From: Agroathelia rolfsii
Taxonomy: Eukaryota; Basidiomycota; Agaricomycetes; Amylocorticiales; Amylocorticiaceae
Length of the DNA stretch: 64,000 nucleotides
Direction: 5' to 3'
Assembly (NCBI GenBank): GCA_018343915.1
Contig: JABRWF010000002.1
Coordinates: forward strand, 4,464,001 to 4,528,000
Below the pieces are notes generated by a model that was given only the letters and a program-made list of their open reading frames with translations, had not been told where the DNA came from and did no database searches. Within the stretch, counting starts at the first letter, position 1; every line of letters begins with the position of its first letter. Shown here in pieces: positions 1-64,000 of the stretch. A program made the translations under genes and the position numbers.

Positions 1-250
1 GGCATAGTTGCACTGAATGAAGGCGTGGCAATGGTAAACAATGTCATATTGGTAGTGGACGGCGGTGTATCAGTGGCAGGGAAGGGCGCAGCAGTAACAG
101 GTGATGGCATAGTAGTGACAGGCGATGGCGCAGCAGGTAATGGTGCAGTGGTGACAGGCAATTGAGGAGTAGTAACGGGCGGTGGTGTAGCAATGATGTG
201 CAATGGCGCAGTGATGACAGACACAACAGTAGCTTCAGACAACGGCGCAA
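1..250. repeat. Degenerate short-period repeat coding the Thr/Pro tail
   Basis: The + strand shows repeated units of the type GGCGATGGCGCAGCAGG or GTGACAGGCGATGG. On the - strand these code the PVTT/APLP/PSPVTT tail of the partial membrane protein. The repeats are imperfect and keep the reading frame, as expected of a coding minisatellite. Confidence 0.55.
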
Positions 251-1106
251 CAGGAGCTAGAAATTCTGTAACCGCGACAGTAGATAGGCCAATGTCCCCG
301 GAAGATAAAGATGAAAGAGAGGAAGGCGTTCGAGAGATACGAGGTTTCATTTTGTCCTGGGACAAGACACGGAACTGCACGTCACAAGTTGAATCGTCCC
401 CATACAAAGTCTCTTTAGTGCAGACAATCATTCTAGCAATCATAGTGAATGTTACTGGCATCTCTATATAGCCAGTGACCGCAGAAGCCAGCACGTATAT
501 GACAGCTGCGTACTTGCTGTTGAACTTTACTTGAGATGTTTTGCCAGTGAAGTAGTGACATGCAAAAACAGTGAGGAAAACCAAGCAGAGAATAATCAGA
601 GTCACGAAGCAAGGGAACTTAAAGATCTGTTTGAGTTTGGGTTGTTCCAAGAGTTCATGAATGCTGCGGGTGCCGATGACTAAATCTGGTGAGAGTTAGG
701 GCATAAGTCAGAGTATCTAGCGTTGAAACCAGCGCAAAGTATCTGGGAATATTATTGCACAAAGTGTGTTACCGCTGAGGCAAATATATCCAACACGCCA
801 GTGCGAGAAATCTTTAATGCAAAAATAGATTGCAAACAACACGTTAGCACCCCCAAAAATATGGGCTGCAATCCAGACAGAGATATCAAGATCGTGTTCG
901 TTTAAAGATTCGAATGCGTTGCTTGGGACAGAGGTTCGAGAGTTTGCCTGAGAAAAAGCAACCAAGCAGTGTATGATGTATACTAGAAGACCAGTATTGA
1001 TACTAGTCAAGCCATAGATCTTCATGTATTTGAATGCGGCGTCTTTCCAGTTCGCATTTGCAATACCCTTTGGCTGGGTAGATGTTGTGGTGGGGGAACT
1101 GTTCAT
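1..1106 (-). CDS. Putative multi-TM protein with Thr/Pro-rich tail (3' end outside window)
   Basis: I do not recognise the family. The ATG at 1106 opens exon 1 (773-1106). A GT-AG intron (686-772, with a CTAAC branch point before CACCAG) joins it in phase to a frame that stays open to the window edge. The product has about four hydrophobic segments: YGLTSINTGLLVYIIHCLVA, a segment around ISVWIAAHIFGGANVLFAIY, one around FKFPCFVTLIILCLVFLTVF, and one around AAVIYVLASAVTGYIEMPV. The long C-terminal tail is rich in Thr, Pro, Ala and Val, with repeated PVTT and PSPVTT-like units, mucin-like in composition. The same layout (TM segments, then Ser/Thr tail) is seen in the broken frames at 2083-3150 and 4511-5390, so I treat the three as a local family. 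Function is unknown; the 3' end lies outside the window. Confidence 0.5.
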
Positions 1107-2082
1107 GAGTGCTAGGATAGCCTGTAGTTCTAAGGAGAGGGTTACACTAGGGCGAGTGTGATGAACAAGCGGTAGGGTAGAGATGCAAGGAGTGTGACAA
1201 AGTTGAACGTTTCTGCCCCCTAATGCTTTGAAGCTCACTACTCTTATGTTCTTCGGTTATAGTAATGGGAATGATCATAATGAAGAGCTCTCATATGACG
1301 ATATGGCTGCGCATTCTCTGTCTTTCAATCATCACATTCCACGGCAGAATCCCCGTCTGAATGGCGTTGTCTTTGTCTGACTTGCGTCTTCAGTACTTCA
1401 GCTCTGCTGAACGACCCCCACTCGCACTTATCTTTTTGCAGACAACTCTCACAAGTAATAGATCATCATGAATTTTCGGGCTTTATAAGTACGGGCTCTG
1501 GGCTCTGGGGTCTTCCATTTGAGTTTTCCCCTTCCCCCTTCCCCCTTCCCCCCCTTCTTTGATGTATCACTCTACTGGTACCTGTAATTCTTTCGATTTG
1601 TATAGCTCAAATAATTGAGCACAAGATTAATACTAGACGCATAAGAACAGTTCTATTGTAGTGGATTTGTAACATTATCCACTACAGAAACACTTTCTCA
1701 GATCATTTTATCCGAAGGCTGGCCTTTGATCTTTAATGAAGTATACAATTTAGAATGTGCATATATCAAGTCTTCAAGCTTGAAATTTAGGCAATTTGCC
1801 CCTTCATATTTATTAGGTACGTAAATGCCTGCTGGTTAGATAAAGGGGTTTCCTTAAAGTGGTAGTAGGGGCAGCTCCAGGTCGTATCGCTATTGTACCG
1901 CTACTCCTATTTGTCTCCTAACTCCTCCCTCCCTCCCCCTAATTAATTTCTATGCTTTAGGAGGCACAATCACTATTTAAAGCAAGGGTTTCCACTTGAA
2001 AAAACTACATCTCAAGCTCACAAGTCTTTTGCACAGCCCATCGCTAGCACTATAATTCTTATCTCAACCGCTCAGTATAACC
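1107..2082. other. Intergenic, upstream of two divergent membrane-protein genes
   Basis: I see no coding region. The stretch holds a C/T-rich run near 1530-1556 and presumably the divergent promoters of the flanking genes. Confidence 0.5.
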
Positions 2083-3150
2083 ATGTCGAGCTCTTCTGTT
2101 AGCGCTGGATCAAATAAGCCTAAAGCAGGTTATTTATATAAGGCGATCGACGTTTTCTCTTAGTTGTGGTACACAGTGAACGTTATATTGACATGCTACT
2201 TCACGGCTTCCTTGATGGTGTGCCAGGATAGCAAGGCATCATACAATGCGCTGACATTCGTCTCTCTATCATTCCTTGAAAACATGTACATCTCATGGGA
2301 GCTCGTGCGGACTTCGCTGATTAAAAAGTCTGCACGAAAAATACCGGTGATTTGCAATGAAGCTAATGAGTTTGTTGAAAAAAAATGGATTCCCGTGCTG
2401 GACTCGCATAGCCTTAAACATCCTTGCAATAATTGTTCTAAATCTTTTACAAAAGATTTACACGCCGAAGTTTCATATCAATAATGCAGTATTGTTAGCA
2501 TGGAGGAATAGTACGTTTTTCTCTATGTATTGAGTGCAAATATCGGAGCTCAAGTCTAACACCTCGGCACTTTTCCCTGCCTTCAAAATCTAGGTACAGA
2601 CCCGGATGCTACGAATGCAAAATTGGCAACCTATGCAGAAAATCTCACTGAAAATATCGCTAAAAGTTATAAAATTGGCAGCAATTATACAGTGATACCG
2701 GTTTCCATAGCCAAGGCTGGTATCCGAGTCACGATTCCTGACTTCCCTATTGCATCGAACATGCTTTACCTGATAGGCTCTGCTATGCTTTTTATTTCAA
2801 GGATAGCATACATCTGTAACATTATTTTCGACGCAAATAGGCAAGATGTGTCTGTACTCACTAGTGGTGATTAACATGCTATTGCTACCAGTGAAGAGTC
2901 TAACGACTTAGAGGCCAACATTACGTCTGCAACTAGCTCCATGAGTAATACACCCAGCTCTCATGAGTCTACTAGCTTTAATGAGCCCACTGATACCACA
3001 GCCTCTGATAACTCAAGTCAGCACGGATATCCTATCAAAGCCATTCAAGTATTTCATAAGAAGCATATAATCCTCTACCAGTTCATCGGATACAAACCTG
3101 CAGCTAGAGATGTCGAGAGTAGTATTGTAGCAGAAAGGCTTCCACTCTAA
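2083..3150 (+). pseudogene. Broken relative of the multi-TM/Ser-Thr-tail protein
   Basis: The ATG at 2083 begins a Ser-rich N-terminus. An in-frame TAG at 2161-2163 lies just before the first hydrophobic segment (LWYTVNVILTCYF). The frame continues through a second hydrophobic part to about 2484. A further segment (2623-2874) holds a TM stretch near ASNMLYLIGSAMLFI and ends at an in-frame TAA (2872-2874). The same frame then runs on as a Ser/Thr-rich tail to 3150. The layout matches the partial gene at 1-1106, so this looks like a decayed paralogue. An unrecognised intron could remove some of the breaks, but no intron of normal size removes the first TAG without losing coding sequence. Confidence 0.45.
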
Positions 3151-4510
3151 CATCTTCGAGATAATGCCAACGGGGTGTGGCAAAAGGCCATATATTTAAT
3201 TGTACACAGTAGACCTAGAATGCTTGTCTGATACATTTAGAAATAATGCAGTAAATAAATCAATAAATGGTATAAGCACAATTAAAATAAATAACATATA
3301 TCATATCTTATAAAATCAACAGGAAGGCCATTATTGTATGAAAACCAGCTGTTTGTTGTATAGGTATTTCATGGATATAGCCATTACCTGTGCCAATCTT
3401 GTAATACTAGTAATACCTGATAATTGTGTTGCAGCACCCTAATATTAATGTATGAGAATGAGTCATAATGAGACCCGGATAAGAAAAGTTAGAAGCACTT
3501 CCAAAAATAGCGTGCATTATGTTTATAATAAGCATGTAAGATGTTTTTGGCATTTATGAGGGACGCCGTGGTAAAGTTAAAGGCAAGATACAATTGTGCA
3601 AGATAGCCTCTCTTAAAGCATCCTGATTATTAAGCGCTTATGCATATATTGAGAAGCATAAGTTGGCTTGCAATGCTGACTCTTCAACATCAGCTTCAAA
3701 TGAAACCTCTTAAGGGAAGTGGGTATGGGCAGCGGGGACTTTCAAAGAGTGGACTCGAATGGTCATAAGACTCTTAGAGGCTTCTTCATGATCAAGTTCC
3801 AGTGTCCTGGGCCCACCTTCAAGCCGAAGGAAATAACAGGTATCACATAATCAAGTAAAGTGATCCTTGATACATTGGTGGGGCTTGATTTCCAACTTTA
3901 AGTTGTGGCAAATGGCAGAGAAAAAAAAACTAACTAGATACCAGTATTTTGGATTGGGCAACATTGTGCATCCATGATTTTATCATTTCCTTTTGTATTA
4001 CGCACCAAGACTCAAACTCACACTAAGAGCAAAATTGTGTTCGATGCACTGATACGCTAGGCCAAGTAAAGTTAAAGAGCAAAGCGACTCCTACCTATCT
4101 TCTAGGTCGACTGCAACAAAATCTTTCCCAATGCATTCACACCGACTATTGAAAACAAACATGGTATAAGGAGAATAGCACTAGCTAGCAACGAGCAAAG
4201 CCATAAGTAAAATTTTATCAGCAAAAGATTCATGTTGCATGTTGTGGAGAAAGGAACCGTAGGCTGTCCTGATCATGATCAATACTAAGTACTAATTACC
4301 TGGATTCCACGAATATACTAACTATATTACCATAGCTAAGGAAGCGTCAGTAAATGCAGGATTCTGCAAAGGGGATGACTGAATGTTAGTTCAAGTTTGG
4401 CTGCAGTTGGTTTCATTATTTGCTACATCTCCATCGGTGCTGTTTACTAGCACAAGTGTCTAGTCATTGTTGCAAACAAACTGGCACACTCCTCTTATGC
4501 GGAGCCGCAA
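3151..4510. other. Intergenic AT-rich stretch with a tRNA-like (SINE-like) segment
   Basis: I see no convincing coding region. On the - strand, 4005-4064 resembles RNA polymerase III A and B boxes (separate entry). The remainder is AT-rich with no clear structure. Confidence 0.45.
3930..4064 (-). repeat. Possible tRNA-derived SINE fragment
   Basis: Reading the - strand, 4064-4046 (TGGCCTAGCGTATCAGTGC) resembles a tRNA A box. About 27 nt further on, 4019-4005 (GAGTTTGAGTCTTGG) resembles a B box (consensus GGTTCGANTCC) with changes. Downstream there is an oligo-T run near 3930. It cannot fold as a proper tRNA by eye, which favours a decayed tRNA-derived SINE over a tRNA gene. Evidence is weak because no second copy was recognised in the window. 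Confidence 0.25.
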
Positions 4511-5390
4511 TCAAAGATGAGGTTGACAACAAACTCGCTGAGTCGGGACTATGGATGTCTCCTGAGATGTAATTCCGTGTCCAGCAGTAGGGTCTGGCTC
4601 AGCAATATTTGCTAGAGGCATAAACTTAGCTTGTGTACTATCCCAAAACCGATGTTTCTGATGGCCATTTTGGTCTGTAGAACACAAATTGACCTTAGTA
4701 ATCTTGAAAGTGATGCTAAGCACCTTCAGGCAAAGGATCATAAAAAAAAGATAATAAGACACTGCAACCATGCAACCATTCAGCTCCTTAAATCCTATGA
4801 GGTTACAATTTTCCTGGACAAGAGATACCGGCTCCCCGTCAACGTCTCTGTTTTTAAAAAATGAAAATGAAAGAATAAAAAAGAGCGACGCAAAAAAGCG
4901 CAACGAGATATGTTCGTAAATTGAACGTAAGAAGGGGGATAATAAATAACCTACTTTGCAACGCTAATATAATCATCCACTTGTTTGACGCACAAATAGC
5001 TTGCATTGAAGTCATCAAAATGGCAATAAGAGTGTCCAGGGCGATACAAGCCCACCCGATCGAAATGAATTCTATTTCATCGGCTCCATTATTACTATTA
5101 TGTGTTTTAGGCAGCGATGGCCAAATAAATTCACACGATGCATATGCATTGTATAAAACAGACAGAAATATTATAAGCGTCAGATGAGAGGACTTCTCAT
5201 AACCAAGTATGTCGGCAAGTAAGTTTAAGATGTGAAAGCTTAAGAGCAAGAAATTGATCACCAGCTAACAGCTAAGAAGGAAATTAACCGCTTGGCGAGG
5301 TACAATTTCTGATGACTCCAACCCGGAAGAGTTTTGCTTGCGATTGGAATTGATGGACTTGGTCATAGCGCAAACAATAACGAGGAACAT
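4511..5390 (-). pseudogene. Second broken relative of the multi-TM protein
   Basis: Starts at ATG 5390 or 5366 with a polar N-terminus, then an in-frame TAG at 5265-5267 immediately before the first hydrophobic segment (LVINFLLLSFHILNLLADI). The frame continues through two more hydrophobic stretches to a stop near 4854. Another frame (4903-4511) carries the last TM segment (near MVAVSYYLFFMILCLKVLSI) and a hydrophilic tail. The order of segments matches the genes at 1-1106 and 2083-3150. Either an intron lies between the two frames or the gene is frameshifted. The early stop makes a pseudogene the simpler reading. Confidence 0.4.
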
Positions 5391-6827
5391 TGTGCTGAAG
5401 TGGGATGTAGCGCTGATTTGAGTCTTGAATCGAGAGGATGAGGTCCAAGGAAGGATAGATTCCTCCCCTGAACAAATGAGCGGCTTAGGAGATGAAGGGT
5501 GATACCAATAGTAGTGTTTGGGGCTGAAACCCTTTTATGTACTTGAATGGGGGGTAGTATGCATAGCTATAATGGGCTTCTATAGGGAAAAAGGACTTAA
5601 GAGAACCCCAATCCTCCTATCTCGTTCTGTGTCCAACTTTCCGACTTTGACCAAGACGTAAAATCAGGTTATAATGCAGATGTCATACGTAAGGCCAACT
5701 GAAGTGAGTAAGAAAGAGCAGCCCTAGTCTGTTTCTTATGTATCGAATGTAATAGTAATAATGGCACCTTACCGGCCTAAGCAAAGGCTCAACAGAGTCG
5801 CCAGTACCAGTGGCAGTGAGGATACATGTAGTCTGATTCTGTCTGAAGCTGATTATTATATAACAGCAGTGAAGAGTCTCCTGACGCCCATGGATGAAAC
5901 AAGCATTGATAAGCAACCCCTTGCTTCCAAACGTTCCGTGCATGGCAATGTTAGCCTTTGAAATGAAGCCTGTTTCTCATTCTGCATCTTGAGCAAGTCG
6001 GAAACAAAATACGAAGAATGTCTAGCTCTATGAGTCGAAAGGCGGGACGAAAGCATCGATCAAAACAAAAATAGAAATAAAAACGTGTCATAAGTAGAGT
6101 GGTAGCTTCTACATGTGTAGCCATCCGTCACAGTTGGATGCGCAATAGCCAGAAACAAGTATCATGGATGCATCATAAGGGTGATACAGCAAACTTTGAC
6201 AAGGGACAGATGGGAATCTCAAAGGTAATGCTCATAGACAATCCCCCAGTAGCCAGCTTTCAAATCGGATAGCAACGTTCGACATTAGGTGACAAGAGAA
6301 TAAATAAGAAACGCGGTCTGGGCGAAACACTAAAACGGAAAAGTTTCAAGGCGGCAGTGGTACTGACTCACTCCGTGACATAAGCCAACTTATGTAACAG
6401 CTGTACTTCTGAAGGGACGCCAAATTACGAAGGAAGACAACAACGGCGGCAAACAGCTTGTCTTCGTCCGGCTCGTGTTGTTGGCGCTCGCATCTGCACT
6501 CTTTGCTCATTCACACACACCTGTACCCTGCACAGGCAGCTGATATACCCCCCAACTGCATACTACTGCTCGTCATTCTCTCTAACGCGCAGCTCATCTG
6601 TCGGTCGTCGCTCTTTCTTATTTTTTCTCTTACTAGTTACACTACCTTTCTTTCGAGAAGCACTTTGTACTGGCCGAAGCATCGACTTTGAACTCGGATT
6701 CCAGTACCTAATTCATCATCTTGACTAGCAATATCTCTATACTGCCTCAGATCGTGTTTGTCACGCCTAGAGACTTGAAGCACTTCATAGATACTGTGAC
6801 TCTTCATTCAGTTACACAGCCAACACC
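5391..6827. other. Intergenic, upstream region of the ERF4-like gene
   Basis: I see no supported gene. A 66-codon open frame from 5761 has no recognisable features. The last 400 bases (from about 6440) are C/T-rich, as often seen in basidiomycete promoters and 5' leaders. Confidence 0.45.
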
Positions 6828-9085
6828 ATGGCAGCCACACAGCAATCCCTTGCTCTCAAGGGCATCCACCACGCACTCGGTCTCGGAGACTTATCCCTGA
6901 GCAACAAGAACACTACCACATCTGATCCCTCTTCCTCCTCCCCCACCTTCAGCACCGAGCAACAACAGCATCCAATGCACCCATCGTCCCCATCCCGCCG
7001 TATATCTCTCTCCGCATCGAAACGGTTGAGCGTAAACACCGATCTAGCCAATGCCGCGGGCATCCCGGGTGAATCAAGTGATCTCCACAGTAACATCGCC
7101 GCCGCTGGTGTTGCCCCCGTGCCTATGGAGAAGAGGAAAAGTGGCGGCGGCAGCGGGAGCAGGAAGAACCGCGAGTCCGGATTACCCAGCCCGCCGCTGA
7201 CGGGTGAGAGCATGGAGCATTTGCCGACCAAGAACCAGGAGGAGGAGGAGGGCGGCGCTTATGTCTACGATAGCAATGATAGCCCTGCTGATGCTGATAA
7301 TGATGGTATTGGCACCGGTGTCGGTCTTGCGATCACGTCTGGGTATGGTGACAGCACGACGAGTCTGAAGCCCTCTGCGGCGGACCAGGCGTCGAGCACC
7401 GTGTTCGACCATCCGCTGGCAGACCTGGACGACGGGCGGGCTGGAACGATTGCGACCAGCGCTGGGGGTGACGACGACAGGACGCATGTGGGTGGTATTG
7501 ACGATGGTGGCCCTGGTATGGATGTCACGGACGTGGAGGCTCATAGACCGACGACGGCCGCCACTAGCACATCGGACGATGGGGAGATTTATCCATTGGG
7601 TCACCCGCGGTTCAGTATCATCAAGACGATGAAGCGACAGCAGCAGTCGTCATCAGCAGCCGCGGCGGGATCATCTGCGAATGCCTCACCATATCCGTGG
7701 GAGCGGTACGAGCATGATGATGACGTCATACCCCATGACCATGAAGCGGGCTATCACACGACAATTCGCACGCAGGAGAGTGAGCACGGGAAGCGTAAAT
7801 CGTACGTGGGCAAATCAAGTTATTATTGTTTATCTGCCATCCATATTCATAATCATTCTCGTTTTTTCGTGATCATGAACCACGGTTGTGTACCTTTTTC
7901 GTACCTTGCATGTGCTTTTCTTTGTCATGCTCTTCCCCTTACTGCCTGCTATTTTTCATGTATCGTGACCATGACTAATCATTTTTATCTGACTAAACTT
8001 TTTTTCTTTTGCCACATGTATATATACGCTCACAATGCGTGCTGTTTCTCATCGACGATGATAACGACCCAATATACATAGGCGCCCCGCGATCCCACAT
8101 TCGTCCTATTATTTCGGCCCACCACCTGCCAATAGCGCTTACGGCACCGCGCCACAGGGACGGCTAGGCGTTCACCATCCTCGTGAGATTATCCGTATCG
8201 AACGTGATTACACGGGTGGTGAGCTTCCACAGTTCTCACCCACGTATCTACTCGAGCTCGAAGGGCGGGTGAGTATTGTCTATAATATTGCTCTTATTAT
8301 ATAGTACTGATATCTTGGATTCGTTTTCTAATAGGTGACGCCGACCCAGTTCCTGGAGAGCGTAAACACAATCAATGAGATCCTCATCTCGGCATACAGC
8401 GTTAGATGGGCGATGGTAGATAATCTCGTGGCCGTCTTATCACTGCAACTCTCGAGGCTAGTTCTGGACACGCATTATGACAAGGTACGTGTTTGCATTC
8501 AATATCTCCGGTAAATCAAAAGAGATTTGTCATCTCTCGGACCCCTTCGCCTTCCTTCCCTTCCTCTCGCCCCTCGGGAATCGCCATTTCAATTTGAAAT
8601 GCTGGTTATAAGCTTCAGCACGGTAATCAAGAATGTATTGCTGCTGCCGTGATGTTTGCTTCATTCTTGTATTCATATATAGGGAGCGGAGGTGTTGCTA
8701 TTTATTATCATCCGCAACATGACTAATCATGCACTCTCTTTGACAATCAACACCCACACACCTTTTGCTTTTGGCTTTCTGCTCACATGATAATTTCTCT
8801 ATACTCAGGAAATGCAAAGACTCCGCAAGGCGTTTGATGAACTCAATAACCGGGTCTTTAATCCCGCTGGCGTGAACTTGCTCTGGCCACGCAACGTAGC
8901 ATTCTTATTCGTACGTGTTCATCCCCGCCTGCTGACACTTTTAGTGATTTAATTTTTCTCGTTATCTAATATAGCTCGAGGTAGAATATTATGTGGGTGT
9001 AACACGTCTTCTATATTATTACCCCCTCGGCCCCTTATTCCGTGCCATTGCCGGAGTATTCGGGCTACAGAGGGTGTCCTTCTGA
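6828..9085 (+). CDS. ERF4: Ras modification protein ERF4-like, subunit of palmitoyltransferase
   Basis: Partner of the DHHC enzyme Erf2, which palmitoylates Ras at the ER/Golgi. Five exons (6828-7801, 8082-8268, 8335-8484, 8809-8910, 8975-9085) join in phase to about 507 residues. The first 340 or so residues are low-complexity and probably disordered (Ser, Asp, Gly, His-rich). The conserved Erf4/Golgin-A7 domain fills the C-terminal part: HPREIIRIERDYTGGELPQF, then TYLLELEGR, TPTQFLESVNTINEILISAY, and a final LWPRNVAFLFLEVEYY. These are hallmark motifs of the family. The tail after EVEYY runs 32 residues further to TGA; the family commonly ends near EYY, so the exact 3' end is uncertain. Intron 1 is long (280 nt) for this locus. 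Confidence 0.82.
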
Positions 9086-10306
9086 CATTTGGACTCAATC
9101 AACTGATTATGATTCTTCTCTCTTCTTTCCTTTTTTGGTGGTGTGACAGTGATAGGGGCTCCTTTGTCCGCCGATGTGTTTCTCCGTATTGTCGTCGTTC
9201 TGTGCTGTTACTGCTTTGTTATGTTGCTGTGTTATCTAGGTAAGGAGGGTTATTGGCTCACTTGTCGGTGTCTTCTGCCGATCGGGCGGGGAGCGGAAGC
9301 GTGGCATTCTTCTCTCTGTGGGGGGCCAGGCTTGGGTATTTTGGAGCTGGCTCATCTACGTAGGCAGGCCTAGCCGTAGCTCCACGGTGCGTGCCGCGGT
9401 CTCGTTTTCTGTTATATATTTTTGCCGTTATTACATTCAGAAGGGAGGGAAGGGAGGCAGGAGGGGACGAGGGAACGTACTCGATTGAGTAATTCACCGG
9501 CGAACCCACCGTGGATGGGGTACAATCAGCCAAGCCCAGCCGGCTTATGGGCGCGAAGCGTCTAATTGTGCTGGAAGGGAAAGAGCTGAGAGGGGCCACG
9601 CATACCACGGCAAGCCAGCTCCGTCGTTTTCCCGCACAGCATCGGACCGCCATCGGCGCATGGGCGTTGATCGATTCGAGCGAATGCCCTTCTGTTGCTC
9701 CTTTCAGACTTGTTGTCCCCTGTCTCGGTGTTTTCCCCAATTATTCTGTGCAGTTCCTTATCCCTCCTTCCCCCTAGCTATTTTTCTCTTCTTTAGTTAT
9801 ATTTTCTTGTGGAATTTTTTCTCTTATCCTCTCTCTTTTTTTTTTTTCTTACACTTTCTTTTTGGGTGCAGACGAATATTTCTATTTCGAATTTCCAATT
9901 ACAGTCTCTTTTAGTTACTCTATGCGTGAGTGAGGATGCACGTGCAGCGGACCCGGGGCGCGAGTGACTTGGACTGGTGCTTACTCATTCACTTGCTGGG
10001 CGGCACAGCCACCTCGTCTCGCCTTGTTTCACTTCACTCTGCTTTCTCCTCTTCGCCCGCCCATCATCGTCTCTCTCTCTCCAACGCTCAGCAGCAGCGC
10101 CAAATCAAACATCCGTCGCTGGCCCTCTCCAGTTCGCTGCTCGTCCAGCTCCAGTCGCATATATCCTTGACCCGTCCCGATTGGTGACGCCATCATCCAG
10201 TCACCTGGGCCGATCTCAGGCTCCTCTGCATTTCCCTCTCCCTGTCGTTGTAACGACCTAAACCCCACTTTCCCCTGGCTATTCTCTTTCTTTTTCCTTC
10301 ACAATA
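9086..10306. other. Intergenic, 5' region of the YAP1-like gene
   Basis: No gene seen. It contains long T/C-rich tracts (about 9770-9915 and 10020-10300), typical of promoter/leader sequence in this genome. Confidence 0.5.
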
Positions 10307-12736
10307 ATGCAGTCTGGTTTTTCCAACACGAACACAGTCCCTCTCTGGGACTTTTCTCACCCACAAAGTTTCTCGCAACTCGCAGATGATGATTTCCTAG
10401 CCCTGCTGCAAAAGCAGTTTCCGACCACGACCACAGGCGGCTATGACGATTCCGCCGCCTCTCTCGGCGGTGGCGCCGGAAATCCCTTTGGTACCGTTTC
10501 TGGTGTGAACCCTTTCCATTCCGACGCCGTCTCCAGCGGTGGACTGGGCGCCTACGCCGGCATCGACCCCCAGTCGATCTCGACGACGCATTTTCCCATG
10601 ACCGATTTTGCTGATCCACCCTCGGAGGACAGCAGTCCCAGTCCGCCGGGGACGAGCGTGCAAGAGTCATCTGCCCCTCGCTCGAGGCGTGATTCGACGA
10701 TTGAGATCGATAATGGGTCCGTAGGCGATGAAAGCATGTCCTTGTCGACCAACAAGCGTAAGGTTGATGATGAAGACGACGACTTTGATGAAGGCCCAAG
10801 TACGAAGCATACTGGTGTGTAGTCGCCGTCCCCCCCCCCCCTCCCTTCCCTCTGCCTCTGCCTTGCCTACACGTTCCTTGGGGCTGCCACCTCTATAATA
10901 CAATCCCTATTTCCACTTGACGCCGGTGGTTCATAACGGGTTGTCATTTCGGCGTTATGTGGGTCCGAAGCTTATGCCTCATTGACAGCATCATCGGCCA
11001 ATAACAAGAAGGTTTCGTCGTCCTCATCAGCAAGAAGAAAGTCGACTGGTCAGGTGAGTAGACTGACACACAATCCATTTGGAGCCATGACGACTAATAT
11101 GAGAGTTTACCCCCTTTTCAGAAGGACGAAGGCAGGTTGATGAAACGCAAGGAACAGAACCGAGCAGCGCAGCGAGCATTCCGAGAGAGAAAAGAAAAGC
11201 ATGTTAGAGATGTGGGTATCATATATTCTACCGCCATATGGGCTTTTGTTGTTGACGCCGCATTCTTTTTTTTCTCCTTCAGCTGGAAGAAAAAGTCGCC
11301 AAACTCGAGGCCAAAAACGAGACCACCCAAGCTGAGAACGAAAACCTGCGTGATCTCCTGAACCGTCTGCGCCAGGAGAACATGGAGCTCAAGCGCAACC
11401 AAAACACTCAGACATCGCAGCATCCACACACCAAGTTCGAGTTCCGTATGCCACGCACGGGCTCCTCACCCATGGCCTCTTCATCTTCCTCTGGCAGCAC
11501 TAGCGGCAACAGCTCCGGTTCTTCGCCCTCGGCCACGTCCGCCACGGACTCACCCGATGCGGCGTCGACATCGAAGCCGGACTGGTCGGGCCTGCAGACG
11601 TTTGACCCGAACGCGCTCAGTCTGCTAGACGAGACACCACAAACGACGGCGACGGATCTGCAGCTCGATTTCCCATTCAGCGACAGTGGCTTTGATAGCT
11701 CGGCTTCAGGATCTTCCTCGATGGACACAAGTGGTGGCAACAACCACGGTATGCCTGCGTTGGGCAAGACACCATTCACGACGATCGCGAGCAACCCGAA
11801 CTTTACATCGTTTGCGGACTTTGACACCACCTCATTTGGCAACATGGGCGGTGATATCAGCCTCAGCAGCGAGTTTGGTGGCGCGTTCGAGTGGCCACCG
11901 GCTCCCCCGATGCAGGATGGCAGTATGGGCTCCTCACCATACGACGATCCGTTCGGGCATGATTTCTTCGGGAGCCCCATGAACAGCGGTCCTATGGACT
12001 TTGCGGCGCTGATGAAGAGCACGCCATCAGCGATTGGTAGCAGCCATGGTGGTGGAAACAGCAATGCGAGCAGCCCGGTGTCGCATCGGCAGAACAGCTC
12101 GGATAACAACAATGGTAGTGGCACTGTCACCGGCCTTGGATCCTGTCCAAACGGCGCTGGCGAGTGTCCTACGACAAAGGCCGAGCTGAAGAAGTGCATC
12201 GAGGCTGAGGGGCAGTCGCCGTTTGCGCCGACCAGTCCGCCTGCTGTGAACAATAACACTGGTAGTGGTAGTACCACCGCGTCATCAGCGTCGTCGCCAT
12301 CGATGGAATCGATAGTGGCTACGCCGCTGTCGTGTACGATGCTGCCGATGCCGATAGTGTCCCCTGCCGAGGGCGGTGCGCAGAGTCTGTTGAAGAAGGG
12401 CGCTGCAGGGATCTTGTGCCATGGTTCGTCGATCCCAAAGACGGAGAAGAGCGAAAAGAATGTAGAGGTGTTGTCTGCCTGGCGGACAATCACGAATGAC
12501 CCTGGGTTCAAGGTGTGTTATTTTTGGTTCTGTGACTTTTTTTGATTAATTAACCAAAAAAAAAAAAATAGGACGCAGATATCAACGAACTTTGTGTAGA
12601 GTTTTCGCAAAAGGCGAGGTGTGATGGTGAAAAGGTAGTGTTGGAGCCCTCGGGTGTGCAGCATATCCTCCAAACGCTCAATTCGCATAAGCAGCGGAAG
12701 GCGTTGGGCCTGACGAACAGCAGCAGCTTCAACTAG
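10307..12736 (+). CDS. YAP1: AP-1-like bZIP transcription factor (Yap1/Pap1 type)
   Basis: Oxidative-stress regulator of the fungal AP-1 family. Five exons (10307-10814, 10989-11053, 11122-11211, 11283-12512, 12572-12736) give about 685 residues. The basic region (about 195-220) holds QNRAAQRAFRERKEKH, the Yap-specific signature with Q and F in place of usual bZIP residues. It is followed by a leucine zipper (LEEKVAKLEAKNETTQAENE). A Ser/Thr/Asn-rich middle follows. A cysteine-rich region lies near residues 508-527 (SCPNGAGECPTTKAELKKCI). A second set of cysteines follows: LSC, ILCHG, ELCVEF and ARCDG near the C-terminus. In Yap1/Pap1 such n- and c-CRD cysteines form disulphides that mask the nuclear export signal. 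Intron 4 ends in a pure A-run before TAG, an unusual acceptor lacking a pyrimidine tract. Confidence 0.9.
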
Positions 12737-13884
12737 TGTTCTTTCTTCGGTTGCGATGGCGGCGGTTGTGGATGTGACGATGAGGATGCTATTAGTTGAG
12801 CCCGAACCCCATATAGTCACTTGCTCACTTTAGCACTCGCTGATAATACTTCTCCATCCATATACTTCTTCCTCTCTTCCGTGCATACACACGTACTCAC
12901 GCCCATACGCATCCCCTTTGCATCATCTATCATCACTTGTCTATCGCCGCACCCTTGCCTTTTGTTCATCTCGGAACGCTCGTATATATTTTTTGTCTTC
13001 CTATTGTTGTTAAAGGCAGAAAAAGTTTTGTTGTATATCATTTCATTTTCCTCCCTTCGTCATTGTCTGTCGTCTGGGCTTTTCTGGTTTGGGGCTATTC
13101 TCTTTTTCTCCTTACATTACACATCGTTTTTTTTTTTCTTGGCCCTCATCCCCACGTTGTTTATATACTGCTTATATGTGTACTACACCCATCTTTTCTT
13201 ATGATGACGATAACCCTCCCCCGCTCCCCTCTATTGTGTTTCCATATTGATCGGCATGCATTTTCATCTTTTTATTTTTTTTTCTATATCTTTTTTCTCT
13301 TGCTCGTTTTTGACTAATTAAAGAACGAAAATGAAATATTTTTTCTTTTTCTCCCAGAAATTGAAACAGTTTTTGGATGTTGGTCTTCTTACGTGTGGTC
13401 ATTGTATGTCTGCGCGTGTGCGAGTACGTATGGCGTGCCGCAGTCAGTGAAGCGCATGTTGTATTGATATAGATGCAGGGATAAATGAGACGGAGAAATA
13501 ATAATAACCTGAACCTTTTGCTCGATGGTATGTGCTGGAATGGGATGGAATGGGCGGGAACAATGGAGGGAGATGTGGTAGGATTAAGAGACGACGCGTA
13601 ATTGGTGCATAGTTTGTTACACAATCACAAGTTGTGACATTGTATTTGCCCCATAGCTTATCTTAATACACTTGCTGGACCCATCTCTTCTTACATATTC
13701 ATATTTTACTTCATTTACTCTGCCGCCGCCCTGTCCTGCTCTTGGCCTCGTGGGGAAATTGTAACGACGACGACTTTGCTGCTGCACCACACCATCCATC
13801 ATCTACTTGCAGCCTCTCTCTCTCGCTTGATAGCACTTTCTTCTTCTTATCCTAGAACACTGCTATAGAACAAATAACATCAGC
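12737..13884. other. Intergenic between YAP1-like and GET3
   Basis: No gene seen. It is extremely T-rich (12840-13320), consistent with a 3' UTR followed by the GET3 promoter/leader, with CT repeats near 13810. Confidence 0.5.
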
Positions 13885-15942
13885 ATGGGCGACGATTTGG
13901 AGACCACGCCTCCGACACTCCAAAACATCCTCGATCAGAAATCGCTCAAGTGGATCTTCTGCGGTGAATATACACTGGCCTCTTCCTCATTCATCATCAT
14001 CATCACCATCATCCTTCATTTTTGCTCTTCACCTTGGGGCTCTTCTGCTCTTTAATGCTTCTACCTTCCTAATTATTCTATTTTGTATACTAATGGCATT
14101 CATCTTTTTCCTCTCTCTTTAACTGGGACACGCTATATCATACAGGTGGAAAGGGCGGTGTAGGTATGCAGGTTGTTCTTTTGTAAACTGTTACCCAACG
14201 AAGTTCGACATATCTCACGATAAACTCACTCTGTGCTCTTGGTCTGGTCGGAATGGTGTCGCCACGTCAATTTTCCCTCTATTGTCATCTGCTTTGCGCG
14301 TGAACAGGAAAGACGACGACCTCTTGCTCGCTTGCGATCCAGCTTGCAAACTGTCGCGAATCGGTGTTGTTGATCGTGCGTATTGCGTTCTTTTTTTCGG
14401 CGTTGAGTTTGATATTGACTAAATCGGCAAACCTATTGCGTTTTTTTTCCACCTACTTTTATCCATATATATATGCAACAAATAACCGTGCACGCTCCCT
14501 AATGCACACACACACACAACTCCTCGACGCGCATGAAAAAAAAAACAGTCAACTGATCCCGCACACAATCTGTCAGACGCGTTTGGTCAAAAATTCTCCA
14601 AGGATGCGACAAAGGTGAACGGGTTCGATAACCTGTACGCGATGGAGATCGACCCGACGAGTTCGATTCAAGAGATGGTTGAGCAATGTAGGTATTTTCT
14701 TTGCCCCCATCATCGCCTCGTATCATGAACGATGCTCCTTGAATATCTCATGATCTAACACAATTTTCATTCTCTCTTGTAATCAGCCGATTCAAATGGC
14801 ATGATGGGCTCGATGATGCAAGACCTGGCGTTTGCTATCCCCGGTGTGGACGAGGCTATGAGCTTTGCAGAGATCATGAAGTGCGTACTCAAATTAGCTT
14901 TCATCTTCGACTTGCCTTCTTCCCAATATCTAAAAATTATACTGAATATATAAATTTACCTTTCTGCTCCTTATTTCCATGTAATACAGACACGTCAAAT
15001 CGATGCAATACTCCGTCATCGTGTTTGATACCGCGCCGACGGGACACACGCTACGGTTTTTGTCCTTCCCAACTGTGCTCGAGAAGGCGCTTGGCAAGCT
15101 CAGTACGCTCAGTGGAAGGTTTGGACCGATGATCAATCAGGTGAAGATTAGATCAAGACTGTTCGAACCTTTTTTTTTGTGGCCAGTTCTCCCCGTCCAC
15201 CCCTCTTTTTAGCAAAACGCAGAGGGGCAAAGGGAGGGGGACACAGAACAAAAGGGAAAACGCATGTACTGACCAATCTATCCCAGATGTCAAGTCTTAT
15301 GGGTGGCTCACCCGACTCTCAAGAAGACATGTTCGCCAAGCTCGAGTCAATGCGGGCGGTGATCACGGAGGTGAACACGCAGTTCAAGGATCCTGTTCGT
15401 ATAATCCTTCCTATTTTTCCTTTATGCTACATACTGACTTTGCGGTTCTACCTTGATTTTTATTTTATTTTATTTTACGAAAAATAAAAACAATAGGAAA
15501 AGACAACGTTCGTTTGTGTCTGCATTTCTGAATTCCTCTCGCTCTACGAGACGGAGCGGCTGATTCAGGAACTAACATCATACGAGATTGATACCCACAA
15601 TATTGTCGTTAACCAGCTCCTCTTCCCACCCAAGAGTGAGCATATTTTCTTTACATTGCTCTTATCACATAATTGTATCGATCTAACCTCCTGTCTCTGG
15701 CCCTTTCCCTTTTCCATTTCATTCCATTCCCTTTTGCATGACAAACAGACTCCACGTGTGAACACTGTGACGTACGTCAGAAAATGCAGCAAAAGTATCT
15801 CAACGAAGCACACGAGCTCTATGATGAATTCTTCCACATCGTGCGCCTGCCCCTCCTGACTGAGGAAGTCCGCGGTCCCGCCAAGCTCAAGGAGTTCTCC
15901 AAGATGCTCGTGGAGCCGTATATTCCGCCTAGGGAGCGATGA
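13885..15942 (+). CDS. GET3: GET3 ATPase, tail-anchored protein targeting factor
   Basis: Cytosolic ATPase that captures tail-anchored proteins and delivers them to the Get1/Get2 receptor at the ER. Nine exons join in phase to 329 residues, the usual length. The P-loop [20 protein letters not shown] is assembled from exons 1-3. Exon 2 is only 18 nt (14146-14163). Other landmarks are [12 protein letters not shown] (switch I), [17 protein letters not shown] (switch II), the Met-rich stretch with [12 protein letters not shown], and the zinc-binding CEHC pair near residue 270. The C-terminus [19 protein letters not shown] is also typical. Exons are 13885-13963, 14146-14163, 14308-14375, 14549-14687, 14787-14880, 14990-15140, 15287-15394, 15497-15635 and 15749-15942. 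Confidence 0.95.
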
Positions 15943-18118
15943 TGATGCATCTATAGTGGTGATATAAAGATGAGATGAAGGCAGATCTGATGGGGTGAGA
16001 CAACGAGATAGTGTGATAGATGTCGTTAGCGAGTGGGGTTGTGAGAGGGTGAATTGCGTATTAATTAATCACCCTGCATACATATAATGGTAACTGTCTT
16101 TTATTCCTTTCTTAGGAGTTTCGTTCCCAATTTCGAATCAATAACCTCAGGTCTCAAGTCTCGTTACAGCCTTATGAGCCAGTACCGCACTCTTTAGGTG
16201 CTAACGCAGAATAAATTCACATATCCTTCAACTTTCACTCTACTTTTTTTCCGTTCTCCAATACTTGATTCTTAGCCTTACATATATCAGCAATATGCAT
16301 TCGATTAATAAGCGTAACTGGGAGAACGGCAATGCTTGTATTTCATCCTATTTCGGAATCGAACCATTCAATTCAGATTGTAGATCGAGACTATCATTTG
16401 TGAGGATTAGCATATTCCCTCGACGAACAATGTCCACTACAACTCACACCACCCCAATCATGCTTGTATCTGTAGAAGAAAGTTTTGAGTTTGTAAATCA
16501 GTAATTTTCTTCAAAGAGATTGGGATTTGGCACTATAAATATTACTAGCAGCGACTCGTGCTCTGCATGGACCAGGTGCAAGATGTCAACAAATTTCATC
16601 AATAGGGAAATTGAGGAATCAGGCATTGACCTGGATTCAGCAACCCACGCTACGCATAGAAATTGTACCTAGCAAGACATCCAACAGCCTGTTGCCTACT
16701 GGTATGGACGTCACATACTCCCATTGTAGTACACTTCATTAGAGTAACAAGCTCAACTTGAAAGAATCAGCCACGGGTCTCCCAAAGTCTGGCCTGTGCT
16801 GTAATAAAGAAAAAGTAGATCTACTACCCCTGCATGATCCACCTGAAGTGCTAAAATAGCTCTTGATCACGGGTGACACCATTTCACGCGAATCTAGAGA
16901 AAAGATTCGGCAGCACAACTCTGTCTTTGCTTTTACATCTCTTGGCACGAATAAATAATGATAACAAGGAATATCTTTTATACAAAGATATCATCCTATT
17001 AAATGACCGTTTTGAATTAATCCGATGCTCCAAAATGTTGTTAATACATACTGGGAAACAATGACAAGACCTGATAATTGTGGCCATACAAACTCCTCCC
17101 CCGTGCAAATCACAAGTGCCAGCCAGTACTTTGCAAATCCAACTATGTGTAATTGTTGAGACATCGCAACAGCGATCAAAGATGTGTGGCGACGACAGGT
17201 TTCGGTGTACGCATCTTATCTGAGTATTTTGTATTTTTTGTGTGATTTACATCGTCTGAGTTTCCCCGCACATATACTGGAACATTGTATATATATTGTT
17301 GTAGTTGCAACAATCTATTCTACAAGTTGTATGTATATTACCTCCCGCTTGATATATTACTAATCACTACGGGGTTTCCGGATGCTATTTGTAATAAAAG
17401 GTGAAATAACATTGTAAACCGTCAATGTCCACCAATCACAGTGTAGTTTAAGCATGTTAGCCGAAAGGTGATGGCGAAAGTCATAGAATAATCTGGCTGA
17501 GCTAGGATAACATGTTCCCAAAAACAGAGGTTGTACTAAGAACATTTGTAAGCTAGGTAAAATGGAACGGACAGTCCAACCAGTTCTGCTAGTGCAATTC
17601 CTCTATATTTCATTTTGACCTCAATCTTACCCACCGGCAAAACAAGGATAGAAGATAGCACCACTGTACATAGCAACTATTTTGTGTGTGCGTGTTCCCT
17701 TTTTTTTGAATCTTGGTCATTGATTATCTGTTAGTTCATCCCATCATACTACCATTACATTATGGAGAACCTGGCTCTACATCCTTCAAATGCTAATGCA
17801 AAGTAAAAGCCTGCCGCTTTGCTACAAAAGTAATACTTCAATCTCTGCTGGCTATTTTCCCTGTATACTTTATTTTATCATCAAATAATATGCTTTCTTT
17901 TCTATTAATTTGCATTACTTCGGCGGTACATCTGTGACAAAAGCATAAACGTTGTAGAAGATGAATAATAACATATTGCAGGAACTTGAAGAGCTAACCA
18001 TAATTAGTACTAGCACCTGCTGCCACTTCACCATCAAACAGTACAGACTTTTTGATCAAAACCTGAGTGATATCCAATGAGTATACATTCTTACACACGG
18101 CTGTTGTCATTTCGTGAT
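15943..18118. other. Gene-poor AT-rich stretch
   Basis: After the GET3 3' end I find no open frame with recognisable features on either strand. No inverted terminal repeats or transposase remnants were recognised. Confidence 0.4.
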
Positions 18119-18247
18119 TTAAGGAACAATATTGCCTACAGAATTTTTTGGGGTACTTGAATACGGTCTTGCCTGAGTAAGAGTGCCGATGCATATTAGT
18201 TGCAGAAGGGTTAAAATGACACTAATATGCGGGATGGGTAGTTGCAT
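18119..18247 (-). CDS. Candidate tiny secreted peptide (42 aa)
   Basis: The ATG at 18247 opens a 42-codon frame. It codes a strong signal-peptide-like N-terminus (HISVILTLLQLICIGTLTQA) followed by a short polar peptide RPYSSTPKNSVGNIVP. A TATA-like AGTATAAAAACT lies about 100 bases upstream on the same strand. The N-terminus resembles the product at 47068-47339 in pattern (ILxLLQ, CI, a short-chain residue before the cut, then SS-PK). An intron beginning GTAGGC within the frame would give a different C-terminus. The call rests on the signal peptide and the promoter; there is no homology evidence. Confidence 0.4.
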   Translation of the reverse strand: MQLPIPHISVILTLLQLICIGTLTQARPYSSTPKNSVGNIVP

Positions 18248-19743
18248 AGTGAAGTTGGCAATGTGGTGATGACTTGGTTATAGCTGAGTGAGAAGGAGTA
18301 GTGCTAAACCCCTGCTAAAAAGTGTCAAGGAACAAACAGGTGAGTTTTTATACTATGCTGCTGCACCTCAATTGAACTGAAAGCATGAGGCGCGTGCGGA
18401 ATTATCTTCCGAAAATACTCAAATTAAATATAAGAATATCCATCGCATTGGAATGCCACAAAGTGCAAGCATCAATCAACAATCTGTCAATGTCAAGAAA
18501 GGTTCAGGAACATCCAGGTTTGCTCAAATCATCACATGTCACTGCCTCAACCAACACTCTGACAGGGCATGCGGTTGATGTGGAGTCACATGCAGATATT
18601 GCTATTTACGCATACTTTGATATTAGTAATTCAGGGCTCTCGATTCAATGACTCGGTAAATTTACTGCTCTGTATGCATGTATACTGGCATACCAAAGGG
18701 CCAATTTTACTGTGGATTGCACTAGCTCGATAATTTCAAGGACCAGACGTTGAAAACATTTAAAAGTCTGTTACTATTGTCTAGCATGTACGTGTAAATG
18801 CCTATATACATGATTATGTAACCAATCCACTTGGAACAATTTGAAGCAATCAAAAGGATTACTTTATTTAGCGCTTTGCAGTTTGATGTATTAATTGCAA
18901 TTTCCTTGAATCCCTCCGAGAAATGCTTATTAAATTGGTATACTATGTGCTCAATTCTAAAGCTGAATAGCGGGTGAAACAGCGGAACTCAAGCTCACTT
19001 CAATATGCTTCTTTGTTTGGATTATTCTCAATCTTAGGGACTGTTTCAGACTACGATTATATGACCTATCTTCAAAGTCAATTCAAGCCTGTACTGATGC
19101 TACCAAAACTCGCAAAGGAGAAATGCCAGTAGGTAAAGTGAATTCAGGCGCAACAATGGTGATGCCGGTGATAGGCAGAACAGAAGGTGGGTTCTCGCCT
19201 TATTTTGTTTGCCCTGAACGCATGCTGCCTGGACACCACTTAATGTGTGCATTGCACTTAAGGCTCCCATGTAAAACAATTGGTTATGATGACTTGGAGA
19301 GATAAGACTCAAATCATTCTCAACTCCGAGTCTTATTCCAGTTTTAGCAAAGAACTTTGGGCCACACTCATGTAGTCTTATGTAGAGCTAATAAAAGTCA
19401 AGTTTCTATTCCACTGACATGCAAATGATAAATATAGGATTGTATCAATGTTCCTGAATCAAGTTGTCAATGCAAATGTCAATGTCTTGTCATGGGTGAT
19501 TTAATCTTAAGCACAAACCAATTCTGACGGATTATCACTAGCACCCCAACACTGACGTGCTCCTGATGCGCCTAATGCTTTGGATTACAATCGGGTGTTT
19601 TTACTCGGCGTTTGAAGAATATGATTCTCTACTTAAAAGCGCTTGATTACCAATGATGTCTTGTGTAGTACTACTAGCATCCGAACATCCCTGTGTTCTA
19701 CTAATCTTGGCTGTCATAAAATAGCTCTTCTTCCGCTGAAATA
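18248..19743. other. Intergenic, upstream of 7-TM gene
   Basis: AT-rich, with scattered short open frames but nothing with recognisable motifs. An 88-codon frame at 18385-18651 has no TM segment or signal peptide and no similarity I recognise. Confidence 0.4.
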
Positions 19744-20986
19744 ATGTTGGAAAGCACACCTTCAGTCACATCCGGTGAAATTTCAGTCTATCTAGCCTTA
19801 GTGTTCTCAGCAGTATTTTATGGTTAGTCCATTATCTTTATACCATATGCTCTAAAAATTTTTGACGTTGGCGTTGGCATCGCAGGAATATATCTGTTAC
19901 TATTCCTAATTTCTGCTTACTGCCTTGAGGTTAACGCATATGTTACCCTTCGGCAACGGCGATTTTATCATGCATTTGGATTTGTTGTCCTTCTCCTCAA
20001 CACATACTTCTTTATTTCACGGGCTGCCGCAAGTCTGTTGATGTGGATTATTCATCGTGACTATCCGGGAGGACCACTGCAATACTTCTATCTTTGCTCA
20101 TCTTTTGGATGGTTTGTTACCGGCAATATTGCACAGAGCGTTGCAAACTTGTTAACTGACTTGCTCCTTGTAAGTCTGAACCAATATCAAACAGCCATAA
20201 TAGTAAATATGCATAATTTTGAAGACTTATCGATGTTACATTATCTATGGGAGCCAACTATGGGTTGTACTACTTCCTCTCTCATGTTCTATTGTGTTCA
20301 TAGGCAAGTGTTTAACCTGGTGATGCCAAAAAAAATTGTTTCTTGTTTACTGATACTCAACAGTCCTCTACATTGTGCTTGAAGTATATCAGGTGAATGG
20401 GGGGTATTTGTCTGTAACAGCAGGAACAAACATGGTCATTGCTAGCAATAGTATGACAATTGCTGCAAACATCATTGTTACTTTCATGATATCTTTGAGG
20501 CTCTATACGGCTCATAAACAGATTAAGAAAGTTCTCGATAAAAATCTAGCAACGACGTACACAGGTGTTGCAGCTATTTTCATTGAGTCCGCCCTTCCTT
20601 TTTGTATTCTCGGGATTATTTTCTGCATCACTATGTATGTGGGTTCAGTAACCGATGAAGTGTTTGAGTTGTTATGGTATTGGTCATGCGTTAGTATTCC
20701 AAAATTCTTTAGGCCCACTAATGTGCTTATTAACAATATTCATCTCCAGGCTATTGCACCCCAAGTAATCATTCTGCGCATTGCTCTAGGACATGCATGG
20801 AACAAAAACACGCTTTCAGAGCTTATGACAAAAACCAATATTGAATTTGGCACTCTAGATTTGGCTTTGGACTCACCAAATACAAGAGGGGCTGAAGAAC
20901 AATTTCGACGTTCCACCATTCCTCAGATGCAAACACAAGATACCTCAACACATATTTCATTCTCATTTGCTTCAAGTTCCTCATAA
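19744..20986 (+). CDS. Seven-TM membrane protein, orphan Agaricomycete family
   Basis: Five exons (19744-19822, 19886-20169, 20225-20303, 20364-20689, 20750-20986) give 334 residues with about seven hydrophobic helices. Family landmarks shared with the copies at 27552-29247 and 51474-52819 are FYG at the exon 1 end, LLMWIIHRDYPGG, a short exon coding YRCYIIYGSQLW, TYTGVAAIFIESALPFCILG, and APQVIILRIALGHAW in the last exon, then a polar tail. The N-terminus is probably outside and the tail inside by analogy with receptor-like 7-TM proteins, but no ligand or function is known. Intron 3 (20304-20363) has a GC donor (GCAAGT) instead of GT. A decayed tandem copy follows 250 bases downstream. Confidence 0.75.
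20304..20363 (+). other. GC-AG intron
   Basis: The donor reads TAG|GCAAGT and the acceptor CAACAG. Only this junction joins ...CSIVFI to VLYIVLEVYQ in frame. The equivalent intron in the downstream pseudogene (21675-21743) also has a GC donor (GCGAGT), so the non-canonical donor predates the duplication. Confidence 0.7.
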
Positions 20987-21238
20987 AAGATTGTTCTTAT
21001 TTGAATGTTGGATTTGTAATAACAGCTTACATTTAATCATTAAGTAGTACAAATTTTGTGTAGAAATTTAACATTAAAACCTGAAGAGTCCCTAGGTGTG
21101 ACAGTGATACCATAGTTGACTTGGTGGCTCTTGCTGACTTAAATTATTCAAAACCAGGAAGGTTTTTCAAAGAAAAATGACATTTTTACCATTATCCTAT
21201 GACAAGGGATATAATAATCGTAACCACCACTTCTCATA

Positions 21239-22368
21239 GGAATCTATCTGTTACTTTTCCTGACGTCTACTTACTGCCATCAGTTTAACGCAAACGTTGC
21301 TTTTTGGCAGCGCCGATTCCACCATGCCTTTGGAGTTACGGTTCTTCTCCTCAACACTTACTTCTTTGTTTCATGAGTTGCAGCAAGTCTGTTGATGTGG
21401 ATTATTCACCGTGACTACCCAAGGGGGTCATTGGAATACTTCCTTCTCTGCTCTTCGGATGATTTGTTGCTGGAAACTTGACTCAGGCCGTGGCAAACAT
21501 GCTAACCGATCTTTTGCTCGTGGGTCCTGTCCCCTGGATTGCAAAAAATCAAACTATAGATGAAATACTAAAGTCAAATGCTATATCTACCCAATGTTTG
21601 TCGATGCTATATCATTTATGGAAGTCAACTATGGATTGTGGTGCTCCCTGTATTGTGTTCTATTGTATTTGTAGGCGAGTAATTTATTTGATTGTATCAG
21701 TGGCGATAGGTTTAAATCCATTGTATTCGCTCATGTACAATAGTACTCTACATCGTAATTGAAGTGATTCAAATAAACGGGGGCTGTTTGTCCGCAACAG
21801 AAGGACTGAACTTGATCATTGTATATAACAGTATGACTATTGCTGTCAACATTGTTGCTACAGGAATGGTTATTTTCACACTCCATACTATACACAAACA
21901 AATGGAAAATATCCTTGATAAAAATTTGACAAGGACGTACACGGGTATTGTGGCCATTCTCATTGAGCTCGCGCTCCCCTTTTGCATTCTTGGCACCTTT
22001 TCCTGCATCATGGAGTATGTGAGCTTAGTCACCGATGAGGTATTTGAGTGAGTATGATATTGGTTATGTGTTAGCATTTTTCAATGTTATATAAACTGGC
22101 CCATATCGGTATTCTTACTAATATTCTTCACTTCTAGGCTATCTCACCTCAAGTAATCATCCTACGCATTGCACTGGGACACGCTTGGAACATAAATACC
22201 TTATCAGAGCTTATGAAAAATACCAATGTTTATTTTGGCACGCCAGATCTGTCTTCAGGCTTATTGGATATGAGAGTAAATGTAGAACAGCGCTCCACCA
22301 TTCCTCAGATGCTAACACAGAGTAATTCAACACATTTCTCCTTTGTATCCAATTTTAATTCTTCATGA
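21239..22368 (+). pseudogene. Decayed tandem copy of the 7-TM gene
   Basis: Exons 2-5 of the gene at 19744 are recognisable in order: IYLLLFLTSTYC, NTYFFVS, LLMWIIHRDYPRG, RCYIIYGSQLWIVVLPVL, the exon from EVIQINGGCLSATEG, and the final APQVII-type exon (SPQVIILRIALGHAW). The copy has a TGA at the position of an Arg codon in NTYFF(V/I)S-R, and a frameshift near 21460 where FGWFV is replaced. It also has an altered exon 4 end (FE followed by TGA), and no counterpart of exon 1 was found upstream. It is therefore a truncated, non-functional duplicate. The 250-base gap to the parent gene supports unequal tandem duplication. Confidence 0.8.
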
Positions 22369-22853
22369 TGGATTGTTCCCATCCTGCTATTACCAAGAAC
22401 CTGTTTTCCAATTGCAATATTAAATTTAAAAAAATAGTTATTGGACTTGGTCTGCATAAACTATGATTTAACTAATAATATACATAAAATATTTCCTCGT
22501 GAATAACGTTTATCATAGCTGAGAGACATATTCCATATTTCGACCACTACTATCAAAATTGATACCTAAGCAGGGAGGATTCAGGGATATGCATATATGC
22601 GTATATTTGGAGAAGAAAGCAGCTTGTAAATGAGGGTCTATATTTGGCGTTCAAGGATGGTGTGAATACAATGCATATATATATATTGAAAGAACAACAA
22701 TATTGATATCGAATACACGAGAAAATAGATACTTTGGAGTAATGCAGAACGAACAGAAAAAAAGAGGGGAGAGGAAGATTGGGAGAAAACATATCTTGGC
22801 TATCTGAACTTTCGCTATTGTCGTCGTCCAAATAGTTCCTTGTCGTGTTTCAA
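22369..22853. other. Intergenic between two convergent genes
   Basis: A convergent 3' region with a short (TA)n run near 22675-22687. No gene seen. Confidence 0.5.
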
Positions 22854-25800
22854 TTAGTCCAGAGTATGTTCAATCCCTTCCGCTATATTTTCGCCTCGAT
22901 TGAGCCTCTCAATAAGATGGTCGATCTTGACTCTGTGCAGGCGATAGTGTTCTTGCCAACCTTTCCACGGGTGATGAGGATACTGGGTATATCAGAAAGC
23001 GAGAACGGAAAAACAAGGTTGTTAAGTGTCTTCTCCAGCGCATGCATTAAAGTAAAATAGAAAAGAGTATGAGAAATATGACGAAATCCAGTCCTTACCA
23101 GCCTTGCAAACGCCTGAAAGATACTGTCAATCGTACCCTCACGTGGCGTACGGAAGTATCGTGCCAGTAATACATCATCTCGGCGGCTGTACCGCATTTT
23201 CTTCTCCGGTGGGGGTGGCAACGGATCGTCGGCCTCACCGCGCTCGAACTCGTGTTTGTGTCGCCGCCAGTATTTCATCCACGACGCGCGTGAGTGGTGT
23301 GGGGCCTGGAAAGGTTTATGTACAGCAACGAAGAAAGAAAAACGTGAGTCTATTAAATATAGAAGTAGCTTTCCGTCCTTCTCTTACCTTTGCAGCCACC
23401 TCCTTCCAAAACGCAACCATATCCGTCTGCCCTTGTGCTCTAACAAATAGGGGGGGGATGTAAGCGCATTTTTGAAAGAGAAGGGATTCACAAGCCACAA
23501 ACCTCCGATATGTCATAAAGTTTAACAAAAACCTTGTATCCTCTTCCGTAAACGCGACCCCTTTGCCCGTCGTGCTCCTGAACAACGACCGGGGTGGACT
23601 TGGCGTGCGCTCAGGGGGATGTGATGGTCTTTGGAGAAGTTGCTGTTGAGTAACATGTGTAGAAGAAGTAGGATCATGATGATGGTAGATCCCTTGATCT
23701 TCGTCATCGACGTCGTGGTGGTCGGGCGAGGTGGAATGCTCAATGGCCATGGCGTGTCCGCCGACGCGGATGCCATGTTTGTTGCAATATCGTCGCCAGG
23801 AATAGAATCTGGGTGGAAGTGGTTCAGAAGGAGAACTGTAAGTTATTTCTGCGAAGATAGATAATTGTTACGCACGAGTGGTGAGGTGCCTAGTGGATAA
23901 CACAGTGGGCGAGCATAAAAAATACAGGAGAAATGTTGATTGTTCCCATCAGAAACTCCAGCAGCATCAATCAAAAGCGAATTCAAAATACCTTAATAGC
24001 CACCTTTTCACAAATCTCTCGTAAACTGGAGAAAGATAAGGAAGAAAAAGGAAGCATAAAACGTCACTTCAACTATCTCGAGGTAGAAAAAAATACTACT
24101 CACCTTAACACAAGTCCCTGATCCTGGCAATACTGTATATAATCATGCAAGAACTGCCTATCTTCGGGGGTGTATACGTTGCCTCCATACGCACTTTTTT
24201 CGATCCGCCGTGGCGGGCTTGGCGAGCGGACACGCGCCTCCGTTCGGTTTGCGACCAAGTTTGAGGCTGTCGTTGTAGGCTATGATCCATAAATTATCAT
24301 CATGTTTCATTTTTCATTCAAAGAAAAGGCGGTGAGGTAAACACGCGTAGAAATGGTGATTGATTAGCATCGCAGAAGAAAGAAGAAAAAGAAATGTGCA
24401 TATACCGAGTATCTCGCCATTGCATGGTGAGCCCGACCCGAACCATGCCCATGCACCGTAGGCGGCTGTGACACACCATCGACGACCTCATCGTCCATGT
24501 CTTCGTCCTCATCTTCCTCGTCCCTCTCCCCACTACCAAAAATAAATCCACCACGATCTCCGCCAACGCCAACACCAGTATCCTCGTCATCTTCGTTATC
24601 TTCCTCATCCATATCATCGTCACGCAGGCCAATAGGGTTAGGATCCATCTCGGGCGCTGCTCCTAACATACCGGCGGTACTCAGGTGGTGTTGGTGTGGA
24701 TGTGGATGATATGGATCAGGCTGATGGTGATGATTCACTAGTTCATGAACGGCATGATGGTGCGGTGTCGGTGGTGCGGGTGGTGCAGGTGCTACGTGCT
24801 CTTGTCCATAATGATGTGCATACGGCTAGTTTGATGATAGTTTTTGTTTGTTTGAGTATAGAACGATGCCAGCTTCATTATACATAAAAAAAAGATACAT
24901 AAGAGTATTATACTTACTGCGCCATAGTACCCACCCGGTGCCGGGGGCAATATCCACGGTGCGTGCGCAGCAGTAGCACCAGGGTGAAATCCGTAACCAG
25001 GAGTAGCAGCAGTAGCGGGAGAAGGCACATGATGATCCATCACCACGGCAGGATGATGTCCGTATGTCGCCGCGGTGTCCCATCGTGGTTGTTGCTGCTG
25101 TTGCTGTGGAATCATGTGGTGTTGAGGTTGCTCCTGCGTCGGTGCTGGCGCTGGGGCAGTCGGTGGTGGTGGAGGCAGCTGATGTTGAGTGGGTGTGGCG
25201 GGGCTAACATGAGGATGGTGCCATGGCGGCGGAGGCGGCATCAAATTCTGGTGGTGTACATGCGGATGATGTTGATGTTCTTGGTGGTGGTGAGGTGGCT
25301 GCGGAGGAGGTGGAGCTGCATAGATATTGTACGGGTATGCATGTTGGGGTATGTAGGAGACATGTGGAGGCGGGGGCGCGGTTGTGTCCATGGGTGCCGC
25401 TGCCGTTGGTTGAGGAACCATCGGCTGTTGATGATGTTGTGGGATGTGGTGCTGGGGGTGTCCATCTACTATGTCGTGACCAGCAGGTGGGACCACAGCG
25501 GCGACGGCAACAGCCTCAAGCGCTTGTTGGTGTTGTTGCTCCTGCTGCTGTTGCGCCGCAGAAGACGTGCCTACACCTCCCGCCCGGGGCAATGCAGCGC
25601 TTCGATCTTCGTTCCTGTCATAACAAGAGAGGAGATTACAATCAAATGAGTAAAATACAGTATCGTCAGGAGTAGAGAAGAATGCGAAAATATATTCACA
25701 TCTCTGTACCAGTCACTTTACACCCCGCAAAATTCGTCTGGAATGTTTGCAGACGGCCATACTTGATGCATTCGTGCACCCATTGTGAGTCGAGGATGAC

Positions 25801-27018
25801 CTTGCCTTTCTTGTTTGCAAACTGTCTAAATAATGAAAATAATATAATATAAGCATACAATAGCTGTCGATGACTGAAAAACAAGCATCGAGGAAGGAAT
25901 AGAAAAATCTAGCTCAGAAAGAGAGGAGAATATGAGTACACCACACACCGATATAAATTCTGCCCAGACTCCTTCAAAGGATTGACTATTCATGTTTATA
26001 ATATTTTATTTTATTTTTGTTGAAATAAAAAATAAAATAAGATGTTGATTTATTTGCATACAGTGCGCCAAAATGGATGGTCAATATGCATAAATTACAA
26101 AATCATGTATGATAGTTCTGTTAATATGCACTTGAACCTCACAACCAAGGGGAAAAATTGCTACATAGCAAAGAAAAACTTGGGGCTCACCAAGGATATA
26201 AGGGACAGAACTGTATTGGCGTGAGACAATACCACCATGTTGCTACGTTCAATAGAAGAAGAAAATCACAGTTATTATTCCATTGTTTTGTCGATCCACC
26301 GAAACCAAGAGAGAGGTAGTAAAGGACACACAAAAGAAAACGAAATTAAAAAGAATTTTTTTCCATTGACAATGCTATTGCTGATACAGACGGGATAGGT
26401 AGATCGAGGGAGGTGGCAATGGTGGTAAGAGCAGAGCGAACGATGTAGTGTTGCATTAGGGAGGGGGGGGGAGCAGAAACACAAACTTACACCGATGAGG
26501 GTGAGCAGCTCCTCCCTATCCTCGACATCCTTTTCGACATAGATGCTGAGTGGTGTGCCGAGCATAGGATCAGTAAAAAGGTCAATCATATCGTTGTGAT
26601 TGTCATCATCGTCATTGTTGTCGTCCTGTCCATTGCTGCCACTACTATGAACACTATTATTGTTATCATGAGATGTATTGATAGTGCCATGAGCATTAAT
26701 ATTGTTGGTGGCAGCCTGAGCCTGAACGGTAGCATCGTAAACTGAGGTTTCACCATGGCCAACGACAGCATTGACATGATGGTGATGATGATGCTGGCGC
26801 ACAGCCGCGGCACGGCGAGAAGAGCCAGACACGGCAGTAGTAGTAGCATGACGACTGGGACCAGGACGTCCTGCACCACTGGCACTAGCGGTCAAGGAGC
26901 GCGCTGGGGGCATCGCTGCGCCCGGGGTCTCGCTAAGATGGGCACTGGATAGCGTATATGGGGGGACGGGGGGGACGAGGCCCCCGAAAGCGCGCGGTTT
27001 TCGTGTCCCACCCTCCAT
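22854..27018 (-). CDS. RAP1: RAP1-like telomere protein with BRCT and three Myb modules
   Basis: Thirteen exons join in phase from ATG 27018 to TAA 22854-22856, giving about 925 residues. Rap1 proteins act at telomeres as shelterin-type factors. An acidic N-terminal part precedes a BRCT domain (about 142-240: LSIYVEKDVEDREELLTLI, GGIVSRQYSSVPYILVNPL, KGKVILDSQWVHECIKYGRL). A long His/Pro/Gln-rich and acidic linker follows. Three Rap1-type Myb modules come next: about 645-705 (VYTPEDRQFLHDYIQY...APHHSFYSWRRYCNKHG), 778-835 (FTEEDTRFLLNFM...APHHSRASWMKYWRRHKHEF) and 852-907 (RYSRRDDVLLARYF...YPHHPWKGWQEHYRLHR). The protein ends 18 or so residues after the third, leaving no room for the RCT domain of canonical Rap1. 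Exon 9 is 14 nt (23876-23889) and supplies the APHH of module 1. Exon 1 is 26491-27018. Confidence 0.82.
24406..25614 (-). repeat. Low-complexity linker coding region (His/Pro/Gln and acidic runs)
   Basis: Exons 5 and 6 of the RAP1-like gene code runs of Gln, His-His-Gln, poly-Pro, and a DDDMDEEDNEDDED-type acidic stretch. Imperfect trinucleotide repeats (CAC, CAG, GAT types on the coding strand) give the region its biased composition. It separates the BRCT domain from the Myb modules. Confidence 0.7.
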
Positions 27019-27551
27019 GATGCGGAGTTTCAACCTCACATGTCAAATGTATCCGTTGTGCAAGCAATCTATTATCACCTATCATCACGTGAGCCGTCAC
27101 ATTTTGACGTGGGCTTCCCGTGATGAGCATACGGGACCGAAACCTAGAATGAATAGAAGCACGCAATAATGATCTTATAAAAAAAAAACCTTGGATTGAT
27201 AGTGTACAGTTGGATAATACGTACGCCTCGGAAAACTGTGTATATGTATGTATATGCGAGTGAGTAAAATGAGCGAATGGGTTATAAGCGGTAAGGGCGA
27301 AGAAAGAAAGAAAGAAAAAACGAAAGAGTCCTGCGTAGTTTTTTGTGAGTTACACGTCAACACCGCCCCTGCCGCCTTGCACCTCCTTGTCCTCTCCTCC
27401 TGCCATCTAAATCGTCATAAAAAAAAACGAAGGATGGGCTTAAGAGAAATAAGCCAAAAACTAACTCCGTTAAAAGAGTTCTCTCCGCCTCCAACAACAT
27501 CCCAGAAGAAGAAAAGGATAAGACGATGAAAAAAAAAAAAAAGAAGAAAAA
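27019..27551. other. Intergenic, promoter side of the RAP1-like gene
   Basis: No gene seen. It contains several poly-A/T tracts and purine-rich runs. Both flanking genes are on the - strand, so it holds the RAP1 promoter and the 3' end of the upstream gene. Confidence 0.5.
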
Positions 27552-29247
27552 TCACCACCCTTTTGTAACAGGCAGCGGTGCCCTCCTCCTCTGACCCATC
27601 CCAATCCCTACCAAATCCGGATCATCCTCATCCTCATCCAACAATTCCAGGTCCACCTCACCCGGATTCGTGCGTTGCAACTCACCGGCGATAGACACAT
27701 CGCCCATAAATTCGAATGTGATGTGCGTATCACAAAATGTCGTGTTGTTGATCTCTCTACTCGTTCCCGCTGTTTGGTGAAATCGTGTGCCAGGACGACG
27801 ATGATGGTTGAATGTGGGAGCGGTAGCTTTAGCTTTGTCCGAGGAGAGTGAGGATGGTTCACCGGAGTTTTCTTCGTCAGAGTCGTGATGATGGTGGTGG
27901 CTGCGGCCAACTTCGAGGTTGGAGGAGCCTGAGAGGGATGTATGATGATCATGATGATGGGGTAAGGAAGAAAAGCGCATGAGCCGTGATAGCGTTTGTT
28001 TTGTCCATGCGTCGCCCGTGGATATTCGGAGAACGATGAGCTGGGATGAAACGACCTAGATATGGCAAGAAAGTAAATTTAGAGGCAAAAAAAACGCTAA
28101 AAACAAAGAAATATACATACACATGCTGATGTCCATAAAATAATAATTGCAAACTTGATGCTCGCATTTGCCAGGTCAAGCGCACATGATGCAACGCCAA
28201 AGACGCAAAACAGAGCAGCAGATTCAATCAAAATAGCAGAGATGCTCGTGTATGGCCCTGCTACTACGTGCCATTGTTCTCGTGGGACGACAGCGGTGGA
28301 AGAGGAACCAGGAGCGGGAGAAGTGGGAGGATCTTCTTGTTGCTGCTGCTGCTGCTGTTGTTGTTGTCGTTGCTGCTGCTGGTGTATTCGACGGCAGTGG
28401 ACACAGTACAGCCGCCGACGAGTAATGATGAGCCGAATGGAGATCATGGCCGTTAGGATGACATTCGTAGCGATGGTGGTTGTGTACATGGCAATATTGA
28501 GTGAGGTGCGGTTAGGGCTATCTTTGGGTACGACAAGACTGAATATGAAGAAGACTGATGGTGGAGTTGCACTGAGTGCCTGATTCTCCGAGATAAAGGG
28601 CTGAAACGGCTTACAGGGGAAACATCCAGCACACATGAAAGGGATAACAATGGACCATAGTTGACCTTGGAAGATAATATAGCATCGATACATCTGCATG
28701 CAAGCATACACAGGCGTGTATCAAAATTGTAAGTAACAGGCCATGATGTTGTTATATATATATCTAGGAACGGAAGCAGCAATCAAAGCACTACTACTCA
28801 CAAGATGAGCATCCACAAGCAAATTAGCCAGAATTTGCGCAGCGCTGCCAGCAATGTAATACGCAAAGGAGCTGGCGGTGTCCTGAAAGTAGTCCCATGC
28901 GGTGACATCGCCGTGTATGCCGTTGTCATGGCCGATCCACATCATCTGTCCAGCAAGCGCGCGAGAGGCAAGGTAGTATGTGTTGAGGATGAAGAGGAAG
29001 ACGCTGTAGAGGATGTAGAACCAGCGCTGAAAGCGGGTGACATGGAGGCTGGAGCGAAGAGTATAGATAGAAAAGAAGAAGAGGAAAATGTAGATGCCTG
29101 TTCAGTGTAAGAGGGGAGTAAATTGTTATGTGAGCCATGAATGAAGCAGAGCAGGTGGAGAGAGCGCTTGCCGTATATGATCGAAGAGAGGACGATGCCG
29201 ACGAATAAGGAGGCTTCATGGACGGATGAAGCGGCTACATCTGCCAT
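27552..29247 (-). CDS. Seven-TM membrane protein of the orphan family, with poly-Gln loop
   Basis: Four exons (29172-29247, 28802-29097, 28121-28693, 27552-28055) give 482 residues. Landmarks match the family: SSIIYG at the exon 1 end, AGQMMWIGHDNG, LANLLVDAHLMYRCYIIF, SISAILIESAALFCVFG, and SSQLIVLRISTGDAWTKQTL in the last exon. It differs from its relatives by a loop with about 15 Gln (CAG-rich, 28336-28386) preceded by a Cys/His-containing stretch (YCVHCRRIH). It also has a long His-rich, acidic C-terminal tail (HHHHDSDEENSG, LDEDEDDPDL). Intron 1 (29098-29171) has a GC donor (GCAAGC). Topology and function are inferred only from hydrophobicity and family. Confidence 0.72.
28336..28386 (-). 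repeat. CAG/CAA trinucleotide tract coding poly-Gln
   Basis: On the coding (-) strand a CAG/CAA-rich run codes QQQQ, Arg, then about ten Gln, ending in QQEDPP. It lies in the loop after TMISIRL of the 7-TM protein. Such tracts vary in length between strains. Confidence 0.8.
29098..29171 (-). other. GC-AG intron
   Basis: The donor reads ATACG|GCAAGC and the acceptor GAACAG. It joins IIYG to IYIFLFFFS in phase 1, at the position where the two other family members have GTTAGT donors. Confidence 0.65.
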
Positions 29248-30041
29248 GTAGAGCGGGGAGTCGGGGGAGTTGTCGTCGTCGTCGTCGTCGTGCTGGAGGA
29301 GGAGGAGGAGGAGGAGAGCGTATGATGGAGATGATGGGAGGGGCCACAGCTCGCGCGCAGCCGATAAGGCCCGGGGAGTCAGTCAGCCAGGGGAAGCAAG
29401 CGAGACAGGCGAGGGCGAGCGAGGTGATGCACTGTAATAAGTCTACTGTAATAAAATGCCAGCCCAGCCAACTCGACCCCCTGATGGCCGCACCCCCTTG
29501 CCGACAAAATAATTCGCAAAAAAAGGCACAGCACACACGCCCGGCTGATGCTAATTTGGCCTCGTTTCCGCGCGATCTTGTGCCTGACTCTCGCTGGCCC
29601 ACTCTGCCCATACAAGTATACTAGTACATCCTGTTGCTGCCCCAATTACTTATACACAGCAGATCATATACTGGCCCACCCCGAAATCACAGGCCCTGCT
29701 GAGTCTGCCTGGTATTGTCGTGATAAATGATGATGATAATGACTGATGAGTGGACACGGCCATGGTATCTGCGCGCGTTTACGGCCGCCTTCCCCATTTG
29801 GCACCATCCGGCACAGTCATCATCAGACGCCATCAGTTCACCGCCGAAACAATGTTTTTCCCTATCAACACATCATGTGACCTCGATCATTTCATTCCAC
29901 GCAAGCATAACATGAATATCATGGTTATACATGTACACGTCCCTACACGTAGTGGATACACATACATCTACTGGGACTAATAGTACTTATACTCGGGCCA
30001 CTGCTGGTTGACTTGACCATCATAGAGCTTAATATATTCAG
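29248..30041. other. Divergent intergenic region (7-TM gene and CofD-like gene)
   Basis: No gene seen. A (TCG)n/(CGA)n-type trinucleotide run lies at 29270-29290 followed by GGA repeats to about 29315. It holds the promoters of both divergently transcribed neighbours. Confidence 0.5.
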
Positions 30042-32939
30042 ATGGCCTCTCTCCATGTGCCCTCGCTAGTCTATCCTGACAGTCCCGGATCATCCGTCTT
30101 TGATCTCCCTGTACACAACACAACATCAACTCCGAGTCCTGCTGCTGCTACTGCAGATAGCAGTACGACATCACTCCAGAAGCCCATATATACGTCATCC
30201 TCATATCCAACTGCCAATGGACCCCCGCCTATCAACTCCGACCTACAGGTACCATCCACCGCGTCTTTCACCAACGGCGACAGCAGCACGACCGATGACT
30301 CCCACGACGACACCCCATCGTTCCTCGTTATCTCAGGCGGCACAGGCGGCAACGCTATATGCGCTGCGTTTGGCAATCATGCATGCTACGTCCTTCCTGT
30401 TTCCGATGACGGAGGTTCGTCCAGTGAAATCATCCGTGTCCTCGGTGGGCCCTCGGTCGGTATGTGTCATTTCCCGTTCTATTTCTATTTCAGCCAAAAT
30501 GACGCCGCCGGTTTCCCTTCCTGTCTTTTTTTCTTTTCTGCAATGTCCCCTTTTTTTGATGGCTCACGTTATACCCGCTGTCTCTCATGCCTCTCTTCTT
30601 CTTAATCCTCTTTTCCTGCGTCTGATGGCTATTATTCCACTTGATATACCCACAACGTAACAAATCGACATACACCATCGCCAATAACAATGCCCTACAT
30701 TATATCGTTATTACTCTCAAACGATATGTGTATCCAGGCGACATCCGTTCTCGCCTAATTCGTCTCATTCCCACGGGCACCGGCGCGGGCGCACCAGCAC
30801 TAGATGCCATTCGCACCCTGCTCGCCCACCGCCTGCCGTCAAACTGCGCTGAAAAGGAGGCACGGGAGCAATGGCTTAGCATTGTCGAGGGTCGGAGTCA
30901 GCTCTGGACGGGTATCCCAAACGATAGGAAGGAAACCATTCGAGGTAAGAGTGTGGACAGCCTCATAATTTCAGTGTTGCGAGGTTGATCAATCAATATT
31001 TTCCCCTCTATTCTTAACACTTCAAATGCACCATTTACATGGTTAAAGGCTTCCTAGTCCACTTTGAGAGCGAATTACTCAAACGTGCACAAAAGAACTT
31101 CTCATTTGTAAATAGCAGGTGCATCATTCACTCACTCCTTTATCTCTAAGATAATCTATATCATCATACAACGGAAAAGTGTTTCTAACAATCTTAGGTG
31201 TTTTTTTTTTAATGAATAACATATAGTATTGGCAACTGCTTTATCGCAGCCGCGCAGGACTTTTTTAGGTCTCTACCCTCGGCGATATTCTTATTCTCAT
31301 CTATTACCAACAGCCAGGTAAGTGCAACGCAAAATTAAGAAGTGGATTTTACAACTGACGGCTTAATTTGGGTCTGTTCATTTGTTCTACTTTTTATATA
31401 TATACCTAAACTATCAGGCCACCATCCTTCCTGTCATCGTCACAAACCACACGGTAACCATAGCGGCGGAGCTGGTGAGTATAATATGATATACAACTGG
31501 CTTTCTCCTTTCTCTCCACACGAAGCGGATGCAATTCAGCAGGAAGCGAGGGGTATCACATTATTCACTTGGAAAAAGCAGTATGATTGAATACATTGCT
31601 TTTTTTTTTTTCAATGCATTACAGGAAAACGGTCAGCGTCTCGTCGGCCAATGTGAAATTTCCCATCCCATGCCCGTGGCTGACCCCTTCGATGACGAAA
31701 GTATCCTCGATCGTCATACAGAGCAATGGCGTCAGAACCAACAGGGCTTAGTCCCTACACCTGCAGCGGAAGATGGCATGGACGATGCCCAACAACCACT
31801 CAATAGCATCGCCAATGCACGGTTCGTACAGGAGTCCAAGGTGGACAAGCCGCCGGCGCCGCTACCTGCAGGGATATCGCGTAGGTTACTGCTCTATCCT
31901 CTTCCTTTGGTCCATGCCTCATGGAAACACTTGCTCATACGCGCAAACGTCCTCCATCTCTGCCATGAACAGGATTGTATTACATGAATGCATACGGTCA
32001 TGAAGTCCACCCGTCCCCAAATCCCGAATTTATCTCAAACCTATCTGCAAGAGACGTGCTCATTTATTCATGTGGGTCTTTGTGGACGAGGTGAGATACT
32101 ATGTTGCAATTTGTATCATTGTTACTTTTCTGTTATCTACATCAAAAATTTCCAACTTTGGTAGCTAACGTCTTTTGTTTTGTGTCGGTAATGTCTAGCA
32201 TTATGCCTTGTCTGGCACTCAAAGGCGTCGCAGAGGCTATCGCGCGTTCGCCGAGCTTACATGCCAAGGTTCTCCTTCGTACGTTGTTTTTTTATATATC
32301 TTCTCCTACTCATATTTAAATAAAGACACCTCGGATTTTATTTATTTATTTCACTATCATGGCTTTCTAATAACGTGCGACCCATATTGATTCTACTTTT
32401 AAATCCCTCAGTTAACACCGAAAATGACCGTGAAACGGGCGGGTACACTGCGGAAGACTATATCACCACGATTGCGCGCACTCTCAACTCTCCGCCGCCA
32501 TTGTCGTCAAGTGTTGGTGCTAGACGGTCATATTACCACTACCAAGGGCTTGGCGGTGGGATGAGCACAACGTATCCCGTCTCAGCATTCGTCACGCATA
32601 TGGTCTATCTTTCCTCGGGGAGCGTGTTAGTGGATGAGAAGGCTGTGATAGTGCGTGTCATTCGTTTTTTTCTTCTACTCGCTTTTTGCTTAATTCTGTA
32701 ACCTTTTTTCTGCGCTACCTCCCTTATATTCTTCAATTATTTCATCTTGTGTATTTCTGCGATTTTGCGGACTTGAATAAATTCCCGATATGCTGGAATA
32801 CTCATCGCTCTCTACCCCACCATAGGCGATGGGTGTACGCTGTATCCGAGTCGAGAGCAAATCCAAGAGGTTTGATGCTGCTCATGTTACCGAAGCACTC
32901 AGGAGAATCGTTGGCGGTCGTACTACCCATACCAGATGA
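30042..32939 (+). CDS. CofD/YvcK-family protein (UPF0052-like)
   Basis: Ten exons join in phase to 549 residues. After about 90 low-complexity residues the Rossmann-like core begins with LVISGGTGGNAICAAFGNH, then VLPVSDDGGSSSEIIRVLGG and GDIRSRLIRLIP. Further landmarks are LLKRAQKNFSFVNSSIGNCF, YYMNAYGHEVHPSPNPEF, LIYSCGSLWTSIMPCLALKG and LLNTENDRETGGYTAEDYI. These are family motifs of CofD (2-phospho-L-lactate transferase) and its paralogue YvcK. Fungi do not make coenzyme F420 as far as known, so the role is more likely YvcK-like sugar-nucleotide binding or something else; this is inference. Exons are 30042-30459, 30738-30944, 31049-31118, 31227-31317, 31418-31474, 31625-31880, 31973-32090, 32199-32278, 32412-32650 and 32826-32939. 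Confidence 0.85.
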
Positions 32940-33731
32940 AGAGAGGGATGAGCAAACAACGGAAGACATGCCCACAGGATAAATGGGGAATTTAGTTTCT
33001 GTGAATCGGCCTCGGCGTTACTTCTCAATGTGATATTTAATATTTGATGGTCAGTATTTTGATGAATGGACATGACCTCATGGCCGACTATGTATATATA
33101 ACATCTTACTGCTAATGTTACCAAAGTTTCTAATTGATATAGATGGCCGATTTGCCGCTCGGTTTTACAAAACAGCGATACTGATCATGGTCTACCTGCC
33201 ATTGGATCAGGTCGCTCCTTTATCGAACGCACGGAGGTGCTCAAGTCCCGACCGCATCACAGTATCATCAATAGACGCCGCCAGCCTGCTCTCGGACCTA
33301 GATCACCGTACCTGAGAAAACGGCAACTTTACTCAGTAACGTGATTGGATTGCTACATTTTGCTGGGGACGCACCCATACGACTATCTACGCTCAAGAGC
33401 ATTGAGGTCAAAATATACTATTAACATCTCTTCAGGTTACTCTGTCGATAATCCGAATCTTCGAATCCAAGTATCAAGGTCTCAACTCAGTTCTTCGGAT
33501 CTTTCAGACGTGTAGAGCTGATATCATAATGTATCAGCGCTATATTCTATGCATCATGATTCAAAATCGAGTTTGATGGAATTTTTCACCATCTGACATG
33601 CAGCGAATGAAATATCTACAGCGTGGTCATATAAAGGGTACCGAGGGCAAAGTCTCAATATGCGTAGGAATAGTTGCAAATCTTCTTATCCCATCCACCC
33701 TCTCTCTCCAAGTTGATAAGCACTTAAAAAA
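32940..33731. other. Intergenic, upstream of first secreted-peptide gene
   Basis: No gene seen. It contains the motif TGCATCATG at 33550-33558 and a TATA-like CATATAAAGGG near 33630, upstream of the peptide gene at 33732. Confidence 0.5.
33550..33558 (+). promoter_or_regulatory. Shared upstream motif TGCATCATG (copy 1)
   Basis: The identical 9-mer TGCATCATG occurs 182 bases before the start codon of the peptide gene at 33732, and upstream of the paralogues at 36556 and 39307. No factor is known to me for it here. Confidence 0.4.
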
Positions 33732-34091
33732 ATGAGGTCTCTCTTTGTTTTTGTTCCTACAATCTTGTTAATGTTCATGACCGATGGTGCACCTATACTC
33801 GAGATAAAGGTGTGTTTTAATTGTTCGCTCAATAGAATTATTGTTGCAATTTGCAAAAGAAATTTAATTGAATGCCTCAACTGTTCTAACCATTAGGACA
33901 CAACCGGAAAGATACGGCTCATAGATCACGCGAAGGATGCCCTCATTCCTCATATGCCCCGACATATTGACACAGTATTTGATGTCAACTACTTCCCCGC
34001 CCGGGCTGAAAACGTTGACGAAAGTTTCTGGGTTGATTATCAGCCCTCTACGGACGTTGAAGAATCATTCGCAAACGATAGCTCGTACTAA
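33732..34091 (+). CDS. Small secreted protein, peptide-precursor family member 1 (90 aa)
   Basis: Exon 1 (33732-33809, 26 codons) codes a signal peptide (SLFVFVPTILLMFMTDG, then APILEIK). A phase-0 intron (33810-33896) follows directly. Exon 2 (33897-34091) codes 64 polar residues. Exon 1 has exactly the same length and pattern as in the gene at 36556, and the intron is at the same place, so these are paralogues. Exon 2 ends in two loosely repeated units (VNYFPARAENVDESF and VDYQPSTDVEESF). They resemble a decayed form of the NYYAPVYKDFIEE repeat of the neighbour. There are no cysteines in the mature part. Function unknown; probably secreted. Confidence 0.65.
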
Positions 34092-36555
34092 CATACTAGC
34101 TGCAGTTTTGAAGAAGTTGTATAAGAAGCCAACTCGGACTTGTAATAACTTGAACTTGTCACTCAGGAGCTAGGATAGCATTTTTCTCATTAGACAACAC
34201 CTAAAATTGCACTTGTATCTAGGAAAGGTTGTATAAGGTTGTACACCCAAACCCTATCTTATTTACCGCATGTAGTATACAACCTCGGAAATCTGGCTTT
34301 TTCAAAATGAAGCTAAAAGAAAAGAAAATGTGAATGAAAAGTGGACCAGTAAAGAATTAAACCCAATGAGAAATTGGGACGACGGAAGCGGATACTAGTA
34401 GAAGTTGCGGAAACACGACGAACATGGACAAACACACTGAAACTTGAAGCTTGAAGCGCTAATCTTTTTCTCTGTATTTTAACTGTTATTTGAGCCAAAT
34501 CTCATTAACACTACGCTTGACCTTATATATATACTGTATTCAAGTCCGCAGGTCAACCATCTCAAGTCACCAATGGATAAATCAAACTTCTCCATCTAAG
34601 GGCTACCTAGTAGTACCGGAACAATTCTACGAATTCTCTATCAGATTTTACCCCCGAAGTTCGGGCTTCTTGCACACTTCAGCCATGAGCTATTGTAAAC
34701 CGATATTACCAGTGATATGATGTTCTAGAACACTAAGGTAATGGATCGTGGTTGCACCCCTTTCCTGGCCCACAGTATAGATTCTATAGAATTGCGCTTG
34801 GTCATTTTTAACGTAGAGTGTTGCAGCATCAACAAGTCTTAGGTCAATTATCCCATGAAAATCAAAATCCTGGGCTTTTATACTTTGCGTATGAACCGAG
34901 TTGCAATTATTGTGATTCTCAACATCATAAGAATTGAAATAAAACACAACAGATTTGATGCGTTCATTGACAATGTTTCAAACGTACTGTACAAAAGGAG
35001 GATGGACCTTGTTACATGCATCGTGAATCCAGGCTACTGACCGTCTGCTGTTCTCTTCTTTGGCTTCTGCAAGTGAAGAAATACGTTTTACTCTTAGGTT
35101 CTCAAAAATTGAAGCTCCTGTAGATCACGTGCCAGTGACTTTCATGATCATTTCAATAAATAAAACTCTACTCAAAAATTCCCCACTGGTAGAAAATATC
35201 AGCTAGGCTTGCTTCTGTGTATAGTTTATCTCGAAAGCCAACTAATATTTTTAGTCTACTATGAAGCCGGTGAAGACATGTAACTGAACGTGACTACTAT
35301 CACGTGGCTCCACGTGATTCACTAAGACTTGATCATGATCATAAGCGAGTCTTGTTGTTAGCTATCCGGGCTTCCCTCCTGCGGGCTTACAGCTCAAACA
35401 TCGGCTATATCATGAGTGATTCATCTCTGGGAATACAACACATACACGGACCTATCTCTATTGTAGCCTCCACCTGGACAATAGTTCTCGAAAACCTACC
35501 ACCGCGGCCTCCGAGTCCTTTCAAAACGCTTTGGGAGCTGCAGTTAGACAAGTGTTCGGAGTGCTTGCAATTCCCTACCGCATGCTTCCTTAATCAATCA
35601 AGATGAATATGAAGATGTGATACCAACACCAATCTCTTTAAGGGGGGCATTTCAGTAGCTTCTGTCCTTAGTCTTTAGTCTCTGCCGCGTTGGTATTCAA
35701 ACCGTTATGCACTCATAATTCTCCACTTCTAAGTATCATGGTCGTCTAAAATGACTTGTGCGGTGGAGACGAGATGAATCTTTCGCAGCTCATTGCGATC
35801 CAATCAATTGTTGTAATGTGCGCTCTTACCTCGACATACCATCTTACCCAAAGGAACATAGTCCTCGTGACACCGATCTTTGGCGGGGTATCCTCATCTG
35901 ACCCTCTAACGTATGAATAGATATCAATCTACCTTATGCTGGAATTTGCAAGCTGTGTAACTCCTTACACTCTTTTCTTGTTAGCTGTGCTCAGAGTCTG
36001 TTATCTTCCGTCCTCTTTTCTCTTTCTTTGCTGGCTGGTTATTTCTGTTGTCAAAACACCTGACTTCAACCAGAGCTCCCAAATGCGGAGTCAAATGATT
36101 ATCAAAAACTTCTTGTTCGACATTATAAGACTCTGATCAATTCTTGCGGCCTAAATGGCGGTTCTTTCCCGGATCTTTGAGCTGCGGGATACTTTGACTT
36201 GCATAATCAATTGAGACATGGCTCTAAGGCGTCAATGAGCCCCGGCTATCATGTATTATGCATCATGTGTCATATACTACAGCTCTAAATGAGAAATGAT
36301 GGAAGCACTTTCTTGATATGCAATATATAGAGAACATGATGATCGCAGAAATATTGCGTGATTCAGGTGTCACTTGACCGCTTTCTCTGCGAGTCTGAGG
36401 TTCAACTCAAGCCCGAGTTGTCCTAATTTTGTTTTTCTTTTTTACTATGTGCAATGCGATTACATATAAAATCTGCTGAAGATACACGGTACATAGCGAT
36501 TGGCAGCCCCAAGCTTCCTCTCTTGCTTCACTCTCATTAGACGTCTTTACCTACA
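34092..36555. other. Intergenic between peptide genes 1 and 2
   Basis: No supported gene. Two open frames were looked at: a - strand frame of about 90 codons (34690-34960) without ATG, and a hydrophobic 66-codon frame at 35936-36136. Neither has recognisable motifs. The promoter of the next gene holds TGCATCATG at 36259 and a TATA-like ACATATAAAATC near 36463. Confidence 0.4.
36259..36267 (+). promoter_or_regulatory. Shared upstream motif TGCATCATG (copy 2)
   Basis: It lies 297 bases before the ATG at 36556. The surrounding sequence aligns loosely with the region upstream of 39307 (TGCATCATG, then an AATGATGG element, then ATGCAATATATA), suggesting that promoter and gene were duplicated together. 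Confidence 0.5.
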
Positions 36556-36884
36556 ATGAAGTCCTTGTTTATAACTATTCCCGCTATCCTTGCCATGTCT
36601 ATGGCTTTTGGTGCGCCTGTCCTCGAAGAAAAGGTATGTATTTAAAGTCGTCAAATCATGAGTAACAATTAGTATGTGCTAATCCAAGAGGTTTGTGATC
36701 TAATCACTAGGGCATAAACAAAGAGAGACAGATAGAAAATTATTATGCACCCGTCTACAAGGATTTCATTGAAGAAAGACAGATAGAGGATTATTACTCG
36801 CCCGTCTATAAAGACTTCATTGAAAAGAGGCAGATAGAGAACTACTACGCACCGGTCTACAAAGATTCCATCAACTTAGATTAA
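36556..36884 (+). CDS. Secreted precursor with three tandem Tyr-rich 17-residue repeats
   Basis: Exon 1 (36556-36633, 26 codons) codes a signal peptide (SLFITIPAILAMSMAFG, then APVLEEK). A phase-0 intron (36634-36710) follows. Exon 2 (36711-36884) starts GINKE and then carries three repeats: RQIENYYAPVYKDFIEE, RQIEDYYSPVYKDFIEK and RQIENYYAPVYKDSINLD. The repeats are preceded by KE, EE and EK, giving ER, ER and KR boundaries; only the last is a classic Kex2 site. Cleavage after R would leave N-terminal Gln. The plan (signal peptide plus near-identical short repeats at basic residues) is that of repeat-containing secreted fungal peptides, including dikaritin-type RiPP precursors such as those of ustiloxin. 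No UstY-type (DUF3328) modifying gene is seen nearby. Total 83 residues, no cysteine. Confidence 0.75.
36726..36878 (+). repeat. Three in-frame 51-bp tandem repeats
   Basis: Units begin at AGACAGATAGAAAATTATTA (36726), AGACAGATAGAGGATTATTA (36777) and AGGCAGATAGAGAACTACTA (36828). Most differences between units are at third codon positions (for example AAT/AAC, TAT/TAC, GTC kept). This suggests selection on the peptide rather than very recent copying. Confidence 0.8.
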
Positions 36885-37314
36885 AGGAACAACTTTAATT
36901 AAATTGGTACTGACCGTTCAATGATAAACCGGAGACCAAAGTAAGATAAAACATGTATATGCGCTAATTTGGACACTCACATGCATGTAACAGATTTGTT
37001 TGTCTTAGAAGAAGGAAAGGAAGACAGACAATTACACAATATACGAAATTAAATATCAATCGAATGTATGGTCTTAGGTTTTGTAATATATTTAGGATAC
37101 GTATAAGTGAAATTCTGGATATTGGAAGGGGCCAAAGGGCTTGAGGAACTGCGCATAGATACTCATTAACTTGAATACCTAAAGAAATCGAAATTTTGAA
37201 TTACTAGGAGTTATAAATGGATCTAAACGGCCTCACTAGTGTTGTTTCATGATGGATTCAACGTAGAACTCAGGTGCATGCACCTATATATCTATCAGGA
37301 TGCTGAATGCCTAA
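36885..37314. other. Intergenic between peptide gene 2 and Helitron-like pair
   Basis: AT-rich, no gene seen. Confidence 0.45.
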
Positions 37315-37927
37315 TCAATAATAAAACGATACCCACACGGATGTCAAACTATATGAGATCGTCATTAAATTTTGATCCCGTCATAAAATTGCATAGTATC
37401 CGCTGCATAAAAGTCTCACCATTTCCGTTTGTATCCGTCGGGTGAAATGATGTGTATATATTGCAGCTTTTATTTGCACATATCCTATTTTTGTTACAAT
37501 TTATAGTATCTAACTGCCATGTGCTTTGGTAGCCTCCAACCCAATCGTATGCATCTACTGTGCCACAGAAACCGTGCAGAGCACGACCCACCGTCAATAT
37601 TTGGATATTTGAATCCAAGTGTTTGAGCCGCCTTAGCAAGAATCATCATTCCGTTTATGGCTTGGTACCGCACTCCGTCCCATTTTCACTTCATGAAATT
37701 TTATTGTTGGTTTGGTATGCATACAAGTAGATTTTACTTAATACATGGTATGCATTTATCGCCCTTGCATGTAGTAAATCAAGCATTTTACCTGAGCTGG
37801 GCTGCGTTCCGCGTTGAATTTTAGCACCCACAGTTGGCAGTGTGCCTCCTACGGTAAGTTTATTTGCCAACAAAGTGCTGAGATTATGTTTTGACTTTCT
37901 TCCGTGCGAAGCACGGGTAAATACTTG
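37315..37927 (+). mobile_element. Helitron-like non-autonomous element, copy 1
   Basis: Begins A|TCAATAATAAAAC and ends with a perfect hairpin CCGTGC-GAA-GCACGG (37902-37916), 11 bases before the terminus CTTG (37924-37927). A 5' TC, a 3' hairpin 10-12 nt before the end and insertion after A and before T are Helitron features; the usual terminus is CTRR, and CTTG would be a variant. No coding capacity. The next copy begins at the very next base. Confidence 0.5.
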
Positions 37928-38477
37928 TCAATAATAAAACAACACCTACTCAAATGTCAGACTATATGAGATTGTCATTAAATTTTGATCCCGTAATACA
38001 ATTTCGTATCCGCTGCATGAAAATTTCATCATTTTTGTTTGTATCCATTAGGTGAAATAATACATTTTTTGTAGCTCATATTTGCGCTGCGTCGTGACAA
38101 AATGCGCATATATCCTATTTCCACTAAAATTGGTATCATTTACAGTATGCGACTGTAATGTACTTTAGTAGTTCTCCAAGTCGATGGTATGTATCTGCTC
38201 AGATTCTGCTGTGCTACTGGAGCCATGCTCCGCACAGCCCATTGTCGATATTTGAATCCGAGTGTTTAAGCTGCATTGACAAGCATTGTCGTTCTGTTTA
38301 TCTTGGTACCGGACTCCATCAAGTTTTCTCTTCATGAAGATTTATTGTTGGTTTGGTATATATACAGGTAAATTTTACTCAATGTATGCTATGTATTTAA
38401 TTACCCTTACACGTAGTCAATTGAGCTATAATTATTTTTTTTGGCTTTCTTCCGTGCAAAGCACAGGTGAATGCTTG
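37928..38477 (+). mobile_element. Helitron-like non-autonomous element, copy 2 (head-to-tail)
   Basis: Starts TCAATAATAAAAC like copy 1 and shares long stretches with it (for example ATTAAATTTTGATCCCGT). It ends with an imperfect hairpin CCGTGC-AAA-GCACAG (38452-38466) 11 bases before CTTG (38474-38477), followed by T. Copy 2 is shorter and diverged, so the pair is not recent. Confidence 0.5.
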
Positions 38478-39306
38478 TCAGGTTGAAAACCAAGCTACAA
38501 ACTACCGGAAGTTGGCGTGGCATACTGTACAGAATAGCCTATTCTTATTTGCGCAAATGCATCCCCCTTAGCGGTAAGCCACTCGGACTCTCTACATACT
38601 ATGACCCTTCTAACAGGGTCTAGATTCCTTGCAGCGCGTGCAAAGTTGAAGTACTAGCAAATCTAATGCTCTTTATAGCATTGCTTTATAGGGGAGGGGA
38701 GTGAAAACCCTTTTATCTAGCTCAAGGAGTTCCATGAATATTCTGCCGCAGTGCTAATCCACATTCTGCTGGAATTTCCTTTGACGTCTCTGCCAATATT
38801 ATCTAACCATTATGTTTTCTTGGCGATTAGTGGCCTTATTAACAAGGTATGCCATCGCCATAAGAACGTTCCATGTAGAGAATCAGCAACATCTCCACGT
38901 TACCTGACGCTCTTTCAATTATTTTACCGACGTTTCTTTTCAGTGTTCAAATTATCTAAAATTTAAGCCGCGGAACCCGGTATCGTGACATGCCTGACAT
39001 TTTACTGTTCATTTTTTGTGATGCATCATGTCCCATCATACAAAACAAGGAATGATGGGATATTACATCGAAATGCAATATATATGACCATCTCAAAAAC
39101 ATCATACGGCTTAAAGGCAAGTTGATCATTTCTTTGTGCTATTCAGTACCAAACTGAGTACAAGTCTAAATACATACGATAACCTTTCTATACTAGCATT
39201 TCGTGCCAATATATAAAGGGAATTAGATCCATAATATGTAAACATTCGCATTTTGGAGCTTTCTCTCCCTTCTGTATTCTCACAAGCTTAGTTTTCTTCA
39301 CGAAAA
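38478..39306. other. Intergenic, upstream of peptide gene 3
   Basis: No gene seen. It contains TGCATCATG at 39022-39030 and TATA-like ATATATAAAGGG near 39210-39221. Confidence 0.45.
39022..39030 (+). promoter_or_regulatory. Shared upstream motif TGCATCATG (copy 3)
   Basis: It lies 285 bases before the ATG at 39307, close to the 297-base spacing of copy 2, and is embedded in partly conserved flanking sequence (AATGATGG, ATGCAATATATA). Confidence 0.5.
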
Positions 39307-39614
39307 ATGAAGTCTTTAATTGCTATTCCCGCCATTCTTGTCGTGACCATGGCTGTCGCCACACCTGTTGTCAGAGATCAGGTTTGTATTCTATCACTTG
39401 TCAAATTCATAGCAGTAACAAGGATATATTACTGCATGGTATTGATTGGTCTCACTCTTAGGGTGTACTCGAAGGAGAACAGATAAAACATCATAATATA
39501 TTAAGGAACTACCTGAATATAGACGCACAGGCGGCTGAGCCCAAGAGAGCACGAGATGTAGACCTGGTATTCTCGACCAACTACACATTTACTGAAGTAA
39601 CCAAACAAACGTAA
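39307..39614 (+). CDS. Small secreted protein, peptide-precursor family member 3 (75 aa)
   Basis: Exon 1 (39307-39381, 25 codons) codes a signal peptide of the same pattern as at 36556 (SLIAIPAILVVTMAVATP, then VVRDQ). A phase-0 intron (39382-39461) follows at the same position. Exon 2 (39462-39614) codes 50 residues, including a basic site EPKRARDVD that could be a Kex2 cleavage point (after KR). Cleavage would release an approximately 20-residue C-terminal peptide beginning ARDVDLVFSTNYTFTEV. The three-repeat arrangement of the neighbour is not present. No cysteines. Function unknown. Confidence 0.65.
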
Positions 39615-40659
39615 CACTGGTGCACTACCACTTGACATTACCAGTTAGATTGGTTGCTGTTTAATATAACCCTGTGATTTGTTGGAGATCAGTTTGATCA
39701 GTTCTTATATTGATATCACGGTATACTGCAGCTTTAAAAACTTATGTTATATGTGCAGGAGATACATATACCCTCAAAGGAAATATCGTAAAAAAAATGA
39801 CACGAGACTAGGTGGAAGAAATTGAGAACCAATCAATCAACTCAAATATTTGTAATACACCAGTGTTAAAAGTTTACCAGTAGTCTCCAAATGTTCAAAC
39901 GCAAAATATAGATCGACTCTCAGATGGCAGAAAGGGGGAATGCAAGAGCTAAATAAATAACTAAGCCTATGAAGGCGCCAGACGTCGTCCGAATGATTAA
40001 CCCCTCCAAAAGTGACTCCAAAGAGAATATATGCGCTCACCAGAACTTTACGGCATAGATTCACGGCCTTTATCCCAATCTAATCATCTGTTGAATTACA
40101 GTGGCCTTGTTCAAGTTATTTCTTGCACGCTAAAGCGCAGGTACAAATAGGCCTGGTATGGCTGCAAGGACTTTAGTATCTGTACTATGCACTCAAGAGT
40201 GCAGCATTAGGAATCCAGAGTTTAGGATAGAAAAAAAAACGAGAATTTACTGTATGATAACTCATCCTGAGCTTTTGTGGATTTCCCCAAATTTAACGTG
40301 AATTTGTTCTCAGCAACATCTTGGGCTAACGCAGTAGCACCTCAAGCTTTGGGACTTCAATGCCTTAGATGTACAATCTTGTGTCTTTTAGAAGCATGAG
40401 CTATTTTACGTGCATGACCCTCCACGGCCTCGGTTTTCGAAGCGCTAAGATCTGGTTACTTTTTTTCAGCAGCATTTTCTTGCGGAGTTGCGGTAGATCA
40501 CTGTCAAGGAGCGGGGAAATGCTTTTACGACAATCAGCGCTCAGCATCTTTTCAAGAAGCACAGCCACAGGTCACTGATGGTGGACTGAAATTCGAAACA
40601 GGTTCCGGGTCTGCTGCTAGTGCCAACCTGCGTGCTAGTGATCTCCGCTTGCAAACACC
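39615..40659. other. Intergenic, upstream of SRP68
   Basis: No supported gene. A - strand frame of about 58 codons near 40380-40578 (LRKKMLLKKSN, LALRKPRPWRV) looks protein-like but is bounded by stops and has no start. It may be a relic. Confidence 0.4.
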
Positions 40660-42965
40660 ATGAGTACAACCAACAAGCCAACGATCCAGTTCCGTGGTTC
40701 GTGGTATACTGCTAACTTAGCGACATCATAGACAGACTTTTGATCAAAAAATAGCACTTCTCCTGGCCAGCGAGCAGCGTAATGCTTATGGTCTTCGATA
40801 CAACGACTATGCACGTTACCGGTAATTACTGGCTTGCATAGACTCTCTGATTGCTTTCGAAACTTTTTACGTCTATCAGGAAACACTGTGCCAATCGGAC
40901 TCATCGTGTCCGCTCATCGCTCAAGATAACGCATGGCAAGGGCCGCGATTTCAAGAAGCTACCTGCGATCACCACCGAAAACATCAAGGAGGGACAGTAC
41001 GTATCTATATCACGCTCTACCGCAGGCCTGAAATCTAAATCAATCTCTCACTTCTAACAGCCTTCAACTTCTGCTATACGAGTCTGAGCGCGCATGGGCT
41101 TTTGCTCAGGACCTTCTCACTCAGTCGCTACTTCCTGCGAACTCATCTCATGCCAGCACATTGCGTCACAGCGCCAGTGGTCGCTTCCGTCGCGCCGTCT
41201 CCTGGTCCACTCAACTTCTCACGCATGCGCTGACTCTTTACTCCGAAGGACGCTTCTCCGCATCGCATCTACTTGAGGTACATATCTACGTCCTCATTCT
41301 CACGGGTCGATTCCTCCTGCGCATCCGTGAAGAACCCGAACCGGCACTCGAACATCTCGCCGTCGCACGACAATTGCTCCTCGATACACTCGCGCGGACG
41401 GCGCAGACGAGTCGTGATCAGGCGCTTGCGGTCCAATTCGCGGACGAGATTGCACCTGAGGTGCGTCTGTGCGCACATGAGCTTGGACGCACGCGCGCGT
41501 ACGATGTTGATTCGATCTCGGCGGAGCTTGGTGCTAAGCATCGTGGAGAGCTCGTTATTGGATGTGAGGCATTGCTGAAGCGTGTGGATGAGGAGGCTCA
41601 GGCGGAGGGTGGGGACAGGGACGCTCGTCGGCTGGCGCCGTTGTTGTGGGAGGGCGAGCTTGTGCCTGTGCGCTACCCCGAGTTGGTGGATGCGCTGCTC
41701 AGGGTGCAGGACGCGGAGAAGAAGCTTGCGTCCTCATCTTCGTCCGAAGGTGCTAAGCAAGGCTCTAAGAAGAGTGTCGCAGCTTATGATGCGATTCTGC
41801 TTGCATTGAGCGACGCCGAGAACGTTGCACACAAATTGGTCGAGGCTCAGCAGGCAATCTTATGTGTTCATATGCCATACTATAGGTGTTTAACATTCCT
41901 TATTTAGGTCAGTAGCGCCAATGCGCCCTCCGCCGCCGCCGGCACGCGAGATATCATCTTCGTACACGCATACATCACCTATCAGCTCTTAGCCAGGCGT
42001 TCTCAGCGTGATCTCCAACTGACTACGGCATTACTAAGCTCGTCATCATCGTCACCGGGACTGCCCAAGTCCTCCGCCAAGGCCACTTCGGTGGATTCAA
42101 GGCTTTTCCCTGCCGTCGTCAAGCTTCTGGATAGCGTACTTCAAAGCCTGGACCAGATGCGTGTCCTGAGTCTTGTTGATGAGAGCTCGGAGGATATTGC
42201 GTCTGCCATTGACGCCCGCATCTCATTTACCAAGGCTCGCAGGTAAATCTAGACTTTGGCCAAAATGATTTTCATTAATGATTCATCCCCCTCTCTTTTC
42301 TTTTTGTACATAGATGTTTATATCTCTCTCGCTGCTACACCCCCGTTAAGAAATACGCCGAGGCGCTCACGCTGCTCCAACGTGGCTCACTACATATCCG
42401 CGCCACTCGCACCCTGTTTCCCTCTTCCGCCACTGACGAAAAACCCAGCGCGGAAGACCCGCTCGCATTCTACCCTCTCACTGACGCGCATCTTATCACG
42501 CTCGAGACCGACATAGGGGCAGACTCGGCAACGTGCAAGCAGGCTTGGTTCACGCACAACGGCGGCATAATCGTGCTCGACGATCAGCAACAAGCCACGG
42601 CGGAAAATCGCAAGGCGAAGAAGAAGCCTCTATTCTTCGACATCGCGCTCAACTATGCCACGCTTGATATGGATCGACTGGCAGAGCGCGCGGGCAAGGA
42701 GCCGCGCGAGACGACACCAGCGGCGCCGGTTGTGACAACTACGAAGGCGACGTCGTTGTTACAAGAAAAGGGAGCAGCTCAACCGCAGCAGCCTCAGACG
42801 AGTAGTGGCGGCGGCGGCGGCGGAGCGCAACAAAGGCAGACCGCGGTGGTGCGCGATGACATCTCGCGCTCGCAAACGCCGGAACCTAGTGCAACTCAGC
42901 AACAGCAGCAACAGTCCGGTAGTAGGCTGGGTAGTTTACTCGGTGGATGGTGGGGAAGGTCATAA
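40660..42965 (+). CDS. SRP68: Signal recognition particle subunit SRP68
   Basis: Component of the eukaryotic SRP that, with SRP72, binds 7S RNA and supports co-translational targeting to the ER. Six exons (40660-40696, 40755-40821, 40880-40996, 41061-41853, 41908-42242, 42314-42965) join in phase to 666 residues. The N-terminal RNA-binding part holds LLLASEQRNAYGLRYNDYAR followed by YRKHCANRTHRVRSSL, the most conserved SRP68 block. Next come KKLPAITTEN and LLLYESERAWAFAQDL. The middle is helical, and the C-terminal part is low-complexity (Ala/Gln/Gly) ending LGSLLGGWWGRS. Exon 1 is short (37 nt); ATG 40660 is chosen because it is the only start that joins in phase. Intron 4 (41854-41907) has a GC donor. 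Confidence 0.9.
41854..41907 (+). other. GC-AG intron in SRP68
   Basis: The donor reads CAG|GCAATC and the acceptor TTATTTAG, 54 nt. It joins EAQQ to VSSANAPSAAAG in phase 0. The nearest GT alternative (GTGTTC) gives a stop codon after the junction. Confidence 0.6.
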
Positions 42966-44398
42966 AACTTGGACCTTGTCTCAATGCCAAAAAATATTTT
43001 GTCAAATTTTGGTGTGGAAAAAAAAAACAAGAATAGCTGTAATAAACACGTCTAGTGGTGATAATCGTGCTTAATCAGATTGGTCATGACTCTATAAAAG
43101 ATTCTGGGTTGGCTTATTCTCACCTGGTGCTTGAGTTATTATTTTTTGGCACACATTAGTCCCAAAAGGCAAAGCGCTGTACTAGCCCGAGTAGAAGTAG
43201 TAATGAAATGCGGAAGCATATGGTTTGGGAGCGTGTAGTATTTGTTAATCATGAGCGCGCTTGAACCGGAACATTGCATTTCTTTCAAATTATCTCAGAA
43301 TATTTTAATGCCGCCAACTAGTCCCATTTCTAGCGTTCTCTGCCTATGGTGCTTCATCGCGGTTATTATGATTGTGCGGCGGGGCTACCACTCCCGAGGT
43401 CGCCAACTAAGTACACAAGCATATCCCCAGACTCCAACCTCAAAGGTTATTGTTCTGGCAAGCTACCACGCTATCGTCAACATTGGGCGCAATTCTGTAG
43501 CCTGCTTCGCACACTGTTATTCTGCCACCCCTCGTCTAGGCACCTTTCTCTGTCACCGCTTACAGTTCCCGCACACCACTTCTTTTTTGCCTTGGCCAGC
43601 CCCTATCCCGCTCCGCTCCTGAAGTCTCAACCATAACTACTCGTATCCTTACTACTCTTTTATGGCCTTTAGGAATCATACTTCACCCAGGCATTTATCC
43701 GTGGCTTTTTATCAAACTTTGTTTACTGCTACGTCGATCCTTACCGCGCTCACGTCATCTTTTAATCTCTTCAAGTTATTTCTGGACTCTCAACTCCTTT
43801 CTTCGGTGCGATTTTAAGCTCCTGTCCTCATTTTCGTTCATCAACCATCAATAAATTTCTTATCAACATCACCTCCCGTGATCATGTATACATGTCTTGT
43901 TAACAAAATTTACCGGTGGCAACTAGTGGGCTGCTAAAGGCCGTTCGGCAACGTGGTTTTTAAGGTCTAAAATCTATCGATACTTACCTTCCCGCGATAA
44001 GAAAGCATATTCTAAGAGATGAAAAAATTGGAAGTGATGTACATGATACGGGTGATATTGGGATTCTACCTTTAATTTATCCTTACTACATGCAGGAGTA
44101 TATTCAATGCCCTGTAATACAGTCGTCCGTATAAATATCAGGCATCAATAATGTTTTTTCTGGCGTGATAACATCGAATTTACCCTCTGGGCTGCTTGCT
44201 CTTATAAGATTCTCATTCCGCTCAGTTGAAAGCCAAAGTAACAAGCAGCCGACCGAGTCCATTCAAAATTCCAGTGCTTATAGTTCAAGTACGTCCGCAA
44301 CATTCCAGAGCCCTATCTCAATATCGTCGCTCAAATAACGGGTCGTGTTAGATTTTTCTTAGGTTCCCGAGTTTTTTTGCCTACAGATACTCACCACA
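42966..44398. other. Intergenic between SRP68 and acyltransferase-like gene
   Basis: No gene seen. Open frames at 43242-43636 overlap each other in different frames and lack motifs. A TATA-like CTTATAAGATTC lies near 44200. Confidence 0.4.
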
Positions 44399-46300
44399 AT
44401 GTCATCATGGGTCACTGAAGATACTCCCGTTTGCCGCATTTATCGTCGGCCTATGGGTGCAACAGAACGCGCCTTGTTTTGGTATGCCGAGCATGCTGGC
44501 ACTGGAGATAGCCTACAACACTGTCAGGTCGACGTTCTCTCTGCATCTGATGTCTTCTCGGAGGAGAATGTTTCTCGTGCATGGATCACAATGAAACAGC
44601 GCTTCCCTTTACTGGGTGCGCAGTTTCAATTTCAAAACGATGACCCGGCTCAGGACACGTACATCGCTATTTCGGAGGCCCGACTTGCTAAAGTGCAACC
44701 CGGAGAGTTGACGTTTGGGGAGATAGCTTCACAGAACGTGGAAGCACTGATAGATGAAATACTAAACTCGCCTCGTACGTTCACTCATGACAAGCAGACC
44801 AGTATCCATATTCTTAGGAGCACAAGACGTACCGAAGAAATACCATTTGATACTACAAATTACTCACACCATTTGCGATGGTATTGCTGGCGCGTCATAC
44901 TTGAGGAATTTTATCGATACTATTAGTGCTGGGGATAGGTCACATCTTACAAGGCTACTTCCTTTAGAAGAGCGTCTGCCCTCTTTGTTGTCTTGCGAGG
45001 AGCTTCGGGAGGAATTTCATTACAATCATCCTAGAACTCGATGGCGTAGAGCTATTGGTCGGGTTTTAGTGTCAATAATCATGTCGAAAATGATCGTAAG
45101 AAACTTATCAGAACCAGCTTAATTGTATACTGACGTTTATTTACGTTTCACTTCATCCAGGGTGGCCAAACACTGCCTTGTACCATGACTGAATCTACAC
45201 CCTGGACACCGGCTCGCTCCAGCTTTGCAAACGCAATTTTCTCACCTAAAGAATCGGCTGAACTATATGCTACATGCCACGACAATGGTGTTACCCTTGG
45301 CCACGTACTCACAGTGCTCGGTCAAGTTGCTCTTTCCCGTATCCTCCATCGTCGATATCTTCGCGGTGAGATCTCCGAAGAAGAATGGGAACACCGCAAG
45401 CGTCAGCCAATGCACCAGGGTGAACCCGTGAACCTTCGACTATACATGAACAAAGAGTGGTACCAAAATGGAGGTGGTGGCGAAATGATGCTTGCCGTTG
45501 GTTCTTGTTTTTCCACCTTGCCTTTTTTGCCCTTCAATGACTCGCGGGAGGATCTTGATCAAGGCGCACCCAAGTTAGACGCGTTGCTTTCGAAAAAGAG
45601 GTTCTTCCACCGGTGCCACATTGTCAAATCGCACATTAAAAAGGTACTCAAGAATCCTCTTGCTGTTCATATCACCGCTATGAGCACAGAAAGGCATGGT
45701 AGGGCTCGAAATCTTGTATTGAAATGACAAAAGTCTATAGAGGCTCGCAACAATGGCAACCTTGTCGCCGCTAAAGCAGCACGCAGGAATACACCTACAC
45801 CGAACTTTACAGTCGCTTTCGGTGGATCAAATTTTGGAAATGTATGGATGCTCTTTTCCAATTACTACACTATCGGCTCTTCTCTCTGACCCGATCTTTA
45901 TTGAATTCATTAGACTGATGTAATGGTACCCCAATATTATCCACTCCCATCTTTCCATCCTCTTTCTCCCCTCTACCCGTCTACGCATCCTTTCAAGGCA
46001 GGTCACGCATTACCGGCACCACTTAATCTACCAGAAGAATATACCAATCCGAAGCCCGTCCTCCGTCTTGGTTCCAACATGAGTCGCATCCGCTGTCGGC
46101 CGGCTGAGTTGTACTTGGGCTCCAAGATTTTCCAAGGGAGCCTTCAAATCTGGTGCTACTTTGATGAGAACGTGTACGCCCGAGACACTGTGAATGAATG
46201 GGTAAAAGAGATTCGGAACGCTGAGTGTTGGTATCTGGGAGACGGCGATGTTGATTTGAACAGAGAGGATTTGGCGACTCAAATGTGCTCAAAGTTGTGA
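44399..46300 (+). CDS. CoA-dependent acyltransferase/condensation-type protein, frame disturbed
   Basis: The protein starts PMGATERALFWYAEHAGTGD and carries the superfamily catalytic motif HxxxDG as HTICDGIAGAS. The HVLTVLGQVALSRI helix and a C-terminal part around LGSNMSRIRCRPAELYLGSK follow. This is the layout of chloramphenicol-acetyltransferase-like and alcohol O-acetyltransferase folds. Substrate unknown; it may act in secondary metabolism. A standard intron (from about 45096, GTAAGA, to CATCCAG before GGTGGC at 45161) is clear, and a second near 45841-45914 fits. Two breaks remain: a +1 frame change near 44776-44818 just before the active-site motif, and a TGA at 45725-45727. Each can be explained by a 42-43 nt intron (GTACGT..TTCTTAG; GTAGGG..CTATAG) that keeps phase, but these would be the shortest introns in the window. 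It may be intact or a pseudogene. Confidence 0.55.
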
Positions 46301-47067
46301 GAATCGCTTTTGCAAATTAGAAGCTTTTTTATTTATTTACTGTACTACTGGTTGATCTCCTGGGTGGGGAACTAGACCATTAGGTTTATATATATATTAT
46401 TTTTGATTACTTCAGTGTTCTCGGTTATTCTCAATGCCTTCATATACTGGCTGTGTTTTTCATTTTACTCACCGCATATTGTGATGCGTATATGCTTAGC
46501 TTTTTCTTAGCTGGTGACCCACAAGGTCTCTTACAATATTATTGTTGATATTTATCTTTGCAAATCAACTCGATCGCATAATAATCTGCACCTGTTTGTG
46601 TGTTATAGCAGAGCACTTAGTAAGCGCCCTTGGTAGTACAAATTTGGCGGAGTAAGCGCTCTCGTCAATACAAACGTTGACCCTATTGTTAATTTGAGTT
46701 CTAGGGTTCTCGGATGCATAGCATCAATGCGCTAGTGGTACTTTTTTAGATGAAGTCCGCCTTAGATGTGCAGCAAGTATTAATCAACTGCATTCATTAG
46801 AAGTTGGTACACGAGAACTGGCTAGCGCTGATCGGGTCATGATAGATAGATTCTGATTATGGAACTTCTGATAGATATACCGTATAATCTTACAGAGTTT
46901 CTTCTCGGCCATGGCAAACACTATAAAATCAGTCATGAATCAGCAGTTTTTAGTTCAAGTAACCAACCTTGGCTTCTGTACTTGTACTACAGCAGCGTCT
47001 ATTTCTTTTAGCTATTCGATTCTCTCCCCGCTCTATAAACCAACTACCCTTACGCTCTATCAATACC
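46301..47067. other. Intergenic
   Basis: AT-rich, no gene seen. A TATA-like CTCTATAAACC lies near 47030, just before the secreted-peptide gene. Confidence 0.45.
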
Positions 47068-47339
47068 ATGAAATCTCCTATCCTCTCATTCAGCACCATT
47101 CTTATCCTGCTGCAATTTGCATGCATTGCTTTTGCCAGCCCACTTGCTAAGGTTTGTTTGGGGTAGAATTTAACTGTCCTCTAGGCTAACTAGACTTCAC
47201 TTTATTGCGCTTGAACTTTGATATTTGCGTCTTAATGTTTGGTTTGCAAACATAGAGATCATCTCCAAAAACTCTCAAGAACGTGCGGGGTGACTTGGTT
47301 GATAACAGTTTTATAGGCCATACCTATTGTGAGTCCTAA
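47068..47339 (+). CDS. Small secreted peptide with KR site (55 aa)
   Basis: Exon 1 (47068-47151, 28 codons) codes a signal peptide (ILSFSTILILLQFACIAFA, then SPLAK). A phase-0 intron (47152-47255) follows, and exon 2 (47256-47339) codes RSSPKTLKNVRGDLVDNSFI and ends HTYCES. The splice junction itself creates a KR dibasic site, so Kex2 could release the peptide starting SSPKTL. A second GTGAGT donor within exon 2 (47329) with an acceptor at 47373 would replace the last few residues by a longer tail (LFNQLISGMITDF...). Exon plan matches the genes at 33732, 36556 and 39307 (signal exon, phase-0 intron), though sequence similarity is weak. Confidence 0.55.
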
Positions 47340-48220
47340 TTAATCCTGGCTCGCCATTTCTATCCTATTTTAGTGTTTAATCAGCTTATAAGTGGAATGA
47401 TTACCGACTTTCGCTTATCTCACTTGTAAATTACATATAGAAGGGGATATTTTGCCTTGGTTTAACTTCGATTTTGAACAAATTGCCTCTATGTACATAG
47501 AAAGTAGTTGACAAATTTTTAGTGAAATATACACTTTAATCATCGCAATTCTTGCCTGGGAAATAATATAGTGGACAATACCTTCAACCTGTGCTTGGCA
47601 TACAAAGAATAAGTCTCAAGGTTTTAGCCCTTCAATATTATCTATTTATAGGCAAACTTATCTAAGTAAAAAAGATGGACATACACATGCACTACTAGTA
47701 TTACTAGCGTGATAGTCCATCTAATCCATGTACAGACATTACTACCGCACTTGCCAATTATCTCTGCCACTCCTTCCATTCTTATTTGTTTTGGGTCGTT
47801 AACTAACGAGTCTCATAGTAAATAGCATGCCTTAGGAGATATAATCTGCCCAGGGGCTGCAAGCGTTGCTGAACGTGATAGCTAGTGATAGACTGCAGCT
47901 AAAGCGTTGAAGTAGCGTATGGACGATAGTGCTATAGAGTCAATAGACTAGAGACTGGCAAAACCCGCGTAAGTATTATCAATAAATACTTGCTTGAACC
48001 GATGGTTAAGAGTCGCTTGATATACTCCGAGTGGAGATACTCGATAATAGTTTAAAAAATATATAGGTGCCAGTGTAAGCCAACTGGTTAATCACATTGC
48101 TTGATAAGATTTGGCAGTAATGTGAAATCTGTGAATTTGCACCAAGCCCGTTACTAATGTCTCGCGCGGACCCTCAATAACCTGAAGCAAGTAGTCAAAC
48201 CGTTCTGACCCATACGTAGC
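47340..48220. other. Intergenic
   Basis: No gene seen on either strand; AT-rich. Confidence 0.45.
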
Positions 48221-48582
48221 TTAGCAGCACTGGAAAAAATATGTTAGATCACTTGTGCAAATATCACACACAACTTTGATTACGCTTACCCCGCCGCAGC
48301 ATTCGCAGTTGTCACTACTAGGGGGGATGCAGATTGTGCAGCAGATATCTTCGTGACGAGCAATTGCGTCTCGTGGACTAATGTCTTTGAGGACCAAGTC
48401 ATGGCCTGCCATAGTGCGGAGAGTGACTATAGTAGACGGCGTATCAGAATCATTATATAGAATAATAAGCACCAAGTACAATACACACGTTCAGGCACAA
48501 CTTCATTGCGTTCGACCAAGGCCTGGGTAGCGAAAGCGCTAAAAACAGTGGATAGAAGACAGACAAAGAGAGTGCTGCGCAT
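48221..48582 (-). CDS. Cysteine-rich small secreted protein (79 aa)
   Basis: Three exons (48489-48582, 48290-48426, 48221-48229) join in phase. A signal peptide (STLFVCLLSTVFSAFATQA) is followed by a polar stretch (LVERNEVVPE) and a C-terminal knot ICCTICIPPSSDNCECCGGC ending CC. There are eight cysteines in the last 22 residues, and the last exon is only CysCys plus stop. Such compact Cys-rich ends are typical of secreted fungal effector-like or antimicrobial small proteins. A CC C-terminus also resembles a Rab prenylation site, but the signal peptide makes disulphides more likely. TATA-like ATTAAATA lies upstream on the same strand. Introns are 62 and 60 nt with good splice sites. Confidence 0.65.
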
Positions 48583-51473
48583 GGTGGATAAAAATGACTA
48601 ATTGAGATGAACCTCGTAAGTGGCTATGACCTAGGTAACCAGTGCCTCTAACACGGACTATTTAATACACTCCAGAGTAGTCTTGATTGATAGCTTGGCA
48701 TACGGCGATGATGCTGTCTCGCTTGCGGCATGTGGTTTTTTCCAACATGATACACCATCTGGTCCTGAGAAGACACTGCCTGTCAGTGCCAATAAACTTT
48801 TACCGACCCGTGATATAATGCTTGAGAAGCCGGTTCAAGCCACTATCAGTAGGAAACAGATGAATCCGAAGTCATGAAAACCAAATATGTAAGTGGAAAT
48901 TGATTATGGAAATTGATTTTAGAATAGCCTAACATTAAGTGGTATAATGAACTCCGGATGGTGTAGCCCTAGTAGCTATACACATACTGCACAAGAAAAT
49001 CGATTCTAGGGGAGACGATTGCTCTGTAAGAATTGTTCGAAAGAGTGTAATACCATCTGGTCTGATAACCATAGTATAAACTTGTATATGAAACTCACCG
49101 GCATATTCAAATACGTATCCATAACGAATCTATGCTCGGCACCCAGGTTCCCAAGATTGGAAAAGATAGGCAAGCTTGAGTCACTTTCTCAACTTGAAGC
49201 TGATAAGAGACTTGACTAATATCTCCGAATTATCGCAAGCATGAGGCTGCTGTTAAACCCGGCCTTCCCGAGTGAGGTCACAGCCTGGGAATTCATGGCC
49301 TAGGTCCGTCCCTCCCTGCCAGCTATTTGAATGCAAGATTTAAATCAACAGTTGCTACTACTAGCCCAATAACTGATTCATGGAGACCGTTTAGTTTACG
49401 GTAATACTGTTAAAAGCACGCCTGGGTATCTATGTACCAAATAAATGCAATATTAGAGTATAGATTTCAGACTGAAAAACAGGTTTAGCCCAAATGTGAG
49501 CTGTAGGCCTCTATAAACGACTTTGATTAGTGAGCAATAAACCTCGGGCCGTATCATAAGCAACATCTTCTAAATTTCATCAGATAAGACAGAAATATAT
49601 ATAAGCAAGGGGCAAGCTCGGAAAATGATAATCTTTTTAGTGATGTACATGTGCTGATGATGCTGTGACAGTGGTGCCGATGTGGGGTTGATCATAAACG
49701 TGGTTGATCATGAATACTTGAGAGCATGCGGGTCCAAGTTCATGTGCCCGGTCCTGACAGTTAATTCTCACAGGAAGGGGGGGACAGAGAGGATCAGTGG
49801 TACAAGTCCAGAGTTTTGTCTTTTCCCTTTTTCCCGCGGAGAGCGCCTTAGGAATAGAGCTGATCGAACGAGGATATTCAACCTACTGATCTCCTTCCGT
49901 CAACGCCGTCAAAAAGGGTCATGGGTATTTTGAAATGCCACGGAGTGCGGCGAATAATATCCAATGAATGCAGATGCCCGTAGCTGAGGGAGCTCCGAGA
50001 GTAGAAAGTAAAGCATGTGGTTGAGCTCGAGGAGGACTAAAGTGATGATCGTAATTTAAACTCAGAGTACTGAGTACTTTGCCTGGAATGAGAGCCCCAA
50101 GCCGGTATTGATTAGCTTTATTGCAGCAGCAAGGAGAGGCAGACGGCCAGTCGATGGTGGCAGCACCTAATTACAGCATCAACAATTGACGGCTACTGTA
50201 TTCCAAGTTTAAGATCCAAGTCTAGGCTAGGTTAAATAAAAACACGCGCAGATTACTTGAAGATCGTGAATTTTTTGCACTTCCGAGGGGGAAAGTTAGC
50301 CAGGAGCTGTGTATCAGACACCAGTCGGTGATTAGCTGTCTGTCAACAATTTGAAGCGTCAACTTGGACTCGGAGCGCGACGTCAGCGCGTCAGTGACGG
50401 CCACGAACGCTACCGACCGAATGAGCGATGTATTACGCACCACGGCAATACATCAAGACATCATTTGTGTGCTGCTGGCAAGTTACAAGATGGGGATAGA
50501 GGTATTGATTGATTCTGCTTGTTATTTCCTCTCTCATCTGTCACACGGTAGCTTGAGGCCGAAGTAAGACTATCAATACAAAAAAAAATTGAAAATTACT
50601 CATTCTGGTCACTGTTCGGGTGTGCAGCCCAATTTAAATTCTACAACCTGCAAGCCATTTTTTTTCCGAGGAGCTTAGATTCAGGCGGCAGAATACGGTG
50701 ATGATGCACAAGTAGGCACAGGCAGGCAGGCAGAGATTTGGCGGAGCTGTTGGCTGGCTTGCTTCTCCGTCGCTGCCAGTGTGTGTATTTTCAACGCCAT
50801 CCTCAGCTTCTGTGACATGAATTCTTGTGTTCCAGTGTCCCTTCTTTCTTCGCCTTCTTTCTCTTCAAGAGGATCCGCTGCACTTCCTTTGCAAGTCACC
50901 TGGAAAATACCTTTGAAACAAGCGCTCGCGGCTTGCCTCGCTTGCCGAAGATGATGCAAGTCTGGCTAGTCCCGCATCAAGATGGGATCATTCCTTGCCA
51001 GGCCATGCCGGTCTTTGTTTGCACTTGTAGGCGCCGTCAACAGGGCCAACTTGAACGGGGGGGGTCGTCCATGGCGGCCTCTCTTCGTCTATTGCCGCTT
51101 GATCATTGGCTGATTATCGCCATCGACAATATGGCATGCAGTATGTCTGCTAGACGCCTCGCCATTTCTCAGTATAGACACAGAGAGAGAGAGAGAGAGA
51201 TCATAATAGAGACGTCTAGGCACGGAGCGGCATTTGAATGCAGATCAAGAGCATGACCGGCTGCATCAGATTATTACCACACAGGGCCAATCCAACAATC
51301 CATCTCAATGTATCTTTCCACTTCACTTTACATTTCTCGGGTCTAGTCCTATAAATGTCTCCATTCAATCATGCCCTGGTCTCTTGTCCGGCTTTCCTTT
51401 CTGCGCCTGCTCCGGTCCTCTCTTCTCTCTCCCAGCAGTTGCTCCTCCCTCTCTCTGCTAGTATACTCCAGTC
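48583..51473. other. Gene-poor intergenic stretch
   Basis: No supported gene in 2.9 kb. Short open frames (48683, 49682, 50825) lack motifs and introns. A GA microsatellite lies near 51182-51201. The last 200 bases hold a C/T-rich promoter with TATA-like CCTATAAATG near 51348 for the 7-TM gene. Confidence 0.4.
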
Positions 51474-52819
51474 ATGTCTAGCGAGCCACCGACCGCGACG
51501 ATTGAGCAGTCTCTCTATGTGAGCCTCATCCTAGGCTCCATGTTTTATGGTTAGTATCGGCATCGCCCCCACCCCCAGCCATTGATGTGAGCGAGTGAAC
51601 AACATCTCATCTGATACCACTCCTCCCTCCTCTGCGCTGCTCTGCCACAACTCAACCACCCAGGTGCCTACTATGTCTGCTTCTTCCTCTCCTTGCACTT
51701 CCTGCGCTCGAACCCGAACCTGACCCCGAGCACGCGACGGTTCTACTCCATCTTCAGCTCCATCCTCGTCGCCTTCAACACCCTCAATATTGCCACGATG
51801 TGTTACGACGGCCAGATGATGTGGATCGTGCATAGGAACGACCTGGGAGGACCCATGGAATATTATTATACGAGCTCCTCAACTGGATGGCTCATCGCCG
51901 GTGATACAACGCAGGCAGCTGCGAACCTTCTAGCGGACCTCCTGCTAGTGAGTTTCCTTTCCTTTTTGTTTCCGATATGAAGTGTAATTAGCGCGCTTCT
52001 TGTCGTACTCGATTCTCATCTCTTCCTCTTAAACCTATAGATATACCGGTGCTATGTCATTTACGACAGTCAAGTCTGGATCACCATCTTCCCGCTGCTG
52101 TGCACGCTCGCCTTTACAGGCACGTTCATTGTGACGCAGTACATGGCTTCGACGCAGACGTTCCCCTCGGCGAACGCGGGCCTCATCCTCGAGGTGGCCA
52201 ACTACGCGACGACGGTGGGGATGAACCTGATCGTGACGGTCCTCATCTGCGCCCGCCTCCTCGCACTCCACTACCGCTTCAAGCAGATCGCGGACCGGCG
52301 CGTGTCGGGGATTTACACCGGCTTCTCCGCCATTATGATCGAGTCCGCCGCACCATTCTGTGTTTTGGGGATCCTCACGTGTGTGCTGGACTTTACGGAG
52401 GCGAACATCGCGCCCGTGTTTACGATGCTGTGGTATTGCGCTTGTGTATGCCTTTTTTTTTTTTTTTTCTCTCCACTCTTGTCTAATTCTTCAGCAAATA
52501 ATTGATTTGATGATATCACTAGGCCATCTCCCCACAACTTATCATCCTTCGCGTTGCTATGGGTAGCGCGTGGCGCAAAGACACCCTCGCCGAGCTGCTC
52601 TCCTCCTCCAAGCCTATGAGCACAATGGAGTTCTCCTCTCGCCACGCACAGCGCCAAGGCCGTCGTCGTGGCGCTGTCACTACCTCCACCACAGGTATGG
52701 GCGACACCTCGAAGGACGACGATATGCATACGACAGTCGATGACGATAAGATCGCCGATACACAGCTTTCGGACGTGAGGTTTGCGTATACCGTAAACGA
52801 TTCGATGACGGAAGTGTGA
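51474..52819 (+). CDS. Seven-TM membrane protein of the orphan family
   Basis: Four exons (51474-51549, 51664-51947, 52041-52445, 52523-52819) give 353 residues with about seven hydrophobic helices. Landmarks are LILGSMFYG at the exon 1 end, GQMMWIVHRNDLGGPMEYYY, AAANLLADLLL followed by IYRCYVIYDSQVW, GIYTGFSAIMIESAAPFCVL, and AISPQLIILRVAMGSAW in the last exon, then an Arg-rich and acidic tail. Exons 1 and 2 match the lengths in the other members (76-79 and 284 nt), and intron 1 has a GTTAGT donor. This copy has GC-rich codon use compared with the AT-rich copy at 19744. Function and ligand unknown. Confidence 0.8.
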
Positions 52820-54733
52820 TCATGGTGATATGACGGTGCAAGTGAGTTTTGTGTCTTATCGTGGTGGCGAATCATAGGCGTTAGTTTCGGAGTCGGTGCT
52901 GTGACTGTATTGGTGCCCGTTTTGGTTTTTACTCTACTCTGCTTTTGCTTGGATTGCACCCTTTTCCGTTCTCTTTTCGTTGTTTTCCCTTTTTTTTTCG
53001 CTTTCGCCCCTGTTTATTCGTTACTTTGAGCGATACCCGAACAAAGGAAAACGGCTCAGAGACTCGAGGTACGACAGAACAGATATACTCCTTCGATATA
53101 TAAATTTTAAAGCACAACACAAAAAATATTGCAACATTTCAGATCGACTGGGTTGGAGCTTTTCTTTATTCGAATAGGCGTGTGGATATGTAAATAATGC
53201 ATAGCACCATAGTGGTTACTGGCTTCCCTTTCTCACTGTATAATCTATGTCTATATATTTATCCGTCAACCCATCCTCATCACCATCATCACCAACGTTC
53301 TTATATACTACCCATATTATAAGTACATATATATATATAACGAGCGTACAAAAGTCCTTAAACAAAGTATAGTATATACGATCCCTTGGTGATCATGACA
53401 ATATAGAATAGAAAGTACTACTACCCTTTTAGAGTGGTTTGTGTAATGGCGAAATAAACTTCTTTCAAAGAAAATCTCTACCATCGATGGACAACAAAAA
53501 GGAAAGAAGGGTGTGTACGAACAGTGCAATGTGTCCAGCGAATGCTCACTAATGAAATGAACATGTCACCAAGTCAAAGTCGTCTGTCGAATCGGGCGAA
53601 GTTCCTTGTTAATTCCTCATGATAATTTCTTTACATTCGCTAAATTCGGGCAACAGGACAACTTAAAATGCTCATATTTATAATGCGATGCAGCCAAAAC
53701 CGCACGACTGAATAAATTTCGATTCTCTTCACCTCTAACCTCTGGGCTTCTTGACTATGCACCGAATCTTATTAACTCGAAATTCGGCAATCCATTATAC
53801 ATGTAGAAGAGGATATCGATGCCTCCCAAAGCCTTTTTTTTTTGGCATATTCAGTTATACACTTTCAATCTACTAGCAATCTCGATCTACGTATGAGGCC
53901 TTTTTGACAGATTTAGAACAGGCGGCCTCAGACTTGAGTACGGCCTATTACTATGGCTCTCAGGCTTGCCGGGTTCACAAGACCTTTGACACACCACATT
54001 CCCAAATTCCACTTAGCACCCAAGTCTAGAAGTAATGTTTACATTCCTATGATAGTGAAATATGTTGTATGGCCTCCCGACTTTAATACTAAAGTTTGTC
54101 AATATAGATTTCAACCTACCTTTGATTCCATAGTACTACTAGTATATATTAGTAAAGTATTATCCACCTATGATTATCGCTCAACATGAGTGTCCATAGC
54201 CTTTACATTTCAATATTAATAAATTAAAACCAAGTTGTTCTGTAATATTAACATGAAATGTTGAGTCGCCTTAGGCCCGGTAAGCGTCATCGGTATGATT
54301 GTGATCAAAGTGTAGAGCTGCGTCACGCTCTTCTCTTGGTATATTTGCTCTGTTGGCAGTAAAATTTCCATTTTCTTTTTGATAGATAAACCGCTAGTGG
54401 TAGAATTGCAGTTATTTATCTCATACATTTGTGATCCCGCTGTATAATCTCGTCCTTTTGTGTAGCCCGACTTGATCATACACGCTAGTTTTTATCAAGT
54501 TATACACAAAGCTATCGTATTCTCATATCCAACTGTCAATGAATTATTCCGGCCTCCCTTTTCCCCCAATATGATTGCTTGCTTTCTTGCATCATGCTCG
54601 TCGACTTGGATTGCAGTGTGCAAGTTAATCTTTAGAACCAAACACAGGCGTTAACTATCTTTTGTATCTTGAATTATTAAAGGCAATTGAAAACATACTT
54701 CCATCGTAATTTGGCCCGGTGCCGGTTTCACTA
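52820..54733. other. Intergenic
   Basis: T-rich 3' region to about 53020, a (TA)n run near 53326-53340, then AT-rich sequence. No supported gene. Confidence 0.4.
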
Positions 54734-54916
54734 TCAACACTCCGCTATTATATAGGTGAGTTCATGAGCATGATGCCAAGGGTTATGGAACAAATGGTTG
54801 GGCTCTGGATATGGCCGCACCTTGGATGTAGCCAAAGCTTGAACTCCATTGAGCAAACTAAGCAAGGCGATTAATTGCAAGGCCAACGTAGCAAATGTTG
54901 AGGCTCGAAGATGCAT
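54734..54916 (-). CDS. Candidate small secreted peptide (60 aa)
   Basis: Single-exon frame from ATG 54916. The N-terminus STFATLALQLIALLSLLNG followed by VQA is a convincing signal peptide. The remainder (ATSKVRPYPEPNHLFHNPWH, ending ELTYIIAEC) is a short His/Pro-rich peptide with a single terminal Cys. It shares the pattern LQLI...QA...RPY with the candidate at 18119-18247. No dibasic processing site is seen. There is no homology evidence and the upstream TATA-like sequence is distant, so confidence is moderate. Confidence 0.45.
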   Translation of the reverse strand: MHLRASTFATLALQLIALLSLLNGVQALATSKVRPYPEPNHLFHNPWHHAHELTYIIAEC

Positions 54917-57288
54917 GGTAGTGTTGGGGTTATGAGAGTGTATGCACAGTGGGGAGGGGGGGGGGGCGCTTCTTTAAGGTGAACTCGGGGTGTGTGTTCA
55001 ACTCTTTGGTGGCTTAGGAATACTAGCAATACGTGATATTACGCTGGTATTTAAAGTATTTAAGCGGCGCAAAGGCGCATACAAAAGGGTCTTTTTTTCC
55101 TTACCTTCTCGTGACCGGGAAAGAATATTGGCATTAAAGCTGACTGTCAAGGATTGACTAAGAGATATTGATTTGGGCCTTGAATCTGTCATGAGAGCCG
55201 TTATCATGATGCTAGTAAGTTGAAGATCACGAGCTGCTTACCCGCTACCATCATATCGAGACTTGAATGACACTTGGGAACAGCTGGATCAATCAGGAAA
55301 GGTCCCATCAAATGTCAAAGTGGCCTTCTATTTGGTGTTTTGGATGTACCTTCGGGCGCGGGCTTAGGCAATACCTCGTAATTATCATTCCTCCAGCGAT
55401 AGGCATTCTATCGCAAGCACCAGTGGTGTTTGCAACTTCAAAGTGACTCTGCTACCGGTGTGGAACTGGGGCCAAAGAACTACCAGTGTTAGAGTGAGTA
55501 GCTTGGGTGTAATTCAGCTGTTTCATCGCCAGTACCTTTCTAATCACAAGGTTCGGATTTACTAATCGTCATCAGTCGGTGCTTTGGATATCGCTCAATT
55601 TTGATAGTCAGGTGACGGAATGAGTGCTACAAGGGTGTTATAATGCTGCCATGGTGTGCCTTGTGTAAGAATATACGATATGATCGACTCACTCTTATCA
55701 CTCACCATGAGAATATATCAGGTACAAAAGAGCATTATCTATGATAAAGGACCCTTCGGGTTTGTGACCGTCTGTTATTTGCACTTCACACTGAGACTAA
55801 TTTGAAAGCTGAAGCGTCAAAGTATTATCTGCTTGATACAAATGGTTAATCCCAAGAAACATCTCATTAGCCTACTCTGGTTTATCTCTGTGTGTTCCTG
55901 ACTCACGCAAGCGTGCCTATCTATTACTCTCATATATGGTGTCGGTGACGTGATTAACTTGGACGAGGTGCGGATATGAATTGCCACAGTCCCCGAGATT
56001 TTTGCCGATATCCGACATGAAAACATAAACGTGATCTTGGCCCGACTCTCCCCTCTCTACCAATTTTCTCCTTGGTGCATAGACATAGAGGGGGGTTGGG
56101 CTGAAGGGGTAATCGAATAAACAAGATGAGCACTGAAATAAGCAGCGGAAGGTGAGGGGAGGAAGAGGGGCGCACCTTGGAACTTTCGCGCACGCGTTGG
56201 TGCATCAATAGTGCACGATCTCTATTGTGCGTACTCATTGTCGGTCTTGTTTCCATCTGTCGACCTCAGGTATGGAAACGGCTAGCTCAGACTCAACCAC
56301 ATGCAATCCATTCGGGGTAATAGGAGGATTAGGCTGGCGAACTTCCTTCTTGAAATACGTTGTCGGTGTCCGAGCCGATGTTTCTGCAATGCGATCGCAG
56401 TAAGCTGTGTCAATACATTCAGTAGCATATTGCTACTAGACATCGAGAATGCCCCGCCTTCTCTTGCTCCTTGTTTGCCAGAAATCTAAAAACTGAAAGG
56501 CTCTTTTACTCCCTCCTTTGTCCTGGTTTGTTTTTTCCCTCCTGACAGCGAGTGGTTCTCCCTTCAGTCTTTTTGACTATTGTTAACATGGCAGCTCTGT
56601 GGACTCAGCCCAACCCTTGATATGACGTGAGTGTGGCGTGGGGTGGCGTGGCATGACAGAACGTATGTATGTACAGAGAATCCGAGGCTGTCACCGATGA
56701 CAACACCACCCCTGTCCTGTCCAAGCCATGTCGAGTGAGGCGCTCAGTTGGACGTTAATCATTGACAGAGGTGCATCGTGGCATATTTGTCCTTCAAGGT
56801 TTTTCTATACCATGGTTGTGGGTGAATGTGACTCGTGCTCGGGGCAGAATTTGAATTGATTGTCAAGGTTCTCCGAAGAAAGGAAAGGCGAGGGTTATAC
56901 CGGTGATGCGCCGCTGATCCATGGCAGACCGCCAAGACAGAACCCCAGAAAAGAAATCCAAACCAGACCCCAATGCATCGATCACGACTCACCCATGGAA
57001 GAAAGAAGTGGAGAAACAGCCTAGAAGAGCAAGGTCATTCACAATAATCAAGGGGGCCGAAGCCAAGCAAGTTTTGAGCTTAATGCTATTCATCGTAGAA
57101 TAACGCTATACGATTCACGGCTCCTCTTTCTTTTTTTTTTCTTCGTATTCCCCCCCCCCCCCTTCCACAGCCTTGGCTTTGATTTTGACCGGCACAGGTT
57201 CACGCACCAGTACACCTACTCGCCCCTTCGCTACCCGCTCTCCACGTCGTACAAAAACTGAAGCGGAACTGATGACGATCCAGGGTGC
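54917..57288. other. Gene-poor intergenic stretch
   Basis: No supported gene in 2.4 kb. A poly-G run lies near 54950-54966 and a poly-C run near 57150-57161. Short open frames lack motifs. Confidence 0.4.
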
Positions 57289-58724
57289 TCAGTTCGTCTG
57301 CTCAACGGGACGCTTCTCGAGGATCCCATCGACAATGCCGAACTCGAGTGCCTCTTGGGCTGTCAAACGTAGTCATATCCCAAACGCGCGATGTACAATG
57401 AAAAGTTATATCCCATCAGCATGAGCAAGGTAGATAGAAGCACACAAAAAAAAACGTACCGGTCATGAAGTAATCGCGTTCCAGTGCTTTCTCTAAGCAC
57501 GTACAATAGTACTTGTTAGCATACGAATCGGTATGGAAAGAAAAGAAAAAACCTATACGTACGGAACCGGTCCAAACCAGCCGCCTTGCTCTCGCCTTCT
57601 TTACCGCAATGTTTCTGGTATATCTCCGTCAGTACCTCACGCACGCGCAGGATCTCCTTGGCGTGGATGGCGATGTCGGATGCTTGGCCGCTTGCACCAC
57701 CCGAAGGTTCTGGTTCATCGCAGTTGCAACAAGGTTAGGTGATGTCGAACATTAGGGGATTTGCGAGCAAAGATCACGTACGGTGGATCATGATGCTTGC
57801 GTTGGGCAGGCAGTGACGTTTGCCCTTTTCGCCAGCGGCAAGGAGGAGAGAGCCCATACTGCATGCCTACGTGGGTAAAGAGAAAGAAGAAGAGATGTCG
57901 AAGAGATGTACGAGTAGAAGAGGTTTATATCAATGAATCCTGGGCGAGAGAGGACGTATTTACCTGTCCAATGCAATATGTATGTATCGGTGAGGATACA
58001 TACTGTTGTGGTAATATGCCAGACAGCAGCATAAACAGAGCGAACGTTTTATGTTGTTGGATATCATGGAGGTGTGAATAGCTAGACGATGAAAGCTAGA
58101 TGAATCAGGAGCTGACCTGCATCTACACATTCCGCATAACAAATCATCAGTTCAACTGCGAGACTGTTACATACGCAATCGCAAGCCTGTAGAGTGTGTA
58201 GGAGAGATAACGCACAGTATCATATATTGCCAGTCCCGCCGTGACACTTCCTCCGGGTGAGTTTATGTATAGGTGAATCGGCTTTGAGGTCTCCTCCGCC
58301 TCGAGGAAGAGTAGTTGTGAGACAAGCAGCGCCGAATCGTTGTCCCTTATCTATATTGGTCACAACCTGAGTCTTACACCATCCTCGTACAGCTTTACAT
58401 AGCATGGTGTAAAAGAAAACTGACAGGTCCATAGAGCATAATTACACGCTCGCGTAGAAGCCTGGAGAAGATGTCATAGGACCGCTCTCCCCTTCCCTAT
58501 TGCCGAAATAAGCCCAGCCCACCGAGAAAGCGAGAGACCAAAGAGAGCTGCTTTACTGTCTGTTCAATGACGATAGGGACCAGATTTGACGTTGGTGGGT
58601 GCGCCCAGCTGGCCGAGAGTGGGTGGTAGCTTCTTCTCCGAGATATTGTCGCCAGTTGTGAGCGTGCAGCAACAGGTCTAGTGAGAGCATTTGAGGCGGT
58701 TCTAGTAAAAGCGTTTCGCAGCAT
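57289..58724 (-). CDS. CLPP: Mitochondrial ATP-dependent Clp protease proteolytic subunit
   Basis: Serine peptidase of the mitochondrial matrix. The N-terminus ([20 protein letters not shown], basic and hydroxylated) is a mitochondrial presequence. The core follows the ClpP family: [83 protein letters not shown] (catalytic Ser), [20 protein letters not shown] (catalytic His), [20 protein letters not shown] and [11 protein letters not shown] (Asp). At least seven exons. Exons 1-3 are 58557-58724, 58425-58496 and 58216-58350. A 6-nt micro-exon (58117-58122, coding MQ) is needed to complete YDTMQY, then 57964-58002. The last codons are EKRPVEQTN before TGA 57289-57291. It diverges from the BRR6-like gene. 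Confidence 0.9.
58117..58122 (-). other. Six-nucleotide micro-exon of CLPP
   Basis: On the coding strand TGTAG|ATGCAG|GTCAGC. Between the exon ending ...LAIYDT (58216) and the one starting [10 protein letters not shown] (58002), the family consensus has Met-Gln. This hexamer supplies exactly these two codons and is bounded by AG and GT. Flanking introns would be 93 and 114 nt. Confidence 0.6.
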
Positions 58725-59092
58725 TTTTTTTTTTTGTCCGAGTAGTCTAATGCGGGAAAAGAAAGCGATGGAAGATGTTGGTCAAGATATCTCGTTCAAC
58801 ACAAGGAATGTTACACTGGTATTTACAACCAGCGAATGCTTATAGTCGGAAATAAGTTATGAGCAGCACATTTGATTACATGCTAACGTCACCTTCCAAA
58901 AAAGGCAGGAGGAAGCCCCGGATGCCACGCGCGCTCTCGTGACTTTTGGCTGTCATTCACTCAACTCTTCACTTGAAGTCATCCTACGACACGTCCTGCG
59001 CGAACGAGGCGCTGATATAGCTCACGGTTTTGCAATCAAAGAAACTATCGTATACTCAAACTGCTGCCTAGCGGCAAACACATACCCAAATC
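58725..59092. promoter_or_regulatory. Divergent promoter region of CLPP and BRR6-like genes
   Basis: These 368 bases separate the two divergent start codons. It begins with an A/T run directly upstream of CLPP. I see no strong TATA box. Confidence 0.5.
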
Positions 59093-60964
59093 ATGAATTC
59101 ACGACGTCTCAAAACCGACCGGTCGACCGACGCTCCGATGGACTTTCAGTTCACGTCCCGTCCGACCTCCAACATCAAGCCCGTCTGGGCACGCTCAGCG
59201 AATTCAAATGGCGATAATGACGGAGACGATCTCATGACGCCCCAAAAACGTGCGTGCGTGTGCTCTTGCCGTTTGTTACGTCTACTGATTTACATGCACA
59301 CACCCATAATCGCTCTTCCCCACACTTGATCTTAAACACCTGTGCATGTATGCATACCATGTACGCTCCGGTAAAACCTGCAATATGCACACAGGCCCAC
59401 ACGACGATATCGCTTCCCCCAGTCCATCTACTCCAAGCTTCGCATCCATAGCAGCCGGCGTACAACACACGACCATGTTCGGCACGAACACGAACCAGCC
59501 CTTCCTGTTCAACGCGCCCGCGCCTCCCCCATCCTCGGCTTACCCATGGCAGCCCCCATCTAATTTCTCACCTCAAAAGGCTTTCCCTCAACCACAGGTT
59601 GAAGAAGTCAATGACGTTGACATGCGCGATGCGAATGGGCTAGCGTCGCCCGAGCGGTTGGGTAAAACTGCCAAAGACGGAAGCAACGGCGAAGGCAACG
59701 GGAAGGCATCGTCCAGTGCACGTGCGATGGCGCTCGGTGGTCTACGTAGGGTGTTCAAGTCGCGCCAGCGCCGGCAGGAGCAAGAGTATTCCGATGCGAG
59801 CGAGAGTGGAAGTGAAGATGAGACTGGAGACGATGAAGGTGGCGGGAGCGGGGCGGTGATCGCGAATGGCAAACGGGGGAGCAAGAAGGGCGGTGGTCGT
59901 AGGAAGACAACGGCAAGGGCGCAGAGCTTGTCAAATCATTATACGCTCAATATGCCTGCGCCACCAGCGCCTGTGTCGGATCTTCCGAGCACGCTGCTTG
60001 GGTAAGTTGATTGATCCTTTTGGTGGTTATGGTGGATCATGCGAGAAAGATACAATCCTGATGCCGACTTGATTGGAACAGATATCTCCAGTTCTTCTTC
60101 AATCTCAGCCTCGTCCTGCTCTTCCTCTACCTCCTCGTTCAGTTCATACTCACCGTTCAACGGGATGTCGAACACCGCATCACAGAATACTCATTGGGTA
60201 TGTAGCACGCGTTGAATATGCGTTTTCTTAATCAACCATGATCCGATGCATTAATACTAACGATAATATTTATCATAGACATTGTTCAAGAAATTGCGCT
60301 CTGCGCTTCACACTACAAAAACAACTTGTGCGATCGGAACCCGGTGCCGGCGATGACGCGCCAGTGCCATGCATGGGAGACGTGCATGAACCGCGACCCT
60401 ACAGCCGTGGGCCGCGCACGCATCGGTGCTGAGATGGTCGCCGAGGTGTTCAACGGCTTCGTGGAACCCATTAGCTGGAAGACACTTGTAAGTATCCACT
60501 TAATTTTTGTATATGAACTATATGTGATTTTTTTTTACGCTCTTCCCTTCTATGTCTTCTATGAACGGGAGGGCAAGAACTGACCGTGCTCCTTCTCTTT
60601 TTTTTCTTCTTCTTCTTGTCTCCAACAACTGACCAAAAAAAAACTTCAGGCCTTCTCCCTCGCTACGCTAGCATTCATGACCGTCTTTGTCAACGCGCTT
60701 CTATCGCTCTATCGTTCGCGCGGTACACATCCCCACCCTCATCCTACATCACCATCACCAGCGTCATCGATCCCACCAACCCCACATCATCCGCAACACG
60801 TAGCCGGTTATGCGGGGTACCTGCCCCCACCGTGGAGTCAGCAGCAGCAACCTTATCATTTACCACCATCCTCGTGGATGAAAGAGGAAGGTGGCAGCAG
60901 TAATGCCGGTGCACCGGCGAGGAGGCGGAGGTTGGAGGGCGGCGCGGTGGAGAAGGTTCGTTGA
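59093..60964 (+). CDS. BRR6: Brr6/Brl1-type nuclear envelope protein
   Basis: Integral protein of the nuclear envelope needed for nuclear-pore assembly and lipid homeostasis in yeasts. Five exons (59093-59249, 59395-60001, 60082-60197, 60279-60487, 60650-60964) join in phase to 467 residues. A low-complexity N-terminal half is followed by the conserved domain. TM 1 is in YLQFFFNLSLVLLFLYLLVQ, followed by ILTVQRDVEHRITEYSLDIV and QEIALCASHYKNNLCDRNPV. Next are MTRQCHAWETCMNRDPTAVG, AEVFNGFVEPISWKTL and TM 2 (AFSLATLAFMTVFVNALLSL). The four cysteines between the TMs (ALC, NLC, RQC, ETC) are the disulphide-forming set that names the domain. The C-terminal tail is Pro/His-rich. Whether it is Brr6 or Brl1 cannot be told by eye. 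Confidence 0.9.
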
Positions 60965-63900
60965 TAAGTTGGTCTTCGCGTGCCGCTCATGGCACGCAAG
61001 GATGGATGTTCATCATGGAGTTCATATACGTTTGTGATGTTGTTTATCATTATTTTCTTTTTCTTTTTTTGCGAAGAATCGTAATAATAATTAGGTCCGT
61101 CGAGCGGAGATGAAGCTCGATGAAGGTCAAAGACCCACCTTGGGGAAATTATAACGCTATTCAGCAATGTGCCTTCAATTTGTGAACCTCATTCAGAAAA
61201 CAGACAACAGATGTCACCGGACCTGAGAAACGGCAAAAGATGCTTGGAGTACGGCACAAGTTAATCTCAAATAGCATGAATTATTACCTTCGTTTTCGGC
61301 TCCCTTTACTTTTCTCGACATTCACTAACAACATACACATTGTCTCATGAACGACTTCATGCTTTAAATTGACACCGCTTCATCATCTGACCGTCACCAG
61401 CCAAGACTTCATTTTGTTGATTGTCTTGGTCATGATAGAACACCTACTGCGAACAATATAATTTACTGAGATTCCATTACACTAACTTGGAAAAAAGTCA
61501 AATCACGATCACATATTCAGGCTGTGAAGGGCATATGACATCCCGACACGATGCCGCCAAGGACCTCAAGCCTTTTGTCAATGCATCAGTGCATCAGTAT
61601 TCATCTGTTTCCGAATATGACACGCAAAAAGGCAAAGTTTCAAATTCAGAAAGACAAGCGCAAAAAAGAAGGGTTTGTATGTACCACAGCCATGAAGTCA
61701 TTCGTGACTACATGACTGGCTAGCCAGCGTATGAGCGTGCCATACGTCTGATCGGACTTGATCTTAATCGCTGATACTATCTTCCAGATGTATACGCCTT
61801 CACATGGCCTCATGGGCCTAGTCGGGTTTAAAATATATCAATACGGTCAAACTGGCCACAATAACCCCCAGGTCTTTCGATCGGCACTTCTCTAGGTTTC
61901 GGGGAATTCAAGTTGGCTCCACACATCTAGGGGGTTCTAAGACCTCACACACAATATCGCTAGCATGCGGAGCCGCACCCCAAAATCCATCCATGCCGTT
62001 GAAGATCCGGAATGCATTTGACTGTTCATATCGATGATATCTCAAGACCACGTTGCGCTGGCTTGTCGTTTCTCCGTGGGATGTAATATGCCACTATACA
62101 GGCGGCAGCTTGAGCGCATTCAATGTTATACATGCAATGCTGATAGAAAAGGCTTCGATTGCTTCGAGATCTTTTTTTTTTTTGTATTCAGTTATCTAGC
62201 TTCAAGGTGTCTCTCCCTTCTCCGGTTTCTTATTAATATGTTTCAGGACGGAAATTTTCTTCAAGAAGCTGACGCTAAAGAAGGCCTCGGTACGCGACAC
62301 TACATCGTCATGAACGTCTCGACCGTGAAATCGCCTATTTTTTTTTAAGTCGTTCTTGACTTTCTCTTGCTTCGTTATACGGATGTTCTTTCTTCCGCTG
62401 TTCAGTTTCGTCTCCATTACGATTAACTACTGTCTGGAGCTAAATAGGAGGAATGTTCCTTTTTTTCGCTCCATTCAAATTCTGTCGTCTCGCGTGATCT
62501 CTAGCCAATAGGACCGCCTCTACTAGTATAATGACGGCTATGCCTCTGCGCGTATGCACGTTAACTGCTAATCTTAACTTCCTACAAGATCATGTCAATA
62601 GTGTTCCACCTAGACTGAATAACACAGGGGGGACCGTTCTCCAAGGGAGCGGAGAGATAGCTAACGTCTATGATACTAACTAGCTTACTCACTCTCAATC
62701 ATGATACTCCATACAGTGAAATGGTGTCCACTCTGACGGTTTCTGGTAACCCTCTCGCTTATTCTCTTAGACTTCCATTCGTCACCTTTCGCGCCGTACG
62801 AGTCAACGCAACAAGGTTCTGTCTCCTAGTAAGTAAAAGTATGGCAACTCGCACAACCACCGAATTATATACCATGTCCACGTTTAGTAAATCAATGACG
62901 GACCGGTCGCCGCTATGGTTCTGCCCTTGACATTGCTTTTGTTATCATTGCCAGTGCACCCATTTAGTCACTAAATTACTAGGTTCCATTCTCCGCCGGC
63001 GTGCATACATACCACTCAAAACTTATCCATACAATGGCATACACGCGCGTGCATCTAGAGCGTGCCTTGACTGTGATCGAGTCCGTCGTTATGTTTGCGG
63101 GGGTAAATGAAGACCCGATGACTTTGCGCTTGTTTCTCCCCCTTGTTCTTTTCTTCTCCCGTTTTGCCCCGTACGTGTTCCATTGATCATGATAATCATG
63201 GATGCATATTATAGATATGGATGTCTGGCATGTTGCGACTTGTTTGTCTGCCGAACACAAGGAAGGCCGGGGTAAAGGAAGGGTGGGGCATTGTCAGAGA
63301 TCCTCGGGTCTCTTGAATCTTATTGCTCAGGCCGCTCAGGATCGCTGAATTCAAACTGGACCGCAGCATGCATGCCCGTTGAAATGTATATACCTTCTTC
63401 TCTTAGGTCTGGTCTTTCCACATGCAACGGGATGGCTGAACACCTCGGATGAAGTCTAAAGAATGTGGAGACAGACTACGCAACGGCCGTGCGTGTATGC
63501 CTCAGGTTGATCCTGTCACTAAACGGCGGACGAAGAAAACCTTGTAAAGTCTAGAGCTTTGAAACTCTACCTGCAATTGATTGAAATATCTTATGCAGGT
63601 GCGGTGCTATGGTGCATGCGTATTTGCGCGCAGCAGTGGTCATAATATTTCTAGTTATGGCCTACTCGCTCCCACGTCGCCTTTAGTATATGTATAACAC
63701 AACGTCCTATGATCGGGTGTATTTTTATTGGCTTTTTACGTCTTCTCTCCTTCCTTGAAAACCCTTGCAATAACGCGCCTTGGCCACTCAAATGCCCCAT
63801 GCACCAGGAGACTGGTAGCCCCCGGTGAGGAAAGAATGGCGCGGTCAAACACGAGGTTTTTTGGAGTGCTGCTCGACTGCTCCTATCTATCAGCTGACTA

Positions 63901-64000
63901 TCTTCTGATCTGGTTCTTGTTACGTTACTTGGACACAAGACATGCCCACAGCTTCCCGGCTTTCTCTTGTTGCTGCGGTGGCGACAGGCTACGAATCATG
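60965..64000. other. Gene-free end of window
   Basis: No supported gene in 3 kb on either strand. Open frames (for example 62034-62348 and 62670-62930) have no motif, splice support or start context that I would trust. Composition is mixed, with several T-runs. Confidence 0.4.

Follow-up and report, generated by a model that had tools for sequence, protein, structure and literature searches.

A constrained three-repeat gene for a probable peptide precursor with mostly Glu-Arg repeat boundaries in the agaricomycete Agroathelia rolfsii

Can a fungal gene whose repeats are bounded mostly by Glu-Arg, and only once by a dibasic pair, be a precursor from which a kexin-type protease releases peptides? 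The question is raised by a small gene, here called gene B, on the forward strand of a 64,000-nucleotide stretch of the Agroathelia rolfsii genome (the window; contig JABRWF010000002.1, labelled C2 below, with other contigs labelled likewise). Its first exon (36556..36633) encodes a hydrophobic leader, MKSLFITIPAILAMSMAFGAPVLEEK, which looks by eye like a signal peptide. A predicted phase-0 intron of 77 bases with GT...AG ends follows (36634..36710), and the second exon, stop codon included, occupies 36711..36884. The product of 83 residues, MKSLFITIPAILAMSMAFGAPVLEEK joined to GINKERQIENYYAPVYKDFIEERQIEDYYSPVYKDFIEKRQIENYYAPVYKDSINLD, is made up of the leader, a short linker, three repeats and little else. 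A TATAAAA on the same strand (36465..36471), a consensus match only, lies 91 bases 5' of the ATG; pattern matching likewise placed TATAAA at -102 and TATATA at -97 upstream of two sister genes, A and C, respectively.

The repeats, all on the plus strand, adjoin one another: RQIENYYAPVYKDFIEE at 36726..36776, after NKE and with the boundary NKER; RQIEDYYSPVYKDFIEK at 36777..36827, with IEER; and RQIENYYAPVYKDSINLD at 36828..36881, with IEKR. At a lag of 17 residues 27 of 40 positions are identical, a count equalled by none of 20,000 shuffles (shuffle maximum 14). The initial annotation, made from the letters alone, had noted that the repeats differ mainly at third codon positions and that two of the three boundaries are ER rather than KR. 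Both points hold: repeat pairs show 10, 13 and 16 differences per 51 bases, of which 7, 9 and 10 are at third positions, and one boundary in three is dibasic. Every Arg of the mature part (3/3) stands at a repeat boundary, before Gln. Between repeats, over 48 bases per pair, dN was 0.05-0.14; dS was 2.4 in one pair and could not be estimated in the remaining two. Since the repeats differ mostly at synonymous sites, it is the peptide sequence that is kept; gene conversion would have equalised these sites, which are unlike among the repeats. A literature search with three core strings found no paper.

We found gene B a second time in the same genome, on C1 at 4.77 Mb, with 95% protein identity (mature part at C1:4768798, 96% identical). 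The C1 copy has the same intron position, the same frame and all three repeats in frame; its intron has 63 bases against 77 in the window, and the two introns agree at 48 of 63 ungapped positions. Across the 37.67-Mb genome a degenerate DNA pattern for QIE(N/D)YY(..)P has six occurrences, three per copy of the gene. Homologues with repeats out of frame had been named in advance as evidence against a precursor; given the intron position and the in-frame repeats of the C1 copy, this objection falls away, and the proposal of a tandem-repeat precursor with a signal-like leader is borne out by the gene model and the conserved second copy.

The two copies are separated by 12 synonymous and 4 non-synonymous changes (omega 0.066), a deficit of non-synonymous changes (Fisher p 7.6e-7) that reveals strong purifying selection. 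For comparison, omega between paired copies was 0.123 for an exon of the neighbouring SRP68 gene, 0.41 and 0.47 for sister genes A and C, and 0.20 and 0.14 for two further relatives, D and E, but with few changes per gene the ranking is rough; the pattern of change in gene B differs from that of A and C pooled (p 0.006). The only two amino-acid changes in exon 2 are parallel I-to-V replacements in repeats 1 and 2 (FIEE and FIEK in the window, FVEE and FVEK on C1). Under a simple 3:1 transition weighting the chance that mutation alone gave the second, once the first had occurred, is about 0.01, for a single event that was noticed before testing.

The similarity with C1 goes beyond gene B, as pieces of the window between 16 and 57 kb match a 40-kb segment of C1 (C1:4749000-4788999) at 69-89% DNA identity. 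Between genes B and C, the similar stretches 37597-37826 and 38242-38429 have C1 matches in both orientations and are therefore probably copies of a repeated element. Two neighbouring stretches at 19828-22365, in a gene with no Pfam match, share one C1 counterpart, which points to a tandem duplication of that gene. On C1 (L033:6757-7444) there are about 687 bases with the inverted ends ACAGTTGGTGTCAAAAGTC and GACTTTTGACACCAACTGT that are absent from the window at 33097-33098; read by eye, this insertion is MITE-like. Elsewhere in the genome, usually single-copy genes (SRP68, adenylosuccinate synthetase) are present twice. Compared locus pairs are 75-92% identical in DNA, and several occupy corresponding positions on contigs of like size; paired loci are L049/L050 (C6/C7), L005/L008 (C5/C4), L061/L062 (C7/C6), L059/L060 (C6/C7) and L043/L045 (C8/C2). 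Such pairing could reflect a hybrid, a duplication of the genome or, in a dikaryon, two haplotypes that have diverged. A literature search for hybrid or allodiploid agaricomycetes gave, among the matches listed, no agaricomycete genome paper by title.

About 4 kb downstream of gene B lies the SRP68 gene (41032-42965). Two of its exons gave Pfam matches above the cut-off among 30 long open frames of the window, where CofD, below the cut-off, was the only other match; neither tRNA nor Rfam families were found in the window. Among the best 120 of 477 SRP68 matches, the best named ones are 50-62% identical and belong to fungi classed as Agaricomycetes; one unnamed JGI entry is 93% identical. The ascomycete context assumed in the initial annotation is therefore wrong. 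Gene B is a real, constrained repeat-peptide precursor gene of an agaricomycete.

The two sister genes that flank gene B are of like build and on the same strand. Gene A has exons at 33732..33809 (leader MRSLFVFVPTILLMFMTDGAPILEIK) and 33897..34091, and gene C at 39307..39381 (leader MKSLIAIPAILVVTMAVATPVVRDQ) and 39462..39614 (with one KR, in EPKRARDVDLVF). Exon 2 of gene A reads EKR followed by QFKDY in the C1 copy and GKIRLIDH in the window copy; judged by eye, 33897-34091 also appears to contain a weak internal repeat, VNYFPARAENVDESF / VDYQPSTDVEESF. Searching the genome with the leader gave eight loci with an E value of 10 or less. Genes A and B account for four of them, two copies each, and gene C for one, its C1 copy; the others are a pair named E (C8:2528567 and C2:969604) and F6 (C6:3160544), which has no clean donor and may be decayed. 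The window copy of gene C was spotted on reading the sequence and also came up in a search with its exon 2. Two more genes, D6 (C6:3162256) and D7 (C7:3207022), came up weakly (E 0.07 and 0.10) in a search with the mature part of F6; on reading, the leader and intron of each marked it as a relative. Genes A to E all have a phase-0 intron directly after the leader.

That this set of precursors shares a leader is firmly established; a shared origin of the cores is shown in part. Shuffling, with 21 pairs tried and p values uncorrected, linked the mature parts of D, E and F to one another (p 0.001 each), and A resembles C (p 0.008) and C resembles E (p 0.007). The likeness of gene B to D is marginal (p 0.014 and 0.012), and its mature part has no significant likeness to A, C, E or F. 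Against Pfam and NCBIfam the 11 family proteins gave matches below the cut-off only. A profile of the 11 sequences matched one of 680 candidates, the entry P0123 (E 1.7e-9), which is gene A with 1 of 77 residues changed, unbroken across the predicted exon junction (GAPILEIK, then DTTGKIR). Because the leader frame of gene A hits a stop in the genome at 33894-33896, the last bases of the intron, the contiguous P0123 was most likely derived from spliced RNA; the label of its source, 'lgn', presumably denotes Logan read assemblies. P0123 thus supports the shared gene model, not expression of gene B.

How the Glu-Arg boundaries are to be read depends mainly on the relatives. The boundary after the leader is ESKR or ALKR in D and LKER or LEER in E, and other boundary-like sites are VAER in D, VAER and VDER in E, and IAKK in F, the correspondence among D, E and F being taken from comparison of their mature parts. 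In gene A, matched to B by eye, TEKR precedes QFKDY on C1 and GKIR is found in the window. Gene C has GEQIK, no such site, at the place of the first B boundary, and one KR further on. This interchange of Glu and Lys before a basic residue is the main reason for regarding the ER boundaries of gene B as probable cleavage sites. Two points speak against such cleavage. In a yeast-derived Kex2 matrix Glu at P2 has the value 0 (PMC2515848, Table 1), although sites with other P2 residues are said to be processed too (PMC2515848, section 7), and acidic or small residues are enriched downstream of cleaved sites, whereas the residue after the gene B boundaries is Gln. A kexin P-domain was found once on C6 and once on C7, in a search by which intron-split genes were possibly missed, and three KEX2 genes appear in the available text of a Coprinopsis cinerea study (PMC9769878).

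Kex2-processed repeat peptides (KEPs) are defined, in the available part of Umemura 2020, by a signal peptide for the endoplasmic reticulum, at least three tandem repeats of at least 8 residues, and repeats lying between KR, KK, RK or RR. Gene B has three repeats of 17-18 residues, but one dibasic boundary in three; for this reason we do not file it as a strict KEP. The initial annotation, which had likened the repeats to such peptides, is supported as to the tandem-repeat precursor and not as to the dikaritin reading. Gene B has the build of a KEP, and it is slightly more likely than not that it works like one with relaxed boundaries. The available text of the C. cinerea study (PMC9769878) reports that agaricomycete KEPs yield linear peptides, many with N-terminal pyroglutamate, that Gln-started peptides from C. 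cinerea KEPs were detected as pyroglutamate, that several products of these KEPs in Pichia end at a single Arg, and that KEP knock-outs had no phenotype. KEP 497993 of that study, as far as described there, shares with gene B a leader with repeated cores, an agaricomycete host and a core start of Gln-Ile (there pyro-QIPAELPTKSINGNIEPY); gene B differs in its boundaries, mostly ER and not KR, RR or KK, and in the sequence of its core.

The reading that we favour, as a little better than an even prospect, is that gene B encodes a secreted kexin-type precursor of linear signal peptides with relaxed Glu-Arg sites. The leader would carry the precursor into the secretory pathway, a kexin-type protease would cut after Arg at NKER, IEER and IEKR, and a carboxypeptidase may trim the exposed basic residues. 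Linear peptides of about 15-17 residues, (pyro)QIE[N/D]YY[A/S]PVYKDFIE(E), would be released together with the C-terminal QIENYYAPVYKDSINLD; cutting at ER and KR would yield (pyro)QIENYYAPVYKDFIE(E) and (pyro)QIEDYYSPVYKDFIE. Such peptides could serve as signals outside the cell, with other organisms or mycelia as their most likely targets. That the repeats are released by proteolysis is plausible, while secretion, cleavage, pyroglutamate formation and function are what we infer for the product.

A small secreted repeat protein working uncut, for instance wall-bound or ligand-binding, with three Tyr-rich units that give avidity, is an unlikely but serious alternative. The ER pairs would then have no special meaning, and the lone KR would be fortuitous or a minor site, in keeping with two non-dibasic boundaries of three and with the yeast matrix value of 0, and the strong constraint would suit a binding protein equally. 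Such a protein does not account for the placing of all three mature-part Arg residues at repeat boundaries before Gln, nor for the interchange of ER, KR and KK at the boundary-like sites of relatives. It is improbable that the KR is cut alone, giving one C-terminal 17-residue QIENYYAPVYKDSINLD and leaving a longer N-terminal part. Of the three boundaries a yeast-type kexin should accept only IEKR, but equal constraint on repeats 1, 2 and 3 would be left unexplained.

Slightly less probable again is the dikaritin-type RiPP of the initial annotation, whose Tyr-rich core would be excised and then cyclised by UstYa-type enzymes with genes at other places in the genome. According to the available text of PMC7329392, the precursors of ustiloxin, asperipin-2a and phomopsin have, as gene B does, a leader and a repeated Tyr-containing core. 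The genome has at least 36 UstYa (PF11807) exon matches, only the best candidates being scored, and UstYa is common in Agaricomycetes, with 16 in Pleurotus for example (PMC8893723). However, the window, the 40-kb C1 segment, the rest of C1 and C7 contain none of the 36 matches listed (PF11807/DUF3328); the nearest listed on C2 is about 2.3 Mb away, and each of the other family loci is separated from any listed match by about 0.6 Mb or more. A dikaritin is therefore unlikely, and the absence of linked UstYa ruled it out as the main reading. Gene B further differs from the dikaritins of PMC7329392, so far as that text goes, in its basidiomycete host and in cores flanked mostly by non-dibasic sites (1/3 dibasic). 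In the same available text, 22% of 7878 surveyed KEPs have a DUF3328 gene nearby and 74% have neither a DUF3328 neighbour nor a pheromone annotation, so the unlinked state is usual for repeat precursors. Recent inverted duplications, or an effect of the assembly, are suggested by two near-identical inverted UstYa pairs on C2, at 1968784 and 1992456 (100% over 3,240 bases) and at 2092135 and 2188269 (98% over 1,697 bases).

A chance open frame or a decayed gene is very improbable: in the homologue search with gene B all 17 candidates had E values above 1, so that neither a transcript nor a protein was matched, but the omega of 0.066, the intact second copy with the same intron and the junction-spanning database protein of sister gene A all argue otherwise. 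Least credible is a mating-pheromone precursor, rejected as a main reading, since basidiomycete lipopeptide pheromones carry a C-terminal CAAX box and this agaricomycete gene has no Cys and ends in SINLD. It is a multi-copy secreted precursor like those of ascomycete alpha-pheromones in the available text of PMC6339444, but its cores start with QIE and no STE13 X-A/X-P run follows its boundaries (in the relatives D and E one X-P follows the leader boundary: VP, AP, EP), and basidiomycete pheromones are a-type and prenylated in the available text of PMC9769878.

We return to the linear peptides released at relaxed Glu-Arg sites, as the favoured reading has them. That the whole set forms a fungal peptide-hormone-like precursor family with a common leader exon and Glu-Arg maturation is a tentative proposal, itself rather unlikely. 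In their available parts, two published surveys require dibasic sites at the boundaries, so that a family like that of gene B would be missed. If Glu-Arg maturation is true, an agaricomycete kexin accepts Glu at P2 and dibasic-only surveys overlook a class of secreted fungal peptides; processing at the ER sites would mean that there are more mushroom peptides than are now listed.
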